A DNA stretch of 64,000 nucleotides from an uncultured Roseicyclus sp. Lineage in GTDB: Bacteria > Pseudomonadota > Alphaproteobacteria > Rhodobacterales > Rhodobacteraceae. Position 1 is the first letter of the stretch. Each line of letters begins with the position of its first letter. Both the position numbers and the translations under genes were made by a program. Positions 1 through 64,000 of the stretch are shown one piece after another. Below the pieces are notes generated by a model. The model saw nothing but the letters and a program-made list of their open reading frames with translations. It ran no database searches and was not told where the DNA came from. The stretch is taken from positions 372,001 through 436,000 of the forward strand of contig CANLLF010000004.1 of the NCBI GenBank assembly GCA_947491935.1. The letters run 5' to 3'.

Positions 1-557
1 CGTATTTCGGCCACCCGCTGAAGAATATCGCGCTTCTCGCCGATGGGCGACCGACCCGGGGGGAGGCGGTGATCTCGTCACGCGGATTGGAGGGCGGCGG
101 GATCTATGCGGTCTCGGGCGCGGTTCGGGATGGCGCGGATTTGGCCATCGATCTGATGCCGGATCGCGACAAGACCGCCCTGACCAAACGACTGAAAAAG
201 CGGCCAACGAAGCAGACGCTGACCAAGGCGCTCACCAACCTGGGCCTTGACCCGGCCAGGCGCGCCCTTTTGCAGGAATTCGCACGGCCCCTGCCCGATG
301 ATCCGACCGCCTTGGCCGCCCTGATCAAGCATCTGCCCGTTGCCCATGAAGGCCCGCGCCCGATGGACGAAGCGATATCGACCGCCGGTGGCGTCGGCCG
401 CGCGGCTCTGAGCCCCGGCCTGATGCTCAAGGCGCTGCCCGGTGTTTTCGTGGCCGGTGAAATGCTGGATTGGGAGGCGCCCACCGGCGGCTACCTGATC
501 ACCGCGTGTCTTGCGACGGGCAAATGGGCGGGCGAACACGCTGCGCGGTATTCCTGA
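1..557 (+). CDS. TIGR03862/BaiN-type FAD flavoprotein, C-terminal part
   Basis: The reading frame is open from base 3 and its 5' end lies outside the window, so only about the last 184 residues are present. The protein looks like the C-terminal half of the TIGR03862/BaiN (HI0933-like) flavoprotein family, probably a cytosolic NAD(P)H-dependent oxidoreductase of unknown substrate. Visible family features are a GGIYAVSG segment, a Lys/Arg-rich middle, a TAGGV turn and the C-terminal FAD-contacting stretch VFVAGEMLDWEAPTGGYL. The gene converges on the glutathione transferase gene with 29 bases between the stop codons. The family is a good match, but the cellular substrate cannot be told. Confidence 0.8.
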   Translation, partial: YFGHPLKNIALLADGRPTRGEAVISSRGLEGGGIYAVSGAVRDGADLAIDLMPDRDKTALTKRLKKRPTKQTLTKALTNLGLDPARRALLQEFARPLPDDPTALAALIKHLPVAHEGPRPMDEAISTAGGVGRAALSPGLMLKALPGVFVAGEMLDWEAPTGGYLITACLATGKWAGEHAARYS

Positions 558-586
558 CCCATTCGCAGGTGGCTGGGTTTGCCGCG

Positions 587-1189
587 TCAGGCCCCACGCG
601 CTACGGCGGCCTTGAAGGCAGGCCGCGCCTTCATCATCGCGTCGTGGGCCAGGAGGCGTTCATTCGTGACCTCGAACTTCGCGTTCCGGGCCCACCCCAC
701 GCAATGGGACAAAAGGATATCGGCCAGCGACATCGCTTCACCCGCCACAAACGGGCCATCGGGTGCCATGCGCGCGGCGATGGCGTCCTGGTTCCGGGCA
801 AATTCCCAGCGCAGGCTGTCCTTCACGGCGGGCACCCGGTGGTCTTCGGGCAGGATGAAGGAATGGCGCGCCGCTGCCCAGAGGATCGCGTCGATCTCAT
901 CATTTACGGCTTGCACGAAGGCATCCTGATGCGCGCGGGCCAATGTGCCGGGCGTGGCCGTCAACGCGCCATGCTTGTCGGCCAGATAGGTCATGATCGC
1001 GACCGAATCCGGGATAGGATCGCCATCCACCACCAGAACTGGGACCTTGCCCGTCGGGTTCATCGCACGCACCTCGTCGGACCGGGGGCTCGCGGCGACG
1101 AGCTCGAAGTCCTGCCGCAATTCCTCCAGCATCCAGATCACCCGCATCGCGCGGCTGCGCAGGCCGCCGAAGACCACGTATTTGCTCAT
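587..1189 (-). CDS. Glutathione S-transferase family protein
   Basis: The 200-residue protein has the two-domain layout of cytosolic glutathione transferases. The N-terminal thioredoxin-like half (about 1-80) contains the glutathione-site turn GKVPVL and a DSVAIMTYLA segment. The helical C-terminal half contains the N-capping segment of the family (AGEAMSLADILL). The start at 1189 gives a normal family length and overlaps the holA stop by 4 bases (ATGA), which suggests translational coupling. It is the last gene of the leuS-lptE-holA operon. An in-frame extension upstream runs inside holA and is not family-like. The substrate is unknown. Confidence 0.85.
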   Translation of the reverse strand: MSKYVVFGGLRSRAMRVIWMLEELRQDFELVAASPRSDEVRAMNPTGKVPVLVVDGDPIPDSVAIMTYLADKHGALTATPGTLARAHQDAFVQAVNDEIDAILWAAARHSFILPEDHRVPAVKDSLRWEFARNQDAIAARMAPDGPFVAGEAMSLADILLSHCVGWARNAKFEVTNERLLAHDAMMKARPAFKAAVARGA

Positions 1190-2220
1190 CGTCTTGCCCC
1201 TCTGCCCGGCAGCATCGCCAACCGGATCAATGTGCGTTCCATCACAGCCATCTGCGGGGCCGCCCCGCCCGACCGCAGCGTCAGATCGGTGTCCACAAGC
1301 ATGGAAAGCGCGGTTTCCAGCGCGTCGCGGCCCCAGCGCCCGGCCTGCCGTGCCATGCGGTCCCGGCGCGGTCCGAAAACGGGCGGGCGCATCGCCTGTA
1401 AACCGGCCGCCGCCCCGTTCGGGTGGCTTGCCGCCATGTGCAGCGCGCGGAAATGGCGGAGGGCCGAGATGCAAAGCGTCACCGGGGCGACGCCCTGTTG
1501 CGACAGGCGTATCAGGATCGGGCCAATAGCGCCGGTCTCGGCTTCTGCGGTGGCGTGAAGGATATCGTCGAGCTCCGCGTCGCGGGTCAGGGGTGCCGTG
1601 GCTTCGATATCCGCAGGGCTGACGGGCGTGGCGTCGCCGCGCTTATAGAGCCCGAGCTTCTCGATGGTCTGGCGGAGATCGCCCGGCCCCAACGATCGCG
1701 CCAATGCTTCGAGGTCACCCATGGCGTTGGGGTCCGTTGCGGTGATGCCCGCCTCCTTGAGCCAGTCTTCGATCTCGGCCCGGCCGGGCGGATCGTCGTA
1801 GATCGCCGCCGCATAGGCCAGCTTCGATCCCTCAAACACCTTGCGCAGGGCGGATTTGGCAGTCAGCCGCCCGGCGGTGGCGATGATCTGCGCGTCGCCT
1901 GCGGCCCAATCGGCAAAGGCCGCCGCAAAGACCTTGGACAGCCCATCGGTTGCCCCATCCACCAGCACGGCGCGGGGCCCCGGAAAGAACCCCACCGCCT
2001 TCACCGCATCCAGAAGGATCGCCGGATCGGATCTGAGCTCCGCCCCGGTCACCCGCGTCAGGCGCATCTCTTCTTCGGCGCTCTCGCCCAAGAGCGCGGC
2101 CATCAGGTCCTGCCGCTTCAACGCGACGCGCATGGTGTCGTCGCCGAAGATCAGGCACCCTGCGACACTGGTATCGGGGCGTTTGAAATAGGCGTTGGCG
2201 TCGCGGGTCGAAAGCTTCAT
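1186..2220 (-). CDS. holA: DNA polymerase III subunit delta
   Basis: At 344 residues this is the normal size for the delta subunit, which opens the beta clamp as part of the clamp loader during replication. The N-terminal part has the degenerate AAA+ fold seen in HolA (CLIFGDDTMRV near residue 22, VLVDGATD near 85), followed by the helical collar domain. Its start overlaps the lptE stop by 4 bases and its stop overlaps the next gene by 4 bases. The order leuS-lptE-holA is widespread in alphaproteobacteria and supports the call. The sequence is divergent, as is usual for HolA. Confidence 0.9.
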   Translation of the reverse strand: MKLSTRDANAYFKRPDTSVAGCLIFGDDTMRVALKRQDLMAALLGESAEEEMRLTRVTGAELRSDPAILLDAVKAVGFFPGPRAVLVDGATDGLSKVFAAAFADWAAGDAQIIATAGRLTAKSALRKVFEGSKLAYAAAIYDDPPGRAEIEDWLKEAGITATDPNAMGDLEALARSLGPGDLRQTIEKLGLYKRGDATPVSPADIEATAPLTRDAELDDILHATAEAETGAIGPILIRLSQQGVAPVTLCISALRHFRALHMAASHPNGAAAGLQAMRPPVFGPRRDRMARQAGRWGRDALETALSMLVDTDLTLRSGGAAPQMAVMERTLIRLAMLPGRGARR

Positions 2221-2702
2221 GACCAGCCGGGGGCACCCGCGATCAGCCGGCTGACCAATTGATCGGCCAGCACCACGGCCAAACGGTCTTCCGCATCGCG
2301 GCGGGCCGATGCCGTGGCAACGGGCGACGCAGTGGTGGCATAGGCGGTGAAGCTGGAGACGTCGCCAGTCTCCACCACCCGGCCCGTCGCGGCCTCGGTC
2401 ACGGTGAAGGCCAGGCTCCCGACCACGTTGATCCGGTCGACATTCTCTGCCCCGTCAATTGCGATGTTCCGTTGCGATGTGTCGAGGGCGTAGGACAGGT
2501 CATAGACCGCACCGATACCGAGCCGGTCTTCCAGGCGGGCGACCAATTCGAATTCCAGGCGCGTATCGGGGGCCGCCACCCGGATCTGGTTGCGGATCAC
2601 ACGCCCAGACCCGCCCGGGCCATAGACCGGCGTGAAATTGCACGCCCCCAGCGGCAGGGCGGCGAGGGTGGCGATCAGGGTTCTGCGATTAAACGACGAC
2701 AT
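2217..2702 (-). CDS. lptE: LPS assembly lipoprotein LptE
   Basis: This 161-residue lipoprotein begins with basic residues, a short hydrophobic stretch and a lipobox LGAC with the lipidated cysteine near residue 20. LptE plugs the LptD barrel and helps deliver lipopolysaccharide to the outer leaflet. The start of the mature part ([11 protein letters not shown]) is typical of the alphaproteobacterial LptE/RlpB family. It overlaps the end of leuS by 14 bases and the start of holA by 4 bases, so the three are probably translated from one message. The call rests on the lipobox, length and conserved gene order. Confidence 0.88.
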
Positions 2703-5262
2703 TCACGATCCGGCCGGGCACAACGATGAGTTTCTTCGGCGCATTCCCGGCAAGCGCCTTCACCACAGCGTCGTCTGCAAGCGCGATCTTTTCAACCTCT
2801 TCCTTGCTCGCCTCCTTGGCGACGACGATTTCGGACTTGCGCTTGCCGTTGATCTGGATCGGCATGGTGATTGTATCCTCCACCAGCATCGCCTCATCCG
2901 CCACCGGCCAGGGGGCGTTGGCAATCAGGCCCTCTCCGCCCTGATGGGCCCACATATCTTCGGCCAGATGCGGCGTCATCGGGGCCATCAACTGCGCCAG
3001 CACCATGACGGCCTCACGCTGCGTTGCATAGGAGGCGTTGGACTTTTGCACCGTGTTGGTGAAGGCATAAAGCTTTGCGATGGCGGCGTTGAAGCCAAAG
3101 CTCTCGACCCCGTTGGTGACATCGAAGATCGTCTTGTGCATCGCGCGCAGCAAATCTTCGTCGCCCTCCCCGGCGGCGTTGCGGTCCATCTCGCCGATCC
3201 GATCACAGAGCGACCAGACGCGGCCCAGATGCTTGTATGCGGCCTCGGCGCCGGAGGCCGTCCACTCCACGTCGCGCTCGGGCGGCGAATCGGACAGGAC
3301 GAACCAACGGGCTGTATCGGCGCCGTATCGCTCGATGATGGCAATCGGGTCGACGACGTTGTTCTTGGATTTCGACATCTTGGCCGAAGGGATGATCTCT
3401 ACCTGCGTGCCGTCCGCCAGGAAGCCTCTACCGTCGCGCAGCTCCACCGTCTCGGGGTAGTGATAGACCGGGCGGCCATTGTTGTCGGTGGTTTTGTATA
3501 TGGCATGGGTTACCATGCCCTGCGTGAACAGCGCGTCGAACGGCTCGATGGCTTTGGCGGGCAGGTGGCCAGTGATGTGCATCGCGCGGGCGAAGAAGCG
3601 GGAATAGAGCAGGTGCAGGATCGCGTGCTCGATCCCGCCGATATATTGATCTACGTTCATCCAGTATTCGGCTTCGGCCTTGGACGTCGGCGTCTCCGCG
3701 TGCGGCGCCGTGAAGCGGGCGAAATACCAGCTGGAATCGACGAACGTGTCCATAGTGTCCGTCTCGCGCTTGGCGGGTTTGCCACAGGCAGGGCAGGGCA
3801 CGTCGCGCCAGGTCGGATGCCGGTCCAGCGGGTTGCCGGGGATGTCGAACGTGACGTCGTAGGGCAGTTCGACCGGCAGGTTTTCCTTCTTCTCCGGCAC
3901 CACACCACAGGCATCGCAATGGACCACCGGGATCGGGCACCCCCAGTAGCGCTGCCGGGACAAACCCCAATCGCGCAGGCGGAACTTCGTGACACCTTGG
4001 CCCACGCCCTGCGCCTCGCAAAACGCGATGGCCGCATCGATGGCGTCCGATCCGGTCTGAACCTCGTCGCCCGCAAAACCCGCCACGTAGCGCACGGGAT
4101 CCGGCTTGGCTGGGACAAAGGCCTCGCCCCCATCCTCGGGGCGCGTGAAACCCTCCTCACCTGCTTCCGGCACATAGGTTGAAATCACCGGCAGGTCGTA
4201 TTTGCGGGCGAATTCCAGGTCGCGCGCATCATGGGCGGGGCAACCGAAGATCGCGCCGGTGCCGTACTCCATCAAGATGAAATTGGCGATGTAGACGGGC
4301 AGTTGCGCTGCGGTGTCGAACGGATGGCGCACTTTCAGGCCGGTGTCGAAGCCCATCTTTTCGGCCTTTTCCAGGGCCTCAGCGGTGGTGCCGCCCTTGC
4401 GGCACTCGGCACAGAACGCGGCTACGGCTTCATCCTTCGCTTCCAACTCCTTGGCCAGCGGATGATCAGGCGAAATCCCGACGAAGCTTGCGCCCAACAG
4501 GGTGTCAGGGCGAGTCGTATAAACTTCGACCCGATCATGGCCGCCCACGGCGTCCACCAGACCGAACGCAAATTGCAGCCCGCGTGATTTGCCGATCCAG
4601 TTCGCCTGCATCAGCTTCACCTTGGCGGGCCAGTCATCGAGGCTGTCCAGCGCCTCCAGCAGCTCATCGGAATAATCGGAGATCTTGAAGAACCACTGCG
4701 TCAGTTCCTTGCGCTCCACCTCCGCGCCGGACCGCCAGCCTTTGCCGTCCTCCACCTGCTCATTGGCGAGAACCGTCATATCGACCGGATCCCAGTTCAC
4801 CACGGCATTCTTGCGGTCGATCAGACCGGCCCCCATCATGTCGATGAACAGCGCCTGCTGCTGGCCGTAATACTCGGGATCGCAGGTGGCGAGGTCACGA
4901 GACCAGTCGATGCTGAACCCCAGCGGACGCATCTGGTCGCGCATGTCGTCCATGTTCTTGTAGGTCCAGTCCTTGGGGTGAATACCCCGATCCATGGCGG
5001 CGTTTTCTGCCGCCAGACCAAACGCATCGAACCCCATCGGGTGCAGCACGTTATGCCCGGTCGCCAGCTTGTAGCGCGCGATCACGTCACCCATCGTGTA
5101 GTTGCGTACATGCCCGATATGGATGCGACCCGAGGGGTAGGGGAACATCTCCAGCACGTAATATTTCGGCTTGTCGCCCTCCATCGTGGCAAGAAACGTC
5201 CCGGCCTCATCCCAGGCTTTCTGCCATTTTGGCTCAATCGTGGATGGGTCGTAGCGGGACAT
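2689..5262 (-). CDS. leuS: Leucyl-tRNA synthetase
   Basis: This 857-residue class I aminoacyl-tRNA synthetase charges tRNA-Leu in the cytosol. Visible landmarks are the HIGH-type motif in [13 protein letters not shown] near residue 45, a zinc-type insert, a long CP1 editing domain with the threonine-rich TTRPDT segment, the KMSKS signature in [10 protein letters not shown] near residue 625, and an anticodon-binding C-terminus ending in the beta-rich [12 protein letters not shown] tail. Length is normal. It lies downstream of the DUF3576 lipoprotein gene, from which a GC-rich hairpin separates it, and overlaps lptE. Confidence 0.98.
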
Positions 5263-5293
5263 CTGTTCGTTCCTTGAGGAGAAGACATGAAAA

Positions 5294-5314
5294 CGCCGGG
5301 CGCAGGGCCCGGCG
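5294..5314 (-). terminator. GC-rich hairpin between DUF3576 gene and leuS
   Basis: A perfect 7-base stem (CGCCGGG paired with CCCGGCG) with a 7-base loop lies in the 81-base gap between the DUF3576 stop and the leuS start. On the minus strand it is followed by only four T residues. It could be a weak or partial terminator that lowers leuS transcription, or an mRNA-processing hairpin. There is no long U tract, so strong termination is not expected. Confidence 0.45.
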
Positions 5315-5343
5315 ATGTGTTTAGAAACCTCTAGCGCACGGGT

Positions 5344-5835
5344 CTAGAGGCGACCATCGGCAACCCGGAGCTGACGCGCCCGCGTCAGGATGGCATCTTC
5401 GACCTGACGCGCGGTCTCGCGGCTGACGGCGGTGCCATTGCGGCCCTGCAAGGCAACACGAAGGCTGCGTGCCTCCAGCGCGGGGTCGGTCACGTAGACG
5501 GTGGCGCGATAGGCGCGGCTGCCACCCGGCGGCGTCGCATAGCCGAATGCCATGATACCGGTAAACGGATCAGCGGCCTCCAGCGGCATGAAATCGAGGA
5601 TCTCCAGCGAGGCGCGCCACAGATACCGGTTCACCTCAACCGTAACGGAGGGGTCGTCGTTGTTGCCGAACAGATCCCAGATCGACTCGCGGTCGGGGTC
5701 TCGCACCAGGCCTTGATCAATCAGGCGCTGGTTCTGTGCCTCGGTGTCGTTGGCAAAGTTTCTGGTGCCGTTGCATGCCACAAGGGCTCCGCTCAGCAGA
5801 ACCATACACACGAGGGTTGTGGCGCGTCTCAACAT
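5344..5835 (-). CDS. DUF3576 family lipoprotein
   Basis: The 163-residue product carries a signal peptide with the lipobox LVAC near residue 21, so it should be an envelope lipoprotein. The mature part matches the alphaproteobacterial DUF3576 family, with IWDLFG and NRYLWRASLEILDFMPL segments and a C-terminal region predicted to be mixed alpha/beta. No function is established for the family. I chose the ATG at 5835 because an AGGG element sits about 8 bases upstream; an in-frame TTG at 5853 is possible but less likely. It sits upstream of leuS, an arrangement common in this order. Confidence 0.85.
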   Translation of the reverse strand: MLRRATTLVCMVLLSGALVACNGTRNFANDTEAQNQRLIDQGLVRDPDRESIWDLFGNNDDPSVTVEVNRYLWRASLEILDFMPLEAADPFTGIMAFGYATPPGGSRAYRATVYVTDPALEARSLRVALQGRNGTAVSRETARQVEDAILTRARQLRVADGRL

Positions 5836-6592
5836 GTTAGTTACCCTGCTCAAATTGCCCGGCCACGTTTACAGAAGCGCCCCCGCACCGGCAAGGGGCG
5901 CTGTCGCGTGCCAGAGAATGCCTGACATCGTCATATCAGTGCCCGTGCCGCATGTGCCCGACTGCACCGGATTGCGCGCCGGACCCGCCGACATCATACA
6001 CGTGTCGGCGAGCGCCCGTGCGGCAATGACGGGCGGCGGGAACGTAAGGCTCGATTTTCCTAGGAACGCCGGTCGGCGTGCCGGGGTTGCGCAGGTCGAC
6101 CCATGGCCTAGGCACTCCACCCGACTCGAGGGATCACGCCGCAAACCGCCCGATGCCCGCGTTCATCTTGCCGCCAGTGCAGGGCATACGTCCGGGTGGA
6201 CGCTGGTCGGCACCAGCAGGTTTCAACGAATGCGTTCAGGCCAACGGTGAAGGGCTCACATCGGAACGGATGTTAGACGTGTCGTTGGATGCCCGACGGC
6301 GGCCGATTCTGTGCCAGACGATTCGATGTCGGTGTTGCGACGGCATCGGGTAGGCACGGTGCCTCTGAACCGCGAAAAGGATGCGATTTCCCTTGTTCCA
6401 CAGGATTCCTGGGGTATTTGTGGCATGTCGCCCCGCGAAACTGTGGCATGTCTGCACCAGCCTCGGTGCAACCGAACCTTCCCCCCGGCGGCTTCCTTGC
6501 AATCAAAGTGGTGACGGGCGAGAGAAGGTCATACCCAATTCCGATGTTTGGTTTTGGGGTGCACCTTCTAAGTGAACACGAGGGAATAAACC
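5836..6592. other. Long non-coding region upstream of the porin gene
   Basis: About 750 bases lie between the divergent DUF3576 and porin genes. Short open frames occur on both strands, but none has a family-like sequence, good start region or plausible codon pattern. The region contains a 10-base palindrome TTCCTAGGAA (6057-6066), an 11-base direct repeat (6419-6452) and a small hairpin GCACC/GGTGC near 6453. It probably holds the promoters of both genes and a long porin leader. A small RNA cannot be excluded from sequence alone. Confidence 0.6.
6419..6452 (+). promoter_or_regulatory. 11-base direct repeat upstream of porin
   Basis: TGTGGCATGTC occurs at 6419-6429 and again at 6442-6452. 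The copies start 23 bases apart, close to two turns of the helix, and lie about 140 bases before the porin start. Repeated half-sites spaced like this are typical of binding sites for a response regulator such as an OmpR-type protein. The binding protein is not identified. Confidence 0.4.
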
Positions 6593-7687
6593 ATGAAAAA
6601 GGTTCTCTTCGCCACGACCGCGCTTGTCGCGACCGCCGGCGTAGCATCGGCCGACGTTGCCATCACTGGCTCGGCTGAAATGGGTGTTGTCGGCGGGTCC
6701 GGCAGCACTATCACGCAATTCCACCAGGATATCGACGTCACCTTCACCATGTCCGGTGAAACAGACGGCGGCATCACCTTTGGTGCAGCTGTTGATCTGG
6801 ACGAAAGCACGATTGCTGACTCCGACGATGACGATGGCGCCGCAACTCCGACGAACATCAATGGCGCGTTTGATCCGCGTGATGATGGTGGTGTTTCGAT
6901 CTTCATCTCGGGTGACTTCGGCACTCTGACGATGGGTGACACAGATGGCGGCTTCGATGCCGGCATGCAGGAAGTCAACATCGGTTCGCCGGGTTCGATC
7001 GACGACGCCGAAACCACGCACGCTGGTTACACCGGCAACAATGGCCTCGACGGCCGCGTGTATGACGGTCAGGTTCTGTCCTACAGCTACTCCGTGTCCG
7101 GCTTCACGATCACCGGCTCGGTCGAGATGGACGATGACCGTTCGACTGCTGCACCCTTCGGTGTACCGGCAATTACTGCAGGCGATGGCCTGACGGGTGA
7201 TGCGGTGTACGGCATTGGTGCTAGCTATGCTGGCACGTTCGGTGGCGGTTCTTACACCATCGGCGGTGGCTATCAGGTTTCTGGTGACACGCACGCTGCG
7301 GTTGCCGGCGCTCAGGAGCTTTCGGTTGTTGGTATCTCGGCAACTGTTGCACTCGACAACGGCCTGTCCGGTGGTGTGAACTACTCGCAGTACGACTATG
7401 CCGGTGGCGGCGCATTCGCCGACTTCTCCGGTACGCACACTGCAATCGGCGTGAGCTACACGTTCGACATGATCACCGTTCACGCCAACTACGGGATGTT
7501 CGACTGGGATGCAGCCGCGACTGTGGAAGACTCGTCCGGCTACGGCCTGGCGGCGTCCTACGACCTCGGCGGCGGTCTGACCGCACACCTGGGTTATGGC
7601 AACAGCGAATACGGCGACTTGAACGCCGCCGCTGCAGCCACCGCGGACAGCTCGCAGTGGTCGCTGGGTCTGGCAATGTCCTTCTGA
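6593..7687 (+). CDS. Outer-membrane porin (Rhodobacter-type)
   Basis: This 364-residue protein starts with a clear signal peptide (MKKVLFATTALVATAGVASA, cleaved before ADVAITG). The rest consists of alternating, Gly/Asn/Asp-rich beta strands that end in an aromatic C-terminus (SLGLAMSF), the BAM-complex signal for outer-membrane barrels. It resembles the general-diffusion porins of Rhodobacter, forming trimeric channels for small solutes. A GAGGG ribosome site lies before the start. Third codon positions look less GC-biased than in the neighbours, as is common for a very highly expressed gene. A strong terminator follows, so it is probably transcribed alone. Confidence 0.93.
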   Translation: MKKVLFATTALVATAGVASADVAITGSAEMGVVGGSGSTITQFHQDIDVTFTMSGETDGGITFGAAVDLDESTIADSDDDDGAATPTNINGAFDPRDDGGVSIFISGDFGTLTMGDTDGGFDAGMQEVNIGSPGSIDDAETTHAGYTGNNGLDGRVYDGQVLSYSYSVSGFTITGSVEMDDDRSTAAPFGVPAITAGDGLTGDAVYGIGASYAGTFGGGSYTIGGGYQVSGDTHAAVAGAQELSVVGISATVALDNGLSGGVNYSQYDYAGGGAFADFSGTHTAIGVSYTFDMITVHANYGMFDWDAAATVEDSSGYGLAASYDLGGGLTAHLGYGNSEYGDLNAAAAATADSSQWSLGLAMSF

Positions 7688-7710
7688 TCCTCACGGATTA
7701 TCGGATACGG

Positions 7711-7743
7711 AAAGAGCGGGCCTTGCGCCCGCTCTTTTCTTTT
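7711..7743 (+). terminator. Rho-independent terminator of the porin gene
   Basis: An 11-base perfect stem (7711-7721 with 7727-7737) and a 5-base loop are followed by a T-rich tract. The position is 23 bases after the porin stop. This is one of the clearest intrinsic terminators in the window. Confidence 0.9.
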
Positions 7744-7757
7744 GGCCTAACAGCTTC

Positions 7758-8411
7758 ATGTCCCTGTCCGAGATCACCGCCCGTATCACCGCCACCGCGC
7801 AGGCCAAGGGCCGCGATCCGGCGGATATCACCCTGATCGCCGTGTCCAAGGTACAGCCTGCCGAAAGGGTTGAGGCCGTGCTGCAGGACGGCCACCGCAT
7901 CTTTGGGGAGAATCGGGTGCAGGAGGCGCAGGGGCGCTGGCCCGAGTTCCAGTCCCGCTTCGACGGCATCGACCTCCATCTGATCGGCCCGCTCCAAACC
8001 AACAAGGCCCGTCAGGCCGTGGAGATTTTCAGCGCCATCCACACGCTTGACCGCCCCAAACTCGCGAAACGCTTCGCCGACCTCGCACAGGAACGCGGCA
8101 CAAGCCCCGACCTGTTCATTCAGATCAATACCGGGGAAGAGCCGCAGAAGGCCGGATGCCTCCCCGCCGATGCCGACGCCTTCATTGCCGAGGCCCGGTC
8201 CATGGATCTGCCGCTCAAAGGCCTGATGTGCATCCCGCCGGTCGAGGAAGAACCCGCGCTCCATTTCGCGCTTCTGGCCAAGATCGCCGCCCGAAACGGC
8301 CTCACGGGCCTCTCCATGGGCATGTCCTCGGATTTCGAAACCGCCATCGGGCAGGGGGCCACGCATATCCGCGTGGGCTCCGCCATCTTCGGCGAACGGG
8401 CCTACGACTAG
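7758..8411 (+). CDS. yggS: YggS/PROSC family PLP-binding protein
   Basis: The 217-residue product is a single TIM-barrel-like pyridoxal-phosphate protein with no expected enzymatic activity; the family buffers PLP and affects amino-acid and vitamin B6 balance. The PLP lysine is K31 in LIAVSKVQP. Other family marks are FGENRVQEA, HLIGPLQTNK, IQINTGEEPQKAG, GLMCIPP and the phosphate-binding GLSMGMSSDFETAI and IRVGSAIFGER segments. Length is normal. The gene starts just after the porin terminator and is likely expressed from its own promoter. Confidence 0.95.
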   Translation: MSLSEITARITATAQAKGRDPADITLIAVSKVQPAERVEAVLQDGHRIFGENRVQEAQGRWPEFQSRFDGIDLHLIGPLQTNKARQAVEIFSAIHTLDRPKLAKRFADLAQERGTSPDLFIQINTGEEPQKAGCLPADADAFIAEARSMDLPLKGLMCIPPVEEEPALHFALLAKIAARNGLTGLSMGMSSDFETAIGQGATHIRVGSAIFGERAYD

Positions 8412-8499
8412 CGCGGCCTCCCACAGACCCGGCATCAACCTAACCTGTTGTTAAGGTTAACGGCCCGGCCTGTCATCTTGGCCAAAAACTCTGGGGGGT

Positions 8500-8519
8500 C
8501 AGGGGGGCTAGCCCCCCTG
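8500..8519. repeat. Perfect 20-base intergenic palindrome
   Basis: A G-run and a C-run flank the centre CTAG and form a perfect 10-base inverted repeat between the converging yggS and L,D-transpeptidase genes. It lies 5 bases after the transpeptidase stop on the minus strand and about 90 bases after yggS. There is no T tract. It may act as a two-way RNA 3'-end hairpin or belong to a GC-rich intergenic palindrome family. Confidence 0.6.
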
Positions 8520-8524
8520 CGCGG

Positions 8525-9040
8525 TCACCCTGTCAGGGCCTCCGGCACGATCAACCGCGTCGCATAGGAGATGCGCGGCACGATCCAGCGCAGATGGTCC
8601 GGCCTCACGCCGACACACCCTTCAGTCGATTGCCCGGGCCCGCGCCATCGATGGATGAAAATCGCCGATCCGCGGCCGCGCTCCGCATAGGGCCAATTCC
8701 AGTTCGTCACCAGAACAATGTCATACAGCCGATCACCGCGCGCCAATCGCTCTGCTGACCCGCGATACGGCGCGCGGACCATCAGGTTGTAATCCTCATC
8801 CGTCGCATCGTCCGACCACAAATCACCAGGCCCGATGGGAACAGCCCAATCGCAGGGCCGTGCCAGCCGATCCGCACGATAGAGGCATCCGACAATCCCG
8901 TGCACTCCGACCGGCGTGCCGCCATCCCCCTCGCGCTTGTCCCGCACGATCCCGCCGCGCCCAACCACAAAGGGCAAACGCGCGCCCCAGAATCGCAGCC
9001 CCGATGGCGTCAGGACGATATCCTCGGGTGATGCCCTCAT
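8525..9040 (-). CDS. L,D-transpeptidase (YkuD) family protein
   Basis: The 171-residue protein carries the YkuD catalytic signature: a histidine at residue 130 (FIHRW) and, 12 residues later, the cysteine of STEGCVGV (C142). L,D-transpeptidases form 3-3 peptidoglycan crosslinks or attach proteins to the wall, using the catalytic cysteine. No signal peptide is visible at this start, so export would need another route, or the protein may be cytosolic. Similar short, leaderless YkuD proteins are known in Rhodobacterales. It overlaps the GFA gene by 4 bases. Confidence 0.85.
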   Translation of the reverse strand: MRASPEDIVLTPSGLRFWGARLPFVVGRGGIVRDKREGDGGTPVGVHGIVGCLYRADRLARPCDWAVPIGPGDLWSDDATDEDYNLMVRAPYRGSAERLARGDRLYDIVLVTNWNWPYAERGRGSAIFIHRWRGPGQSTEGCVGVRPDHLRWIVPRISYATRLIVPEALTG

Positions 9041-9450
9041 GGGTCCGGCAGGCCGTCAAAAGCTGGAATGTCATCAGGGATCTGCTGATATGGCTGCATC
9101 TCGGCAGTATAGATGGCCGCGCGAGGCCCTCGGTAAGCCGACGGGTCATCCAGGGTACCGATCTTTAGGATTGCCGCGTCCAACCCTGGCCGACGCGTCA
9201 CGATATGGGTGCCACATTCCCCACAAAACTCGCGGGTCACCGGTGTGTTCAGATCGCTCCGCGTGAAGCTCTTGGGCACTCCCGCCACATAGGCAAACCC
9301 GGCAGATGGGATTGTCATGAAGTAATTTGGGCCACCCCCCGATACATGGCTGCAGGCCCGGCAGTGGCACTGCGCCTTGAAGATCGGTTTGGCCGTCACC
9401 TCGTATCGCAGCGCGCCGCAATAGCAGCCGCCAGTCAATGGCTCGCTCAT
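9037..9450 (-). CDS. GFA family protein (glutathione-dependent formaldehyde-activating-like)
   Basis: This 137-residue protein has the GFA/CENP-V zinc pattern: GGCYCG at residues 8-11, CHCRAC near 28-33 and CGECGTH near 75. These cysteines bind two zinc ions in the founding member, which was described as adding glutathione to formaldehyde. Most relatives have unknown substrates. The start overlaps the ribA stop and the stop overlaps the transpeptidase start, each by 4 bases, so ribA-GFA-transpeptidase is likely one operon. The link to flavin synthesis is only positional. Confidence 0.9.
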   Translation of the reverse strand: MSEPLTGGCYCGALRYEVTAKPIFKAQCHCRACSHVSGGGPNYFMTIPSAGFAYVAGVPKSFTRSDLNTPVTREFCGECGTHIVTRRPGLDAAILKIGTLDDPSAYRGPRAAIYTAEMQPYQQIPDDIPAFDGLPDP

Positions 9451-10520
9451 AACAAATGCCCCGACTTGTCGCGTTTCACATCCAGGTAATGGGCATTGAA
9501 GCGGTTGGTCGGCGTCACCAGCGGCACCCGTTCGACCACCTCGATCCCTTCTTCACCCATCATCTCGACCTTGCGGGGATTGTTCGTCATCAACCGCACG
9601 GCGCCAAACCCCATCCGTTTCAGCAAATCGGCCCCGATCCGAAAGTCCCGTTCATCGTCCTCGAACCCCAGCCGATGGTTGGCTTCGACGGTGTCGAATC
9701 CCTGATCCTGCAACGCATAGGCCCGCATCTTGTTGGCCAGCCCGATCCCACGCCCCTCCTGGTTGAGGTAGAGCAGTACGCCTTCACCCGCCTTGCCCAT
9801 CTCCTGCAGCGCCGTGCGCAATTGCGGGCCGCAATCGCATTTCATCGATCCAAGCACATCGCCGGTGAAACAGGCCGAATGGAGTCGTGCCAGCACCGGT
9901 TGCGCGCGGTCTGGCCGCCCGATCTCGATCGCGTAGTGTTCGATTTCCGCATTGTCGGGGCGGAAGATGTGCAGCCGCCCGGCCTCGGCCAGCTCCATCG
10001 GCAGCTGCGCGGTTGCGACGGCGGCCATTGGTGCATGCCCGGCAAGGTCCTCGGCGGCGGCTTCCGCAGGCAGGGCCGTCAGGCCCTCCGGCACTTGCGA
10101 CACCGAAACCGCCGCAACGGCCGGCAGAAGTTGCGCCGATTTCGCCAGAACAAGCGCCAGACGGTGCAGACTGGCATCTCCCTCACGCTCTTCACGGAAC
10201 GGCCCCCGCAGCGGCGCACCCAGATCGCAGGCCGGGTCGGCCAGCTCACACAACCACCGCGCGCCTGCATCTGCCGGCATCCGGATCCGGGCGATATCGC
10301 CATCATAGATCCGCACCTTCAAGGTTTCCGCGCGCCATCCGGTGATCGCCGCGACAACCGGGCCCAGGGCGCGCAGCCCCCCCAATCGCGTGTCCGATGC
10401 CGTCTCGCATGCCATGACCACCAGCGCGTGATCGCTCGCTTTCAGCGCCACGGGTAATCCCACCCGCAGGTCACTGCGGGCGCGGGCCACAAGGTCGGAA
10501 ATGGTGGGCTGAAGGCTCAT
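9447..10520 (-). CDS. ribA: GTP cyclohydrolase II with N-terminal extension
   Basis: The C-terminal 200 residues are a full GTP cyclohydrolase II, the first step of riboflavin synthesis. Its zinc site is CFTGDVLGSMKCDCG and its active-site stretch is LYLNQEGRGIGLANK, followed by LMTNNPRKVE. The N-terminal 150 residues have no recognisable DHBP-synthase (RibB) motifs, so this is not a standard RibBA fusion. The extension may be a degenerate or regulatory domain; similar extended RibA proteins occur in Rhodobacterales. The gene is divergent from the response regulator, with 151 bases between the starts. Confidence 0.93.
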   Translation of the reverse strand: MSLQPTISDLVARARSDLRVGLPVALKASDHALVVMACETASDTRLGGLRALGPVVAAITGWRAETLKVRIYDGDIARIRMPADAGARWLCELADPACDLGAPLRGPFREEREGDASLHRLALVLAKSAQLLPAVAAVSVSQVPEGLTALPAEAAAEDLAGHAPMAAVATAQLPMELAEAGRLHIFRPDNAEIEHYAIEIGRPDRAQPVLARLHSACFTGDVLGSMKCDCGPQLRTALQEMGKAGEGVLLYLNQEGRGIGLANKMRAYALQDQGFDTVEANHRLGFEDDERDFRIGADLLKRMGFGAVRLMTNNPRKVEMMGEEGIEVVERVPLVTPTNRFNAHYLDVKRDKSGHLL

Positions 10521-10671
10521 GGGTCAAACCCTTACCGCGCCCTGCAGGGAAATTGAAACATTCCCTCACACACTCACACACGCCCGTGAGGCATGGTTAC
10601 ATCCGTAGACAAACCGCACCCCACGCGGTCATGTCATCGCAACGGAACACGAAAGACGGGAGGCCACGCAT

Positions 10672-11358
10672 ATGGCAAACCTCAAGAAAATCCTTCTGGT
10701 CGACGACGATGATGACCTGCGCGAAGCGCTGAGCGAACAGCTTGTGATGACCGAGGACTTCGACGTGTTCGAGGCCGCCAACGGATCGCAGGCGATGGAC
10801 CGCGCCAAGGAAGGCATCTACGACCTCGTGATCCTCGATGTGGGCCTGCCCGATACCGATGGCCGCGAATTGTGCCGCCTGATGCGCAAACAGGGCGTGA
10901 AATGCCCGGTTCTGATGCTGACGGGCCACGACAGCGACGCCGACACGATCCTGGGCCTGGACGCCGGGGCCAACGACTACGTAACGAAACCGTTCCGCTT
11001 CCCGGTTCTGCTGGCCCGCATCCGCGCGCAACTGCGCCAGCATGAGCAATCCGAGGATGCCGTCTTCCAACTGGGGCCGTACACCTTCAAGCCGGCCATG
11101 AAGATGCTGATCACCGAGGACGAGCGGAAGATCCGCCTGACCGAGAAAGAGACCAACATCCTCAAATTCCTCTACCGCGCGCAGGATGGTGTCGTGGCCC
11201 GCGATGTGCTGCTGCACGAGGTCTGGGGCTATAATGCCGGTGTCACCACCCACACGCTGGAGACGCATATTTACCGCCTGCGCCAGAAAATCGAACCAGA
11301 TCCGTCAAATGCCCGCCTTCTTGTGACCGAATCCGGCGGCTATCGTCTGGTTGCGTGA
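10672..11358 (+). CDS. OmpR-family response regulator (CenR-like candidate)
   Basis: This 228-residue protein has a receiver domain (about 6-118) with the acidic pocket D11-D15, phospho-acceptor D56, T84 and K106. A winged-helix DNA-binding domain (about 130-226) ends in VTESGGYRLVA. No sensor kinase gene is adjacent. In Rhodobacter sphaeroides an orphan OmpR-type regulator (RSP_0847, later named CenR, an essential envelope and division regulator, as I recall) carries the small RNA SorX in its 3' UTR. Here two small-RNA-like units follow the stop codon directly, which supports orthology. The exact name should be confirmed by alignment. Confidence 0.92.
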   Translation: MANLKKILLVDDDDDLREALSEQLVMTEDFDVFEAANGSQAMDRAKEGIYDLVILDVGLPDTDGRELCRLMRKQGVKCPVLMLTGHDSDADTILGLDAGANDYVTKPFRFPVLLARIRAQLRQHEQSEDAVFQLGPYTFKPAMKMLITEDERKIRLTEKETNILKFLYRAQDGVVARDVLLHEVWGYNAGVTTHTLETHIYRLRQKIEPDPSNARLLVTESGGYRLVA

Positions 11359-11457
11359 CGGACAAGATTCCCCGGTACCGGGATCCCGACCTCCCTCGGG
11401 AATGGTATCACTCTCCCTGTTGGACTTGGCCCGGACGTTCGCGTCCGGGTCTTTTTT
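11359..11457 (+). ncRNA. Candidate 3'-UTR small RNA, unit 1 (SorX-like)
   Basis: The 99 bases after the response-regulator stop contain CCTCCCTCG and CTCTCCCTGTTGG, both C/U-rich anti-Shine-Dalgarno-like motifs, and then an intrinsic terminator (stem 11430-11437 with 11442-11449, UUCG loop, six T). This is the layout of an mRNA-derived, Hfq-type small RNA. SorX of Rhodobacter sphaeroides is made from the 3' UTR of an OmpR-type regulator gene, and I infer this is its counterpart. The 5' processing site cannot be placed from sequence. Confidence 0.55.
11430..11457 (+). terminator. Intrinsic terminator of the response-regulator transcript
   Basis: An 8-base perfect stem CCCGGACG/CGTCCGGG is closed by the very stable TTCG tetraloop and followed by TC and six T residues. 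It ends the regulator mRNA or the small RNA derived from it. Confidence 0.9.
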
Positions 11458-11460
11458 ATG

Positions 11461-11572
11461 CGGGAGACGCCGGGATTGACCCACATCAAATCGCGCCACG
11501 CATTGGCGGTTTATGCCCAATGGCACAACCTCCCTGTTGTCTGGCCCGGACCATCGCGTCCGGGTTTTTTTT
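11461..11572 (+). ncRNA. Candidate small RNA, unit 2 (tandem copy)
   Basis: The block 11519-11572 repeats the order of unit 1: AATGG, then CTCCCTGTTG, then TGGCCCGGAC, then CGCGTCCGGG and a T tract. Unit 1 shows the same elements from 11401 to 11457. The similarity over about 55 bases, outside any gene, points to a tandem duplication. The 60 bases between the two terminators would be its 5' part or hold a separate promoter. It could be an independent small RNA or a back-up terminator. Confidence 0.45.
11545..11572 (+). terminator. Second intrinsic terminator, paralogous to the first
   Basis: A 7-base stem CCCGGAC/GTCCGGG with a CATCGC loop is followed by eight T residues. It differs from the first terminator mainly in the loop. 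It lies 28 bases before the start of the next gene, whose promoter must therefore overlap or follow it. Confidence 0.88.
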
Positions 11573-11599
11573 GCCGCGCGGCGCGGCTAGGCTATCGGT

Positions 11600-13504
11600 A
11601 TGCTCTGCTTACTCCGTCGCTGCCTTGGCCCCGCCCTGATTTGCCTCCTTCCCGCACCGGCCTTGGCCGATAGCCATGAGGTCGTTGATTCGTTCTGGAT
11701 GGATGGTGGCCTGCCGCCCACCGGGCGGTGGTCCTCCTTCGCGCCCGGGTTTTCTCCCGGCTTCGTGTCGGTTGCGCGCCATGATGGCGTGTCCGGCACC
11801 GTGATGATGAGCTGCGGGACAGGCGCGGATCTCGAAGGGCTCGGCCTGGGCCTGAACTTCGCGGTTCCCCCGGACATCGACCCCGATGAGGGCGCGTTTT
11901 TCGTGCAGGTGGGTGATCTGGTACTCCCGGCGGGTGGTGAGCCGCAGGTGGTCGATGGCCAATTCGTCGGCATCGGCGTTCCGAGTGTGCAGGGCGGCTA
12001 TCCCAACCCGTACTGGCCCGGCCAGATTGCCCTCTTGCGTGCGCTGGCGGGGGAGGCCCGGATCGGGGCCCTTCATGCCGCCGACGGGGTGCAAGACAAC
12101 GCGGTTCCCGTCTGGTCCATGACCACGCAAGGGGCCGATGGCCTGAGCGCCCTGCGCGAGAATTGCGGGGATCTTTCCCCGCTGGCAGATCGGGAACCGG
12201 CAGAGGCTCCGGCTCCGGCTCCTGCGCCGTCCGGGGCGGCTGCCTGGGTTTTTGTCCCCTCCGATCGGCCCGCCTTTTACGACCGCGCCGACTTCATGCG
12301 CGGGGATACGTTCGGCCTCACCCTCTACTGCGATCCGCGATATGACGGGATCGGCTACGGGATCGATACCGAGGTCATGCAGGCCTCCGGGTTCGAATGG
12401 GGAGATACCCTGCTTCTGGTCGTGGATGGCGAGGAGGTGCCGATGCCGCTTGCAGCCACCGATGTGGGCTATGTCTCGGCGGAGGGCGCAGCCTATGCGC
12501 CTTGGATCGGTGGCCCTGAAGCGATGACGGCACTTCTGGGTGCCGGGCAAGCTGCCCTGGTGCGGGTTGCCGCCGCGGATGGCGCGCGGACCGAAATTTT
12601 CGACTTGACCACCGATCAGGTCGACGGCCTGCGCCCCGTGGTCGAGGTCTGTGGCGCTAGCGCTGTGTTGGAGGCCCCCGAGACACCGGCAAATGACGGC
12701 GAGGCTCAGCCGGAACCGTCCGCCCTAACGACAGCCGAACCCGAACCCGCGGCTCAGCCCGAGCAGGCTGCGCCAACTGGCCCGGCCTTTGCCGAGACGC
12801 CGATCCCGCCGGATGTCACCCTTGGACCCACCGCCGTTTCCGGCCCAGGCGGCGCGTCGTGGGAATTGACGGCCGGAACGGACCGCTGGTCCACCCTGAC
12901 GGGGCGCCAGACGGACCCTGATACCGGAATCGAATTAGGTGCGGCCTGCGCCGAGACAGGGCCGGTCTTCTACCTGCGGCTGACAGGCCCTGCGGAGCCC
13001 CGCGACGATGTCAGCCTGCTGGTGGATGATGATCAGCAATTCTTCGTCGATGGGGGTGGATTCGATAACCTGCTGTTCTTCGAGCCCGCCCCCGGCCTTA
13101 TCGACGCGTTGAGCCTGGGCGCGAACGTGGACGTGTTCGGCAGCTTTCCACCGGCGCGATTCCATCTGCGCGGCTCCATGCGGGCGCTGGATGCCGCGCT
13201 TGCGGCTTGCCGGGATCAGCGGCCAAGCGATGCCGGCACGGCGGAGGACCAATTCCTGACCGACCTTCTGGAGCGTGTTGTGCAATCGTGCAGCAATATC
13301 GGCTCCACCGGCGGGGCCTTGGGCGAAGGCGCGGTGAGCTTTTCGGAGGCCGGGGCGGAAGTCGACTACAGGAATATCCGCTGTGAGGGCACGGGATCTG
13401 CAGCTAGTATAGGGGCGGGATTCTGTGGTGCGCGCGGCTGCCTTGTCGAGACCTGGATGCGGGATGAAGAGGGCTTCGCCTTGACCGATCAGACGATGCG
13501 CTAA
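11600..13504 (+). CDS. Secreted protein with three divergent repeats, function unknown
   Basis: The 634-residue protein begins with a signal peptide (about 1-23, ending ALA-DSHE) and should be periplasmic or exported. I can see three divergent repeats of about 110-160 residues: roughly 26-192, 212-352 and 412-545. Each has a Trp near its start, a Cys in the first third (MSCG, LYCD, AACA), a central acidic beta segment such as LLLVVDGEEV or SLLVDDDQQF, a small alpha segment with a Pro-x-x-Ile/Met-x-x-Leu pattern, and a closing Cys (ENCGD, VEVCG, AACRD). Ala/Pro/Glu-rich linkers separate them. A C-terminal segment has four more cysteines. The repeats faintly recall IalB-type beta domains. I do not recognise the family. 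Confidence 0.75.
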   Translation: MLCLLRRCLGPALICLLPAPALADSHEVVDSFWMDGGLPPTGRWSSFAPGFSPGFVSVARHDGVSGTVMMSCGTGADLEGLGLGLNFAVPPDIDPDEGAFFVQVGDLVLPAGGEPQVVDGQFVGIGVPSVQGGYPNPYWPGQIALLRALAGEARIGALHAADGVQDNAVPVWSMTTQGADGLSALRENCGDLSPLADREPAEAPAPAPAPSGAAAWVFVPSDRPAFYDRADFMRGDTFGLTLYCDPRYDGIGYGIDTEVMQASGFEWGDTLLLVVDGEEVPMPLAATDVGYVSAEGAAYAPWIGGPEAMTALLGAGQAALVRVAAADGARTEIFDLTTDQVDGLRPVVEVCGASAVLEAPETPANDGEAQPEPSALTTAEPEPAAQPEQAAPTGPAFAETPIPPDVTLGPTAVSGPGGASWELTAGTDRWSTLTGRQTDPDTGIELGAACAETGPVFYLRLTGPAEPRDDVSLLVDDDQQFFVDGGGFDNLLFFEPAPGLIDALSLGANVDVFGSFPPARFHLRGSMRALDAALAACRDQRPSDAGTAEDQFLTDLLERVVQSCSNIGSTGGALGEGAVSFSEAGAEVDYRNIRCEGTGSAASIGAGFCGARGCLVETWMRDEEGFALTDQTMR

Positions 13505-14751
13505 GCCGATTTTGGCAGCCTCAACCGCGCCACGCCGTATAGGAAGAGCGCCCCGAACACACCGGCCCCCACCAGAAACACCAGCCGGAGCGCGTCTTCG
13601 CGGCCCATCCCCGGTTCGGCAAGCGCCATGATCCACCCGCCTGCCAGGGCGCCCACCGGCATCATGCCCCAGCCGAAGAATCGGTAGATCGAGTTGACCC
13701 GGCCCAGAAGCGCATCGGGGATCATCCGCTGCCGGAACGACACCGTGACCACGTTCCACAGGACCGCGACGAAGGTTTCGAGGAACAGAAGGCCAACTGC
13801 GATCCAGACGGAACTTGTGGCATAGAGCCCCAAAAACGGCAGTGGCATCAGCGCCAGCGCCACCCACAGGCTGCGTTCCGATCCCAGCCGTTTCGCCAAG
13901 GCCGGGCAGAGCAACCCGCCCGCCACACCGCCCGCTGCACCCGCCGTCAGCAACATGCCATGGCCCACGGCGCCAAGGCCCAGAACCTCCTGGCTGTAGA
14001 GAACCAGTACGGTGAACCCGGCCATATGGGCCGCATTCAATCCGCCCAGGATCAAGGCCAGTTGCAGGATCACCTTGTGTTGCCTGAGCCAATCCCACCC
14101 CGCCCGCATTTCCCGCCAGAAGCTCTCGCGCGCCGCCTGTGCGCCCCGGGGCGGAAAGGTAATCGCCCAGACGGCAAAGGCCGCCAGTGCAAACCCTATC
14201 GCCTCGAACACGAAGGGCGCGGGCACGGCCATGGCGATCAACAGACCGGCCAGGGGCGGCCCCACGAATTGGCCCATCACCTGCTCAACCGACCAGATCT
14301 GCCCGTTGGCTTCTTCCAGCCGGTCCTTGGCCACCACGGAGGGGAGCGCCGTTTGCGCCGCATTGTCCCGGAATACCTCCGCCGTGCCCATCAGGAAGGC
14401 CAGACCTGCAAGGCCACCGATCATCCACGCGATTTCCGTGCCGCTGGCCTCCCGCGGCCCCGCCACGATCAGAGCGACAACGGCCAGCGCCAGCGCCATT
14501 CGGGCCAGATCGGCGCGCACCATCATCTTTTGCCGGTCCGCCCGGTCGGTCCAGACGCCCACGGGCAGGGCCCACAGGAACCACGGCAGTCGCGTTGCAA
14601 AGGCCACGATGGCCAAGGCGCGCGGGTCCGTCGTGATCAGCGTCGCCATCCAAGGAAAGGCCAGCGCCCCGATCCCGTCCGACAGGTTCGCCAGGCCAGC
14701 GCCTGACATCAACAGGCGGAAGTTTCGGTTTTCGCGGATCAGGGCGGCCAT
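13501..14751 (-). CDS. MFS transporter
   Basis: This 416-residue membrane protein has about twelve hydrophobic segments, a central loop and the loop 2-3 motif region GVWTDRADRQ of the major facilitator superfamily. It resembles the enterobactin-exporter/EntS-like or MFS_3 branch, often linked to efflux, but the substrate cannot be told. The start at 14751 has AGGAG about 8 bases upstream and begins directly before the first membrane segment; a longer frame upstream would overlap the divergent hydrolase gene and is low-complexity. Its stop overlaps the stop of the upstream periplasmic gene on the opposite strand by 4 bases. Confidence 0.87.
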   Translation of the reverse strand: MAALIRENRNFRLLMSGAGLANLSDGIGALAFPWMATLITTDPRALAIVAFATRLPWFLWALPVGVWTDRADRQKMMVRADLARMALALAVVALIVAGPREASGTEIAWMIGGLAGLAFLMGTAEVFRDNAAQTALPSVVAKDRLEEANGQIWSVEQVMGQFVGPPLAGLLIAMAVPAPFVFEAIGFALAAFAVWAITFPPRGAQAARESFWREMRAGWDWLRQHKVILQLALILGGLNAAHMAGFTVLVLYSQEVLGLGAVGHGMLLTAGAAGGVAGGLLCPALAKRLGSERSLWVALALMPLPFLGLYATSSVWIAVGLLFLETFVAVLWNVVTVSFRQRMIPDALLGRVNSIYRFFGWGMMPVGALAGGWIMALAEPGMGREDALRLVFLVGAGVFGALFLYGVARLRLPKSA

Positions 14752-14800
14752 GGCGCTCTCCTTTGCGAGCCACCTTGCCTCTCCCCGGCAGACAAGCACA

Positions 14801-15775
14801 ATGGCCCCCATGCGTTTCCTTGCCCGCCTGATCCTCGCCCTCCTGCTGATCGCCATCATTGCCCTCACCGGGTTCCGTATCGCGGCCCATCTGCGGGAGA
14901 CGGAGGCACCGGCCGATCTGGCCCCCGATGACGGGCAACTCATGCCGACGGCTCTGGGGGGTATCTTCGCCATCGAACGCGGCCCGGCGGACGGCCCGCC
15001 GGTCTTGCTGATCCACGGCTCCGTGGGCTGGTCGGGAAGCTGGCGGCACACGCTCGACGCTCTGGCAGCAGAGGGGTACCGCGCCGTGGCGATCGATCTG
15101 CCGCCCATGGGCTTTTCGGATCGGGATCCGGCCGGCGATTACAGCCGCGCCACAACGGCGGCCCGCATCCTGGCCTTTGTCGAAGCCTCCGGCGCACGGC
15201 CGCACATCGTGGCCCATTCCTTCGGCGCGGGCGCGGCGGTGGAGGCTGTGATGCAGAGCCCCGATGCGTTCGCGTCGCTTACCATTGTCAATGGCGCCCT
15301 GCCGCTCGATGCCACGGGCGATGAGGCCCTGCCGCTCCCCCTTCGTCCGCTCTGGGTGCGCGAGCTGTTCATGGCATCGACGGTAACCAACCCGCTGGTC
15401 TCCCGCCCGCTTCTGCAGAATTTCCTGCACCGCAAGGAGGCAGCCACCGATGACGTGCTGGAGGTGCTGGCCCGCCCCAGCCAACTCGACGGCGCGACGG
15501 AGGCGCTGGCCCTGTGGTTGCCCGCGGGCCTCGTGCCACCCGCTGGTCTCCCGTCCGTGTCTTCGGCGGCCTATGCCGATATAGGCGTCCCCACGGCGAT
15601 CATCTGGGGCGCGGAGGATACCACTACGCCGCTGCCCCAGGGCGAAAACCTGCATGCCCTGATCCCCGACAGCACCCTGATCGTCTTGCCGGATATCGGC
15701 CATATCCCCATGATCGAGAACCCCGAAGGCTTTGATGCGGCCTTAATAGGCGTACTTTTTCATCTATCTGATTAA
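14801..15775 (+). CDS. Alpha/beta hydrolase, membrane-anchored
   Basis: The 324-residue protein begins with one hydrophobic helix (about 5-25), a likely membrane anchor or uncleaved signal. The hydrolase domain follows with the oxyanion HG (IHGSVGW near 72), nucleophile S140 in AHSFGAG, acid D273 in WGAEDTT and H301 in IGHIPM. The substrate is unknown; possibilities include small esters, epoxides or haloalkanes. A second in-frame ATG at 14810 would only remove three residues. It is divergent from the MFS gene with 49 bases between the starts. Confidence 0.9.
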   Translation: MAPMRFLARLILALLLIAIIALTGFRIAAHLRETEAPADLAPDDGQLMPTALGGIFAIERGPADGPPVLLIHGSVGWSGSWRHTLDALAAEGYRAVAIDLPPMGFSDRDPAGDYSRATTAARILAFVEASGARPHIVAHSFGAGAAVEAVMQSPDAFASLTIVNGALPLDATGDEALPLPLRPLWVRELFMASTVTNPLVSRPLLQNFLHRKEAATDDVLEVLARPSQLDGATEALALWLPAGLVPPAGLPSVSSAAYADIGVPTAIIWGAEDTTTPLPQGENLHALIPDSTLIVLPDIGHIPMIENPEGFDAALIGVLFHLSD

Positions 15776-15846
15776 ACTAGTTAAAATCATTGCTGACGAT
15801 GGGGTGTTATGGGCTGTCTTCCTGATCGCCAATTCCCCATTGACCA

Positions 15847-16482
15847 ATGATTACGCTGGACGACTCTCTTTTAATTGGGCGCAATCAAACCCGCGATGTC
15901 TACCTGCATCCAAATCACCCCGATCGTGTGCTGAAGATCGAGGCCCGAGAGCTGCCGGGCCGTGAGCGCTGGTATGAACGACCACCCAAAATTGAATCGT
16001 CGCTCAGTCGTGAGTTGTATGGCTATGCCAATGTTCTGGTCCGGCTTGGTCGACATCACCCGTTTATCGCGCGGATTTACGGATTGGAGGAAACTGATCT
16101 TGGCCCTGCAATCATGGCCGAGCATGTGTCGTTTGGCGCAGATCGCGCAGGCCTGTTGGGGCGAGTCATTAACGATCCGATACCGAGCGAATTTACGCGC
16201 GACGAGATCGCTTGGGCGCGTACAGCCTACAAGGAATTGGGGGATTTGCTTTGCGAGAAAAAGGCCTTCACCCACGGTATTCGTGCCGAAAACCTGATGC
16301 TTGCCGATAAGGATGGGGCGCTTGCACTGCGCATGTTCGACTTCAAGACCATCGTCTATAGACAGTTGATTTCGCCACGCCTAGTTCCGGGCGCGGAAGC
16401 ATATGAATTCAGGCGCAAGATGGCAGAAGTGGATGTCAGATTCCAAAAAGCGCTCGACATGCTGGATGCTGTAGCGGCCTAG
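15847..16482 (+). CDS. YrbL-family kinase-like protein
   Basis: The 211-residue protein aligns by eye with the YrbL family: glycine-rich start LLIGRNQTRDVYLHP, lysine K30 in RVLKIE, helix-C glutamate in SRELYGYA (E56), a THGIRAENLML loop at 142-152 and FDFK at 164-167. The loop matches the kinase catalytic loop but lacks the usual catalytic aspartate; from memory the E. coli YrbL also lacks it. It may therefore be a pseudokinase. Base composition looks less GC-rich than the neighbours, and it has no operon partner, which hints at acquisition. In enterobacteria yrbL belongs to the PhoP/PmrA regulon; the role here is unknown. Confidence 0.75.
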   Translation: MITLDDSLLIGRNQTRDVYLHPNHPDRVLKIEARELPGRERWYERPPKIESSLSRELYGYANVLVRLGRHHPFIARIYGLEETDLGPAIMAEHVSFGADRAGLLGRVINDPIPSEFTRDEIAWARTAYKELGDLLCEKKAFTHGIRAENLMLADKDGALALRMFDFKTIVYRQLISPRLVPGAEAYEFRRKMAEVDVRFQKALDMLDAVAA

Positions 16483-16533
16483 GTGCTGGCCAGTATGCCA
16501 TGACGTGCCCTCCGTCCCGTGCTAGGCAGGGCA

Positions 16534-17178
16534 ATGAAAACTGATTTTGATCCCCAGCATGTCCTGGATTTCTGGTTCCCGGATAATGACCATTGGACCG
16601 CACCCGAGAGCCATATCGCGTTCTGGGATGAGCGGATGCGCGGCGGCATGGATGCCACGATCTGCGCGCACTTCGCGGAGTTGACCAACGCGGCGGCCCG
16701 CGGCGTGCTTGACCATTGGGCCGAGACCCCGCGGGGGCGGCTGGCGCTGATCATCGCGCTGGATCAATTCCCCCGGTCGCTCTCGCGCGACACGCCCGCG
16801 GCTTTCGCGCAGGACATAAAGGCCTGCCGCCTGTGCCTGGAGGGGATCGATAATGGCCACTACGCCACGCTGGACAACATGTGGGAGCGCCAGTTCTACG
16901 TGATCTCCATCTCGCATTGCGAAGGCCCCGACCATCTGGCGCGTATGGATCTGTGCGGCGAACTGACCGCGGCGGATGTCGAGACGCTGCCGCCCGAGAT
17001 TGCCGCCATGGGCCCCATGGCGATGGAGCAGAACAAGCGGGTACGGGCCAATATCGAACGCTTCGGGCGGCATCCCCACCGCAACGATGTTCTCGGCCGC
17101 CCCTCTTCTCCGGAGGAGCAGAGCTATATCGACACCGGTGATTTTCCGCACCAGCGCAAGATCGAGGACCTGGCCTAG
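16534..17178 (+). CDS. DUF924 family protein
   Basis: This 214-residue protein shows the DUF924 hallmarks: VLDFWFP near the start, RGRLALIIALDQFPRSLSRDT in the middle, and NMWERQFYVISISHCEG. The family is all-helical and TPR-like, with no agreed function. The ATG at 16534 gives the normal family start; a GTG 15 bases upstream is possible. It stands between the YrbL-like gene and xthA, with 152 bases before xthA, so shared transcription is uncertain. Confidence 0.88.
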   Translation: MKTDFDPQHVLDFWFPDNDHWTAPESHIAFWDERMRGGMDATICAHFAELTNAAARGVLDHWAETPRGRLALIIALDQFPRSLSRDTPAAFAQDIKACRLCLEGIDNGHYATLDNMWERQFYVISISHCEGPDHLARMDLCGELTAADVETLPPEIAAMGPMAMEQNKRVRANIERFGRHPHRNDVLGRPSSPEEQSYIDTGDFPHQRKIEDLA

Positions 17179-17330
17179 CCTTGGACAAAAGGCGGCATGG
17201 GCCGCCCGCCCCCTCTCCCACACGAACGCGCTATCTTCTTGAGCGCAGCCCACGCCGCAACGCACGGCCTCTGGACACGCCCGCCCTATCCCCTATCCTC
17301 CGCCGCTCACCCAGATCGGAGCCTCAGCCC

Positions 17331-18119
17331 ATGCCTTTCACCCTCGCCACCTGGAACATCAATTCGGTCCGCCTGCGGCAGGGCATCGTGGCACAGTTGA
17401 TGACCGAGGAGGCGCCGGACGTTCTGTGCCTTCAGGAATGCAAAAGCCCGGTCGACAAGATCCCGGCGGATGTGTTCCACGCGCTTGGCTACACCCACAT
17501 GGTGGCACGGGGGCAGAAGGGGTACAACGGTGTTGCGATCTTCTCCAAGATCCCGATGGAGGAGGCGGGGTCCCACGAATTCGCGGGCCTCGACCACGCC
17601 CGCCATATCGCCGGAACGCTCGAAAACGGCGTCACGATCCACAACTTCTACGTGCCCGCAGGGGGCGACATTCCGGATCGGGAGCTGAACATCAAGTTTG
17701 GCCAGAAGCTCGACTACCTCACCGACATGCGTGACTGGGCCCGCAAGGACAAACCGCAAAAGAGCATCCTTGTCGGCGATCTGAACATCGCGCCGCGCGA
17801 AGACGATGTGTGGTCTCACAAGCAACTGCTGAAGGTCGTCTCCCACACGCCGATCGAGGTTGAGCACCTCGCCGAAACTCAGGACGCGGGGAAGTGGGTC
17901 GACATCACCCGCAAGGACATCCCCGATGGCCCGCTGTTCAGCTGGTGGTCCTATCGCTCACCGGATTGGGATGCGGCGGACAAGGGCCGACGGCTCGATC
18001 ACGTCTGGGCCACCCCCGACATCGCCAATGCCGGGCGTTCCTCGCGCGTCGCCCGCCATGTGCGGGGATGGGAAAAACCCTCCGATCATGCGCCGGTCTT
18101 CGCAACATTCGACCTCTGA
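17331..18119 (+). CDS. xthA: Exodeoxyribonuclease III
   Basis: The 262-residue product is an AP endonuclease/3' exonuclease of the exonuclease-phosphatase superfamily, acting in base-excision repair. Catalytic motifs are visible: WNINSVR near the start (metal site Asn), LCLQECK (Glu), YNGVAIFSK, LVGDLNIAP (Asp/Asn) and the final SDHAPV (Asp-His pair), with RRLDHVW before it. The ATG at 17331 gives normal family length. An in-frame extension upstream carries no family sequence. Confidence 0.96.
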   Translation: MPFTLATWNINSVRLRQGIVAQLMTEEAPDVLCLQECKSPVDKIPADVFHALGYTHMVARGQKGYNGVAIFSKIPMEEAGSHEFAGLDHARHIAGTLENGVTIHNFYVPAGGDIPDRELNIKFGQKLDYLTDMRDWARKDKPQKSILVGDLNIAPREDDVWSHKQLLKVVSHTPIEVEHLAETQDAGKWVDITRKDIPDGPLFSWWSYRSPDWDAADKGRRLDHVWATPDIANAGRSSRVARHVRGWEKPSDHAPVFATFDL

Positions 18120-18181
18120 CCCCTTGGCGCGCCCGGCCCCCGCCCGCATATAGGGGCCAACAACGCCAATAGACGGAGCCT

Positions 18182-19093
18182 ATGATGCTCGAATTCGGAA
18201 CCTCCCCCGCCGATGCACCTGCGGATGTGATCAAGGACACCACCGATGCCACCTTCATGGCCGATGTGGTGGAGGCCAGCAGCCAGACGCCCGTGATCGT
18301 CGATTTCTGGGCGCCCTGGTGCGGGCCCTGCAAAACGCTCGGGCCGCAGCTTGAAGCCGCCGTGACCGCCGCCAAGGGCCGCGTGAAAATGGTGAAGGTC
18401 AACGTGGACGAGAACCAGCAGATCGCCGCGCAACTCCGCGTGCAGTCGATCCCGACCGTCTATGCCTTCCATAATGGCCAGCCCGTCGATGGCTTCCAGG
18501 GCGCCGTGCCCGAAAGTCAGATCAAGGAGTTCGTCTCCAAACTGGCGGATCTGTCTGGCGATGATGGCGGCCTGGGCGAAGCCATCGAGGCGGCAGAGGA
18601 AATGCTGGCCCAGGGCGAGGTGGCCGATGCCGCCCAGACCTTCGCCGCCATCCTTGGCGAAGAGCCGGAAAACGCCGCCGCCATGGGCGGCCTCGCCCGC
18701 GCGCATCTGGCGCTGGGTCAGATTGATCAGGCCGAGGCCTTGCTCAGCACCGCACCTGACGCGATCTTCAATGCGCCCGAGCTGGAAGCCGCCCGCGCCC
18801 AGATCGCGCTGGCCCGTCAGGCCGCCGATGCGGGGCCGCTGGCCGAATTGAAGGCCGCGATGGAAGCCGACCCCGATGATCTGCAGGCCCGGTTCGATTA
18901 CGCCCAGGCGCTCCATGCCGATGGCAATATCGAAGCCGCCGTCGACCAATTGCTCGATCTGTTCCAGCGCGACCGGGAATGGAACGACAGCGCCGCCAAA
19001 ACACAGCTTTTCACCATCTTCGATGCGCTCAAGCCGCAAGATCCGATTGCTCTGAACGGCCGCCGCCGCCTCAGCTCGATGATATTTGCCTAA
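18182..19093 (+). CDS. cnoX: Thioredoxin-TPR co-chaperone CnoX (YbbN)
   Basis: The 303-residue protein has an N-terminal thioredoxin domain with the motif WCGPC (C47 and C50) and a C-terminal half of helical TPR-like repeats rich in Ala/Glu. This is the CnoX/YbbN layout; such proteins protect oxidised clients and hand them to chaperones. In E. coli the motif is SxxC, while here an intact CxxC suggests redox activity as in Caulobacter. A second ATG lies one codon downstream. It starts a run with two further plus-strand genes of protein-quality type. Confidence 0.92.
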   Translation: MMLEFGTSPADAPADVIKDTTDATFMADVVEASSQTPVIVDFWAPWCGPCKTLGPQLEAAVTAAKGRVKMVKVNVDENQQIAAQLRVQSIPTVYAFHNGQPVDGFQGAVPESQIKEFVSKLADLSGDDGGLGEAIEAAEEMLAQGEVADAAQTFAAILGEEPENAAAMGGLARAHLALGQIDQAEALLSTAPDAIFNAPELEAARAQIALARQAADAGPLAELKAAMEADPDDLQARFDYAQALHADGNIEAAVDQLLDLFQRDREWNDSAAKTQLFTIFDALKPQDPIALNGRRRLSSMIFA

Positions 19094-19120
19094 GACAAGG
19101 ATCATCCTAGGTCATTCGGA

Positions 19121-19765
19121 ATGAGATTGCCTGCCGACCTCCCGGATACGATTCCGGTTTTCCCTCTGCCCGGGGCGCTTTTGTTGCCACGGGCGCGGCT
19201 GCCGCTTCATATCTTCGAGCCGCGTTATCTGCAGATGATCGATGATACGCTCAAGACGGCCCATCGCCTGATCGGCATGGTGCAGCCCTACGAAGTGCCG
19301 GGCACCCAGGAAAAGCGCCTGCACACGATCGGCTGCGCGGGCCGCCTGACGCAGTTTTCCGAGACCGAAGATGGCCGCTACATGATCACGCTGGCGGGCA
19401 TGTCCCGCTTTCGTGTGCAGCAGGAGGTGACGGGGTTCACACCCTACCGCCGCTGCGACGTGACATGGGACGGGTTCAGCGCCGATCTCGGCGCGACCGA
19501 GGAAGACAAGACCTTCGAGCGCGACGCCTTTCTCGACGTCCTCGGCCGGTACTTCGAGACGATGGACCTGTCGACCGATTGGGACAGCCTGAAGGAAGCG
19601 GATGACGAATTGCTGATCAATTCCCTGTCCATGCTTTGCCCCTTCGACCCCGAGGAAAAGCAGGCCCTGCTGGAGGCACCATCACTGACCACCCGTCGCG
19701 AAACCCTTGTCACGTTGCTGGAATTCGCGATGCGCGCCACGTCCGATGAAGAGCGGATGCAATGA
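19121..19765 (+). CDS. LON peptidase substrate-binding domain protein
   Basis: The 214-residue protein is a stand-alone Lon N-terminal (LON_substr_bdg, PF02190) domain with no protease part. The family start [26 protein letters not shown] is clear and is followed by GMVQP and GCAGRLTQF segments. It probably binds unfolded or specific protein segments; its partner is unknown. It follows cnoX by 27 bases and overlaps the next gene by 4 bases, so these form an operon that may act in protein quality control. Confidence 0.92.
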
Positions 19766-19959
19766 GCGAGCCGGAGGAAGCGGCGCAGCCGTCGATCGAT
19801 CGCCGTATGCTGGAAGCGCTGGTCTGCCCGGTGACACAGGCCCCGCTCAGCTACGACGCCCAGGCGCAGGAGCTGATCTCCAAAGCGGCGCATCTGGCCT
19901 ACCCGATCCGGGGCGGTATTCCGATCATGTTGGAAGAAGAAGCCCGCAAGCTCGATTAG
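19762..19959 (+). CDS. Trm112/YcaR-like small protein
   Basis: The 65-residue product matches the Trm112p-like (PF03966) family: [16 protein letters not shown], then [25 protein letters not shown]. Members stabilise or activate partner enzymes such as methyltransferases; bacterial forms are poorly studied. Only one of the usual zinc cysteines remains, which is common in bacterial members. It overlaps the Lon-domain gene by 4 bases, so it is translationally coupled. Confidence 0.9.
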
Positions 19960-20369
19960 TGGTCGCGCGATGTGCGGCGATGCATCAGCCCGCCGACGAT
20001 CATCAGAATGAGCCCGCACACCACCCCGACCCCAACCATGCTCCATCCCATGGCTTGATCGGCCTCGAATGTGTCGAGGCGACGGGTGAACTCCGCCTCG
20101 TCGGCGATGCTGTAGAGGAAATCGTTGAAGAAGGCCTGCATCCCGGCCAGCGGCGCCGTGAAGGCCGCAGCTCCGATGGCGATGATGCCCCGCGCCCTTG
20201 CCCGACGGTCGGTCCCCGCGACCCAGATCAAGGCACCCGCCATCGCGGCCAGCACAAGGCCCGCGGCAATCGCGCGAAAGGGTGTCGTGACGGCGCTGAT
20301 CGTGAACCAACAGATCGTCACGATGATGATGCAGGCGAATGTAAGCGTCAGGGCGCGGGAGAGCGTCAT
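19956..20369 (-). CDS. Small membrane protein, paralogue A
   Basis: The 137-residue protein has four hydrophobic segments, two near the N-terminus, one in the middle (about 60-80) and one near the C-terminus, and ends with a basic MHRRTSRDH tail. It resembles the next upstream protein in length, segment order and tail (GGLMHRR versus GALMHRA), so the two are tandem paralogues. I chose the ATG at 20369; a GTG at 20393 would overlap the upstream gene by 20 bases. No known family is recognised. It converges on the Trm112-like gene and overlaps its stop by 4 bases. Confidence 0.6.
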
Positions 20370-20373
20370 TTGA

Positions 20374-20814
20374 TCAATTTGCCCCGGTATCACTGGTGCG
20401 GGGCGCGCGATGCATCAAGGCGCCGATCAGGATCAGAATGGCCCCGACCACCATGCCAAAGACCAGCCCGGCCGAGGCCAGGATCGAGGTGATGGCAAGG
20501 CTGCTGGCCGCGTCGTCGCTCAGGCCCTCGGCACTTTCCAGCGCGACAAGGGCAGTTTCCGCAATCTGCTCACCCCACGCGCTCAGGCCCGCCACGGGGA
20601 CGAAAACGAAGACGGCCCCAAGCGCGAGAAATCCGCGTGCGAAGGCGCGTTTTCCGGTCTCCGCGAACCAGATCAACGCGCACGTCGCCGCCGCCGAAAC
20701 CAAACCGGTGAGCGTGGCCGTCATGGCGGAGGTCAGGCCGATCACGAACAGGAACGCGAAGAGGAACGACAGGATCCCGAACAGGATCAGCGCGGTCAGT
20801 TTTGGGCCGGTCAT
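20374..20814 (-). CDS. Small membrane protein, paralogue B
   Basis: This 146-residue protein has four predicted membrane helices (about 8-28, 33-50, 58-80 and 112-135) with a soluble acidic loop of about 25 residues between the last two. It pairs with the adjacent downstream paralogue, from which only a few bases separate it. The central TGKRAFARGFLALGA segment corresponds to [15 protein letters not shown] in the partner. A two-component membrane complex is possible but unproven. No family is recognised. Confidence 0.65.
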   Translation of the reverse strand: MTGPKLTALILFGILSFLFAFLFVIGLTSAMTATLTGLVSAAATCALIWFAETGKRAFARGFLALGAVFVFVPVAGLSAWGEQIAETALVALESAEGLSDDAASSLAITSILASAGLVFGMVVGAILILIGALMHRAPRTSDTGAN

Positions 20815-20972
20815 CAGGGCACCTCGGCATATTGGAGTTGCATCATGTTACAGGCCCGGCGCACAGGCGGCCAAGGTGGGGCAAACCGGCGGTCTGCCTT
20901 CGGATTGATAGAGTATTGATATACCCGGATCCAGTTGGCGAGGCGTTTTCGGGGCGCTCGGACGGGGCAGGA

Positions 20973-22199
20973 TCAGAGCGCGCGGCCCTGCATCAGGCGC
21001 GGCAGGTCGCCCGTCAGACCAGCGGCCTCGCGAATGAAGGTCCGCCGCAGGCCGGGCAGTGCACCAACAACGCTCATCCCGATATCCCGCGCCGCGCGAA
21101 GGGCAGAATTGTCATTCGAGAACAGCTTGTTGAACGTATCCGTGGCAATCGCAAGGCTGGCCGTATCGAACCGGCGCCATTGCTGATACCGCGCCAGCAC
21201 GTTGCTGGCCGCAATATCCTCACCCCGGCGTTTCGCATCTGCGAGCACTTCCGCCAGCGCGCCGACATCCCGCAATCCAAGGTTCAGGCCCTGCCCCGCA
21301 ATCGGGTGAATCCCATGGGCCGCATCGCCCACAAGTGCCAGCTTTTCGGCCACAAACGCGCTGGCGAGGCTGAGCGAGAGGGGATAGCTATATCGCTGAC
21401 CGGACAGGGAAATATCGCCCAGGAAATCCCCAAAGGCCGGGCGCAACGTATCCAGGAACGTGGCGTCATCCGCCGTCGCCAGTTCGCCTGCGCGCGGCTC
21501 CTTCTCGGACCACACGATGGAGGAGCGATTGCCCGGAAGCGGCAGGATCGCCAACGGCCCGCCCGGCATGAAAAACTGCTGCGCCACGCCGTTATGGGGC
21601 CGCTCGTGATCCACCGCGCAGACCAGCGCCGTCTGCCCGTATCCCCATCCATTTCGCTTGATCCCGGCCCGGTCCGCCACACCGGATCGCCGACCATCGG
21701 CCCCGACCAGAAGCCGCCCGCGCAACACGTCCCCACCTTCAAGCGTTACAGATGCCAACCCGCTGGTATCTTGCGACAAAACTCGCGCATCGGCCCGATG
21801 TGTGATCAGCGGTTCGTGCTCCATCGCCGCCAGCAGGGCGCGGCGCAAATAACGGTCCTCCAGCATGTGGCCCATCGGGCCTTCTTCGATCTCGGCATGG
21901 TCGAAATGCAGGAAAAAGGGCGCGGCCCCCTCACCGGCGCGCCCGTCAGAGGCCTTGATCTCGAGGATCGGCTGCGCATGATCGGCGACCTCCACCCAGA
22001 TCCCCAGCGCGTCCAGCATCCGTACCGACGCCAGCGCCAGCGCATAGGCCCGCCCGTCAAAGCCCGCATCGGCGCGGGTTACAGCAGGCAGGGCGTCCAG
22101 AACCACGCTCGACAGGCCCGCCTGCGCGCAGGCCAGCGCCAGGCCAGGGCCGTTTAACCCCCCGCCAACAATCAGAATTTCCGCATCCATTTTGCTCAT
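20973..22199 (-). CDS. FAD-dependent UbiH/UbiF/VisC-type hydroxylase
   Basis: The 408-residue flavoprotein monooxygenase carries the dinucleotide fold ILIVGGGLNGPGLA at the N-terminus, the LLVGADGRRSGV (DG) motif in the middle and LVGDAAHGIHPIAGQGLNLGLRD near residue 290. These are the marks of the ubiquinone-biosynthesis hydroxylases that put hydroxyl groups on the quinone ring. Which ring position it acts on (UbiH, UbiF or UbiL type) cannot be decided by eye. The start at 22199 has AGGGG about 6 bases upstream; a frame extension of 12 residues is less likely. Confidence 0.9.
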   Translation of the reverse strand: MSKMDAEILIVGGGLNGPGLALACAQAGLSSVVLDALPAVTRADAGFDGRAYALALASVRMLDALGIWVEVADHAQPILEIKASDGRAGEGAAPFFLHFDHAEIEEGPMGHMLEDRYLRRALLAAMEHEPLITHRADARVLSQDTSGLASVTLEGGDVLRGRLLVGADGRRSGVADRAGIKRNGWGYGQTALVCAVDHERPHNGVAQQFFMPGGPLAILPLPGNRSSIVWSEKEPRAGELATADDATFLDTLRPAFGDFLGDISLSGQRYSYPLSLSLASAFVAEKLALVGDAAHGIHPIAGQGLNLGLRDVGALAEVLADAKRRGEDIAASNVLARYQQWRRFDTASLAIATDTFNKLFSNDNSALRAARDIGMSVVGALPGLRRTFIREAAGLTGDLPRLMQGRAL

Positions 22200-22285
22200 G
22201 CCCCTGAGTATGGGGCGCGTGTGGGGATTGTCCATGCGGCGCGGCGTCGTTAGCGTTTCCCGGCGGACCTTGGGGGGATGAATGT

Positions 22286-23608
22286 ATGGATTGGCTCTGG
22301 AAAAGCGCGTGTGACATCGGGCGCGGCATTGGCGCCGGGGATGTCGATCCCGTCGACCTGACAGAAGCCTATCTGGAGGCCGCCAGCGATCACCCCTACG
22401 CCACCCGGATCTACGCTCGATTCACCCGCGAACGGGCGTTGAATGAGGCGATCGCCGCCCATGATCGGGCCCGCCATGGCATCCGCCGTGGGCTACTGGA
22501 TGGCGTGCCGATCAGCTGGAAGGATCTGTTCGATACGGCCGGTGTCAAAACGGAAGCCGGATCGAAGCTTCTGGAGGGCCGCGTCCCGGCGCAGGATGCC
22601 GAGGTTCTGTCGAATGCAACGCGCGCGGGCCTTGTTTGCCTGGGCAAAACCCACATGACGGAGCTGGCGTTTTCCGGGCTTGGGGTGAATCCCTCCACCG
22701 CGACGCCGCCCAATTTCAACGATCCCGAGCTTGCGCCCGGCGGCTCCTCGTCTGGTGCTGCCACCTCCGTCGCCTACGGGTTGGCGGCGGCGGGCATCGG
22801 CTCGGATACCGGAGGATCGGTGCGTCTGCCCTCGGCGTGGAATGACCTTGTGGGCTTCAAGCCCACCCATGGCGCGCTGTCGCTTGCGGGTGTCGTCCCG
22901 CTGGTGGAGCGGTTCGATACGGTCGGGCCGCTGTGCCGTAGTGTCGAGGATTGTGCCGAGCTGTTCGCGGTGATGGGCCATCGCGCCGCCCCGGACCTGC
23001 GCGAAGCCTCGCTCAGCGGCACCCGTCTTATGGTTCTGAATCCCTATGCCAGCGATGTCCGCGACGCGGCGGGGGCGGCGTTCCAATCGGCGGTGGAGCG
23101 GCTCAGCGCCGCGGGCGCGCAGATCGATACTGCTGAAAGTGCTGCGGTCGATGAGGCCATGCAGACCACGCTTTCCCTTTATACCGCAGAGGCTTACGGC
23201 ATATGGGGCAAGGTGATCGAGGCCGATCCGGACAAGATGTTTCACCGCGTCCGCGACCGGTTCCGGCAAGGTGCCGATGTGAAAGCCGCCGATTTCGTCG
23301 CACTCTGGCAACGGCTCCGCGTGCTTCGGTCGACATTCTGGGAACAGGCCGCCGCCTATGATGCCGTGATCATTCCGAGCGCCGCCAACACCCCGCCCAA
23401 TGTCGAACGCCTCGACAGCGATGACGATTATTTCGTCACGGAAAACCTGCTGACCCTGCGCAATACGCGGGTCGGAAACCTGATGGGGGCCTGCGCGATA
23501 TCGCTGCCCACGGGCGTTCCGTCAACGGGGATCATGTTCATGGGCACCCCGGGGCAGGATGATCGATTGCTGCGTCTGGCGGCGGGGGCCGAGGCGGCAT
23601 TGTCGTGA
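22286..23608 (+). CDS. Amidase (amidase signature family)
   Basis: The 440-residue protein has the full Ser-cisSer-Lys triad of the amidase signature family: K79 in SWKD, S154 in GGSSSGA and S178 in GSDTGGSVR. It hydrolyses an amide bond. It is shorter than GatA and no gatC or gatB lies nearby, so a catabolic amidase is more likely than the tRNA-dependent amidotransferase. The substrate is unknown. It is divergent from the hydroxylase gene. A hairpin follows the stop codon. Confidence 0.9.
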   Translation: MDWLWKSACDIGRGIGAGDVDPVDLTEAYLEAASDHPYATRIYARFTRERALNEAIAAHDRARHGIRRGLLDGVPISWKDLFDTAGVKTEAGSKLLEGRVPAQDAEVLSNATRAGLVCLGKTHMTELAFSGLGVNPSTATPPNFNDPELAPGGSSSGAATSVAYGLAAAGIGSDTGGSVRLPSAWNDLVGFKPTHGALSLAGVVPLVERFDTVGPLCRSVEDCAELFAVMGHRAAPDLREASLSGTRLMVLNPYASDVRDAAGAAFQSAVERLSAAGAQIDTAESAAVDEAMQTTLSLYTAEAYGIWGKVIEADPDKMFHRVRDRFRQGADVKAADFVALWQRLRVLRSTFWEQAAAYDAVIIPSAANTPPNVERLDSDDDYFVTENLLTLRNTRVGNLMGACAISLPTGVPSTGIMFMGTPGQDDRLLRLAAGAEAALS

Positions 23609-23631
23609 CAGGACAGGTGCCACATGTCCTG
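23609..23631 (+). terminator. Hairpin directly after the amidase gene
   Basis: A 7-base inverted repeat CAGGACA/TGTCCTG with a 9-base loop begins on the base after the amidase stop codon. It lacks a T tract, so it may be an mRNA-stabilising 3' hairpin rather than an intrinsic terminator. Confidence 0.35.
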
Positions 23632-23748
23632 AAGGCCACACCCGCCTGATTCTGCGCCCGTTTTTCTGGACCCGGCCGCCCCGCTTCGCTATCCTTCGGT
23701 CAAACAGGGCGAAAACGACCCTGATCTTGAGGCAGCAAAGCAGGTCCC

Positions 23749-24927
23749 ATGGCCTTTCCGGAGCGGTTTTCGAACCTCCCAGACTACGCATTTCCGCGTT
23801 TGCGGACATTGCTTGATGTGCATGAGCCGGGCGGCGAGCCCGTGCTGATGACCATTGGTGAGCCGCGCCACGCCTTCCCGCCCTGGATCGGCGACGTGAT
23901 TACCACGCATCTGCAAGGCTTTGGCCGGTATCCCGAGAATGATGGAACGATGGCCCTGCGCGTGGCGCAGGCCGATTGGCTGGGGCGTCGGTTCGGCATC
24001 GATGTGGCGGCCGATACGCAGATCCTGACGCTGAACGGGACGCGCGAAGGGCTCTACAATGCCTGCATGGCGCTCTGCCCGGAGCACAAGAATGGCAAGC
24101 AGCCCGTCGTGCTGACGCCCAACCCGTTCTACCAGGTCTATGCCGTTGCCGCGCTGTCGGTCGGGGCGGAGCCGGTCTACCTGCCTGCAACCTCCGAGAT
24201 AGGCGATCTGCCGGATTTCCACGCTGTCGATCCCGCGATCCTCGACCGGACCGCCATCGCCTACATTTGTTCCCCCGCGAACCCGCAAGGCGCCGTGGCG
24301 TCCGAGGCCTATTGGGAGACCCTGATCACGCTGGCTGAACAGCACGATTTCAAGATCTTCGCGGATGAGTGCTATTCCGAGATCTACCGCGATGCGGCCC
24401 CTGTCAGCGCACTTGGCGTCGCCCAACGCATGGGCGCGGACCCGGAGCGGGTGATGATCTTCCACTCGCTCTCCAAACGCTCCAACCTGCCCGGCCTGCG
24501 CTCCGGCTTCTGCGCGGGCGGCCCGGAAAGCATTGCCCGCATGAAACAGCTGCGCGCCTATTCCGGTGCGCCCCTGCCGATGCCGTTGCAGGCAGTGGCC
24601 GAAACCGTCTGGGCGGACGAGGCGCATGTCGATGAAAACCGCGCGCTTTACCAACAGAAATACACCATCGCGGATGAGATCTTCGCCGATGTCGCCGGAT
24701 ACCAGGGCCCCAAGGCGGGTTTTTTCCTGTGGCTTCCTGTCGATGATGCCGAGGCCGCAACGCTGAAGCTCTGGCGCGAGACGGGGGTGCGGGTTCTGCC
24801 CGGCCACTACCTTGCGCGGGAAGTGGATGGCGTCACGCCCGGCCAGGACCGGATCCGCGTGGCGATGGTGGCAGAACAAGAAGAAATGCGCCGGGGGCTG
24901 ATGATGCTCCACAAGGCGCTATACTAG
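23749..24927 (+). CDS. Class I/II aminotransferase (DapC-like)
   Basis: The 392-residue PLP enzyme has the fold-type I marks: GEPRH, LTLNGTREGLYN, NPFYQVY, SPANPQGAV, FADECYSEIY and the PLP lysine K243 in SLSKRSNLPGLRSG, ending with an Arg-containing RIRVAMV. The sequence pattern is that of succinyldiaminopimelate transaminase (DapC), which would act in lysine and peptidoglycan precursor synthesis. Other aminotransferases of this class look similar, so the substrate is an inference. It lies 14 bases upstream of ftsK. Confidence 0.88.
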   Translation: MAFPERFSNLPDYAFPRLRTLLDVHEPGGEPVLMTIGEPRHAFPPWIGDVITTHLQGFGRYPENDGTMALRVAQADWLGRRFGIDVAADTQILTLNGTREGLYNACMALCPEHKNGKQPVVLTPNPFYQVYAVAALSVGAEPVYLPATSEIGDLPDFHAVDPAILDRTAIAYICSPANPQGAVASEAYWETLITLAEQHDFKIFADECYSEIYRDAAPVSALGVAQRMGADPERVMIFHSLSKRSNLPGLRSGFCAGGPESIARMKQLRAYSGAPLPMPLQAVAETVWADEAHVDENRALYQQKYTIADEIFADVAGYQGPKAGFFLWLPVDDAEAATLKLWRETGVRVLPGHYLAREVDGVTPGQDRIRVAMVAEQEEMRRGLMMLHKALY

Positions 24928-24941
24928 TGAGGTAAGACCAA

Positions 24942-27752
24942 ATGGCCTATCAGACCCGACAGCGTGAGCCGCTTCTGGACGGACATATGCACGAGGTGCT
25001 GATGCGCCGCGGGCAGGAGATGTTCGGCATGGCGTTGATGGGCGTCGGTGTGGCCCTGGCCGCGCTATTGTGGAGCTACGTGCCGGAGGATCCGAACTGG
25101 ATGGCCGCCACCGATGCGACGCCCGAAAACCTGCTGGGGCGGGGCGGGGCGTCGATTGCCGCTGTCCTGATCATGATCATGGGCTTCGCGGCCTGGGTTC
25201 TGCCGGTTGCGGCCCTGGTCTGGGGAGTGCGGTTCTTGATTCATCGCAGCCATGAGCGGGCGCTTGGTCGCGTTCTGTTTTTACCGATCGCGATTGCGCT
25301 GGCGGCGATTTATGCGGCAAGCCATGTGCCGCCTGCCGATTGGCCCCATTCCTTTGGGGCGGGCGGGTTGTTTGGCGATACGATCCTTGGCGCGGTCCTG
25401 AACGCCCTGCCGCTTGCGCCGCAATTCGGCATCAGGATCGCGGCCTTCGCCGCCTTCCTTGCCACGGTTGCGATGCTGGTCTTCGTGCTTGGGATGACCC
25501 GGCGCGATATCGGCCTGACGCTTCGGTTCCTCCTGATCGGCCTGATGGCGACGGGGTCTGCCGTTGCGCGCATTCTGCAATCGCTGGGCCGCCGGGCCGG
25601 GGCCACGGCGCAGGCCGTGCAGGCCCGTCGCGCCGCCGCCCGGGCCGAAGGCGCGCAGCGCGTTGCCGTGGCCGAGCCGCGGGTGCGCCGTGCGGATGTA
25701 TCCGTTGAACCGGCGATGGATGCCGGAGATCCGGACGCGGATACGGCGCAGCCCACCGGCCTTTTCGGCCGGATGCCGCGGCTTTTGCGCGATCCCGAGC
25801 CGCAATTGGAAGGTCCCTTGCCCGAGGCCGATCCGGTGCTTGTCGAAGGTCTGGATTACGGCCAGCCGCCGGGTGATGATCGCGTTCGGTCCCGCATTTC
25901 CGAAGCGATCCGCGCCCGTGTGCGCCAGCCCAACACGATCACTGACGTGGCCGCCCGCGCCCGCGTCACGCCCGGAACACCGTCACGCGTGCCGCAGCTG
26001 AACCGGATCGAGCCGCCCCTGACCGCCAGCGATGTCCCTGCAGAGGCCCCCATGGCGAGTGTCGAACCGGTGGATCTCTATGATGACGCGCCGGAGCCCG
26101 CTCCCGCCCCCCTCCCGCAGGCGCAGCCCGCCTTGCAGCGGCGCGTGGTGCAGCAACCCACCCGCAAGGCCCCGGCGCAATCGCGGCAGGCCAAGGCCGA
26201 CAGCCAGCCCTCGCTGCCATTGACCGAGCCGGAGCCCTATGAATTCCCGCCCCTGACGCTGCTGACCAATCCTGTCACAATTGAACGCCATCACCTGAGT
26301 GATGAGGCGCTCGAAGAAAATGCGCGGATGCTGGAGAACGTGCTCGATGATTATGGCGTGAAGGGCGAGATCGTGTCGGTCCGGCCAGGCCCCGTTGTCA
26401 CCATGTATGAGCTGGAACCCGCACCGGGCCTCAAGGCCAGCCGCGTGATCGGCCTTGCCGATGATATCGCCCGCTCGATGTCGGCGCTGTCGGCCCGTGT
26501 GTCGACCGTCCCCGGGCGCACCGTGATCGGCATCGAACTGCCCAACCAGAACCGCGAGATGGTGGTTCTGCGCGAAATGCTGTCGCACCGGGATTTCGGC
26601 GACGGCTCGCACAAGTTGCCGCTGGCGCTTGGCAAGGACATTGGCGGTGATCCGATCATCGCAAACCTCGCCAAGATGCCTCACCTGCTGATCGCGGGTA
26701 CGACGGGCTCGGGCAAATCCGTGGCCATCAATACGATGATCCTGTCGCTTCTCTACAAGATGAAGCCGGAGGATTGCCGGATGATCATGATCGACCCGAA
26801 GATGCTGGAACTCTCCGTCTATGACGGCATCCCGCACCTGCTCTCGCCCGTTGTGACGGACCCGAAGAAGGCTGTTGTGGCGCTGAAGTGGACCGTGGGC
26901 GAAATGGAGGAGCGTTACCGTAAGATGTCCAAGATGGGCGTGCGGAACATCGATGGCTACAACAGCCGCGTGAAGGACGCGCTGGACAAGGGCGAGATGT
27001 TCTCTCGCACGTTCCAGACCGGGTTTGACGATGAGACGGGTGAACCGGTGTTCGAGACCGAAGAATACCTGCCCGAAAAGATGCCCTACATCGTCGTCAT
27101 CGTCGACGAGATGGCGGACCTGATGATGGTTGCGGGCAAAGAGATCGAAGCGTGCATCCAGCGTCTGGCGCAGATGGCGCGGGCATCGGGCATCCACATC
27201 ATCATGGCAACGCAGCGTCCCTCCGTGGACGTCATCACCGGCACGATCAAGGCGAACTTCCCGACGCGGATTTCCTTCCACGTGACGTCCAAGGTCGACA
27301 GCCGTACGATCCTGGGGGAAATGGGGGCCGAACAGCTTCTGGGCATGGGCGACATGCTCTACATGGCGGGCGGGGCCAAGATCACCCGTGTGCACGGGCC
27401 GTTCTGCTCCGACGAGGAAGTCGAGGAAATCGTCCGCCACCTCAAGAGCTTCGGCCCGCCGGATTACGCCTCCAGCGTGCTGGAAGGGCCCGATGAGGAC
27501 AAGGAAAGCGATATCGACGCGGTTCTGGGCCTCGCCACCGGCGGCAATACCGGCGGGGAAGACGCGCTCTACGATCAGGCGGTGGCCGTCGTACTGAAGG
27601 ACCGCAAATGCTCGACCTCCTACATCCAGCGCAAGCTGGGCATCGGCTACAACAAGGCCGCGCGTCTGGTGGAACAGATGGAGGATAACAGCCTCGTGTC
27701 GAGCGCCAACCATGTGGGCAAGCGCGAGATCCTGGTGCCGGAGCAGGATTGA
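24942..27752 (+). CDS. ftsK: DNA translocase FtsK
   Basis: The 936-residue protein has four membrane helices in the first 190 residues, a Pro/Ala/Arg-rich linker to about 430, and a RecA-like motor with Walker A GTTGSGKS near 586 and Walker [13 protein letters not shown] near 717. The C-terminal winged-helix gamma domain (about 865-936, [21 protein letters not shown]) reads polar DNA signals. FtsK pumps chromosome ends across the septum and activates dimer resolution. Start at 24942 has a GAGG site. In many relatives lolA follows directly; here four genes intervene. Confidence 0.97.
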
Positions 27753-27756
27753 AAAC

Positions 27757-27792
27757 GGAGATACGCAGTTTCGCGTATCTCCCGCAGTTTCT
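27757..27792 (+). terminator. Hairpin terminator after ftsK
   Basis: A perfect 10-base stem GGAGATACGC/GCGTATCTCC with a 6-base loop lies 5 bases after the ftsK stop. A loose T-containing tract (GTTTCTT) follows. It lies between two converging genes and may serve both strands. Confidence 0.7.
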
Positions 27793-27819
27793 TGGGAAGG
27801 GCCGACCCGACCGACCGCT

Positions 27820-28557
27820 TTAACGCCCCAGTGCCTCGACAACCTTTTCCGCAGCCGCGGCGCCGGAGAATTGCTGCTGTCCCGTGATCAGATTACCGTC
27901 GCGCACGGCGAAGGCCTTGAACATGCTGTCGGTGATGAAATTGGTGCCGTCGATCTTGCGGGCCTCCTCCTCAATCCAGAAGGGCTGGATCTTCTGCCCC
28001 ACGAAATCGTCGGCGAACTTCTCTTCGGCATCGGCGAAGCCGGTCCATGTCTTGCCGTTGACCAGCAGATCACCATTCGACAGCTTCGTTTTCAGCAAGA
28101 TGCAAGTGCCGTGGCAGACCACGGCGACGATCTTGTCCGCCTCGTAGGCGCGCGCCACGAAGGCGTGCAGGTCGGTATCGTCGATCATGGTGACCATGGG
28201 CGATTGGCCCCCGGCGAGGAAGATCGCGTCGTAATCGTCCATGGCCACATCCGCGATGGACTTGGTGCCTTGCAGCATTGCCGCGTGGGTGGCGGATGTC
28301 TTGAAGCCCAGAGACAGGATGTCATGGGCGGAATACTGGCTGTCATCCTCGGGGTCCGAGAACCCGTCGGCCATCAGATCGCCGCCCTTGGGGCTGACGA
28401 TTTCAACCTCATACCCGGCCTCCGTGAAGGCCCAGTAAGGGTGGGTCAGTTCCGCCCACCAGAATCCGACGGGCCAGCCGGTTGTGGGTGACGTGCCGGG
28501 ATTGGCGGCGATCATCAGGATGCGTTTGGTGCCGTGCGTGTCGATGGCTGCGGACAT
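27820..28557 (-). CDS. DJ-1/PfpI family type 1 glutamine amidotransferase-like protein
   Basis: The 245-residue protein belongs to the DJ-1/PfpI superfamily, Hsp31-like branch. Visible parts are RILMIAANP, a GGQSP turn and the nucleophile elbow AVVCHGTCILL with the catalytic Cys near residue 150, plus an acidic SPKGGD region. Family members act as glyoxalase III, deglycase or chaperone-like proteins against reactive carbonyls. It is the last gene of a minus-strand trio with an ABM-domain protein and an NADP-binding oxidoreductase, 15 bases after the former, so a stress or electrophile response is plausible. Confidence 0.9.
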   Translation of the reverse strand: MSAAIDTHGTKRILMIAANPGTSPTTGWPVGFWWAELTHPYWAFTEAGYEVEIVSPKGGDLMADGFSDPEDDSQYSAHDILSLGFKTSATHAAMLQGTKSIADVAMDDYDAIFLAGGQSPMVTMIDDTDLHAFVARAYEADKIVAVVCHGTCILLKTKLSNGDLLVNGKTWTGFADAEEKFADDFVGQKIQPFWIEEEARKIDGTNFITDSMFKAFAVRDGNLITGQQQFSGAAAAEKVVEALGR

Positions 28558-28572
28558 GGGGATGATCCTTTC

Positions 28573-29139
28573 CTAGGGTTTGGTTTGGGTTGTGGGGTAA
28601 ATCCAGCGAGACAGCGCCCGGGTCAGGCGCGGCATGATCACGTAGGTCATCAGGCCGACTTGAAGCGTGACGGTCAGCAGGAGCCGTACGGCAAGGGGCC
28701 AATTGCCGATCAACGGGCCAAGCGCGAGGTTCAGCCCAAGGACAAGGCCGAAGACCACCGCGATCAGCAGCAGCGCCATGCGGTGGGGCGACGGCTGGGG
28801 CACCTTTGTGCCAGCGGGCGGGTCGAACCAGAATTCCAGGCCTGTCATGCGGTCCCAGATTGCATCGGCCTGCACCAGCGGCGCGGCCTCCGCCAGGAAC
28901 CGCGCGCGCAGGTCCGAGGTTTCAAACGCCTCCAGCGCGGCGAGGCTGTCGAACCGGACGACGCTGGTATAGGTCTGGTCGCCCGTCGCGGGCCGGTGAA
29001 ACTCGGCCCCGACATAGCCGTCGAGCGATTTTGCGGCCTCGGTCAGGCGGGTCAGCCAATCCTCATAGGCGGCCGCCGCCCCCGGCTTGACGGCGCGCCG
29101 GATCACGATGGTGACCGGATCTGTCGTTGCGTCAGACAT
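28573..29139 (-). CDS. Antibiotic-biosynthesis-monooxygenase domain protein with membrane tail
   Basis: The 188-residue protein joins an N-terminal ABM ferredoxin-like domain (about 8-105, IVIRRAVKPGAAAAYEDWL, FHRPATGDQ, VVRFDSLAALEAF) to two membrane helices (about 120-140 and 150-172). Related proteins are annotated as ABM-domain transporters or membrane-tethered monooxygenases. The heme-free ABM fold often handles quinones or reactive small molecules. It overlaps the oxidoreductase gene by 8 bases. The actual substrate is unknown. Confidence 0.85.
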   Translation of the reverse strand: MSDATTDPVTIVIRRAVKPGAAAAYEDWLTRLTEAAKSLDGYVGAEFHRPATGDQTYTSVVRFDSLAALEAFETSDLRARFLAEAAPLVQADAIWDRMTGLEFWFDPPAGTKVPQPSPHRMALLLIAVVFGLVLGLNLALGPLIGNWPLAVRLLLTVTLQVGLMTYVIMPRLTRALSRWIYPTTQTKP

Positions 29140-29764
29140 CGGGCACCGCTTGTACGGTCAAGGCCCAGTCGCGGCCCTTGCCCTGCGCCAGCGCCTGATT
29201 GATCCAGACCAGCGCAAAAGGCTCCAGCAGGCGTGCTTTGGACAGATCGCCCGCATCCAGCGGATCGAAGCCCAGATCTTGCAGCAATGCGCCGACCACG
29301 TCCTTGGCCGCCGCATCGTCAGCGGCCATGAACATGACCGGCGGAATGGGGAGCGTGCGGGCACGGCCCATCACCTCGGCCCCGACCTGATTGAGGGTCT
29401 TGACGAGGCGCGCTTGCGGAACCAACGCGGCCAGTTCTTCCGCGCCGGATGTCGTGTGGCCAAGCAGCAGGCCAAAACGGCCATCAACGGGACCTAGAGG
29501 ATTGGTGCAATCGATCACGATCTTGCCGGTCAGATCGCCCAGACCCGCAAGAACGCTGTGCGCGGCGGCCCAGGGTGTGGCCAGCACGATCACATCGGCC
29601 TGACCCACCTCGGCCGGACTGACGACGCTCGCCCGGGTCGCGGCGGCAAGATCTCGCGCCTTGGCCGGGTAGCGGGCGCCGAGGATGATCCGGTGTCCGG
29701 CCTCCGCCCATCCCTTGGCCAACGCGCTGCCGACCTTGCCCGTCCCGATAATCCCGATCTCCAT
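29132..29764 (-). CDS. NADP(H)-binding oxidoreductase, F420-dependent-reductase-like
   Basis: The 210-residue protein starts with the Rossmann motif IGIIGTGKVGSALAKGW and belongs to the NADP oxidoreductase, coenzyme F420-dependent (PF03807) fold family, in the branch found in bacteria that lack F420. NADP may be the only cofactor. It has ILGARYP and VLATPWAAAHSVL segments and a C-terminal helical part. It is first in the operon with the ABM and DJ-1 genes and divergent from a LysR gene, which likely controls it. Confidence 0.87.
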   Translation of the reverse strand: MEIGIIGTGKVGSALAKGWAEAGHRIILGARYPAKARDLAAATRASVVSPAEVGQADVIVLATPWAAAHSVLAGLGDLTGKIVIDCTNPLGPVDGRFGLLLGHTTSGAEELAALVPQARLVKTLNQVGAEVMGRARTLPIPPVMFMAADDAAAKDVVGALLQDLGFDPLDAGDLSKARLLEPFALVWINQALAQGKGRDWALTVQAVPDV

Positions 29765-29813
29765 TTGATCCCCGCTTGATCGCTGTCGGGGCGAGTGCTA
29801 GCGGATGGGTTAC

Positions 29814-29833
29814 TTCAACGAAAACGAATTGAA
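29814..29833. promoter_or_regulatory. Inverted repeat, candidate LysR operator
   Basis: TTCAA and TTGAA form an inverted repeat separated by 10 bases in the short gap between the divergent oxidoreductase and LysR genes. LysR-type regulators usually bind interrupted dyads of T-N11-A type in such divergent regions, often near their own start. The site lies just before the LysR start codon, which would fit autoregulation. Confidence 0.45.
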
Positions 29834-29836
29834 TTC

Positions 29837-30751
29837 ATGTCTGATTTCGATGAAATGAAACTCCGCCGGCTGGATCTGACCGTTCTGCTGATCTTTCTGG
29901 GGCTGATGCGGCATCGCAAAGGGATTGCCGTTGCCGATGAGATGGGGCTGACGCAATCCTCGATCAGCCATGCGCTGGGACGTTTGCGCGACGTGTTCGA
30001 CGATCCGCTGTTTCTGCGCCAGCCCCATGGGTTTGAGCCGACGGCGGTGGCCGTCGCGATGGAACCGCAGATCCGCGAGGCGGTGGAGCGCATCTCCGCC
30101 GCGCTTGAGGGACCGGCCCCGTTCGATCCCGCCCGCGCGACGGGGATATTCCGGATCGGGGCTTATGACAGCGAGTTGGCAACCCTGATCCCCGGCCTGT
30201 TGGGCCGGTTGGATCGCACGGCTCCGAACCTGCGCCTGTCCACACGGGCCGCAAGCCGAGCGGCCGCGCTCGATCTGATCGAGCATCGGCAGCTGGATAT
30301 GGCGCTTGGGTTCTTCTGGGACCTGCCGGACCAGTTTTTGAAGACGCATCTCTACGATGAAACCTATGTCGTCGTCGGGCACGAGGATCACCCACTCCTG
30401 CGAGAAGAACTGACGCTGGAGGCCTATGCGGCGGCCACCCATCTGATCGTGTCGCCCAAGGGGGATCTGACCGGCGTTGTCGATGACACCCTGCGCCGTC
30501 TCGGCCATACCCGAGACGTCCGGGCCGCCGTGCCTCTGTTCTTTCCGGCGCTGGCGTCACTCGCTCAAAGCCGCATGATCGCAACGCTGCCCAAACGTAT
30601 GGCGGAGACGTTCGCACCCGGCTTCGGATTGCGCATGCAAGCCGCCCCGCTTGAGATCAGGTCCTTCGATGTGGGCGCCGTCATTCACCTGCGCGATCAG
30701 AGGAACCCGATGCGCGCCTGGTTCATTGAGCAGATCAAGGCGGATAGCTGA
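29837..30751 (+). CDS. LysR-family transcriptional regulator
   Basis: The 304-residue protein has an N-terminal winged helix-turn-helix (about 10-68; IAVADEMGLTQSSISHALGRLRDVFDDPLF) and a C-terminal co-inducer-binding domain. The helix-turn-helix resembles the NodD/LeuO-like branch (MKLRRLDLTVLLIFLGLM). The start at 29837 follows an inverted repeat; no strong ribosome site is seen, and GTG 29795 or ATG 29855 are alternatives. Being divergent from the oxidoreductase-ABM-DJ-1 operon, it most likely regulates that operon. Confidence 0.92.
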   Translation: MSDFDEMKLRRLDLTVLLIFLGLMRHRKGIAVADEMGLTQSSISHALGRLRDVFDDPLFLRQPHGFEPTAVAVAMEPQIREAVERISAALEGPAPFDPARATGIFRIGAYDSELATLIPGLLGRLDRTAPNLRLSTRAASRAAALDLIEHRQLDMALGFFWDLPDQFLKTHLYDETYVVVGHEDHPLLREELTLEAYAAATHLIVSPKGDLTGVVDDTLRRLGHTRDVRAAVPLFFPALASLAQSRMIATLPKRMAETFAPGFGLRMQAAPLEIRSFDVGAVIHLRDQRNPMRAWFIEQIKADS

Positions 30752-31038
30752 GGGGCTCGCGGACCCCCCGGCCGACATACGGTCAGGCAAGGCGAACGAC
30801 AGCAGAATCCGCGGAGCTGTCATTTGGGCTTTGTCCCAGCGGGTTCACAGCGGCGGAACCGCCCCGCCATCGTCCGCCTTCATCCATCCCCCGTCATCCG
30901 GCCCGCGCACCCGCCCCGAATCGGTGTCGGCTCGGCGATCACCGGCCTTTGATTGCGGGTTTTCCGGGGCTGTTATCGTATAGCGGCACGGCTATGCCTA
31001 TATCTTCGGTAAGCATTTCGAATCGGAGAGAAAATCCC

Positions 31039-31647
31039 ATGCCGATCACCCGCCGTGCCCTTTTGGGGACCAGCGCCGCCGTTATTCTCGCCCCCTCCGC
31101 GGCGTTCGCCAATGCGATCCCGCTTGCGGATCTGTCGCGCTATCTCAACAGCCTCGACACGGCCGAAAGCCCGTTCACGCAGATCAATTCCGACGGCACC
31201 GTATCGACCGGTACCGTGTTCATCCACCGCCCCGGGCGGGTGCGGTTCGAATATGACGATGACGATCTGCTGGTGATGGCCGGTGGCGGGCAGGTGGCGA
31301 TTTTCGATGGTCGCGCCTCGGGCCCGCCGGAGCAATACCCGCTGCGTGAAACGCCGCTGCGTATCATCTTGCAGCAAAACGTGAATCTGGGCCAATCGGG
31401 CATGGTGAGCGAGCATTCGTTCGACGGGACCTCCACCCGCGTCGTGGCGCGGGATCCGGAGCGGCCCAATATCGGGTCGATCACGCTGGTCTTCACGCCC
31501 AACCCGATCGAATTGCGCCAGTGGATCATCACAGACGAGGGCGGGTCGCAGACCACCGTGATCCTCGGTGCGCTGGAGGTCGGCGGGCGCATCCCCGCGC
31601 GCTACTTCTCGATCCCGCAGGAAACCAATGCCCGCAACGGCGGCTGA
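31039..31647 (+). CDS. lolA: Outer-membrane lipoprotein carrier protein LolA
   Basis: The 202-residue protein has a twin-arginine-like or Sec signal peptide (PITRRALLGTSAAVILAPSAAFA) and the LolA core: LNSLDTAESPFTQINSDG, GTVFIHRPGRVRFEYD and LVMAGGGQVAIFD, with the hydrophobic lining that carries the lipid anchor. It shuttles lipoproteins from the LolCDE complex to the outer membrane. Start ATG 31039 follows CGGAGAG. It sits about 3.3 kb after ftsK; the usual ftsK-lolA neighbourhood is interrupted by the LysR cassette. About 290 non-coding bases before it hold the promoter. Confidence 0.92.
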   Translation: MPITRRALLGTSAAVILAPSAAFANAIPLADLSRYLNSLDTAESPFTQINSDGTVSTGTVFIHRPGRVRFEYDDDDLLVMAGGGQVAIFDGRASGPPEQYPLRETPLRIILQQNVNLGQSGMVSEHSFDGTSTRVVARDPERPNIGSITLVFTPNPIELRQWIITDEGGSQTTVILGALEVGGRIPARYFSIPQETNARNGG

Positions 31648-31650
31648 CGC

Positions 31651-32226
31651 CTAGCAGCTGGCCAATTGCATCCGGTAGATCTCGGCGCGCTGTTCCACCC
31701 GCGTCGCAACCTCCAGCAGCCACGGCTTGGAATTGTGGCTGCCCCGGGCATAGCCGGTATGGCCCTCGTGATAGGCGAGATACTGGTTGCGCGTGTCATG
31801 CAGCGGGATGCCGTTCCGCTCCAGCGTCAGGTTCATGTACCAGCCCATGAAATCGGTTGCGTCGTCAATATCGGTGCGCCGGGCACGGCGATTTCCGGTG
31901 TCCTGCTGATACTCTTCCCAGGTGCCGTCGAGCGCCTGGGAATAGCCGATGGCGGAGCTCTGCCGCCCCATCGGGATCACGCCAAGCGCGAAGCGGAAGG
32001 GGGGGCGGATATCGCCGTCGAACCGGCTTTCCTGATGGATGGTGGCCATCTGCACGTGTACGGGTACGTTCCAGCGCCGTTCTGTCCGGCGCATGGCACG
32101 CATGTAATTGGGCCGTTCCCTGCCCAATGCGCATGCATCATCCAGATTTCGGGGGCTGTCGAATTCCCGCGATCCACATGCCGCGAGAGAGGCCAGAAGG
32201 CCTGTCAAAAGGGTGCGTCTATACAT
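31651..32226 (-). CDS. Lytic transglycosylase-like lipoprotein
   Basis: The 191-residue protein has a signal peptide with lipobox LAAC near residue 17. The mature part is an SLT-like domain with the catalytic glutamate in TIHQESRFDGD, then AIGYSQALDGTWEEYQ and a late AYHEGHTGYARG stretch, which fits the goose-lysozyme/SLT fold. It probably cleaves glycan strands at the outer membrane. Only 3 bases separate its stop from that of lolA on the other strand. Confidence 0.87.
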   Translation of the reverse strand: MYRRTLLTGLLASLAACGSREFDSPRNLDDACALGRERPNYMRAMRRTERRWNVPVHVQMATIHQESRFDGDIRPPFRFALGVIPMGRQSSAIGYSQALDGTWEEYQQDTGNRRARRTDIDDATDFMGWYMNLTLERNGIPLHDTRNQYLAYHEGHTGYARGSHNSKPWLLEVATRVEQRAEIYRMQLASC

Positions 32227-32314
32227 TGGCCTGCTCTGCCTCTGGGTGCCGCGTTTTCACGGCTTGGGGCAGAGTATAGGCCAAAATGCTGCGCATGAAA
32301 ACTGGTGGATTGCC

Positions 32315-33202
32315 TCACCCGGGCAGAAGGAACGACAGTGTGATCGGCAGGGCGGCGATGGCCAGAAGCGTGGAGACGACGACAAGGCCTGCAACCGCCT
32401 CGGCCTCGGCCTGGTAGCGCTCGGCCAGAAGGTAGGAGGTGACGCCAACGGGCGTGACCAATTGCAGGATCAGCACACTGAGTGCCAGCTGGTCGAGGCC
32501 GAGCGCCAGCCCCACGGCCAGGCCCGCGCCCAGGCCGATGGTCAGCTTTATCACCGATAATCCCAGGGCGGGCAGGGCGCGTTCGGGCCTGAGGCGGGCG
32601 ACGGCGGCCCCAAGCGTCAGCAGCATCAGGGGAATGCCAAGCTGCCCCATCAGGCCGATGCCGGTCATCGCCACCTCGGGCGGCGTCCAGCCAAGGGCGA
32701 GGCAGGCCACGCCCAGGACGGAGGCCCAGACCATCGGCTCTTTCAGGACCCGGGCGGGGTTTTGCACACCCGCGACCATCCACAGACCGAGCGTGAACAT
32801 GATGATCGCCATCACCGCGAAGACGACGATGGCAAGTCCAAGGCCGGTCTCGCCGAAGGCGAAGAGCGCCAGCGGCAGGCCCAGATTGCCGGTATTGCCG
32901 AAGGTCAACGGGGCAAGATGGCCGCGCAGGTTCAACCCCAGCCCCCGAACGATGCTCCAGGTCACAAGTGCGACGAGGCCATAGGCGATGGCGGCGGCCA
33001 GGCTTAGGCTCGCCAGGGCCGCGGGCGCGATCTCGGCCTGCACCAGCGTGGCGAAGATCAGGCAAGGCACGGCATAGGTCATGGCCAACCGGGTAACGAA
33101 TTCGGTCGGGTAGTCGTGCCCGAACCGCACCCAGGCAAATCCGGCCGCGCCCAGGAAAAACACCGGCGCGGTGATCTCGAGCACTGTCAGGGTCAGGTTC
33201 AC
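32315..33202 (-). CDS. AEC family transporter (auxin efflux carrier-like)
   Basis: The 295-residue membrane protein has ten hydrophobic segments arranged as two groups of five and matches the AEC/Mem_trans (PF03547) family. The NTGNLGLPLALF motif near 110 and VTPVGVTSY near 260 are its crossover signatures. Bacterial members move dicarboxylates or amino acids or have unknown substrates. I chose the GTG at 33202 because AAGGGA lies 9 bases upstream; an ATG 39 bases earlier is also in frame. It is divergent from hspQ. Confidence 0.87.
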   Translation of the reverse strand: MNLTLTVLEITAPVFFLGAAGFAWVRFGHDYPTEFVTRLAMTYAVPCLIFATLVQAEIAPAALASLSLAAAIAYGLVALVTWSIVRGLGLNLRGHLAPLTFGNTGNLGLPLALFAFGETGLGLAIVVFAVMAIIMFTLGLWMVAGVQNPARVLKEPMVWASVLGVACLALGWTPPEVAMTGIGLMGQLGIPLMLLTLGAAVARLRPERALPALGLSVIKLTIGLGAGLAVGLALGLDQLALSVLILQLVTPVGVTSYLLAERYQAEAEAVAGLVVVSTLLAIAALPITLSFLLPG

Positions 33203-33289
33203 AGACTGTTTCCCTTGAAATCGGCCCGCCAGCATGGACAAACCGGGGCTGCCTTCGGTAACAAATATCTGGGAACCCAGGGGCTAGCC

Positions 33290-33616
33290 ATGCTTGAGAC
33301 TCATGCCAAATACAATATCGGACAGGTTGTGCGGCACCGCAAACACCCGTTTCGGGGTGTTGTCTTTGACATCGATCCGGAGTTCTCGAACACCGACGAA
33401 TGGTATGACGCCATCCCCGAAGAGGCGCGCCCCCGCAAGGAGCAGCCGTTCTACCACCTGTTGGCGGAGAACGATCAGACCTATTACGTGGCCTATGTAT
33501 CGGAGCAGAACCTTGTTCCCGACTATACCGGCGAGCCGGTGAGCCACCCGGATCTGCCGGACCTGTTCGGCGAGTTTCAGGACGGGCATTACCCGTTGGA
33601 ATATCAGCTGAACTAG
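33290..33616 (+). CDS. hspQ: Heat shock protein HspQ
   Basis: The 108-residue protein matches HspQ (YccV-like, PF08755): AKYNIGQVVRHRKHPFRGVVFDIDP, then DEWYDAIP, QPFYHLLAEN, YVAYVSEQNL and a C-terminal FQDGHYPLEYQLN. HspQ binds hemimethylated DNA in vitro, modulates proteolysis as a Lon specificity factor, and is heat-induced. A CCCTTGAA element at 33212-33219 resembles a heat-shock sigma factor -35 box. A clear -10 element is not visible. The gene stands alone. Confidence 0.95.
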   Translation: MLETHAKYNIGQVVRHRKHPFRGVVFDIDPEFSNTDEWYDAIPEEARPRKEQPFYHLLAENDQTYYVAYVSEQNLVPDYTGEPVSHPDLPDLFGEFQDGHYPLEYQLN

Positions 33617-33665
33617 CGGCGTTTCGGGCCGGGCCCGAGGCCATGACCTTGCCGGTTGCGGGGCC

Positions 33666-34280
33666 TCAGCCGAGCGTGCGCAGGTGCTGCGTCAGCGCGT
33701 CGATATTGCCGCCGCGCGCTTCCAGCATCGCGCCGATTTCCGTGCGTTCCGAGATCATCAGGTTCACACCCGCGATGATCAGGTTGAAGAAAAGCGGTCG
33801 CCCCGACCCGTCCGAGACCAGCCAGCGCAGCTCGAACGGCGCCTCGTTGCGCATGTTGACGGTGGTGATGACCTCGAAGAACGACCGTACCGGGCGCGCA
33901 TCGTTCACGGCGATGGAGCCGCCGATGAATTCACGGAACCGGCGGCCGTATTTCGCCGAGAAGTAATCCTGAAACGCCTCGGTGAAGGCGCGCATCTGGG
34001 CGCGGGACGCGGAGCGAGCGGGCGGCCCGAGGACCGAGCGCGCGATGGTCGGCACATCGGCATAGGTGCGGAAAATGCGCTCCATTTCCGGCAGGACAAC
34101 CGCCTCCGATCCGCCGGCCCCGATCACCCGGTTCACATCCGCCACGGCGGCCTCGACAAGGGCGCGGGCCTGCCCCGCGGTCAGGGCCTGGGCCGGACGC
34201 GGCAGGAACGGGAGCGTGGCGCCCGCGAGCAGGGATGACAGAACGGCACGGCGGCGGAAGCTGAGGAGGTTATTGCGCAT
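33666..34280 (-). CDS. mlaC: Phospholipid-binding protein MlaC
   Basis: The 204-residue protein has a signal peptide (about 1-32, ending PAQA-LTAG) and the MlaC/Ttg2D core: IGAGG, YADVPTIARSVLG, FTEAFQDYFSAKYGRRFREF and WLVSDGSGRPLFFNLIIAGVNLMISERTEI. MlaC ferries phospholipids between the outer-membrane MlaA complex and the inner-membrane MlaFEDB transporter. Its start overlaps the end of mlaA by 11 bases, so the two are coupled. The ABC transporter genes are not in this window. Confidence 0.93.
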   Translation of the reverse strand: MRNNLLSFRRRAVLSSLLAGATLPFLPRPAQALTAGQARALVEAAVADVNRVIGAGGSEAVVLPEMERIFRTYADVPTIARSVLGPPARSASRAQMRAFTEAFQDYFSAKYGRRFREFIGGSIAVNDARPVRSFFEVITTVNMRNEAPFELRWLVSDGSGRPLFFNLIIAGVNLMISERTEIGAMLEARGGNIDALTQHLRTLG

Positions 34281-35109
34281 AGGGATCAAAATACGGGTCC
34301 GAGTAAGGGTCATAATTCGGGTCTGCGGCAACGGCGGCGGCGGCCGCCGCCGGATCTTCGTTGGCATAGGGATCTTCATATGCCAGGTCCGCACCCCCCA
34401 GTTCAAAACGGCGCTGTTGCAGGTAGAGCGAGCGGAGCTGCGCGTAGCTGTCAGCGCTTTCGTACAGGATGGAATCGATGGTCGTATCGAATTGATACCG
34501 TGAATCGAGCCCCGATGCGACGCTTGTCGCCATCAGATACGTGCTTTCCGGCGTATCGACGAGATGACGGATCGGATTCAGGGCGAAATCCACCACCATA
34601 CCGACCGTATCGCGCGTGGTGGACGGGCCAAGCACGGGATGGACCACATAGTCGCCCTCGCCGAACCCGTAGATATGCATCGTCTCGCCGAAATCGGTGG
34701 GCTCTTCGGGGATCCCCATGGCGCTGGCCGGGTCCAGCAGGCCGCCAAGCCCGATGGTGGTGTTGATGGCGAACCGCAGGGTGTTCTGCGCCGCATCCCC
34801 CAACCGCAATTGCAGCAGGTTGTTGAGAACATGGCTCGGCTGGTTCAGGTTCGACGCGAAGTTGGAGACACCCTGGCGCACGGGTTCGGGGATACTGTTG
34901 CCATAGGCATCCGAGGACGGGCCAAGCACGGCGCGATCCAGCGCAAGGTTGAATTCATGGGCGGCGCGGTTGCGCGTCTCGTGCTCATCGGCGATCTGGT
35001 CGCCCGGCGGCAGGGTGGCAGGGCCACAGGCCACAAGCGTCAGAACCACGCCAATTGTAGCGAGGTGTCGTATCGTCCGTCCGACTGGCAGCGTCGTGTG
35101 AGCGTGCAA
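34270..35109 (-). CDS. mlaA: MlaA (VacJ) family lipoprotein
   Basis: The protein has a lipobox LVAC and a mature part typical of MlaA, including EFNLALDRAVLGP, FASNLNQPSHVLNNLLQ, RFAINTTIGLGGLLDPAS and YGFGEGDYVVHPVLGPSTTRD. MlaA is an outer-membrane ring that removes mislocalised phospholipids. The start is unclear: TTG at 35109 with GAGGGA upstream gives a 279-residue protein and a normal signal peptide. A longer frame to 35250 would run through the divergent promoter region and overlap the next gene's start area. The C-terminus is unusual, with an Ala run and a PYSDPYFDPYAQ repeat. Confidence 0.9.
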   Translation of the reverse strand: MHAHTTLPVGRTIRHLATIGVVLTLVACGPATLPPGDQIADEHETRNRAAHEFNLALDRAVLGPSSDAYGNSIPEPVRQGVSNFASNLNQPSHVLNNLLQLRLGDAAQNTLRFAINTTIGLGGLLDPASAMGIPEEPTDFGETMHIYGFGEGDYVVHPVLGPSTTRDTVGMVVDFALNPIRHLVDTPESTYLMATSVASGLDSRYQFDTTIDSILYESADSYAQLRSLYLQQRRFELGGADLAYEDPYANEDPAAAAAAVAADPNYDPYSDPYFDPYAQ

Positions 35110-35155
35110 TTCAATTCCCTCGCATCTGGCCGATTTGCAACATGTTGGCTGCGGA

Positions 35156-35171
35156 ACTCTTTCGAAAGAGT
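35156..35171. promoter_or_regulatory. Perfect 16-base palindrome in divergent mlaA / secretion control region
   Basis: ACTCTTTC followed directly by its reverse complement GAAAGAGT lies in the 170-base gap between the divergent mlaA and type I secretion genes. Its place, roughly midway between two starts, fits an operator controlling one or both units. No regulator is identified. Confidence 0.45.
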
Positions 35172-35279
35172 ATCGTGCAACTATGCAGGGCGGCACCCCC
35201 TTGCTACTTCGTCTGCGCAGCTTGAGAGTGTCAAGACGTGCACCGTTCACAACCGCGCGCCGGAGGGCATTTGGCGAAG

Positions 35280-37013
35280 ATGAGCCGACAACGCCGACCC
35301 CACCTGGATGAGCTGGCCGAGTTCCGGCGGCGCAATGCGTGGATCCTCTGGTCCGTTCTGCTGTTCTCGATGTTCGTCAACGTCCTGATGATGACAGGGC
35401 CGCTCTACATGCTGCAAGTGTATGAACGTGTCCTGGGCTCGGGCAGCGAAGAGACGTTGCTGGCCCTGTCGATCCTTGTGGTGTTCCTGTTCGCGATGAT
35501 GGGAATCCTCGATTTTGCGCGCGCCCGGCTGGCGGCGCGATACGGCGCCCGCCTGCAAGAGGCCTTCGATGCCCGCGTGTTCCGCGCCGCCATGGCGCGC
35601 GCGCAACGCACCGGTCAGGCGCAGACGGCGCTGGGCGATCTGGCCTCGGTCCAGCGGCTCACATCCTCCCCCGTCTTCATGGCGATCTTCGATCTGCCCT
35701 TCACGCCGCTCTTCATTCTGGCGATCTTCACCTTCCATGCCTGGCTCGGCTGGATGGCCGTGGGCGGTGCAATCCTGCTCATCATCGTGACGTTTCTGAA
35801 CCGCGCTCGAACCGCCTTGCCTCTCACCGAAGCGGCGGAAACCAGCCGAATGGCCGACCGGATGGCCGGTGAGATGCAGTCGGAGGCGGAAATCATCCGA
35901 TCGCTGGGGATGCAGGGCGCCGCCTTCAACCGGTGGCACCGCCAACGCGAACAGGCGCTCGACCTGTCGATGCGCGCGGCCGACCGGGTGGGCGGCTATT
36001 CGACCCTGTCGAAATCACTGCGCATGTTCCTGCAATCGGCGATCCTTGGCCTTGCGGCCTATCTGGTGTTGCAAGGCGATTTGCGCGCCGGTGCGATGAT
36101 CGCGGGCTCGATCCTCATGGGCCGCGCTTTGGCACCGATTGATCTGGCGATCGGCCAATGGTCGATGATTTCGGAGGCGCTGCGCGGCTGGGGCCGCCTG
36201 CGCACCCTGTTGAAGGACGAGGTGGAAGAACCCGAGCGTCTGAGCCTGCCGCGCCCGGCCGCCGCGTTGGAGGTTGCCGGCCTGACCGTGGCGCCCCCAG
36301 GCGAAAGCAAGCCGTCCCTGCGCGGTGTGTCGTTCCGGCTGGAGCCCGGCGAAGCCATCGGCGTGATCGGGCCCTCGGGGTCGGGCAAATCCACATTGGC
36401 CCGCGCCGTCACCGGCGTCTGGCCGCCGGGGGGCGGATCGATCCGCCTGGATCGCGCAACGCTCGATCAATACGATCCCGACACGTTGGGCAAGCTGATC
36501 GGATACCTGCCGCAATCCGTCACCCTGTTCGATGGCACCGTGGCCGAAAACATCGCCCGCCTCGATCCCGCGCCCGACGGGGCCGCGGTGACAGCGGCCG
36601 CCACCGCGGCGGCGGCTGATACGATGATCCGGGCCCTGCCTGACGGCTACGATACGCAGGTATCCGGCCTTGGCCCGCGTCTGTCGGGCGGGCAGATCCA
36701 GCGGGTCGGTCTGGCCCGGGCGCTCTACGGCGATCCGGTCCTGCTGGTGCTGGATGAGCCCAACTCGGCGCTCGACCACGAAGGGTCGGAGGCGTTGAAC
36801 CGCGCGGTCGAGGGCATGAAGAAGCGGGGCCTTGGGGTGTTGATCATGGCGCATCGTCCAAACGCGATCCAGCAATGCGACAAGCTTCTGGTGTTGAAGG
36901 ATGGCATGGTGCAGGCCTTCGGCCCGCGGGATGAGATTCTCGCCAAGGTCCTCACCAACAGCGCCGATGTGCAGCGTGTCGCGCAGGCCCGCGCGGCCGG
37001 GGGCCTGACATGA
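35280..37013 (+). CDS. Type I secretion ABC permease/ATPase (PrtD-type)
   Basis: The 577-residue protein has a six-helix membrane domain (about 20-310) and a C-terminal ATPase with Walker A GPSGSGKST near 366, signature LSGGQIQRVGLARAL and Walker B VLLVLDEPNSALD. The layout without an N-terminal peptidase domain is the PrtD/LapB-like type that exports RTX-type or protease-type proteins with a C-terminal signal. I chose ATG 35280; TTG 35271 lies closer to a GGAGG site. It overlaps the adaptor gene by 4 bases. No substrate gene is adjacent. Confidence 0.93.
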   Translation: MSRQRRPHLDELAEFRRRNAWILWSVLLFSMFVNVLMMTGPLYMLQVYERVLGSGSEETLLALSILVVFLFAMMGILDFARARLAARYGARLQEAFDARVFRAAMARAQRTGQAQTALGDLASVQRLTSSPVFMAIFDLPFTPLFILAIFTFHAWLGWMAVGGAILLIIVTFLNRARTALPLTEAAETSRMADRMAGEMQSEAEIIRSLGMQGAAFNRWHRQREQALDLSMRAADRVGGYSTLSKSLRMFLQSAILGLAAYLVLQGDLRAGAMIAGSILMGRALAPIDLAIGQWSMISEALRGWGRLRTLLKDEVEEPERLSLPRPAAALEVAGLTVAPPGESKPSLRGVSFRLEPGEAIGVIGPSGSGKSTLARAVTGVWPPGGGSIRLDRATLDQYDPDTLGKLIGYLPQSVTLFDGTVAENIARLDPAPDGAAVTAAATAAAADTMIRALPDGYDTQVSGLGPRLSGGQIQRVGLARALYGDPVLLVLDEPNSALDHEGSEALNRAVEGMKKRGLGVLIMAHRPNAIQQCDKLLVLKDGMVQAFGPRDEILAKVLTNSADVQRVAQARAAGGLT

Positions 37014-38314
37014 GCGGCGCGCGCCCTTCCTGGTCCGTCGGTGGCCCGCTCACGGTCGGCGTGCTGGCGCTTGTCGTCCTGGTCGTCGGGTTTGGCGGCT
37101 GGTCCGTCATGACAACCCTGTCCGGTGCCGTTGTCGCTTCCGGGCAGATCGAGGTGGATCGCAACCGCCAGGCTATTCAGCACCCCGAAGGGGGCGTGGT
37201 GGCGGAATTGCTGGTGGATGAAGGCGACCGCGTCGATGAAGCCGAGGTTCTGGTCCGGCTCGATCCCGCCGAACTGGCCACGGAATTGACCGTTACGCAG
37301 GCCCGGCTTGGCGAAATCCGCGCCCGCCGCGCCCGCCTTGAGGCCGAGCGCGACGGGGCCGATGAGATCGTGTTTCCCGAATCCCTGCTTGCGCTGAGCG
37401 AGACCGACCCCGAGGTGGAGGATCTTCTGCGCGGGCAAAACAACCTGTTCGCGGCGCGCGCCGATACGCTGGCGCGCGAAGCCGAGCAATTGGGGGGCCG
37501 GATCACGCAGGTCGAGGCGCAGGTAACCGCACTTCAGGCGCAGGAAGACGCGCTGAGCGAACAGATCGCGCTGGTCGAGGAAGAGCTGGCGCGCCGTCAG
37601 GACCTGCTGGACAGGGGCTCCGGCACGCGGGAACCGGTGGTGCGGCTGCAGCAGGAGCTTGTGCAGCTGCGCGGCGCTGCGGGCGAGGTTGCGGCGGGCC
37701 GGGCCGAGGCCGCGGAGCGGATCATTGAAAGCGAATTGGCGATCCTGCAGCTGACCACCCAACGCCGCGAGCAGGCCATCGCCGAATTGCGCGAGATCCG
37801 GGTGTCGGAACAGGAGCTGTCGGAGCGCGCCGCAAACCTGTCGCTCCGGATCAGCCGGCTGGAGCTGCGCGCGCCCGTGGCGGGCCGGATCCACGGGCTG
37901 ACGATTTTCGGGCCGCGCTCCGTGCTGCGCCCCGCCGATCCGTTCGCCTATATCGTGCCCGATGGTCGCCCGCTGGTGATCTCGGTGCGAGTGCCGGCGA
38001 TCGACATCGATCAGGTGTTTGTGGGGCAGGTCACATCGCTCCTGTTCCCCGCCTTCGATCAGCGGGAGATGCCCGAGGTGGTGGGCGAGGTCAGCCAGGT
38101 GTCGGCCGATGCCTTCACCGACGAGGTCAACGGCGCCAGCTTCTACCGCGCCGAGATTGTGATGGCCGAGGATCAGGCGGCCCTCTTGGGCACCCGCGTT
38201 CTGGTGCCGGGCATGCCGGTCGATGCGTTCATTCGCACCGAGGACCGCACGCCGCTGACCTACCTGCTTGAGCCGTTCACTGCCTATTTCAACCGCGCCT
38301 TCCGCGAGTCCTAA
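37010..38314 (+). CDS. HlyD-family membrane-fusion protein of type I secretion
   Basis: The 434-residue protein has one membrane helix (about 14-38), a biotinyl-lipoyl-like beta part starting SGQIEVDRNRQAIQHPEGG, and a long Gln/Glu/Ala/Leu-rich coiled-coil hairpin (about 95-280). The barrel domain then resumes with LELRAPVAGRIHGLTIF, typical of HlyD/PrtE adaptors. It links the ABC pump to an outer-membrane TolC-like channel, whose gene is not here. Translational coupling to the ATPase gene is clear (ATGA overlap). Confidence 0.93.
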   Translation: MSGARPSWSVGGPLTVGVLALVVLVVGFGGWSVMTTLSGAVVASGQIEVDRNRQAIQHPEGGVVAELLVDEGDRVDEAEVLVRLDPAELATELTVTQARLGEIRARRARLEAERDGADEIVFPESLLALSETDPEVEDLLRGQNNLFAARADTLAREAEQLGGRITQVEAQVTALQAQEDALSEQIALVEEELARRQDLLDRGSGTREPVVRLQQELVQLRGAAGEVAAGRAEAAERIIESELAILQLTTQRREQAIAELREIRVSEQELSERAANLSLRISRLELRAPVAGRIHGLTIFGPRSVLRPADPFAYIVPDGRPLVISVRVPAIDIDQVFVGQVTSLLFPAFDQREMPEVVGEVSQVSADAFTDEVNGASFYRAEIVMAEDQAALLGTRVLVPGMPVDAFIRTEDRTPLTYLLEPFTAYFNRAFRES

Positions 38315-38384
38315 GCGGGGCTTTCCCTTTGCGCGGACCGCCACTAGGCTCCGCTGCGAAATGCAAATCAGGGGAGGCTCGGCT

Positions 38385-38852
38385 ATGGGCGGACAGATCG
38401 AAGCGCGGCTGGCGGAACTGGGTGTGACCCTCGGGGAGGCGACGGCGCCCGCGGCCAATTACGTGCCGTTCGTGCAGGTGGGCGAGACGCTCTTCGTCTC
38501 GGGCCAGATCTCCATGGAAAACGGCCAGATGATCACCGGCAAGGTCGGCGCCGATATGTCGGTGGAGGATGGGGCCGCCGCCGCGAAGGTCTGCGCCATC
38601 AACCTGCTGGCGCAGGTCAAGGCCGCCTGCGGCGGTGATCTCGACAAGTTGGTGCGTGTGGTGAAGTTGACCGGCTTCGTGAATTCCACGCCGGATTTCA
38701 CCGAACAGCCCAAGGTCATCAACGGGTGCTCCGATTTCCTGGTCGAGGCGCTGGGCGAGCGCGGACGGCATTCCCGTTCGGCGGTCAGCGCCGGCGCGTT
38801 GCCGTTCAACGTCGCCGTCGAGATCGAAGGCATCTTCCAGATCGCCCCATGA
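38385..38852 (+). CDS. RidA family protein (copy 1)
   Basis: The 155-residue protein belongs to the RidA/YjgF superfamily in the longer YjgF-like branch. Visible marks are YVPFVQVGETLFVSGQIS, a central VVKLTGFVNSTPDFTEQPKVINGCSDFL and the C-terminal RHSRSAVSAGALPFNVAVEIEGIF, including the conserved Arg in HSRSAV. RidA members hydrolyse reactive enamine/imine intermediates. This branch is not the canonical RidA and its substrate is unknown. ATG 38385 follows GGGGAGG. Its stop overlaps the next start (ATGA). Confidence 0.92.
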   Translation: MGGQIEARLAELGVTLGEATAPAANYVPFVQVGETLFVSGQISMENGQMITGKVGADMSVEDGAAAAKVCAINLLAQVKAACGGDLDKLVRVVKLTGFVNSTPDFTEQPKVINGCSDFLVEALGERGRHSRSAVSAGALPFNVAVEIEGIFQIAP

Positions 38853-39613
38853 ACCCTCATCTGCCGCCGCAATTCCTTGGCCGCCCGCTGGCCCATCGCG
38901 GCCTGCATGATCGCGCCAAAGGTGTGATCGAGAACAGCGCCGGGGCCGTGCGCGCCGCCGTGGCGGCGGGCTACGGGATCGAGATCGATGTGCAGCTGGC
39001 CTCGGACGGCGCCGCGATGGTGTTTCACGATGATCGGCTGGACCGGCTGACCCTCGAAAGCGGCCCGATCCGGGGCTGGGCCTCGCGCGATCTGGTGAAG
39101 GTGCAACTGACCGGCTCAGACGAAACCGTGCCGACCCTGCCGGAGGTGCTGGAGATCGTCGCTGGCAAGGTTTCGCTTCTGATCGAGTTGAAGGACCAAT
39201 CGGGCGGCACCGGCTCCGCCCCCGATGATCTGGAACGCGCCGTCGCGGCGGCGCTCATGGGCTATGACGGCCCCGTCGCCGTGATGTCCTTCAACCCCCA
39301 CATGGTCGCCAATCTGCAAAAGCGTGCACCCAGCGTGCCGCGCGGCATCACAACCGATGGCTATAACGAAAAGGAATGGCCCGACCTGTCGTCGGACAGC
39401 CTCCACTTCCTGCGCGAGATCGGGGCGTTCGACGCCGTGGGCGCCAGTTTCATCAGCCACGATTGGCACGATCTGACCGCCCCGCGGGTGACGGATCTGA
39501 AGGCCAGGGGCGTGCCGATCCTGTGCTGGACCGTCAAAAGCGCCGAGGATGAGGCGATCGCCCGCCGCGTCGCCGACAACATCACCTTCGAGGGCTATAC
39601 GCCCGCCGATTGA
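38849..39613 (+). CDS. Glycerophosphodiester phosphodiesterase
   Basis: The 254-residue TIM-barrel enzyme has the GDPD signatures: LAHRGLHD with the first catalytic His, ENSAGAVRAAVAAGYGIEIDVQLASDG with the metal-binding acids, VFHDDRLDRLT with the second His, and LLIELKDQ. It splits glycerophosphodiesters from lipid breakdown into glycerol 3-phosphate and an alcohol. No signal peptide is seen, so it acts in the cytosol. It is coupled to the RidA gene by a 4-base overlap. Confidence 0.94.
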   Translation: MNPHLPPQFLGRPLAHRGLHDRAKGVIENSAGAVRAAVAAGYGIEIDVQLASDGAAMVFHDDRLDRLTLESGPIRGWASRDLVKVQLTGSDETVPTLPEVLEIVAGKVSLLIELKDQSGGTGSAPDDLERAVAAALMGYDGPVAVMSFNPHMVANLQKRAPSVPRGITTDGYNEKEWPDLSSDSLHFLREIGAFDAVGASFISHDWHDLTAPRVTDLKARGVPILCWTVKSAEDEAIARRVADNITFEGYTPAD

Positions 39614-39664
39614 CCGCTGCGTGATGCGCCCCATCTATGGCTCACACCCCCTGCGGAGATCCCG

Positions 39665-40852
39665 ATGGACGGCGAAGCCCAGATCAGCATCGATGTTCTG
39701 ACCAGCCTGTCGCAGATCGAGGCGGCGGAGTGGGATGCCTGTGCCTGCCCCGAAGGCGAAACCGGCCGCCCGCGCGATCCGTTTACCACGCACCGGTTTC
39801 TACACGCCCTGGAGGCGTCCGGCTCCGTGGGCCCCGGCACCGGCTGGCAGCCGCGCTATCTGGTGGCGCGCCACGAGGATCAGGCCATCGCCTGCGCGCC
39901 GCTTTATGCGAAGGGCCACAGCCAGGGCGAATACATCTTCGATCACAACTGGGCCCATGCCTATGAGAATGCAGGGGGTGAGTATTACCCGAAATTACAG
40001 CTCGCCGTGCCCTTCACGCCCGCCACGGGCCGCCGGTTCCTGACCCGCCCGGGATGGGACGCCACCGGCATCGCGGCGCTTTTGCAAGGTTCCGTTCAAC
40101 TGGCGGTCGACAACGAATTGTCCTCGCTGCACGTCACCTTCTGCACCGAGGATGAGGCGATTGCCGGGGAGAAGATCGGCCTGATGCGGCGTTGGTCGCA
40201 GCAATTCCATTGGCAGAACCACGATTACGCCGATTTCGACGCGTTCCTGGCCACGCTGTCCAGCCGCAAGCGCAAGAATATCCGCAAGGAACGCACACGC
40301 GCGCAGGCCTTCGGCGGCGATATTGTCAGCCTCAGCGGCGATGCCATCCAACCGGAACACTGGGACGCCTTCTGGCACTTCTATCAGGATACCGGTGCGC
40401 GCAAATGGGGCACGCCGTACCTGACCCGCGCCTTCTTCGACATCGCGCAAGACACGCTGGCTGATGACATGCTGCTCTGCCTCGCGATCCGCGACGGGCA
40501 TCCTGTCGCCGGTGCGCTGAACTTCATCGGGGCCGAAACGCTCTTCGGCCGCTACTGGGGCTGCGTGGAAGATCACCCCTGCCTGCATTTCGAGCTGTGT
40601 TACTATCAGGCCATCGACTACGCGATTGCCCGGGGCATGGCGCGGGTGGAGGCGGGCGCGCAGGGCAGCCACAAACTGGCCCGCGGCTACATGCCGGTGG
40701 CCACCCATTCCCTCCATTGGGTGCGGGATGCGGGCTTTGCCGAGGCGATTGGCCGTTATCTGCAGGCCGAGCGCGCCGCGGTGGATGAAGAGATCGAAGT
40801 GCTGACGAAATACGGCCCCTTCAAGCGGGCCCATGTGGAGGAACAGGAATGA
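39665..40852 (+). CDS. FemAB-like (DUF482) acyltransferase-fold protein
   Basis: The 395-residue protein matches the DUF482/FemAB_like (PF04339) family, with a two-GNAT fold. Typical stretches are [67 protein letters not shown] and [18 protein letters not shown] followed by [14 protein letters not shown]. The family is thought to transfer an amino acid or acyl group, but the substrate is unproven. It follows the phosphodiesterase by 51 bases and overlaps phhB by 4 bases. Confidence 0.9.
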
Positions 40853-41151
40853 CAAACCCCGTGAAACTGGAGGGTGACGATCGCGACAAGGCCTTGGCCG
40901 CCTTGGCCGATCACGGCTGGAGCATCGCCGATGGGCGCGATGCCATCTCCAAAACCTTCACCTTCTCGGATTTCAACGAAGCCTTCGGATGGATGACCCG
41001 CGTGGCGCTGGTGGCCGAGCATATGAACCATCATCCGGAATGGTCCAATGTCTACAAGACTGTGGAGGTCACGCTGAGCACCCATGATGTTGGCGGGCTG
41101 TCGCAGCTTGATGCGGCCATGGCCTCCAAGATGGACCGCCTGGCGGGCTGA
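40849..41151 (+). CDS. phhB: Pterin-4a-carbinolamine dehydratase
   Basis: The 100-residue protein has the PCD/DCoH signature [28 protein letters not shown], where the His pair and Trp line the active site. It dehydrates 4a-hydroxytetrahydrobiopterin during recycling of the pterin cofactor of aromatic hydroxylases. No phenylalanine hydroxylase gene lies nearby. It is the last gene of the RidA-phosphodiesterase-FemAB-like run and ends near a hairpin shared with a converging gene. Confidence 0.95.
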
Positions 41152-41152
41152 C

Positions 41153-41184
41153 AAAAGGGGCGCGCCGCCCGAAAGCCGCGCGCC
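41153..41184 (-). terminator. GC-rich hairpin between phhB and peroxiredoxin
   Basis: A 7-base stem GGCGCGC/GCGCGCC around a 12-base loop lies between the converging genes. On the minus strand it is followed by CCTTTT, so it is most likely the terminator of the peroxiredoxin gene. It may also stop phhB transcription. Confidence 0.55.
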
Positions 41185-41204
41185 TCATCGCTTTCAAGCG
41201 AAGC

Positions 41205-41693
41205 TCAGATCGCCGCGATCAGCGTCTCACCGGCGGACACTTCGCACACGCCGGGGCCTTCCTCGACATTCAGCACCTTCACAACACCGTCTTCCGCATA
41301 CATCGCGTAGCGGCGCGAGCGATCGTAGAAGCCCACCGGCTCCGCCGTCCAGTTCATACCGATGGCCTTGGTGAACTCCGCCGATGCGTCACCCAGAAGC
41401 GTGATGCCCGCATTCTTGCCACCCGTTGCGTCGCCCCAGGCGTCCATCACGAACGGATCGTTCACCGACACGCAGATCACCTCGTCCACGCCTTTGGCGT
41501 CGAACTCGTCCTTGGTGCGGATGAAACTGGGCATATGGGCGGAGGTGCAGGTGCCGGTATAGGCGCCCGGCAACCCGAAGATCACAACCTTGCGGCCTTT
41601 GGTCAGGCTTGCCATCTCTACCTGCTCGGGGCCGTCGGCGCCGATCCGAAGCAGCGTTGCATTGGGCAATGTGTCGCCTGTGGAAAGTGTCAT
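41205..41693 (-). CDS. Peroxiredoxin (Prx5/AhpE-like, redoxin family)
   Basis: The 162-residue protein has the Prx5 active site PGAYTGTCTSAHMPSF with peroxidatic C49, an HMPSF resolving region, and the conserved Arg in YDRSRRYAMY. It reduces hydrogen peroxide or organic peroxides in the cytosol, with glutathione/glutaredoxin or thioredoxin as donor. The start at 41693 gives normal length; an in-frame upstream extension overlaps the divergent oxidoreductase gene and is unlikely. Confidence 0.94.
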   Translation of the reverse strand: MTLSTGDTLPNATLLRIGADGPEQVEMASLTKGRKVVIFGLPGAYTGTCTSAHMPSFIRTKDEFDAKGVDEVICVSVNDPFVMDAWGDATGGKNAGITLLGDASAEFTKAIGMNWTAEPVGFYDRSRRYAMYAEDGVVKVLNVEEGPGVCEVSAGETLIAAI

Positions 41694-41772
41694 CAATCTC
41701 GCTCCTGCGCTTGTCCTGTCGTTGACCTCGCATATAGGGTCCGCCGCGATAAGGCCAAGCAGGAAGAACATT

Positions 41773-42981
41773 ATGGATCGGATCGTTGTTGTCGGCGCCG
41801 GACAGGCCGGCGCGTCTTGTGTGGCCAAGTTGCGGGCCGAAGGGTTCGGGGGCGCGATCACCCTGATCGGGGAAGAACCCGTGCCGCCCTATCAGCGTCC
41901 GCCCTTGTCCAAGGCGTATCTGCTGGGGGATATGGCGCTGGAGCGCCTCTTTCTCCGGCCCGAGGCCTGGTACGCCGAACACGATGTGGATCTGCGACTG
42001 GGCCAGCCGGTGACGGATGTCGATGCCACTTCCAAAACGGTGACGCTCGGCGATGATGTTCTCCCCTATGACGCGCTGGTGCTGGCCACCGGCTCCACGC
42101 CGCGCCGCCTGCCCGACACGATCGGCGGCGATCTGCGCGGTGTCCATGTCGTGCGGACGCTGGCCGATGTCGACGCGATGGAGCCAGGCATGACTGAGGA
42201 TCGCCGCGCGCTGATCGTGGGCGGCGGTTATATCGGACTGGAGGCGGCGGCCGTTGCCCGCAAACGTGGGATGGACGTCACCCTGATCGAAGCCGCCCCG
42301 CGCATTCTTGGCCGCGTCGCTGCGCCCGAGACGGCGGATTACATGCGCGCGCTGCACCAATCCCATGGGGTCAAGATCCTGGAAGGGGTCGGGCTGACCT
42401 GCCTGAACGGCGTCGATGGGCGCGTGGTGGGCGCGATCCTGGCGAACGGGGAAGAGCATCCTTATGACATCGTGATCGTCGGCATCGGCATCACCCCCAA
42501 TGACGCGCTGGCGCGGATGGCGGGTGTCACCCTCGACAACGGGATCGCCACCGATCTTCACGGCCGCACCAGCGACCCGCATATCTGGGCCGCCGGCGAT
42601 TGCGCCTCGCTGCCGTTCCGCGGCGAACGCATCCGGCTTGAAAGCGTGCAGAACGCCATTGATCAGGCCGAGGCGGTAGCGAAAAATGTCCTGGGGGCGG
42701 GGGAGTGTTATGTTCCGAGGCCGTGGTTCTGGTCTGATCAATATGACCTCAAGTTGCAGATTGCGGGTTTGAACACCGGTTATGACAAGGTCGCTGTCCG
42801 CGATGGCGGCGCGGCGCGGTCGCATTGGTATTACGCGGGCGATACGCTTCTGGCCGTCGATGCCATGAACGACCCGCGCGGCTACATGATCGGCAAGCGG
42901 ATGATCGAGGCGGGCAAATCCCCGCCGCCCGACGTCGTGGCCGACCCGGAGAGCGACCTCAAGGCCCTGCTCAAGGCATGA
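41773..42981 (+). CDS. FAD-dependent ferredoxin/rubredoxin reductase-like protein
   Basis: The 402-residue protein has two Rossmann motifs (IVVVGAGQAGASCV near 4 and LIVGGGYIGLEAAAVA near 148), the FAD motif IWAAGDCASLP near 275, and a C-terminal reductase domain from about 320 (PWFWSDQYDLKLQIAGL). This is the class of ferredoxin reductases feeding dioxygenases or P450 enzymes. No ferredoxin or oxygenase gene is adjacent, so the partner is unknown. Start ATG 41773; the stop overlaps rsmD by 4 bases. Confidence 0.92.
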   Translation: MDRIVVVGAGQAGASCVAKLRAEGFGGAITLIGEEPVPPYQRPPLSKAYLLGDMALERLFLRPEAWYAEHDVDLRLGQPVTDVDATSKTVTLGDDVLPYDALVLATGSTPRRLPDTIGGDLRGVHVVRTLADVDAMEPGMTEDRRALIVGGGYIGLEAAAVARKRGMDVTLIEAAPRILGRVAAPETADYMRALHQSHGVKILEGVGLTCLNGVDGRVVGAILANGEEHPYDIVIVGIGITPNDALARMAGVTLDNGIATDLHGRTSDPHIWAAGDCASLPFRGERIRLESVQNAIDQAEAVAKNVLGAGECYVPRPWFWSDQYDLKLQIAGLNTGYDKVAVRDGGAARSHWYYAGDTLLAVDAMNDPRGYMIGKRMIEAGKSPPPDVVADPESDLKALLKA

Positions 42982-43535
42982 GGATCGTCGGTGGCCGTCT
43001 GCGCGGCAAGAGGCTCGCTGATCTCGGCGACGGCGATGCTGCCGCCCATCTGCGCCCCACCACCGACCGCGTGCGCGAGAGCCTGTTCAACCTGCTGACC
43101 AATGGCCGCAACGGCGATCTGGTCACCGGCACCCGTGTGCTCGACCTCTTCGCGGGCACCGGCGCGTTGGGGCTGGAGGCGCTCAGCCGCGGCGCGATCC
43201 ACGCCACCTTCGTCGATAACGGAACCGCCGCCCGGGCACTCCTGCGCGAGAACATCGCGGCCTGTTCCGCGCAAGGCATCACCAAGGTGTTCCGCAAGGA
43301 CGCGGCGCAGATCGGCCCGGCGAAATCCCCCGTCGATCTGGTGTTTCTCGACCCGCCCTATGGCAAGGGCCTCGGCGAGACGGCCCTCGACGCACTGCTG
43401 CAAAACGGCTGGCTCGCCCCCGGCGCCACCGTGGTCTGGGAAGAGGCCAGCCCCCCGATCATGCCCGCGCCGTTCGAGACGCTTGACCACCGCAGCTACG
43501 GCCAAACCACCATCACACTACTGAGGCACCCATGA
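42978..43535 (+). CDS. rsmD: 16S rRNA (guanine966-N2)-methyltransferase RsmD
   Basis: The 185-residue methyltransferase has MRIVGGRLRGKRL at the start, the SAM-binding VLDLFAGTGALGLEALSRGA and the catalytic DLVFLDPPYGKG (DPPY). It methylates G966 in 16S rRNA during 30S assembly. Length is normal for the family. The start overlaps the reductase stop and the stop overlaps the HAD gene, each by 4 bases, so the three are translationally coupled. Confidence 0.95.
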   Translation: MRIVGGRLRGKRLADLGDGDAAAHLRPTTDRVRESLFNLLTNGRNGDLVTGTRVLDLFAGTGALGLEALSRGAIHATFVDNGTAARALLRENIAACSAQGITKVFRKDAAQIGPAKSPVDLVFLDPPYGKGLGETALDALLQNGWLAPGATVVWEEASPPIMPAPFETLDHRSYGQTTITLLRHP

Positions 43536-44182
43536 TCCCCGATCTCGTCATCTTCGATTGCGACGGCGTGCTGGTCGACTCCGAGCCGATCTCCAACCGG
43601 GCGCTGACGGCCAACCTGTCCCGCCATGGCCTGTCGCTCAGCGTCGAGGCCGCCATGGACCACTTCATCGGCGGTTCGATGGACACCGTCGCCCGCAAGG
43701 CTCGCGATATGGGGGCGACCCTCCCCGACGGGTGGATCGAAGAGATGTATGGCGAGATGTACGCCGCCCTCCGACAAGGCGTGGAGCCGATCCTCGGCGT
43801 GATCGCCGTGCTGGATCGCCTCGACAGCGCGGGCCTGCCCTATTGCGTCGCCTCCAACGGCTCGGACGAGAAGATGGATATCACCCTTGGCGCAACCGGC
43901 CTGATGGACCGGTTCGCGGGCAAACGCTTCTCCGCCCACACGCTCGGCGTGTCCAAACCCGACCCGGAGCTGTTCCTGATCGCGGCCCGGCATTTCGGTG
44001 CCGATCCCGCCCGCGCCGTGGTGATCGAAGACAGCCTCTCGGGTGCCTTGGCCGCGCAGCGCGCCGGGATGCCGTGCTTTGGCTACGCCCCGGAAGGCCA
44101 TGGCGCCACGCTTGCGGATGTGGGGGCGAAGATATTCACAGATATGGCCGACCTGCCCGGCATCCTGCACCTGCTGGATTAA
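43532..44182 (+). CDS. HAD-family phosphatase (phosphoglycolate-phosphatase-like)
   Basis: The 216-residue protein has the HAD motif I IFDCDGVLVDSE, motif II VASNGS, the Lys in GVSKPDPELFLIAA, and the acidic motif IV VIEDSLSG. It belongs to subfamily IA (Gph/beta-phosphoglucomutase-like) and dephosphorylates a small cytosolic metabolite. The natural substrate cannot be told. It is coupled to rsmD by a 4-base overlap and followed by a short terminator-like hairpin. Confidence 0.92.
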   Translation: MIPDLVIFDCDGVLVDSEPISNRALTANLSRHGLSLSVEAAMDHFIGGSMDTVARKARDMGATLPDGWIEEMYGEMYAALRQGVEPILGVIAVLDRLDSAGLPYCVASNGSDEKMDITLGATGLMDRFAGKRFSAHTLGVSKPDPELFLIAARHFGADPARAVVIEDSLSGALAAQRAGMPCFGYAPEGHGATLADVGAKIFTDMADLPGILHLLD

Positions 44183-44183
44183 T

Positions 44184-44213
44184 CCACAGAAACCACATCC
44201 TGTGGGTCTTGTT
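44184..44213 (+). terminator. Weak hairpin terminator after the HAD gene
   Basis: CCACAG and CTGTGG pair over a 10-base loop, followed by GTCTTGTTT. It starts just after the HAD stop codon and separates that operon from recQ. Confidence 0.45.
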
Positions 44214-44289
44214 TACCGAATCTCAATATGGGACGATCTCAAGATAACGAGCAATTCTAAACAAACCTGACAGGCTGCCCCCGAACACG

Positions 44290-46350
44290 ATGTTGGTCGA
44301 ACACCCCGACACATCTGCATTGCTGAAATCCACCTTCGGCTTTGATGCTTTCCGCCCCGGTCAGGCGGAGATTGTGGAGGCTGTGGCCTCGGGCAAGAAC
44401 GTGCTGGCGATCATGCCGACCGGTGGCGGCAAGTCCCTGTGTTTTCAGCTTCCGGCCCTCCTGCGGGACGGTGTGACGGTGGTGATCTCCCCGCTCATCG
44501 CGCTCATGCGCGATCAGGTGCGCGGCCTGCGCGAAGCGGGAGTGGAGGCGGGCGCGCTGACGTCGGGCAACACGCCGGAAGAAACCGACGCGGTCTGGGC
44601 GGGGCTTGAGGCGGGCGCGCTGAAACTCCTCTACATCGCGCCCGAACGCCTTGCCTCGTCGGGCACCGAACGTATGCTGAGCCGCGCGGGCGTGTCGATG
44701 ATCGCCGTGGACGAGGCCCATTGCGTCAGCCAATGGGGCCACGATTTCCGCCCCGATTACCTGCGTCTGGGTGCGCTGCGCCGTGCGCTCAACGTGCCGC
44801 TAGCCGCCTTCACCGCCACGGCCGATGCCGAAACCCGGGCCGAGATCTGCCATCGTCTCTTCGATGATGAACCACCCGAGACGTTCCTGCATGGCTTCGA
44901 CCGTCCCAACCTGACGCTGGCCTTCGAGGTCAAGAACCAGCCGCGCCAGCAGATCCTCAGCTTCGCCGCCGCACGCAAGGGCCAGTCCGGCATCGTCTAT
45001 ACCGGCACCCGCGCCAAGACCGAAACCCTCGCCCAGGCGTTGCGGCAGGACGGCCACAATGCCTGTCACTACCACGCCGGGATGGATGTCGATGACCGCC
45101 GGATCGTGGAACACCGCTTCAACACCGAGGACGGGTTGATCGTCTGCGCCACGGTCGCCTTCGGGATGGGCGTCGACAAGCCCGATATCCGCTGGGTCGC
45201 CCATGCCGATCTGCCCAAAAGCATCGAAGGCTATTATCAGGAAATCGGCCGCGCGGGGCGCGATGGTGCACCCGCCGACACGCTCACGCTCTATGGCCCC
45301 GACGATATCCGCTTTCGCCGCCAGCAGATCGATGAAGGCCTCGCACCGCCGGAACGAAAATCCGCCGACCACGCCCGCCTGAACGCGCTTCTGGGTCTGG
45401 CCGAGGCGCAGGGCTGCCGCCGCGAGGTTCTGCTTGGCTACTTCGGCGATGATGCCAGCGATTGCGGCAATTGCGATCTATGTGAAAAGCCGCCCGAATT
45501 GTTCGATGCCTCCGTCGCCGTGCAAAAGGCGCTCAGCGTGATCCTGCGGACCGGTGAATCGTTTGGCGCGGGCCATCTGATCGATGTGCTGATCGGCGCG
45601 CAAAACGACAAGATCCGCCAGCGCGGCCATGATCGCCTGCCGACCTACGGGATCGGAACCGAGTTTGACAAACGCGGCTGGCAGGCCGTGTTCCGCCAGA
45701 TGATGGGTCGCGATCTGATCCGCCCCGATCCTGAACGCCATGGCGCCTTCCGGATGACCCCGGCGGCGCGCCCGATCCTGCGGGGCGAGGCCGGGATCAC
45801 GCTGCGCAAGGACACCATCACCAAGGCCCCCCGCCGCCCCGCCGTGAAGGCGCTGGTGAGTGAGGAGGACGCGCCGCTTCTCTCGGCCCTCAAGGCCAAG
45901 CGCCGGGCCCTGGCGGAAGAGGCCCGCGTGCCCGCTTACGTGATCTTCACCGACAAGACGTTGATCGAAATGGCCGAAACCCGGCCCATGACGCTGGACG
46001 ACATGGCGCGGATTTCCGGGGTCGGCGCCACCAAGCTTGACCGCTACGGCGATGCCTTCCTGACCGTGATCACCGGCGAGGCGACGGAGGCCGTCCACCC
46101 GATGCGCCGCGCCATTGCCGGGCGCGGCGAGGCGGAGATTTTCGATCGGCTGATGGAGGCGCAGCAGGTTCTGATGCGCGGCGATGACGGGACCGGCAAG
46201 TATCTAAGTGTCACCCATTCGACCCTGCGCAAGATCGCCGAACGCAAGCCCGGATCGCTGGGGGATATGGCGCGGATTGCCGGGATGGGCGACCAGAAGG
46301 TGGACCGGTTCGGCGAGGCGTTCCTCGAAATCCTGCGCGAGGCTGGATAA
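44290..46350 (+). CDS. recQ: ATP-dependent DNA helicase RecQ
   Basis: The 686-residue helicase has Walker A MPTGGGKS near residue 44, the DEAH box VDEAHCVSQWGHDFRPDY near 140, the GFDRPN segment, motif VI EIGRAGRDG, and the zinc cysteines CRREVLLGYFGD...CGNCDLC. An RQC winged helix follows. The C-terminus carries two HRDC-like helical modules (about 530-600 and 615-685), each with the pattern LRK/IEMAERKP..LDDMARI..G..K.DRYG. RecQ unwinds recombination intermediates at stalled forks. It likely has its own promoter, since an AT-richer 75 bases precede it. Confidence 0.96.
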   Translation: MLVEHPDTSALLKSTFGFDAFRPGQAEIVEAVASGKNVLAIMPTGGGKSLCFQLPALLRDGVTVVISPLIALMRDQVRGLREAGVEAGALTSGNTPEETDAVWAGLEAGALKLLYIAPERLASSGTERMLSRAGVSMIAVDEAHCVSQWGHDFRPDYLRLGALRRALNVPLAAFTATADAETRAEICHRLFDDEPPETFLHGFDRPNLTLAFEVKNQPRQQILSFAAARKGQSGIVYTGTRAKTETLAQALRQDGHNACHYHAGMDVDDRRIVEHRFNTEDGLIVCATVAFGMGVDKPDIRWVAHADLPKSIEGYYQEIGRAGRDGAPADTLTLYGPDDIRFRRQQIDEGLAPPERKSADHARLNALLGLAEAQGCRREVLLGYFGDDASDCGNCDLCEKPPELFDASVAVQKALSVILRTGESFGAGHLIDVLIGAQNDKIRQRGHDRLPTYGIGTEFDKRGWQAVFRQMMGRDLIRPDPERHGAFRMTPAARPILRGEAGITLRKDTITKAPRRPAVKALVSEEDAPLLSALKAKRRALAEEARVPAYVIFTDKTLIEMAETRPMTLDDMARISGVGATKLDRYGDAFLTVITGEATEAVHPMRRAIAGRGEAEIFDRLMEAQQVLMRGDDGTGKYLSVTHSTLRKIAERKPGSLGDMARIAGMGDQKVDRFGEAFLEILREAG

Positions 46351-46400
46351 GCCCGCCCGCCCGATTACATGTTGCCCAGGACTGCCAGAGGAGCCGCCAG

Positions 46401-47180
46401 ATGCTGACCGTGATTTCCCCCGCCAAGCGCCTCGACTGGTCCGCCCGCGATACTGCCACCACCACGCCCGATTTTCAGGACGATGCCGTGAAGCTCTCCC
46501 GCGTCGCCGGGCGGCTCAGCCAGCGGGATCTGGGCAAGCTGATGGATATCAGCCCCGATCTGGCCAAGCTGAATGCCGGGCGTTTCAAGGATTTCGAGGT
46601 CACGCCCGACGACGTCCGCCCCGCCGCCCTGGCCTTCGCGGGCGACACCTATATGGGTCTTGAGGCCGGGACGCTGGACGCTGATACCATGGCCTATGCG
46701 CAGGACCATCTGCGCATCCTGTCGGGGCTCTACGGTCTCCTGCGCCCCCTCGATGCGATCCGCCCTTACCGGCTGGAAATGGGCAGCCGCCTGAAGACAA
46801 GAAAGGGCGCCAACCTCTACAGCTACTGGGGCAGGCGGATTTCCGACGCACTGAACGCGCGGGCGGCGGCGGTTGGGGCAGAGACCCTGATCAACTGCGC
46901 GTCCATCGAGTATTTCAGCGCCGTCGACACCGACGCCCTCGATCTTCAGATCGTCACGCCGCAGTTTTTCGAGGATAAGCCCGGCGGCCCCAGGATCGTC
47001 AGCTTCTTCGCCAAGAAGGCGCGCGGCGCGATGGCCCGGTTCGTCATGGAACACCGCCTGACCGCGCCGGATCAAGTCCTGGATTTCGACAGCGGCGGGT
47101 ACGTCCACGTGCCGGAGTTGAGCACACCCGAGAAGCCGGCTTTCCTGAGGTCCGAGGCCGCCGCGGCGGCTGCTGCCTGA
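46401..47180 (+). CDS. yaaA: Peroxide stress protein YaaA
   Basis: The 259-residue protein starts MLTVISPAKRLDW and includes LMDISPDLAKLNAGRF, GDTYMGLEAGTLD, HLRILSGLYGLLRPLDAIRPYRLEMG and a late VSFFAKKARGAMARF, all typical of the YaaA/DUF328 family. YaaA limits free intracellular iron under peroxide stress in E. coli and has DNA-binding ability. AGAGGAG precedes the start. It lies 50 bases after recQ and may share its message. Confidence 0.95.
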   Translation: MLTVISPAKRLDWSARDTATTTPDFQDDAVKLSRVAGRLSQRDLGKLMDISPDLAKLNAGRFKDFEVTPDDVRPAALAFAGDTYMGLEAGTLDADTMAYAQDHLRILSGLYGLLRPLDAIRPYRLEMGSRLKTRKGANLYSYWGRRISDALNARAAAVGAETLINCASIEYFSAVDTDALDLQIVTPQFFEDKPGGPRIVSFFAKKARGAMARFVMEHRLTAPDQVLDFDSGGYVHVPELSTPEKPAFLRSEAAAAAAA

Positions 47181-47307
47181 TCCGACATCCTTGCCGTTCG
47201 GGGACTCTAGATATCGCGGGGAGTCGCGCCCCTGAAAAAGCGAAAACGTGGTTACGGAAACGTTAACGATTTCTCGCTATCGGCTATAAATCAAAGGCTT
47301 AACCCGC

Positions 47308-47325
47308 GTTATCAACCTTGATAAC
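47308..47325. repeat. Perfect 18-base inverted repeat between yaaA and DUF1244 gene
   Basis: GTTATCAA and TTGATAAC are perfect complements around a 2-base centre. The site lies 17 bases beyond the DUF1244 stop in the gap between converging genes. A loop of two is too tight for an RNA hairpin of full length, so a protein-binding dyad is as likely as an RNA 3' end. Confidence 0.45.
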
Positions 47326-47341
47326 CCCGGCGCAGGTCGGA

Positions 47342-47638
47342 TTAGTGATCCGGCTTGTTGACCTCGAAGGCCGCCTTCTGGTCGGCGCTCGCCTCGGTCT
47401 GATATTTCGCCTTCCACTCCGAATATGGCATCCCGTAGACCACCTCCCGCGCGGTCTCCTTGTCCATCTCCACACCCCGCGCTTCTGCCTCTTCCTGATA
47501 CCACCGGCTCAGGCAATTCCGGCAAAACCCGGTCAGGTTCATCATGTCGATATTCTGCACGTCCTTGCGGTCGTCCAGATGGGCCAGCAGGCGCCGGAAG
47601 GCGGCGGCCTCAAGCTCGGTCTGGGTTGGTTCACTCAT
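47342..47638 (-). CDS. DUF1244 family protein
   Basis: The 98-residue protein matches DUF1244 (SMc04008-like): EAAAFRRLLAHLDDRKDVQNIDMMNLTGFCRNCLSRWYQEEAEARG, then EVVYGMPYSEWKAKYQ. The family is found in proteobacteria and has a CRNC pair that may bind a metal. No function is established. It is just downstream of the N-formylglutamate amidohydrolase gene (23 bases), so co-transcription is likely. Confidence 0.93.
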   Translation of the reverse strand: MSEPTQTELEAAAFRRLLAHLDDRKDVQNIDMMNLTGFCRNCLSRWYQEEAEARGVEMDKETAREVVYGMPYSEWKAKYQTEASADQKAAFEVNKPDH

Positions 47639-47661
47639 CGAAAACTCCCTCCTGATATCCC

Positions 47662-48411
47662 TTACAGCTCGGCACTGACCCGCGTCGCGTCAAGCAGCTG
47701 CGCCAATCGGCGCCCCCATCCGGCCTGCGTCTCGGGTGTTTCGATCAGGTCGTTGCGGATCTCGATCAAGGCATGCAGCCGTCCGGGCTGCACCCCGTGG
47801 CGGTCCATCGCATCGCCCGGCAGGTGGCCGGAATAGGGCTCGTTATCGCCGACGCACAGATCCGGCTCGTCATTCAGGCGCGCCAGAAGCGGGTAGGCCA
47901 GACGGGTGTCCCCGGAATACAGCACCGCCACATCCCAAGGTCGCGGAGGGCGGCCCTGAAAGGCGGGCGTGAAGCTGTGGATGGCGATGATGATCGGGTT
48001 GTTCCGCGCTGCGATCACGTCGGCGACCGCGCGGTGATAGGGCCTGTGATACCGCTCCAGCCGCCGCTCGATCTCGGCCGCGTCCACCCCGCGATTGGCC
48101 GGAATGATCGAGCCGTCATAGATCTGCATCAGAAGCGTCGGGTCATCCTCATCCCGGTTCGGGTCGATCACCAGCCGCGAGAATTTCGACAGGATCACGG
48201 GCGCATCCAGCTCCACGCCCAGGGCGCGCGCCACCCCTTCCGCGCCGATGTCAAAGGCGATGTGGCGGTTCATATCCGCCTCCGACACGCCCAGATCGCC
48301 TCCGGCCACGTCGTCCGGCACGCGGTTGGAGGCGTGATCGCAGGTGATCACCCACCGCGACGCCCGATCCGCGCCGATCACTTCGACCGCATCCGATCCC
48401 GTGCCCGTCAT
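47662..48411 (-). CDS. N-formylglutamate amidohydrolase family protein
   Basis: The 249-residue protein has the family's ITCDHASNRVPDDV, HIAFDIGAEGVARAL, ILSKFSRLVIDPNRDEDDP and IIAIHSFTPAFQGRPRPWDVAVLYSGD-like stretches (the last spelled IHSFTPAF then RPWDVAVLYS). Such enzymes resemble HutG deformylases of histidine breakdown, but many are of unknown substrate. No hut genes are nearby. The start at 48411 follows AGAGG; a longer in-frame extension is less likely. It is divergent from pyk. Confidence 0.88.
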   Translation of the reverse strand: MTGTGSDAVEVIGADRASRWVITCDHASNRVPDDVAGGDLGVSEADMNRHIAFDIGAEGVARALGVELDAPVILSKFSRLVIDPNRDEDDPTLLMQIYDGSIIPANRGVDAAEIERRLERYHRPYHRAVADVIAARNNPIIIAIHSFTPAFQGRPPRPWDVAVLYSGDTRLAYPLLARLNDEPDLCVGDNEPYSGHLPGDAMDRHGVQPGRLHALIEIRNDLIETPETQAGWGRRLAQLLDATRVSAEL

Positions 48412-48590
48412 GCCTCTGTCACCTTTACCTGTTTGCACACGCGTAAAACGCTCCGCCGCCGAACGCCAGAGCAACGCCCGGTTGTTTGCCCACGATTTTT
48501 GCGCCAATACAAACGCGGCGCCGCCGGGTGGTAGCGCAAACATCGCCGGATCATTGGGCGAGACACGGGACAAGAAGGATACAGCAAGCC

Positions 48591-50036
48591 ATGAAACGCG
48601 ACCGCAACGTCAAGATCGTTGCCACCCTCGGACCTGCCTCGAACGATTACGACATGATCCGCGCGCTGCATCAGGCCGGTGCCGATGTGTTCCGCCTGAA
48701 CATGTCCCACGGCGATCATGCCGAGATTGCGGCCCGCCACGCGATCATTCGCCAGATCGAGGTTGATCTGGGCCGCCCCATCGCGATCCTCGCCGATCTT
48801 CAGGGCCCGAAACTGCGCTGCGGTGTGTTTGCCAATGATGATGGCCATGATCTCGAAAACGGCGCGGCGTTCCGGTTCGATCTTGATGATGCGCCCGGCG
48901 ACACGACCCGGGTGCAGCTGCCCCATAAGGAGATCTTCGATGCGCTGGAGGTTGGCTCGACGTTGTTGGTGAATGACGGGAAGATCCGGGTGAAGGTCCT
49001 CGAATGCGGGGCGGATTTCGCGAATTGTGAGGTTCTGGCCGGCGGGCGTATCTCAAACCGCAAGGGCGTGAATGTGCCCGACGTGGTGCTGCCGCTGGCG
49101 GCCCTGTCCGAGAAAGACCGCAAGGATCTGGAATTCGTGTGTGAGTTGGGCGTCGACTGGCTGGCGCTCAGCTTCGTGCAGCGCCCCGAAGATGTGCAGG
49201 AGGCCCGCGACCTTTCCAAGGGCCGCGCCGCGATCCTGTCGAAGATCGAAAAGCCCGCCGCCGTGAAAAACTTCGATGCGATCCTTGAGGCGTCGGACGG
49301 TATCATGGTGGCGCGTGGCGATCTGGGCGTGGAACTGCCCGTCCAGAACGTTCCCCCGATCCAGAAACGTCTGGTCCGTAAGTGCCGCAATGCGGCCAAG
49401 CCCGTGATCGTGGCCACCCAGATGCTGGAAAGCATGATCGAGTCGCCGATGCCGACGCGGGCCGAGGTCTCGGATGTGGCCGCCGCCATCTATGAGGGCG
49501 CCGATGCCGTCATGCTTAGCGCGGAATCCGCGGCGGGCGATTACCCGATCGAAGCGGTCACAACGATGAACAACGTGGCACTGGAGGTGGAGCGCGACCC
49601 CACCTATCGCAATATCATCGAAGCTAGCCGCGGCGGCGACAAGGACACGGTTGCCGATGCCATCGTGTCCGCCGCCCGCGAGATAGCGGAGACGACCAAT
49701 ATCCGGCTCATCTGCTGCTTCTCAGAATCCGGGTCTACGGCGGCCCTGACCGCGCGGGAACGGCCCAACGTGCCGATCCTCGCGCTTACCTCCCGCCAAG
49801 CCACCGCGCGGCGCCTGTGCCTGACCTGGGGCTGCCATTGCGTGAAGGTCGGAAGTGTGGGGCGCTTCAAGGAAGCCGTGGTCAGCGCGGTTCGCGCCGC
49901 CACCGAAGAGGGCCTGGCCGACAAGACCGATCTGATCGTTGTGACGGCGGGTGTGCCGTTCGGCCAGTCGGGCTCCACCAATATTCTGCGGATCGCGCCG
50001 TGTGATGAGCGGCTGATTTTCGCCTCCGAACTGTAG
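48591..50036 (+). CDS. pyk: Pyruvate kinase
   Basis: The 481-residue glycolytic enzyme turns phosphoenolpyruvate and ADP into pyruvate and ATP. Visible features are NVKIVATLGPAS at the start, FRLNMSHGDH, the B-domain lid (about 75-170), ILSKIEKPAAVKNFDAIL with the catalytic Lys, MVARGDLGVELP, and VIVATQMLESMIESPMPTRAEVSDVA. Start ATG 48591 gives normal length and lies after AAGAAGGA. A 180-base gap to the divergent amidohydrolase holds both promoters. Confidence 0.97.
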   Translation: MKRDRNVKIVATLGPASNDYDMIRALHQAGADVFRLNMSHGDHAEIAARHAIIRQIEVDLGRPIAILADLQGPKLRCGVFANDDGHDLENGAAFRFDLDDAPGDTTRVQLPHKEIFDALEVGSTLLVNDGKIRVKVLECGADFANCEVLAGGRISNRKGVNVPDVVLPLAALSEKDRKDLEFVCELGVDWLALSFVQRPEDVQEARDLSKGRAAILSKIEKPAAVKNFDAILEASDGIMVARGDLGVELPVQNVPPIQKRLVRKCRNAAKPVIVATQMLESMIESPMPTRAEVSDVAAAIYEGADAVMLSAESAAGDYPIEAVTTMNNVALEVERDPTYRNIIEASRGGDKDTVADAIVSAAREIAETTNIRLICCFSESGSTAALTARERPNVPILALTSRQATARRLCLTWGCHCVKVGSVGRFKEAVVSAVRAATEEGLADKTDLIVVTAGVPFGQSGSTNILRIAPCDERLIFASEL

Positions 50037-50046
50037 CGCGCGGCGC

Positions 50047-50274
50047 GTGCAGATCAGCGCCGATATCCTTCTGGTGATCGCAACGATCGTGGGCATCTTC
50101 TCGGTGTCGTCGATCATCGGCGCCTGGACCATCCGGCGCTGGCCCGTGCTTTCGGTGGTGTCCCTTGCCATCGCGGTGGGGCTGTTCGCTTACGTCCATC
50201 TTGCGGCGGGTGGGCTGGAGCTGCTCGATGTGCCGAATGCCTTCATTTCGGTCGCCGCACGTTTGCTGAACTGA
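50047..50274 (+). CDS. Small two-helix membrane protein
   Basis: The 75-residue frame begins with GTG 10 bases after pyk and encodes two hydrophobic segments (about 5-27 and 35-54) with a WTIRRWP turn between them. It likely is an inner-membrane protein co-transcribed with pyk. No family is recognised. The regular helix pattern and position downstream of pyk support a real gene, but it lacks a clear ribosome site. Confidence 0.6.
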   Translation: MQISADILLVIATIVGIFSVSSIIGAWTIRRWPVLSVVSLAIAVGLFAYVHLAAGGLELLDVPNAFISVAARLLN

Positions 50275-50287
50275 CGCGCGGCGACCG

Positions 50288-50878
50288 TCAGAACACGCCC
50301 GCTACCAGCCAGGCAAGCACCCCGTAGGGCAGCAAACCGATCAGGATGACGACGCCGTCACGTGCCAGCATGCCAAGCGTTAGGACCGCGACCCCAACGC
50401 CGACCACCGATGATGAAAACGGCACGAATTCCAGAAACGGCATGATCAATCCGGAGATCAGGCAGATCAGCTGCGGCACGAATATGAGGGGACGATGAAA
50501 GAAGATGCGGAACCGCTGCGCCGTGCGCCGGTCGATCCAGACCGCGACGGGCCGTATCCGGGCAAAGGCCTGCCCCAGCACGTGGCCCTTGATCTGGCGG
50601 AACAGGATCCAGTTTGGCAGCCAAAGGTGCCTTCTTCGCGCCAGCATCTGCGCGGCGACCAGAGCGATCAGGATACCCATCAGCGATGAGAAAAGCGGGA
50701 TGCCACTCAGCGGCGTGGCAACGGCCATGGCGGGGAGCAGCAGCGCCGGGGTAAAGCTGGCGCGGCCGAAGGAGCGCAGGATCGTGCGGATATCCGTCGT
50801 CTCGGCCTGCGCCGCCGCCAGCACACGGTCGATGATCTCGGGCAAACTGGCCGGGGGTACCTGCATCTGGTCGGTCAT
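50288..50878 (-). CDS. exoD: Exopolysaccharide synthesis protein ExoD
   Basis: The 196-residue membrane protein matches the ExoD (PF06055) family: an N-terminal soluble helix, [44 protein letters not shown] and a final hydrophobic [16 protein letters not shown]. ExoD was found in rhizobia as needed for alkali tolerance and nodule invasion; its molecular function is unknown. It lies on the minus strand between pyk and rpmI, on its own. Confidence 0.9.
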
Positions 50879-51088
50879 CGCGTTCGCCCCGGGGGCCGTG
50901 CAACGTCATGTTGCCGGTTCAGCGGCGGAGGTAATCCGCCCGGGCCCCCGCATCAAGGCCATGCGGCCCGCTCGCACCCTCTTGCAAGGGCGCGGAAAAC
51001 CAACTATGCGGCACGTCTCGAACGGTGCGTCCGGCCAAAAACGGCATGCCGCTACGCGCCTGAACCACTCGATAGACAGGAGTTGGAA

Positions 51089-51289
51089 ATGCCGAAGATG
51101 AAGACGAAGTCGAGCGCCAAGAAGCGCTTTAAAGTGACGGGCACCGGCAAGGTGCTCGCGGGCCAGGCCGGCAAGCGGCATGGGATGATCAAGCGGAGCA
51201 ACAAGTTCCTCCGCAACGCGCGCGGGATGACGGAATTGTCGGCCCCCGATGCGAAGATCATCAAATCCTTCATGCCCTACGACCGTTAA
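51089..51289 (+). CDS. rpmI: 50S ribosomal protein L35
   Basis: The 66-residue basic protein is L35 ([40 protein letters not shown]). ACAGGAG lies 8 bases before the ATG at 51089. It pairs with rplT 12 bases downstream. About 180 bases of leader before it contain several GC-rich inverted segments; an L20 autoregulatory leader is possible but I cannot identify one. Unlike many bacteria, infC is not directly upstream. Confidence 0.97.
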
Positions 51290-51301
51290 GGAGGCCCGGA
51301 T

Positions 51302-51661
51302 ATGTCCCGTACCAAAGGTGGAACCGTCACCCATCGCCGCCACAAGAAGGTTCTTGACGCGGCCAAAGGCTTTTACGGCGCGCGGTCGCGGAATTTCCGC
51401 ACGGCCACGCAGGCCGTCGACAAGGCCAACCAATACGCCACCCGTGACCGGAAGGCGCGTAAGCGTCAGTTCCGCGCGCTGTGGATCCAGCGGATCAACG
51501 CCGCCGTGCGGGCCCATGACGAAGCGCTGACCTACAGCCGCTTCATCAACGGCCTGGCGAAGGCCGGGATCGAGGTGGACCGCAAGGTGCTCGCCGATCT
51601 GGCCGTGCATGAGCCCGACGCGTTTGGGGCCATCGTCGATCAGGCGAAGGCCGCGCTGTAA
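51302..51661 (+). CDS. rplT: 50S ribosomal protein L20
   Basis: The 119-residue protein is L20, with the N-terminal [51 protein letters not shown] and the C-terminal globular part ending VDQAKAAL. L20 is an early 50S assembly protein and translational repressor of its own operon in several bacteria. GGAGG lies upstream of the start. A clear terminator follows the gene, so pheS probably has its own promoter. Confidence 0.97.
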
Positions 51662-51689
51662 TTCAGGCACATTGCCGTTGAGTTTAAGG

Positions 51690-51724
51690 TGCGCGTCCCT
51701 TCGCCGGGGCGCGCATTCTTGTTT
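51690..51724 (+). terminator. Rho-independent terminator of rpmI-rplT
   Basis: A 10-base stem with one G-T pair (TGCGCGTCCC with GGGGCGCGCA) and a 6-base loop is followed by TTCTTGTTT. It lies 28 bases after the rplT stop and 84 bases before pheS. Confidence 0.8.
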
Positions 51725-51807
51725 GCAGTCACGCCACCTGCCGCCCGCTTGCATTCAGGGCATCCTGTGGTAGCTGCTACGAGGCTGATTTTTGAGGGGC
51801 TTGGGCC

Positions 51808-52881
51808 ATGGATAGTTTGGACAACCTGCGCGGCGCGTGGCTGGAACGGATCGGCGGCGCCTCCGATGAAGCCGCATTGGAAGACATTCGCGTATCCGCC
51901 CTCGGCAAGAAGGGGGAGATCAGCCTGAAGATGCGCGAATTGGGCAAGATGACGCCCGAGGAACGCCAGGTGGCGGGCCCGGCGCTCAATGCGCTGAAGG
52001 ACGAGGTGAACTCCGCCATCATTGCCAAGAAGGCCGGTCTGGCCGATGCCGCGCTTGATGAACGCCTCAAGGCCGAATGGCTCGACGTGACCTTACCCGC
52101 GCGCCATCGCCGGCAGGGCAGCATCCATCCCGTCAGCCAGGTGACCGAAGAGGTCACCGCGATCTTCGCCGATATGGGCTTCTCCGTCGCCGAAGGGCCG
52201 CAGATCGAGACCGATTTCTACAATTTCGACGCGCTGAACATTCCCGGCCACCACCCCGCCCGGGCCGAGATGGACACGTTCTATACCCATAGGCGCGAGG
52301 GTGATAACCGCCCGCCCCACGTGCTGCGCACCCATACCTCGCCGGTGCAGATCCGCCATATGGAGGCCCATGGCGCGCCTTGCCGCATCATTGCGCCGGG
52401 GCGTGTCTACCGCGCCGATTACGACCAGACCCACACGCCGATGTTCCACCAGGTCGAAGGCCTCGCGCTCGACCGCGACATCTCCATGGCGAACCTGAAA
52501 TGGGTGCTGGAGGAATTCTATTCCGCCTTCTTTGGCACAAAGGTCAAAACCCGCTTCCGCGCGTCCCACTTTCCATTCGTGGAACCGGGCGCCGAGGTCG
52601 ACATTCAGTGCAGCTTCGAGGGTGGCACCGTGAAGGTCGGCGACGGTAACGATTGGTTGGAGATTTTGGGCTCCGGCATGGTGCATCCGAAGGTGCTGGA
52701 AGCGGGCAAGATCGATCCGAACGAGTTCCAGGGCTTCGCCTTCGGTATGGGCATCGACCGAATTGCCATGCTGAAATACGGCATCCCCGATCTGCGGGAC
52801 TTCTTCGCCAGCGATTTACGGTGGCTGCGCCACTACGGCTTTGCATCGCTGCAAATGCCAAGCGTGCATGCGGGGGTTTGA
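51808..52881 (+). CDS. pheS: Phenylalanyl-tRNA synthetase alpha subunit
   Basis: The 357-residue class II synthetase alpha chain has an N-terminal coiled-coil tRNA-binding arm (about 1-90) and a catalytic core with [48 protein letters not shown], motif 2 [22 protein letters not shown] and motif 3 [22 protein letters not shown]. It works as an alpha2-beta2 tetramer with PheT. Here pheT does not follow directly: a DUF2513 gene lies between them. Confidence 0.98.
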
Positions 52882-52884
52882 GGG

Positions 52885-53223
52885 GTGAAGCGGGATCGAG
52901 ACCGGATTCGACGGCTACTCCTTAAACTTGAGGATGCTAGCGATGGCGAAATCTTCGTTGGTGGCGTCGCAGGAGCTGACCAAGATGAAATAGCTGACGA
53001 GTATCATCTCCATTTGATGTCGGATGAGGGTTTGGTGCTGCAGATTGACACTGGGCTGTGGCGGCTTACCGCTGCGGGCCATGACTCTGTTGAGGCCATC
53101 AACGATGTAGAGGTCTGGGAAAGGCTTAAGGTAGCTGGTCCCAAAGAGGCTTACGGAATTATTAAGGGCGTTGGTTCATCGGTCGCGGTGTCAGCTCTCT
53201 CAAAGTTAATGGGTTGGGGATAA
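52885..53223 (+). CDS. DUF2513 family protein inserted between pheS and pheT
   Basis: The 112-residue protein begins with GTG 3 bases after the pheS stop and ends 3 bases before the pheT start. It matches DUF2513: MKRDRDRIRRLLLKLED at the start, YHLHLMSDEGLVLQID, then WRLTAAGHDSVEAINDVEVWERLK, and a C-terminal helix. The fold looks winged-helix-like; relatives are often in phages and mobile elements. Base composition is clearly poorer in GC than pheS and pheT. It may be an acquired gene now riding on the synthetase operon, with unknown function. Confidence 0.85.
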   Translation: MKRDRDRIRRLLLKLEDASDGEIFVGGVAGADQDEIADEYHLHLMSDEGLVLQIDTGLWRLTAAGHDSVEAINDVEVWERLKVAGPKEAYGIIKGVGSSVAVSALSKLMGWG

Positions 53224-53226
53224 GCA

Positions 53227-55635
53227 ATGAAATTCACCCTCTCCTGGTTGAAAGATCACCTGGACACCGAGGCGAGCCTCGATGACATCCTCGATACCCT
53301 CACCGATCTCGGCCTTGAGGTGGAGGAGGTCGAAGACCGGGCCGCGCGGTTGAAGGATTTCACCCTCGCCAAGGTCAAATCCGCCGAGCAGCACCCGGAT
53401 GCGGATCGTTTGCGGGTCTGTCAGGTGGAGACCGACGAGGGGGTTCAGCAGATCATCTGCGGCGCGCCCAATGCACGTGAAGGCATCACCGTGGTTCTGG
53501 CCAAACCCGGCACCTATGTGCCCGGCATCGACACGACGATTGGCGTTGGCAAGATCCGGGGCATCGAGAGTTACGGGATGATGGCCTCCGAGCGCGAACT
53601 GGAGCTGTCCGAGGAACATGACGGCATCATCGAATTACCGTCGGGCGAGGTCGGTGACCGGTTTGTCGATTGGCTGGCCGAGCATGATCCGGCCAAGGTT
53701 GACCCCGTGATCGACATCGCGATCACGCCCAACCGGCAGGATGCCCTTGGCATCCACGGCATCGCGCGCGATCTGGCGGCGCGGGGCATCGGCACGCTCA
53801 AGACCGTCGAGCCGAAGGTGATTGCGGGCAGCTTCAAATCCCCGATCAACGTGACGATTGACGCCGACACGCTCGACACCGCGCCGCATTTCACCGGGCG
53901 TCTGATCAAGGGCGTCAAAAACGGCCCCAGCCCCGATTGGCTGCAGGACCGGTTGCGCGCCATCGGGTTGCGCCCGATCTCGGCGCTGGTGGATATCACC
54001 AACTTCTTCACCTTCGATCAGAACCGGCCCCTGCACGTGTTCGACGCTGACAAGGTGGCGGGTGATCTGCGGGTGCACCGCGCCAAGGGTGGCGAAGAGA
54101 TCCTGGCGCTCGATGAGAAGACCTACACGCTCGGCGCCGGCCACATGGCGATTTCCGATGACAATGGCGTGGAAAGCATTGCCGGTGTCATGGGTGGCGC
54201 GGCGTCCGGCTGCACCGAGGAGACGGTGAATGTGTTCCTTGAATCGGCCTGGTGGGATCCGATCCAGATCGCCTATACGGGCCGGGATCTGAAGATCCAT
54301 TCCGATGCGCGCTACCGGTTCGAACGCGGGGTGGACCCCGACTATACGTTGCCGGGCCTCCATGCGGCGACGCAGATGGTGCTGGACCTCTGCGGCGGTG
54401 AGCCGTCGGAGGTGGTGGAGGCCGGGGCGCCCATGCAGACCGCGCGGAGCTATCCGCTGGACCCGGCGCGGGTCGGCAGCCTTGTGGGTATGGAGATTGC
54501 TCGCGACGAGCAGGTGTGCATCCTCACGGCGCTTGGCTTCTCGGCCAGCGGGTCGGGTGACACGCTGGAGGTCTGGGTGCCGTCCTGGCGGCGCGATGTG
54601 CAGGGGGAGGCCGATCTTGTAGAAGAAGTTGCGCGGGTGGCGTCACTCACCAAGCTGGAGCCGAAGCCGATGCCGCGCCTGCGCGACGGTGTGGCGGCAC
54701 CGGTCCTGACGCCCATGCAATTGCGCGAACGCGCCGCCCGCCGGACCGCGGCGGCACTGGGCTACAACGAATGCGTGACCTATTCCTTCATCGACAGGGC
54801 GGCGGCGGAGCTGTTCGGCGGCGGATCCGATGACGTGATGCTGGAAAACCCGATCAGCTCGGAAATGTCGCATATGCGGCCCGCGCTCTTGCCTGGCCTG
54901 TTGCAGGCGGCGGCGCGCAATCAGGCGCGGGGTATGATGGACATGGCGCTCTTCGAAGTGGGCGCGGCCTTCCATGGCGGGGAACCAGGGGAGCAGCATC
55001 TGCTGGTCTCGGGCCTGTTGGTCGGGCAGACCGGCCCGCGCGATCCCCATGGCGCGCGGCGGGCGGTGGACGTGTTCGACGTTAAGGCCGATGCGGAGGC
55101 TGTTCTGGCCACCATCGGCGCACCCGCCAAGGCGCAGATCCTGCGCGGTGCACGGGAGTGGTGGCATCCGGGCCGTCACGGGATGATCTGCCTTGGCCCC
55201 AAAAAGGTGCTGGGGATCTTCGGCGAGGTGCATCCCAAGGTTCTGGCGACGATGGATGTGAAAGGCCCCGCCATGGCCTTCACGATCTTCCCCGAAGAGG
55301 TGCCGATGCCGCGCAGCAGCTCGACCAGCCGGGGCGCTGTGACGATGCCCGACCTTCAGGCGGTGGAGCGGGATTTTGCCTTTGTCGTGGATGCGGAGGT
55401 TGCCGCGCTGGATCTGGTGAACGCGGCCGCCGGGGCGGACAAGGCCCTGATCGAAGAGGTCCGCGTGTTCGATGAGTTCATCGGCGGGTCTTTGGGTGAG
55501 GGGCAGAAATCGCTCGCGATCACGGTGCGGCTGCAGCCCAGGGACAAGACCCTGACCGAGGACGAGATCGAGGCGGTGGCGGGCAAGATCGTGGAGAAGG
55601 TTGGCAAGGCGACCGGCGGCAGCCTGCGCGGCTGA
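53227..55635 (+). CDS. pheT: Phenylalanyl-tRNA synthetase beta subunit
   Basis: The 802-residue beta chain has the N-terminal tRNA-binding (EMAP-like) domain at about 40-150, the B3/B4 editing region, the B5 domain, a catalytic-like class II core (about 475-680), and a C-terminal FDX-ACB anticodon-binding domain (about 710-802, ending KATGGSLRG). Start MKFTLSWLKDHLDTEASLDDIL is typical. The ribosome site GGGGA lies at the 3' end of the inserted DUF2513 gene, so that gene's end also serves pheT initiation. Confidence 0.98.
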   Translation: MKFTLSWLKDHLDTEASLDDILDTLTDLGLEVEEVEDRAARLKDFTLAKVKSAEQHPDADRLRVCQVETDEGVQQIICGAPNAREGITVVLAKPGTYVPGIDTTIGVGKIRGIESYGMMASERELELSEEHDGIIELPSGEVGDRFVDWLAEHDPAKVDPVIDIAITPNRQDALGIHGIARDLAARGIGTLKTVEPKVIAGSFKSPINVTIDADTLDTAPHFTGRLIKGVKNGPSPDWLQDRLRAIGLRPISALVDITNFFTFDQNRPLHVFDADKVAGDLRVHRAKGGEEILALDEKTYTLGAGHMAISDDNGVESIAGVMGGAASGCTEETVNVFLESAWWDPIQIAYTGRDLKIHSDARYRFERGVDPDYTLPGLHAATQMVLDLCGGEPSEVVEAGAPMQTARSYPLDPARVGSLVGMEIARDEQVCILTALGFSASGSGDTLEVWVPSWRRDVQGEADLVEEVARVASLTKLEPKPMPRLRDGVAAPVLTPMQLRERAARRTAAALGYNECVTYSFIDRAAAELFGGGSDDVMLENPISSEMSHMRPALLPGLLQAAARNQARGMMDMALFEVGAAFHGGEPGEQHLLVSGLLVGQTGPRDPHGARRAVDVFDVKADAEAVLATIGAPAKAQILRGAREWWHPGRHGMICLGPKKVLGIFGEVHPKVLATMDVKGPAMAFTIFPEEVPMPRSSSTSRGAVTMPDLQAVERDFAFVVDAEVAALDLVNAAAGADKALIEEVRVFDEFIGGSLGEGQKSLAITVRLQPRDKTLTEDEIEAVAGKIVEKVGKATGGSLRG

Positions 55636-55669
55636 CCAAAGGATTCCGCCCGCTGACGCGGTCGCCCGG

Positions 55670-55696
55670 CGCAAAGTCTTCTGCGAAGACTTTGCG
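55670..55696. repeat. Perfect 12-base-stem hairpin after pheT
   Basis: CGCAAAGTCTTC and GAAGACTTTGCG pair perfectly around a 3-base loop, 34 bases after the pheT stop. No T tract follows (GGGGGTC does). It is either a strong mRNA 3' hairpin or a member of an intergenic palindromic repeat family of this bacterial group. Confidence 0.6.
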
Positions 55697-55794
55697 GGGG
55701 TCGGTGGTGGGCGATGTGCTTGAACGGGCTAGGTTCCGGTTTGCGGTTGAGGGCTGCCGTTTTGGGTATTTTGAACCAGTGGAAGGGGCATGGG

Positions 55795-56244
55795 ATGGCG
55801 CTTAAGGTTTATCTGTCGGGTGAAATTCATACCGATTGGCGGCAGCGGATCGTGGACGGGTCCAGCGACCTTGAGGTGACGTTTTCGGCGCCGGTGACGG
55901 ATCACGATGCCAGCGACGATTGCGGCGTGGCGATCTTGGGGGAAGAGCCCAAGAAGTATTGGCATGACCACAAGGGTGCGATGGTCAACGCGATCCGGAC
56001 CCGGCATGGGATCGAGACGGCCGATGTGGTCGTCGTGCGCTTTGGCGAGAAGTACAAGCAGTGGAACGCCGCCTTTGATGCGGGCTACGCCAGTGCGTTG
56101 GGCAAGCCGTTGATCGTCTTGTCGATGCCGGAGCATCAGCATCCACTGAAGGAGGTTCATGCCGCGGCGCTGGCGGTGGCCGAGCAGCCGGAGCAGGTGG
56201 TGGAGATCCTGCGCTATGTGCTGACGGGCAAGTTGCCCGGTTGA
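55795..56244 (+). CDS. YtoQ family protein
   Basis: The 149-residue protein matches the YtoQ family: KVYLSGEIHTDWR, FSAPVTDHDASDDCGV, ADVVVVRFGEKYKQWNAAFDAGYASALGKPLIVLS and HPLKEVHAAALAVAEQPEQVVEILRY. The fold is like nucleoside 2-deoxyribosyltransferases, so a nucleotide-related reaction is plausible but unproven. The ATG at 55795 is preceded by GGAAGGGG. It stands alone after the pheT hairpin. Confidence 0.9.
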   Translation: MALKVYLSGEIHTDWRQRIVDGSSDLEVTFSAPVTDHDASDDCGVAILGEEPKKYWHDHKGAMVNAIRTRHGIETADVVVVRFGEKYKQWNAAFDAGYASALGKPLIVLSMPEHQHPLKEVHAAALAVAEQPEQVVEILRYVLTGKLPG

Positions 56245-56292
56245 CGCGACGTATCGTTTCCGGCGCGCGCGGTCTGCGATACCGTGGCGGCT

Positions 56293-57891
56293 ATGGAATT
56301 CGACTACATCATCGTGGGCGGCGGATCGGCCGGGTGTGTTCTGGCCGCGCGGCTGTCCGAGGACCCGGATATTCAGGTCTGTCTGATTGAAGCGGGTGGC
56401 GCCGGGCGGGGGGTCCTGGTGCGCGCGCCTGCCTTGGTTGCGGCGATGGTGTCGGGCAGGCCCCGGATCAACAATTGGGCGTTTCACACCGAGCCCCAAC
56501 CCGGCCTGAATGGGCGACGCGGGTTTCAGCCGCGGGGCAAGGCGCTTGGCGGCTCCTCCGCGATCAACGCGATGCTATATGTGCGTGGGCATCCCTCGGA
56601 TTACGACGCATGGGCCGATCTGGGATGTGACGGCTGGGACTGGGAGAGCCTGCGCCCGTATTTCCGGAAGTCCGAAGGGTTTCAGGGCGGGGATGGCCCC
56701 TATCATGCGGCGGATGGCCCGCTGCAGGTGCGCAACCAGACCGGGCCCCAGGATATCTCGCATGCGTTTCTGGAGGCCTGCGATGCCGCGCAGATCCCGC
56801 GCAACGCCGATTTCAACGGCGAGGTGCAGGACGGCGCGGGGTTCTATCACGTGACGCAGTTCCATGATGGCCCGCAGGCCGGTGAGCGGTGTTCCGCGGA
56901 GGCGGCCTACCTGCATCCGGTGATGGCGCGGCCCAACCTGCGCGTGTTGACCCGCGCCCTGGTGGAGCGGGTTGTGATCGAGGACAAACGCGCAACGGGC
57001 GTGCGTATCCGCGAAGGCTCGGTTCCCTCCACGATCCGCGCTCGGCGCGAGGTGATCCTGAGCGCCGGGGCCTTTGGTTCCCCGCAGCTCCTGTTGCTTT
57101 CTGGGATCGGGCCCGAGGACGAACTCGCCGCCCATGGCATCACCCCCACCCATGTGCTGCCCGGCGTGGGCCGGAACCTGCAGGACCATCTGGATTACGT
57201 GATCTCCTATCGCTCCAGACGCAATGACGTCGTGGGGCTTGGGCCAAAAGGCCTGTTGCGATTGGCCAAGGCCGGTCTGGCCTGGCGCAAGACGGGGGAG
57301 GGGCTTTTCGCGTCGCCCATGGCGGAGGCGGGGGCATTCCTGCGCAGCGATCCCACCCGAAGCCGCCCGGATCTACAGATCCATTTCGTGATCGGGATTG
57401 TTGATGACCACATGCGCAAGATGCATTTCTACGATGGCTATTCCAGCCATGTCTGCGTGCTCAGGCCCCATTCCGTGGGTCATGTGGGCCTGCAAGGCGC
57501 CGATCCCAAGGCGCCGCCCCGGATCGACCCCGCCTATCTGAGCGATCCGCGTGACCTTCAGATCCTGATGCGCGGGGCGCGGATCATGGACCAAATCCTT
57601 GATTCGGAGGCGCTTGGACCGTGGCGGGGCGCGCCTCTCTACCCCCATGACGGCAGCGACGGGGCGCTGGAGGCAGATATCCGCGCACGGGCCGACACGA
57701 TCTATCACCCGGTGGGAACCTGCAAGATGGGCGTGGATGACATGGCCGTGGTCGACCCCAAAACGCGGCTGCGGGGGATCGACGGATTGCGCGTTGTGGA
57801 TGCCTCGATCATGCCGAAGATAATTGGTGGGAACACGAATGCCCCCACCATTGCGATGGCCGAAAAGGCGGCCGATCTGATCCGGGGTTGA
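56293..57891 (+). CDS. GMC-family FAD oxidoreductase (choline-dehydrogenase-like)
   Basis: The 532-residue enzyme has the GMC N-terminal FAD motif DYIIVGGGSAGCVLAARLSED, GKALGGSSAINAMLYVRGHPSDYD, EVILSAGAFGSPQLLLLSGIG, and the C-terminal HPVGTCKMG and GGNTNAPTIAMAEKAADLI. It oxidises an alcohol group on a small molecule. It resembles choline/polyethylene-glycol dehydrogenases, but no betaine genes are nearby, so the substrate is uncertain. A GTG 9 bases upstream is a possible alternative start. It converges on the next gene. Confidence 0.92.
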   Translation: MEFDYIIVGGGSAGCVLAARLSEDPDIQVCLIEAGGAGRGVLVRAPALVAAMVSGRPRINNWAFHTEPQPGLNGRRGFQPRGKALGGSSAINAMLYVRGHPSDYDAWADLGCDGWDWESLRPYFRKSEGFQGGDGPYHAADGPLQVRNQTGPQDISHAFLEACDAAQIPRNADFNGEVQDGAGFYHVTQFHDGPQAGERCSAEAAYLHPVMARPNLRVLTRALVERVVIEDKRATGVRIREGSVPSTIRARREVILSAGAFGSPQLLLLSGIGPEDELAAHGITPTHVLPGVGRNLQDHLDYVISYRSRRNDVVGLGPKGLLRLAKAGLAWRKTGEGLFASPMAEAGAFLRSDPTRSRPDLQIHFVIGIVDDHMRKMHFYDGYSSHVCVLRPHSVGHVGLQGADPKAPPRIDPAYLSDPRDLQILMRGARIMDQILDSEALGPWRGAPLYPHDGSDGALEADIRARADTIYHPVGTCKMGVDDMAVVDPKTRLRGIDGLRVVDASIMPKIIGGNTNAPTIAMAEKAADLIRG

Positions 57892-57896
57892 GGGCC

Positions 57897-58598
57897 TCAG
57901 CCCTCGCGCGGGGGCGTAACGCGGCCCTTCTGCACCGCGGGCCGGGCCAGGAACCGGTCGAGATAGGCCGGCACGTTCTTCAGATCGTTCCAGCCGACGA
58001 CATCTTTGGTGCCGTAGAAATCGAGCGCGCCGAGCCAGGGGCCGATGGCGATATCTGCGATGGAATATTCTCCGGCGATCCAGTCCTTGCCGTCGAGTTC
58101 TTTCTCAAGAACGGCAAGCAGGCGCTTGGCCTCATCCACATAGCGTTGTTTCGGGCGAGGATCTTCGATGTCCGCCCCGGCGAATTTGGCGAAGAAGCCA
58201 AGCTGGCCGAACATCGGGCCGATGCCGCCCATCTGGAACATCACCCATTTGATGACCTGATATTTGTCGGCCTCGGTCTTGCCGATCAGCTTGCCGGTCT
58301 TCTCGGCCAGGTAGATCAGGATCGCCCCGGATTCCCAGAGCTCGATCGGGGCGCCGCCCGGACCGTCGGGGTCGATGATGGCGGGGATCTTGTTGTTGGG
58401 GTTCAGGCTCAGGAATTCAGCGCTTTTGACATCGGCATCCGAAAGCGTCACCCGGTGCGCCTCGTAGGGGAGGCCAAGCTCTTCCAGTGCGATGGAGGCC
58501 TTCACGCCGTTGGGCGTGGGGAAGGCGTAAAGCTGGATCACGGATGGATCTTCGGCGGGCCAGCGATTGTTGATCGGGTGGTCGGTGATGGCGGTCAT
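57897..58598 (-). CDS. Glutathione S-transferase, YghU/YfcG (Nu)-like
   Basis: The 233-residue protein has an N-terminal thioredoxin-like domain (about 20-100) with IQLYAFPTPNGVKASIALEELGLPYEAH, LNPNNKIPAIIDPD and ELWESGAILIYLAEKTG, then the helical domain with QMGGIGPMFGQLGFF and YSIADIAIGPWLGA. The NxKIPAI and TPNG patterns are those of Nu-class enzymes, which act as disulfide-bond reductases with two bound glutathiones. It differs clearly from the other transferase at the start of the window. Confidence 0.92.
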   Translation of the reverse strand: MTAITDHPINNRWPAEDPSVIQLYAFPTPNGVKASIALEELGLPYEAHRVTLSDADVKSAEFLSLNPNNKIPAIIDPDGPGGAPIELWESGAILIYLAEKTGKLIGKTEADKYQVIKWVMFQMGGIGPMFGQLGFFAKFAGADIEDPRPKQRYVDEAKRLLAVLEKELDGKDWIAGEYSIADIAIGPWLGALDFYGTKDVVGWNDLKNVPAYLDRFLARPAVQKGRVTPPREG

Positions 58599-58756
58599 GT
58601 CTGTCCCTCAATTAGTATTTCTTCACCAAGCAAATATGTCCCCTTGCCATAGTTAACTAGGGCTGGCTTCCTACACTGGCGATAGGGGCGTTTGTGCACG
58701 TGCGCACCAAGACAAGGCCGCCCTGAAAAACGAACAGGACAAGGTGGACAAACCAC

Positions 58757-59185
58757 ATGATAAACGAATTCAAGGACTTCATCGCCAAGGGCAATGTCAT
58801 GGACATGGCCGTCGGCATCATCATCGGCGCGGCATTCACGGCAATTGTCACGTCTCTCGTGGGCGATCTGATCAATCCGATCATCGCCCTCTTCACCGGC
58901 GGGATCGATTTCTCGGGCTGGTTCTACGTGCTGGGTGAGGGCGAATGCGCCTCGGTCGACGCCTGCGCGGAGGCTGGCATTTCCGTGTTTGCCATCGGCA
59001 ATTTCCTCATGGCGGTGATCAACTTCCTGATTGTGGCCTGGGTGGTCTTCATGCTGGTCAAGATGGTCAATCGCGTGAAAGCGGCGGCTGAGAAGCCCGA
59101 TGAAGTGGAGCCCGAAGTCGAGTCCGGCCCGAGCGAGCTGGACATCCTGATCGAGATCCGGGACGCGATGAAAGCGCAGTCCTGA
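58757..59185 (+). CDS. mscL: Large-conductance mechanosensitive channel MscL
   Basis: The 142-residue protein has the short N-terminal helix [43 protein letters not shown] forming the first membrane segment with the pore-lining Gly/Ala pattern, a periplasmic loop with two Cys ([11 protein letters not shown]), a second helix [16 protein letters not shown] and an acidic tail ending in an [16 protein letters not shown] bundle. MscL opens under osmotic downshock to release solutes. A terminator follows 22 bases after the stop. Confidence 0.96.
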
Positions 59186-59207
59186 TCCGAAAGGGACCTG
59201 ATGTTTG

Positions 59208-59240
59208 CGGCCCGTTTCCATGCAGGAAGCGGGCCGTTTC
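59208..59240 (+). terminator. Rho-independent terminator of mscL
   Basis: A 12-base stem with one G-T pair (CGGCCCGTTTCC with GGAAGCGGGCCG) and a 5-base loop is followed by TTTCTATTGT. It lies 22 bases after the mscL stop. Confidence 0.87.
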
Positions 59241-59294
59241 TATTGTAGGATGGCCGATGTGAGAGAGGATACCGAACCAGCCGGAGGACCATGC

Positions 59295-59780
59295 ATGCCC
59301 ACACCAGAAGCCCGGATCAACGCCCTTGGCCTGACACTGCCGCCATCATTGACCATTCCCAGCGGGCTGCATCTGCCGTTTTCCTTCGTGAATGTCCGGG
59401 GGGATCGGGCCATGTTTTCGGGTCACCCGAGGCACGGCCTCGACGGTGCCATCGACGGGCCCTTCGGGACGCTTGGGGAGGAGATTTCAACCCAGGATGG
59501 CTACGACGCGGCCCGGGGAGTGGCGCTGTCTGTGCTGGCCAATCTGAAGGCGGAGATCGGGGATCTGAACCGGATCATCGGCTGGGTGCGTGTGTTCGGC
59601 ATGGTCACGTCTACTGCGGATTACACGGAGCAGCATCTGGTCGTGAACGGGTTCAGCGACCTGATCCTCGAGGTCTTCGGGCCGGATGTGGGCCGCCACG
59701 CCCGATCCGCAATCGGCGTGGCGGCCCTGCCCATGGGCTTTGCCATGGAGATCGAGGGCGAGGTTCTGATCGGCCCCTGA
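59295..59780 (+). CDS. RidA family protein (copy 2)
   Basis: The 161-residue protein is a long-branch YjgF/RidA protein like the one at 38385, with MFSGHPRHGLDGAI in place of the VSGQIS stretch, IIGWVRVFGMVTSTADYTEQHLVVNGFSDLILEVFG, and RHARSAIGVAALPMGFAMEIEGEV, which keeps the conserved Arg-Ser pair. CGGAGGACC precedes the ATG at 59295. It stands between mscL and ald; the position next to alanine dehydrogenase could suit clean-up of imine intermediates, but this is only an inference. Confidence 0.88.
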   Translation: MPTPEARINALGLTLPPSLTIPSGLHLPFSFVNVRGDRAMFSGHPRHGLDGAIDGPFGTLGEEISTQDGYDAARGVALSVLANLKAEIGDLNRIIGWVRVFGMVTSTADYTEQHLVVNGFSDLILEVFGPDVGRHARSAIGVAALPMGFAMEIEGEVLIGP

Positions 59781-59792
59781 CGCGCTCCGCCT

Positions 59793-60911
59793 TCAGCCTT
59801 TCACGGCGAGGGCCGCGGACAGCACATTGATCCCCAGCGCCTTGCCGACCGCGTAGTTGGTCAACTGGCCGGCATGGGTGTTCAGCCCTTCCAGCAGATG
59901 CGGATCATCGGCGCAGGCCTGTTGCCAGCCCTTGTCAGCCAAGGCCAGCATGAAGGGCATCGTGGCATTGCCGAGCGCCAGCGTGGAGGTCCGCGCCACG
60001 GCGCCCGGCATGTTGGCGACGCAGTAATGCACCACGCCATCGACCTCGTAGATCGGGTCCTGGTGGGTGGTGGCCTTGGACGTTTCGAAACAGCCGCCCT
60101 GGTCGATGGCGACATCCACGATCACCGAACCCGGTTTCATCGTTGAGAGTTGCGCCTTGGTCACCAGCTTGGGCGCGGCGGCGCCTGGGATCAGGACCGC
60201 GCCGATCACCATATCTGCACTGGTGATCAGCTGCGCGGTTGCATCGGCGCTGGCGTAGCGGGTCTTGAACGCGCCGCGATACGCGTCGTCGAGATAGCGC
60301 AGGCGGGGCAGCGAGCGATCAAGGATCGTCACATCCGCACCCATGCCCGCGGCCACGCGCGCGGCCTGGGTGCCGACCACACCGCCGCCGATCACCACAA
60401 CCTCCGCCGGGCCGACGCCGGGCACACCTCCCATCAGAACGCCGCGCCCGCCGTTGGCCTTTTGCAGCGCCCACGACCCGACCTGCGGCGCCAGACGCCC
60501 GGCCACTTCGGACATCGGCGCCAGCAAGGGCAGGCCACCATTGCGATCCGTCACGGTTTCATAGGCAATCGCCGTCACGCCGCTTTTGAGCAGGTCGTGG
60601 GTCTGATCGGGATCGGGGGCGAGGTGCAGGTAGGTGAAGAGGATCTGGCCTTCACGCAGCTGCGCGCGCTCTCCCGCCTGCGGTTCCTTCACCTTCACCA
60701 CCATCTCGGCCTCGGCGAAGATCGCCTCTGCACTGTCGGCAATCTCGGCCCCGACGGCGCGATAATCATCGTCGGTGAAACCTGCGCCATTGCCCGCACC
60801 GGCCTGCATGGTCACCCGGTGGCCATGAACAATCGCCTCCCGAGCGGCGGCGGGGGTCAGGCCAACGCGGAATTCCTGCGGCTTGATCTCTGTTGGGCAT
60901 CCGATGTGCAT
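59793..60911 (-). CDS. ald: Alanine dehydrogenase
   Basis: The 372-residue enzyme interconverts L-alanine with pyruvate and ammonia using NAD. It has MHIGCPTEIKPQEFRVGLTPAA, MVVKVKEPQ with the substrate Lys, FTYLHLAPD with the His, VIGGGVVGTQAARVAAGMGADVTILD for NAD binding, and VDVAIDQGGCFETSK and NMPGAVARTSTLALGNATMPF. Start ATG 60911 has AGGGAGGACC upstream. It is divergent from an Lrp-family gene, the usual arrangement for an alanine-responsive AldR system. Confidence 0.96.
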   Translation of the reverse strand: MHIGCPTEIKPQEFRVGLTPAAAREAIVHGHRVTMQAGAGNGAGFTDDDYRAVGAEIADSAEAIFAEAEMVVKVKEPQAGERAQLREGQILFTYLHLAPDPDQTHDLLKSGVTAIAYETVTDRNGGLPLLAPMSEVAGRLAPQVGSWALQKANGGRGVLMGGVPGVGPAEVVVIGGGVVGTQAARVAAGMGADVTILDRSLPRLRYLDDAYRGAFKTRYASADATAQLITSADMVIGAVLIPGAAAPKLVTKAQLSTMKPGSVIVDVAIDQGGCFETSKATTHQDPIYEVDGVVHYCVANMPGAVARTSTLALGNATMPFMLALADKGWQQACADDPHLLEGLNTHAGQLTNYAVGKALGINVLSAALAVKG

Positions 60912-61035
60912 GATGGTCCTCCCTGATGCAGAATGTCTCCCTGTTGTGGGGAATACGCCTGCAAGAGCGGAATTACTTTGATATTTCACCCGACACGGAT
61001 CACAAACGCGCGCGAAATGTGCGCGGAGGGATCAC
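60912..61035. promoter_or_regulatory. Divergent ald / Lrp-regulator control region
   Basis: The 124-base gap holds both promoters. A minus-strand TTGTGA then 16 bases and TATCAA could be the -35/-10 of ald. An imperfect dyad TTTGAT (60977-60982) with ATCACAAA (60999-61006) may be an Lrp-type site. The plus-strand 11-mer CTCCCTGTTGT (60937-60947) puts its complement in the ald leader, 26-36 bases before the ald start. Confidence 0.5.
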
Positions 61036-61518
61036 ATGGCACGAGAAATCATGCACCAGGTTGAGCTCGACGACATGGATGTCTCGATTCTGCGCCAATT
61101 GCAGCGGCGCGGGCGGATGACCCATGCGGAGCTGTCCGACCATGTGAACCTGTCCCCCTCGGCCTGTCACCGGCGGGTGCAACGGCTGGAGGCTTCGGGT
61201 GTGATCCGGGATTATGTTGCCTTGGTCAGTCCCCGGGCCGTGGGGCGTGTGACGACCGTCTTTGTCGAGATCAAGCTGCAAAGCCAGTCGGAGGATATCC
61301 TTGATGCCTTCGAGAAATCCGTCGCGCGGGTGCCGGATGTTCTGGAATGCCATTTGATGGCCGGTAGCGCCGATTACCTGCTGAAGATCGTCGCGCGCGA
61401 TTCCGAGGATTTCGCCCGCATCCACCGCGAGCACCTGTCCCGCTTGCCGGGCGTCGCGCAGATGCAATCCAGCTTCGCCCTGAAGACCGTGTTCAAGACA
61501 ACGGCCCTGCCTCTCTAG
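61036..61518 (+). CDS. Lrp/AsnC-family regulator of ald
   Basis: The 160-residue protein has the N-terminal helix-turn-helix of the Lrp family (about 10-70: DDMDVSILRQLQRRGRMTHAELSDHVNLSPSACHRRVQRLEASGVIRDYVAL) and the C-terminal RAM domain (about 80-150: VPDVLECHLMAGSADYLLKIVA). It likely senses alanine or another amino acid and controls the divergent ald gene. GCGCGGAGGG lies before the ATG. Its stop overlaps the azlD stop on the other strand. Confidence 0.94.
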   Translation: MAREIMHQVELDDMDVSILRQLQRRGRMTHAELSDHVNLSPSACHRRVQRLEASGVIRDYVALVSPRAVGRVTTVFVEIKLQSQSEDILDAFEKSVARVPDVLECHLMAGSADYLLKIVARDSEDFARIHREHLSRLPGVAQMQSSFALKTVFKTTALPL

Positions 61519-61844
61519 ACCAGCCCGCGCAGGATCACGAACGTGGCCATCCCCGCGACGGCGCCAACCACCGCATTCTTGCGCCAATATCCTGCGGCCA
61601 TCGTCGCGCAGGCCGCCAGTATGTGTGCCGCGCTGATCTGCCCGCCGGTGGCGTCGGGCCAGAGGATTGCGGGGGTGACCAGTGCGGGCAGGATCGCCAC
61701 GGGCGTGTATCGCAGATGCCGCAACAGCCAGTCGGGCAATTGCCGGTCCCCGATCAGGCCAAGGAACGAGAACCGGATCGCGTAGGTTGCCACACCCAGG
61801 GCGATGATGATCCCCCAGATCTCAAGGTTGCTCCACCCGGTCAT
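61515..61844 (-). CDS. azlD: AzlD-family membrane protein
   Basis: The 109-residue protein has four hydrophobic segments and the AzlD pattern: IIALGVATYAIRFSFLGLIGDRQLPDWLLRHLRYTPVAILPALVTPAILWP. AzlD is the small subunit of the AzlCD (YgaZH-like) exporter for branched-chain amino acids or their analogues. The start overlaps the azlC stop by 4 bases. The neighbouring Lrp-type regulator suggests amino-acid-linked control, since Lrp proteins often govern azlCD. Confidence 0.92.
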   Translation of the reverse strand: MTGWSNLEIWGIIIALGVATYAIRFSFLGLIGDRQLPDWLLRHLRYTPVAILPALVTPAILWPDATGGQISAAHILAACATMAAGYWRKNAVVGAVAGMATFVILRGLV

Positions 61845-62548
61845 CGCGGGCCCATCCGGCGTTCCACTTCCGCGCCGACGATCATCGCGCCGATGCCTGC
61901 GGGCAACAGGCCAAGGTTGTAAGGCAGACCGACAAACGCGATGGCCAGCAGGATCGACGCGCCCGCCGCCGCGATGTGCGCCATTGTCCGCAGGGCCGGA
62001 GCCACGAGGGCGAGAAACGCGATGGGCACGGCGAATTCCAGCCCCCAATTGCTCGGGATGCTCTGCCCCAGAAGCGCACCCGCAAGCGTGGCGACGTACC
62101 AGACCGGCAGGACCGGCACGCAGGACCCGAAGAAATACCCGACCCGCTCCGCGATCGTCATCTCCGGGCGGCGTTCATATTCCAGAACCGAGATGGCGTA
62201 GGTCTGATCGACATTCATGTAGGCCAGAAGCGCCCGTTTCCACAGCGGCGCGTCGCCGAGATAGGCCGCGAGTGAGGCTGAATACATCGCCATGCGCAGG
62301 TTCACCGCAATGGCCGACAGCAGCACAACAAGTGTCGGGGCCTGATCCAGCATCAATTGCAGGGCGGTGAATTGTGCCGCGCCTGCGATCACCACGACGG
62401 AAAATCCCATCACCTGCGCGATGTTCAGGCCCGCCTCCGTCCCGACCACACCGAACAGGGCGCCAAAGGGTGCGACGACGAGAACGAACGGGCCGCAATC
62501 GCGGGCCCCGCGCCAAAAGGCGGATCTGGGGGAGGTGGCAGTGTTCAT
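61841..62548 (-). CDS. azlC: AzlC-family branched-chain amino acid exporter
   Basis: The 235-residue membrane protein has the AzlC features: GARDCGPFVLVVAPFGALFGVVGTEAG near the start, MGFSVVVIAGAAQFTALQLM, a central AVNLRMAMYSASLAAYLG, and NVDQTYAISVLEYERRPEM. With AzlD it forms a pump that removes excess branched-chain amino acids. It is first of the pair on the minus strand; its start faces mobA, with 53 bases between the starts. Confidence 0.93.
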   Translation of the reverse strand: MNTATSPRSAFWRGARDCGPFVLVVAPFGALFGVVGTEAGLNIAQVMGFSVVVIAGAAQFTALQLMLDQAPTLVVLLSAIAVNLRMAMYSASLAAYLGDAPLWKRALLAYMNVDQTYAISVLEYERRPEMTIAERVGYFFGSCVPVLPVWYVATLAGALLGQSIPSNWGLEFAVPIAFLALVAPALRTMAHIAAAGASILLAIAFVGLPYNLGLLPAGIGAMIVGAEVERRMGPR

Positions 62549-62601
62549 GGGGTTTCGCTATTGCCGTAGGACAAGCCATCGGTAGACGGGAGAGGCGGCG
62601 G

Positions 62602-63177
62602 ATGCAATCAGGCGACACGAACGTGCCAGGCGTGATCCTTGCCGGCGGGGCGGGGCGGCGCATCGGTGGGGCCAAGGCCCATGTGCCGTTGGCGGGCCGC
62701 CCGCTCTGGTCCTACGTCGCCGGGCGGATCTCGCCGCAGGTCAGCGCCCTGGCGGCCAACGGCACGGGCAATTTCGGCTATCTTCCCAGCGTTGTCGATC
62801 TGCGCGCTGGTATGGGGCCGCTTGCGGGGATTGTCGCCGCGATGGAATGGGCCGCCAGCCTCAGGGCCAGCCGCGTGCTGACTGTTGCCGTGGATACGCC
62901 CTTCCTGCCCGATGATCTGGTCAAGCGCCTGTTGTCCGCGGACGGGCCGATTGTGATGGCCCGCACGGCCGATGGGCTGCATGGCACCACGGCCATCTGG
63001 GATGTCGCCCTGGCCAACATGCTGGCCAACGCGCTGGGTGAAGGTGCGCGCAAGGTCACGGATTGGGCAGAAACGATTGGCATCACGCCTGTCGACTTTC
63101 CTGATCAGACACCGCCGCTGTTCTTCAATATCAACACGCCGGAGGATCTGGCCCAGGCCGAGGCATGGCTGGAATGA
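62602..63177 (+). CDS. mobA: Molybdenum cofactor guanylyltransferase MobA
   Basis: The 191-residue protein has the nucleotidyltransferase start VILAGGAGRRIGGAKAHVPLAGRPLW, GMGPLAGIVAAMEWA, VAVDTPFLPDDLV with the metal-binding Asp, and a final FFNINTPEDLAQAEAWL. It attaches GMP to molybdopterin to give the MGD cofactor. Length is normal. ATG 62602 follows AGAGGCGGCGG; longer in-frame extensions overlap the divergent azlC gene. Its stop overlaps the next gene's start (ATGA). Confidence 0.92.
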   Translation: MQSGDTNVPGVILAGGAGRRIGGAKAHVPLAGRPLWSYVAGRISPQVSALAANGTGNFGYLPSVVDLRAGMGPLAGIVAAMEWAASLRASRVLTVAVDTPFLPDDLVKRLLSADGPIVMARTADGLHGTTAIWDVALANMLANALGEGARKVTDWAETIGITPVDFPDQTPPLFFNINTPEDLAQAEAWLE

Positions 63178-64000
63178 CCGGGTTCGACACCATCGTGATG
63201 GTCGACTGGTCGGCACGCTCCGCACCGTCGCCCGCCAAACGGACCAAGGACGCGATTTTCATCGGCATGGCACGGGACGGCTACCTGGCAACAAGCTATC
63301 AGCGTACCCGCCACGCGGCGATGCGGTTCCTGACCGGCCTCCTGGATGGCGAACGCCGCGCCGGGCGCCGCGCGTTGGTCGGGTTTGATTTCCCGTTTGG
63401 ATATCCGCGCGGCTTTGCGCGCGTCGTCGCCGGGTCCGACAACCCGCTGGACCTCTGGGCGCATCTGGCGCGGGTGATCGAGGATGATGACCGTAATCGC
63501 AACAATCGGTGGAACGTGGCAGAGGCCCTGAACGGGTTGCTCCCTGGCATCGGCCCCTTCTGGGGCTGCCCGGCGGCCCGCGCGACGGAGGCGCTGCCCG
63601 CCAGGGGGACGCTCCGCCACGGCCATGGCCTGCCGGAGAAGCGGCGCATAGAACAACAACTTCGCCGCGCGCAGCCGTGTTGGAAGCTGTTCACCACCGG
63701 ATCCGTGGGCTCACAGGTCCTGCTCGGTCTCCCGCATTTGCATGCCCTGCGGCAGCGCTACGGCGCGGACCTGTCGGTGAGCCCCTTCCAGCCGCCCGAT
63801 ACCCCGATTGTGCTGGCGGAGATCTATCCCGGCCTGATCGACGCGCCGATCAAGGCGCGGGTGCGGCCGAACGAGATCCTCGACGCCGCGCAGGTGCGGC
63901 TGGTGGCGCGGGCTTTTTCACGCCTCGACGCCGCGCATCTGAGTGCGATGCTGCAAGAGGGGGATGTGGAGGAGGGGTGGATCCTCGGCTTTGGCCATGA
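63174..64000 (+). CDS. Conserved protein coupled to mobA, cut by the window end
   Basis: An unbroken frame of at least 275 codons starts with ATG overlapping the mobA stop by 4 bases and runs off the window. It begins MTGFDTIVMVDWSARSAPSP and has LVGFDFPFGYPRGFARV, NNRWNVAEALNGLLPGIGPFWG, PCWKLFTTGSVGSQVLLGLPHLHALR, PIVLAEIYPGLI and EEGWILGFGH. I recall such proteins beside mobA in Rhodobacterales annotated as molybdopterin-guanine-dinucleotide synthesis proteins; the VDWSA start and nuclease-like acid pattern suggest an RNase H-like (DUF429-type) fold. Its exact role is unknown. Confidence 0.8.
   Translation, partial: MTGFDTIVMVDWSARSAPSPAKRTKDAIFIGMARDGYLATSYQRTRHAAMRFLTGLLDGERRAGRRALVGFDFPFGYPRGFARVVAGSDNPLDLWAHLARVIEDDDRNRNNRWNVAEALNGLLPGIGPFWGCPAARATEALPARGTLRHGHGLPEKRRIEQQLRRAQPCWKLFTTGSVGSQVLLGLPHLHALRQRYGADLSVSPFQPPDTPIVLAEIYPGLIDAPIKARVRPNEILDAAQVRLVARAFSRLDAAHLSAMLQEGDVEEGWILGFGH

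Follow-up and report, generated by a model that had tools for sequence, protein, structure and literature searches.

A tandem SorX-like small RNA locus behind a cenR-like gene and a predicted FnrL-dependent promoter on its second unit

Two small RNAs that share a seed and differ in origin are likely to be encoded behind a cenR-like gene in the window, the 64,000-nucleotide stretch of DNA analysed here (G000:C4:372001-436000, from a genome of 4.65 Mb): unit 1 would be SorX, and unit 2 a separate gene driven by FnrL. Comparison across the family leads us to favour, with somewhat less assurance, a broader reading in which SorX, known as a singlet-oxygen RNA, doubles in many Rhodobacteraceae as a low-oxygen RNA driven by FnrL, starting at the processed 5' end, and in which tandem loci split the two modes and carry a minimal copy of about 50 nt. 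This broader reading has to be set against the published report that R. sphaeroides SorX acquires its 5' end by RNase E cleavage (PMC6238624).

The cenR-like gene and its two downstream units

The gene at 10672..11358 (+) encodes an OmpR-family response regulator (Pfam Response_reg and Trans_reg_C) and would provide the host mRNA of unit 1. Its protein shares 93% identity with one from Rhodovulum robiginosum, and the best 25 of its 71 NCBIfam matches included none above its cut-off. In R. sphaeroides, RSP_0847 is described under the new name CenR and as essential (PMC9275681). Because SorX follows the gene and the neighbourhood is conserved, we infer, from the locus rather than from the RSP_0847 sequence itself, that the window's regulator is the counterpart of RSP_0847/CenR. 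The proposal in the earlier note of a regulator of this kind is supported, with at least one SorX-like unit present at 108 of the 137 cenR loci sampled across the family.

Two units lie 3' of the cenR-like gene, both on its strand. They share, in the order that the earlier note had given, AATGG (11401, 11519), CTCCCTGTTG (11413, 11530), GGCCCGGAC, CGCGTCCGGG and a T tract (T6 and T8, respectively), and the terminator claimed at the end of each block was recovered by a scan of 10400-11700, which gave two, with stems at 11428-11451 and 11543-11566. The terminator count alone says little, because shuffled versions of the same region yielded a mean of 1.0 (sd 1.0). Nor is CTCCCTGTTG rare by itself, with 7 copies genome-wide versus 6 for the reversed word (4.65 Mb); what stands out is that two copies lie 117 bp apart within a longer similarity.

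Unit 1 (11391..11457, +), which we interpret as derived from the 3' UTR, comprises a 5' hairpin whose loop displays CUCCC (11384..11401, +, in the fold of 11381-11458), the CTCCCTGTTG seed (11413..11422, +, by sequence match) and a terminator (11428..11457, +, by the terminator scan). Unit 2 (11524..11573, +) is predicted to be a small RNA of about 50 nt that depends on FnrL, its start being placed by a spacing of -41.5 with an uncertainty of about 2 nt. Within its CTCCCTGTTG seed (11530..11539, +), CUCCCU sits in a hairpin loop closed by ACAAC/GUUGU, as judged from sequence and fold, and a terminator (11543..11573, +, by the scan) follows. The fold of unit 2 has a z of -3.17, with 1 of 200 shuffles equally good. 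AATGG is indeed present in both blocks, but the copy in unit 2 precedes the predicted start and would for that reason belong to the promoter rather than to the RNA. ACAAC before and GTTGT after CTCCCT were also seen in other second units of the genus (window 11524-11541, L053 and L057), where the pair would expose CUCCCU in a hairpin loop; no such flanks surround CTCCCT in the second units of L111, L132, L135, L144 and L162.

The Rfam SorX model (RF02784) matched both blocks within the 901 bases searched, unit 1 at 38.1 bits (E 1.8e-7) and unit 2, over 11493-11571, at 33.2 bits (E 5e-6). The Infernal check suggested earlier thus found both units, but each below the gathering score of 46.6; they ranked second and third of 13 whole-genome SorX matches with E up to 1. 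On its sequence, unit 1 is a diverged SorX, because the unit at the same place within the genus scores up to 69.6 bits to the SorX model (G079, L053). It lies directly 3' of the cenR/RSP_0847-type gene on the same strand, an arrangement found at 108 of the 137 loci, and has a CTCCCTGTTGGA segment followed by a terminator, as in SorX. Unit 2 is called SorX-like and not SorX because its 33.2 bits fall below the gathering cut-off. The claim of a SorX-like RNA at this locus is therefore upheld, with unit 1 as SorX at its known place after a gene of the CenR kind. Throughout the order, 389 of 390 genomes had a SorX match with E up to 1, and 330 had one above the cut-off; the corresponding counts in control genomes were 8/14 and 0/14.

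The best SorX match of the window genome (47.6 bits, above the cut-off) is at C3:441751-441822 on the minus strand (L038), not behind cenR, and is perhaps a SorY counterpart. Another unit, L042 (C3:89390-89469), combines CTCCCTGTTGGACTT with a terminator and scored 27.4 bits to SorX. The seed is common to these two units and to units 1 and 2.

SorX of R. sphaeroides is reported to be a 75-nt RNase E product of the RSP_0847 mRNA (PMC6238624), which is transcribed from an RpoHI/II promoter (PMC3320616). Unit 1 is its counterpart: SorX occupies the same site behind cenR/RSP_0847, with the same CUCCCUGUUGG seed and a terminal terminator. SorX has been described as a single RNA from a 3' UTR with an RpoHI/II promoter, whereas the window adds a shorter second unit with an FnrL-type promoter, the predicted RNA of which (from the predicted start at 11524) would lack the 5' hairpin of SorX. 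SorY of R. sphaeroides (RF02651) aligns with the same CUCCCUGUUGGACUU segment as the window units and is reported to have its own promoter (PMC6238624). SorY differs from them in lying elsewhere in the genome and in its reported dependence on RpoHI/RpoHII (PMC5036791), and the window units fall short of SorY membership, scoring 35.2 and 19.5 bits where the gathering score is 111.

An FNR box ahead of unit 2 and across the Rhodobacteraceae

Unit 2 is preceded by an FNR/FnrL box, TTGACCCACATCAA (11476..11489, +), that matches TTGAY-N4-RTCAA at 10/10 scored positions. A predicted -10, TATGCC (11512..11517, +), lies 29 nt past the box centre; it is weak, matching 2/3 scored positions with the final T missing, and a sigma-70 scan of 10400-11700 found no promoter. 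The distances between box, predicted -10 and predicted start are those of an FNR class-II promoter. Because a perfect box and a weak -10 stand at class-II spacing, unit 2 is most likely its own FnrL-dependent gene, with a predicted product of about 50 nt. The short box arrangement seen in the window places the predicted start a few bases ahead of the seed, so that the RNA would consist of seed and terminator (here ~11524-11573). FnrL itself is encoded in the window genome (NF045989, 438.2 bits, cut-off 300).

A ChIP-seq site for FnrL has been reported in R. sphaeroides in the putative promoter region of RSs2461, where its effect was not measurable (PMC4263372), and RSs2461 is given as the former name of SorX (PMC5036791). 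This published site fits the reading of an FnrL promoter. Among the matches listed, and with the original SorX paper outside the search, we found no literature linking FnrL to SorX under that name; papers naming both drew no connection between them in the passages matched, those of PMC8307010 contained no SorX-FnrL link, and those of the CenKR papers searched made no mention of SorX or of a small RNA.

An even sample of the family took a single genome from each genus, 150 in all, of which 140 have cenR and 10 lack it at the cut-off. We analysed 137 cenR loci, the window's own included; G441 and G489 were left out as lying at a contig edge, and G509 because its match was partial. Units were scored as CTCCCTG followed by a hairpin and a T-run, and boxes as at least 9/10 positions; both the definition of a box and the rule for terminators are ours. 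One unit was found by this rule at 103 loci, two at 5 and none at 29. A box accompanied 41 of the 113 SorX-like units, 34 of them perfectly, and 72 of the 113 had no box by the rule. The reversed and the complemented box gave one match each (both nines), and 55,057 downstream positions contained two nines and no tens. The box precedes the seed by 69-76 nt in 29 of the 41, by 45-47 nt in 6 and by other distances (63-88) in 6.

A -10 element recurred at the same place. Over 48 boxed rows (the 41 boxed units and 7 further loci; L086 repeats G402), TAnnnT peaked at 0.58 at an offset of 29 from the box centre, the next value being 0.44 at 23 and the rest at most 0.34. The predicted +1, 41.5 from the box centre, was also compared with the start of the SorX model in 14 genomes, and the two were separated by 0 nt in 6, 1 nt in 4, 3 nt in 1, 7 nt in 2 and 8 nt in 1. 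These were the boxed genomes with known SorX coordinates or locus, 6 with a perfect box and 8 new ones; the latter came from 9 boxed loci among the 30 loci L008-L037, of which L014 is G264 and had already been counted. At L016 the 10/10 box was used, a second box (9/10) lying 19 nt further upstream.

The motif recurs at other cenR loci: CTCCCTGTTG occurs within 600 nt of the stop in 57 of 80 named cenR loci, first at 36-318 nt past the stop and twice in 3, and CTCCCTG occurs in 63. Three of the 17 named loci with no CTCCCTG end early at contig ends. At L150, L151, L152, L158 and L161 the FNR box and the stop codon of cenR overlap, with the TGA inside the TTGA of the box, so that the promoter would begin inside the gene.

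A wider search through 394 genomes recovered TTGAY-N4-RTCAA-N25-55-CTCCCTG in 38; the reversed pattern gave 1. Of all 38 places, 14 had a T-run terminator no more than 75 nt from the seed, and 13 of these 14 lay after cenR. Treating the 38 as one class was rejected, as 24 have no terminator near the seed and part of them form a second family. This second family stands behind perfect FNR boxes near the middle of loci L143, L145, L146, L163, L165, L166, L393, L394 and L395. Its predicted RNA, of about 130 nt, would carry CUCCCUG early, in most cases also CUCUCCCUCG, and a stem resembling a terminator whose loop contains CUCCC; scans of two of these loci, L145 and L163, gave no Rfam family above threshold. 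It looks like another FnrL-driven small RNA, which we put forward as a prediction.

Tandem loci and rival explanations

We assembled 12 tandem loci: the family sample gave 5, the window's genus 3 (G029, G079, G390) and the named loci 4. At L115 the second unit was missed by the terminator rule and added by hand; L144 and L162, tandem loci with a boxed second unit, were left out as having been found through the box, and a second unit at 587 in L118 (CTCCCAG, with no box) was left out because its seed differs. The box was on unit 2 only in 8 loci, on unit 1 only in 1 (9/10 positions) and on neither in 3; against an even split, 8 versus 1 gives p 0.039, and counting the window's genus once gives 5 versus 1, p 0.22. 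In G000, G029, G390, G079, L111, L132 and L135 the second unit has a perfect TTGAY-N4-RTCAA, placed 42-47 nt ahead of the seed, and the first units reach 8/10 at best; unit 1 of L057 likewise has an 8/10 match.

The earlier note had seen here a duplicated small RNA of the 3' UTR and thought it new. A second, related unit is indeed present, but its assignment to the 3' UTR is not supported: unit 2 lies behind the terminator of unit 1 and has an FNR box of its own, absent from the earlier note, as do 7 other second units among the 12 tandem loci. A second unit is uncommon (5 of the 137 sample loci), yet not unique. All 13 genomes of the window's genus have CTCCCTG after cenR, and only 4 of the 13 have a boxed second unit. 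On the genus tree, the base of which is unresolved, the boxed second unit is scattered over three groups beside relatives that have none; it may therefore have been either lost or gained repeatedly.

Both units might instead be cut from the long 3' UTR of one cenR transcript, by read-through of the first terminator. Their position behind cenR on one strand would suit such an origin, as would the reported cutting of R. sphaeroides SorX from the RSP_0847 mRNA (PMC6238624) and the second units of L115, G467 and G046, which have no box. Against it stand the terminator that follows unit 1 and the perfect FNR box of unit 2 at class-II distance. In G079, moreover, an open reading frame separates the two units, and G520 has a boxed unit with no cenR in the preceding 1 kb, ahead of an xthA-like gene (by eye); because of these two cases, a boxed unit can stand as a separate gene. 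We regard a single processed transcript as unlikely. It is still less probable, and indeed hard to credit, that unit 2 is a mere back-up terminator, similar through duplication and giving no RNA of its own: the terminator stems are almost identical, but the seed is kept over 10 bases, the box is at promoter distance, and boxed second units occur in several genera.

The box could also be read by another regulator of the CRP/FNR family, so that the signal would not be oxygen through FnrL. The window genome contains three more PF00325 matches, at least one of CRP/FNR type by eye, and the CrpK and FnrL regulons are reported to overlap in R. sphaeroides (PMC4263372). A symmetric box nevertheless suits FNR proteins, and the ChIP-seq site at RSs2461 belongs to FnrL (PMC4263372), which leaves a different regulator improbable. 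We accordingly retain FnrL as the preferred activator of unit 2.

Proposed mechanism, targets and significance

From what the DNA itself displays (the units, their terminators, the box and its spacing, the family-wide -10 peak and the FnrL gene) we infer a scheme of transcription, oxygen response, processing, pairing, targets and history. At low oxygen, FnrL would bind 11476-11489 and activate the class-II promoter, with a start near 11524 and a product of about 50 nt that hardly extends beyond seed and terminator. Both RNAs would use CUCCCUGUUG to base-pair with Shine-Dalgarno regions and would thereby stop the same group of mRNAs from being translated. Many single-unit relatives would have the FnrL promoter directly ahead of SorX, with the start at the mature 5' end of SorX; in tandem loci the promoter is mostly on the second unit, which looks as if inputs had been divided up once the unit was duplicated.

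According to published work, SorX prevents the translation of potA and SorY acts on takP (PMC6238624). In the window genome, ACAGGGAG-N3-10-ATG occurs at 20 places versus 7 for the reversed motif (L186 and L187 being one site), and five of the 20 precede genes for solute-binding proteins (Pfam). Among relatives we took 30 loci for each motif, one per genome, and set aside 5 of the 30 test loci because an upstream A-run shows them to be a terminator unit read on its antisense strand. Among ORFs of 100 aa or more that follow the sites, solute-binding proteins (Pfam) accounted for 8/22 with CAACAGGGAG and for 7/20 with the same-composition control ACCAAGGGAG. The seed complement is thus not separated from the control, and the results do not support a preference of the seed for transporter genes.

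Other systems resemble parts of this arrangement. FnrS of enterobacteria is, like the proposed unit 2, a small RNA activated by FNR without oxygen, as described in PMC4263372; it sits elsewhere and is likened to unit 2 by mode of action, not as a family member. AbcR1 and AbcR2 of Sinorhizobium meliloti (alpha-r15) are described as tandem homologous RNAs with anti-Shine-Dalgarno motifs, as here. They differ in their reported lengths (121 and 114 nt), their place beside lsrB, their own promoters and an LsrB motif at abcR1, and the text matched mentions no FNR box, whereas unit 2 of the window has one.

What stands out is a predicted FnrL-type promoter before SorX, indicated by sequence and by one published ChIP-seq site; it recurs well beyond the window and is placed here on the second copy. 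If this is true, one seed would serve both oxidative stress, through processing, and oxygen limitation, through an FNR promoter. The reported 5' end of SorX in R. sphaeroides may then mix cleaved and primary RNA, because the predicted FnrL start agrees with the mature end, and tandem loci would be places where regulatory inputs have been split between duplicated small RNAs.
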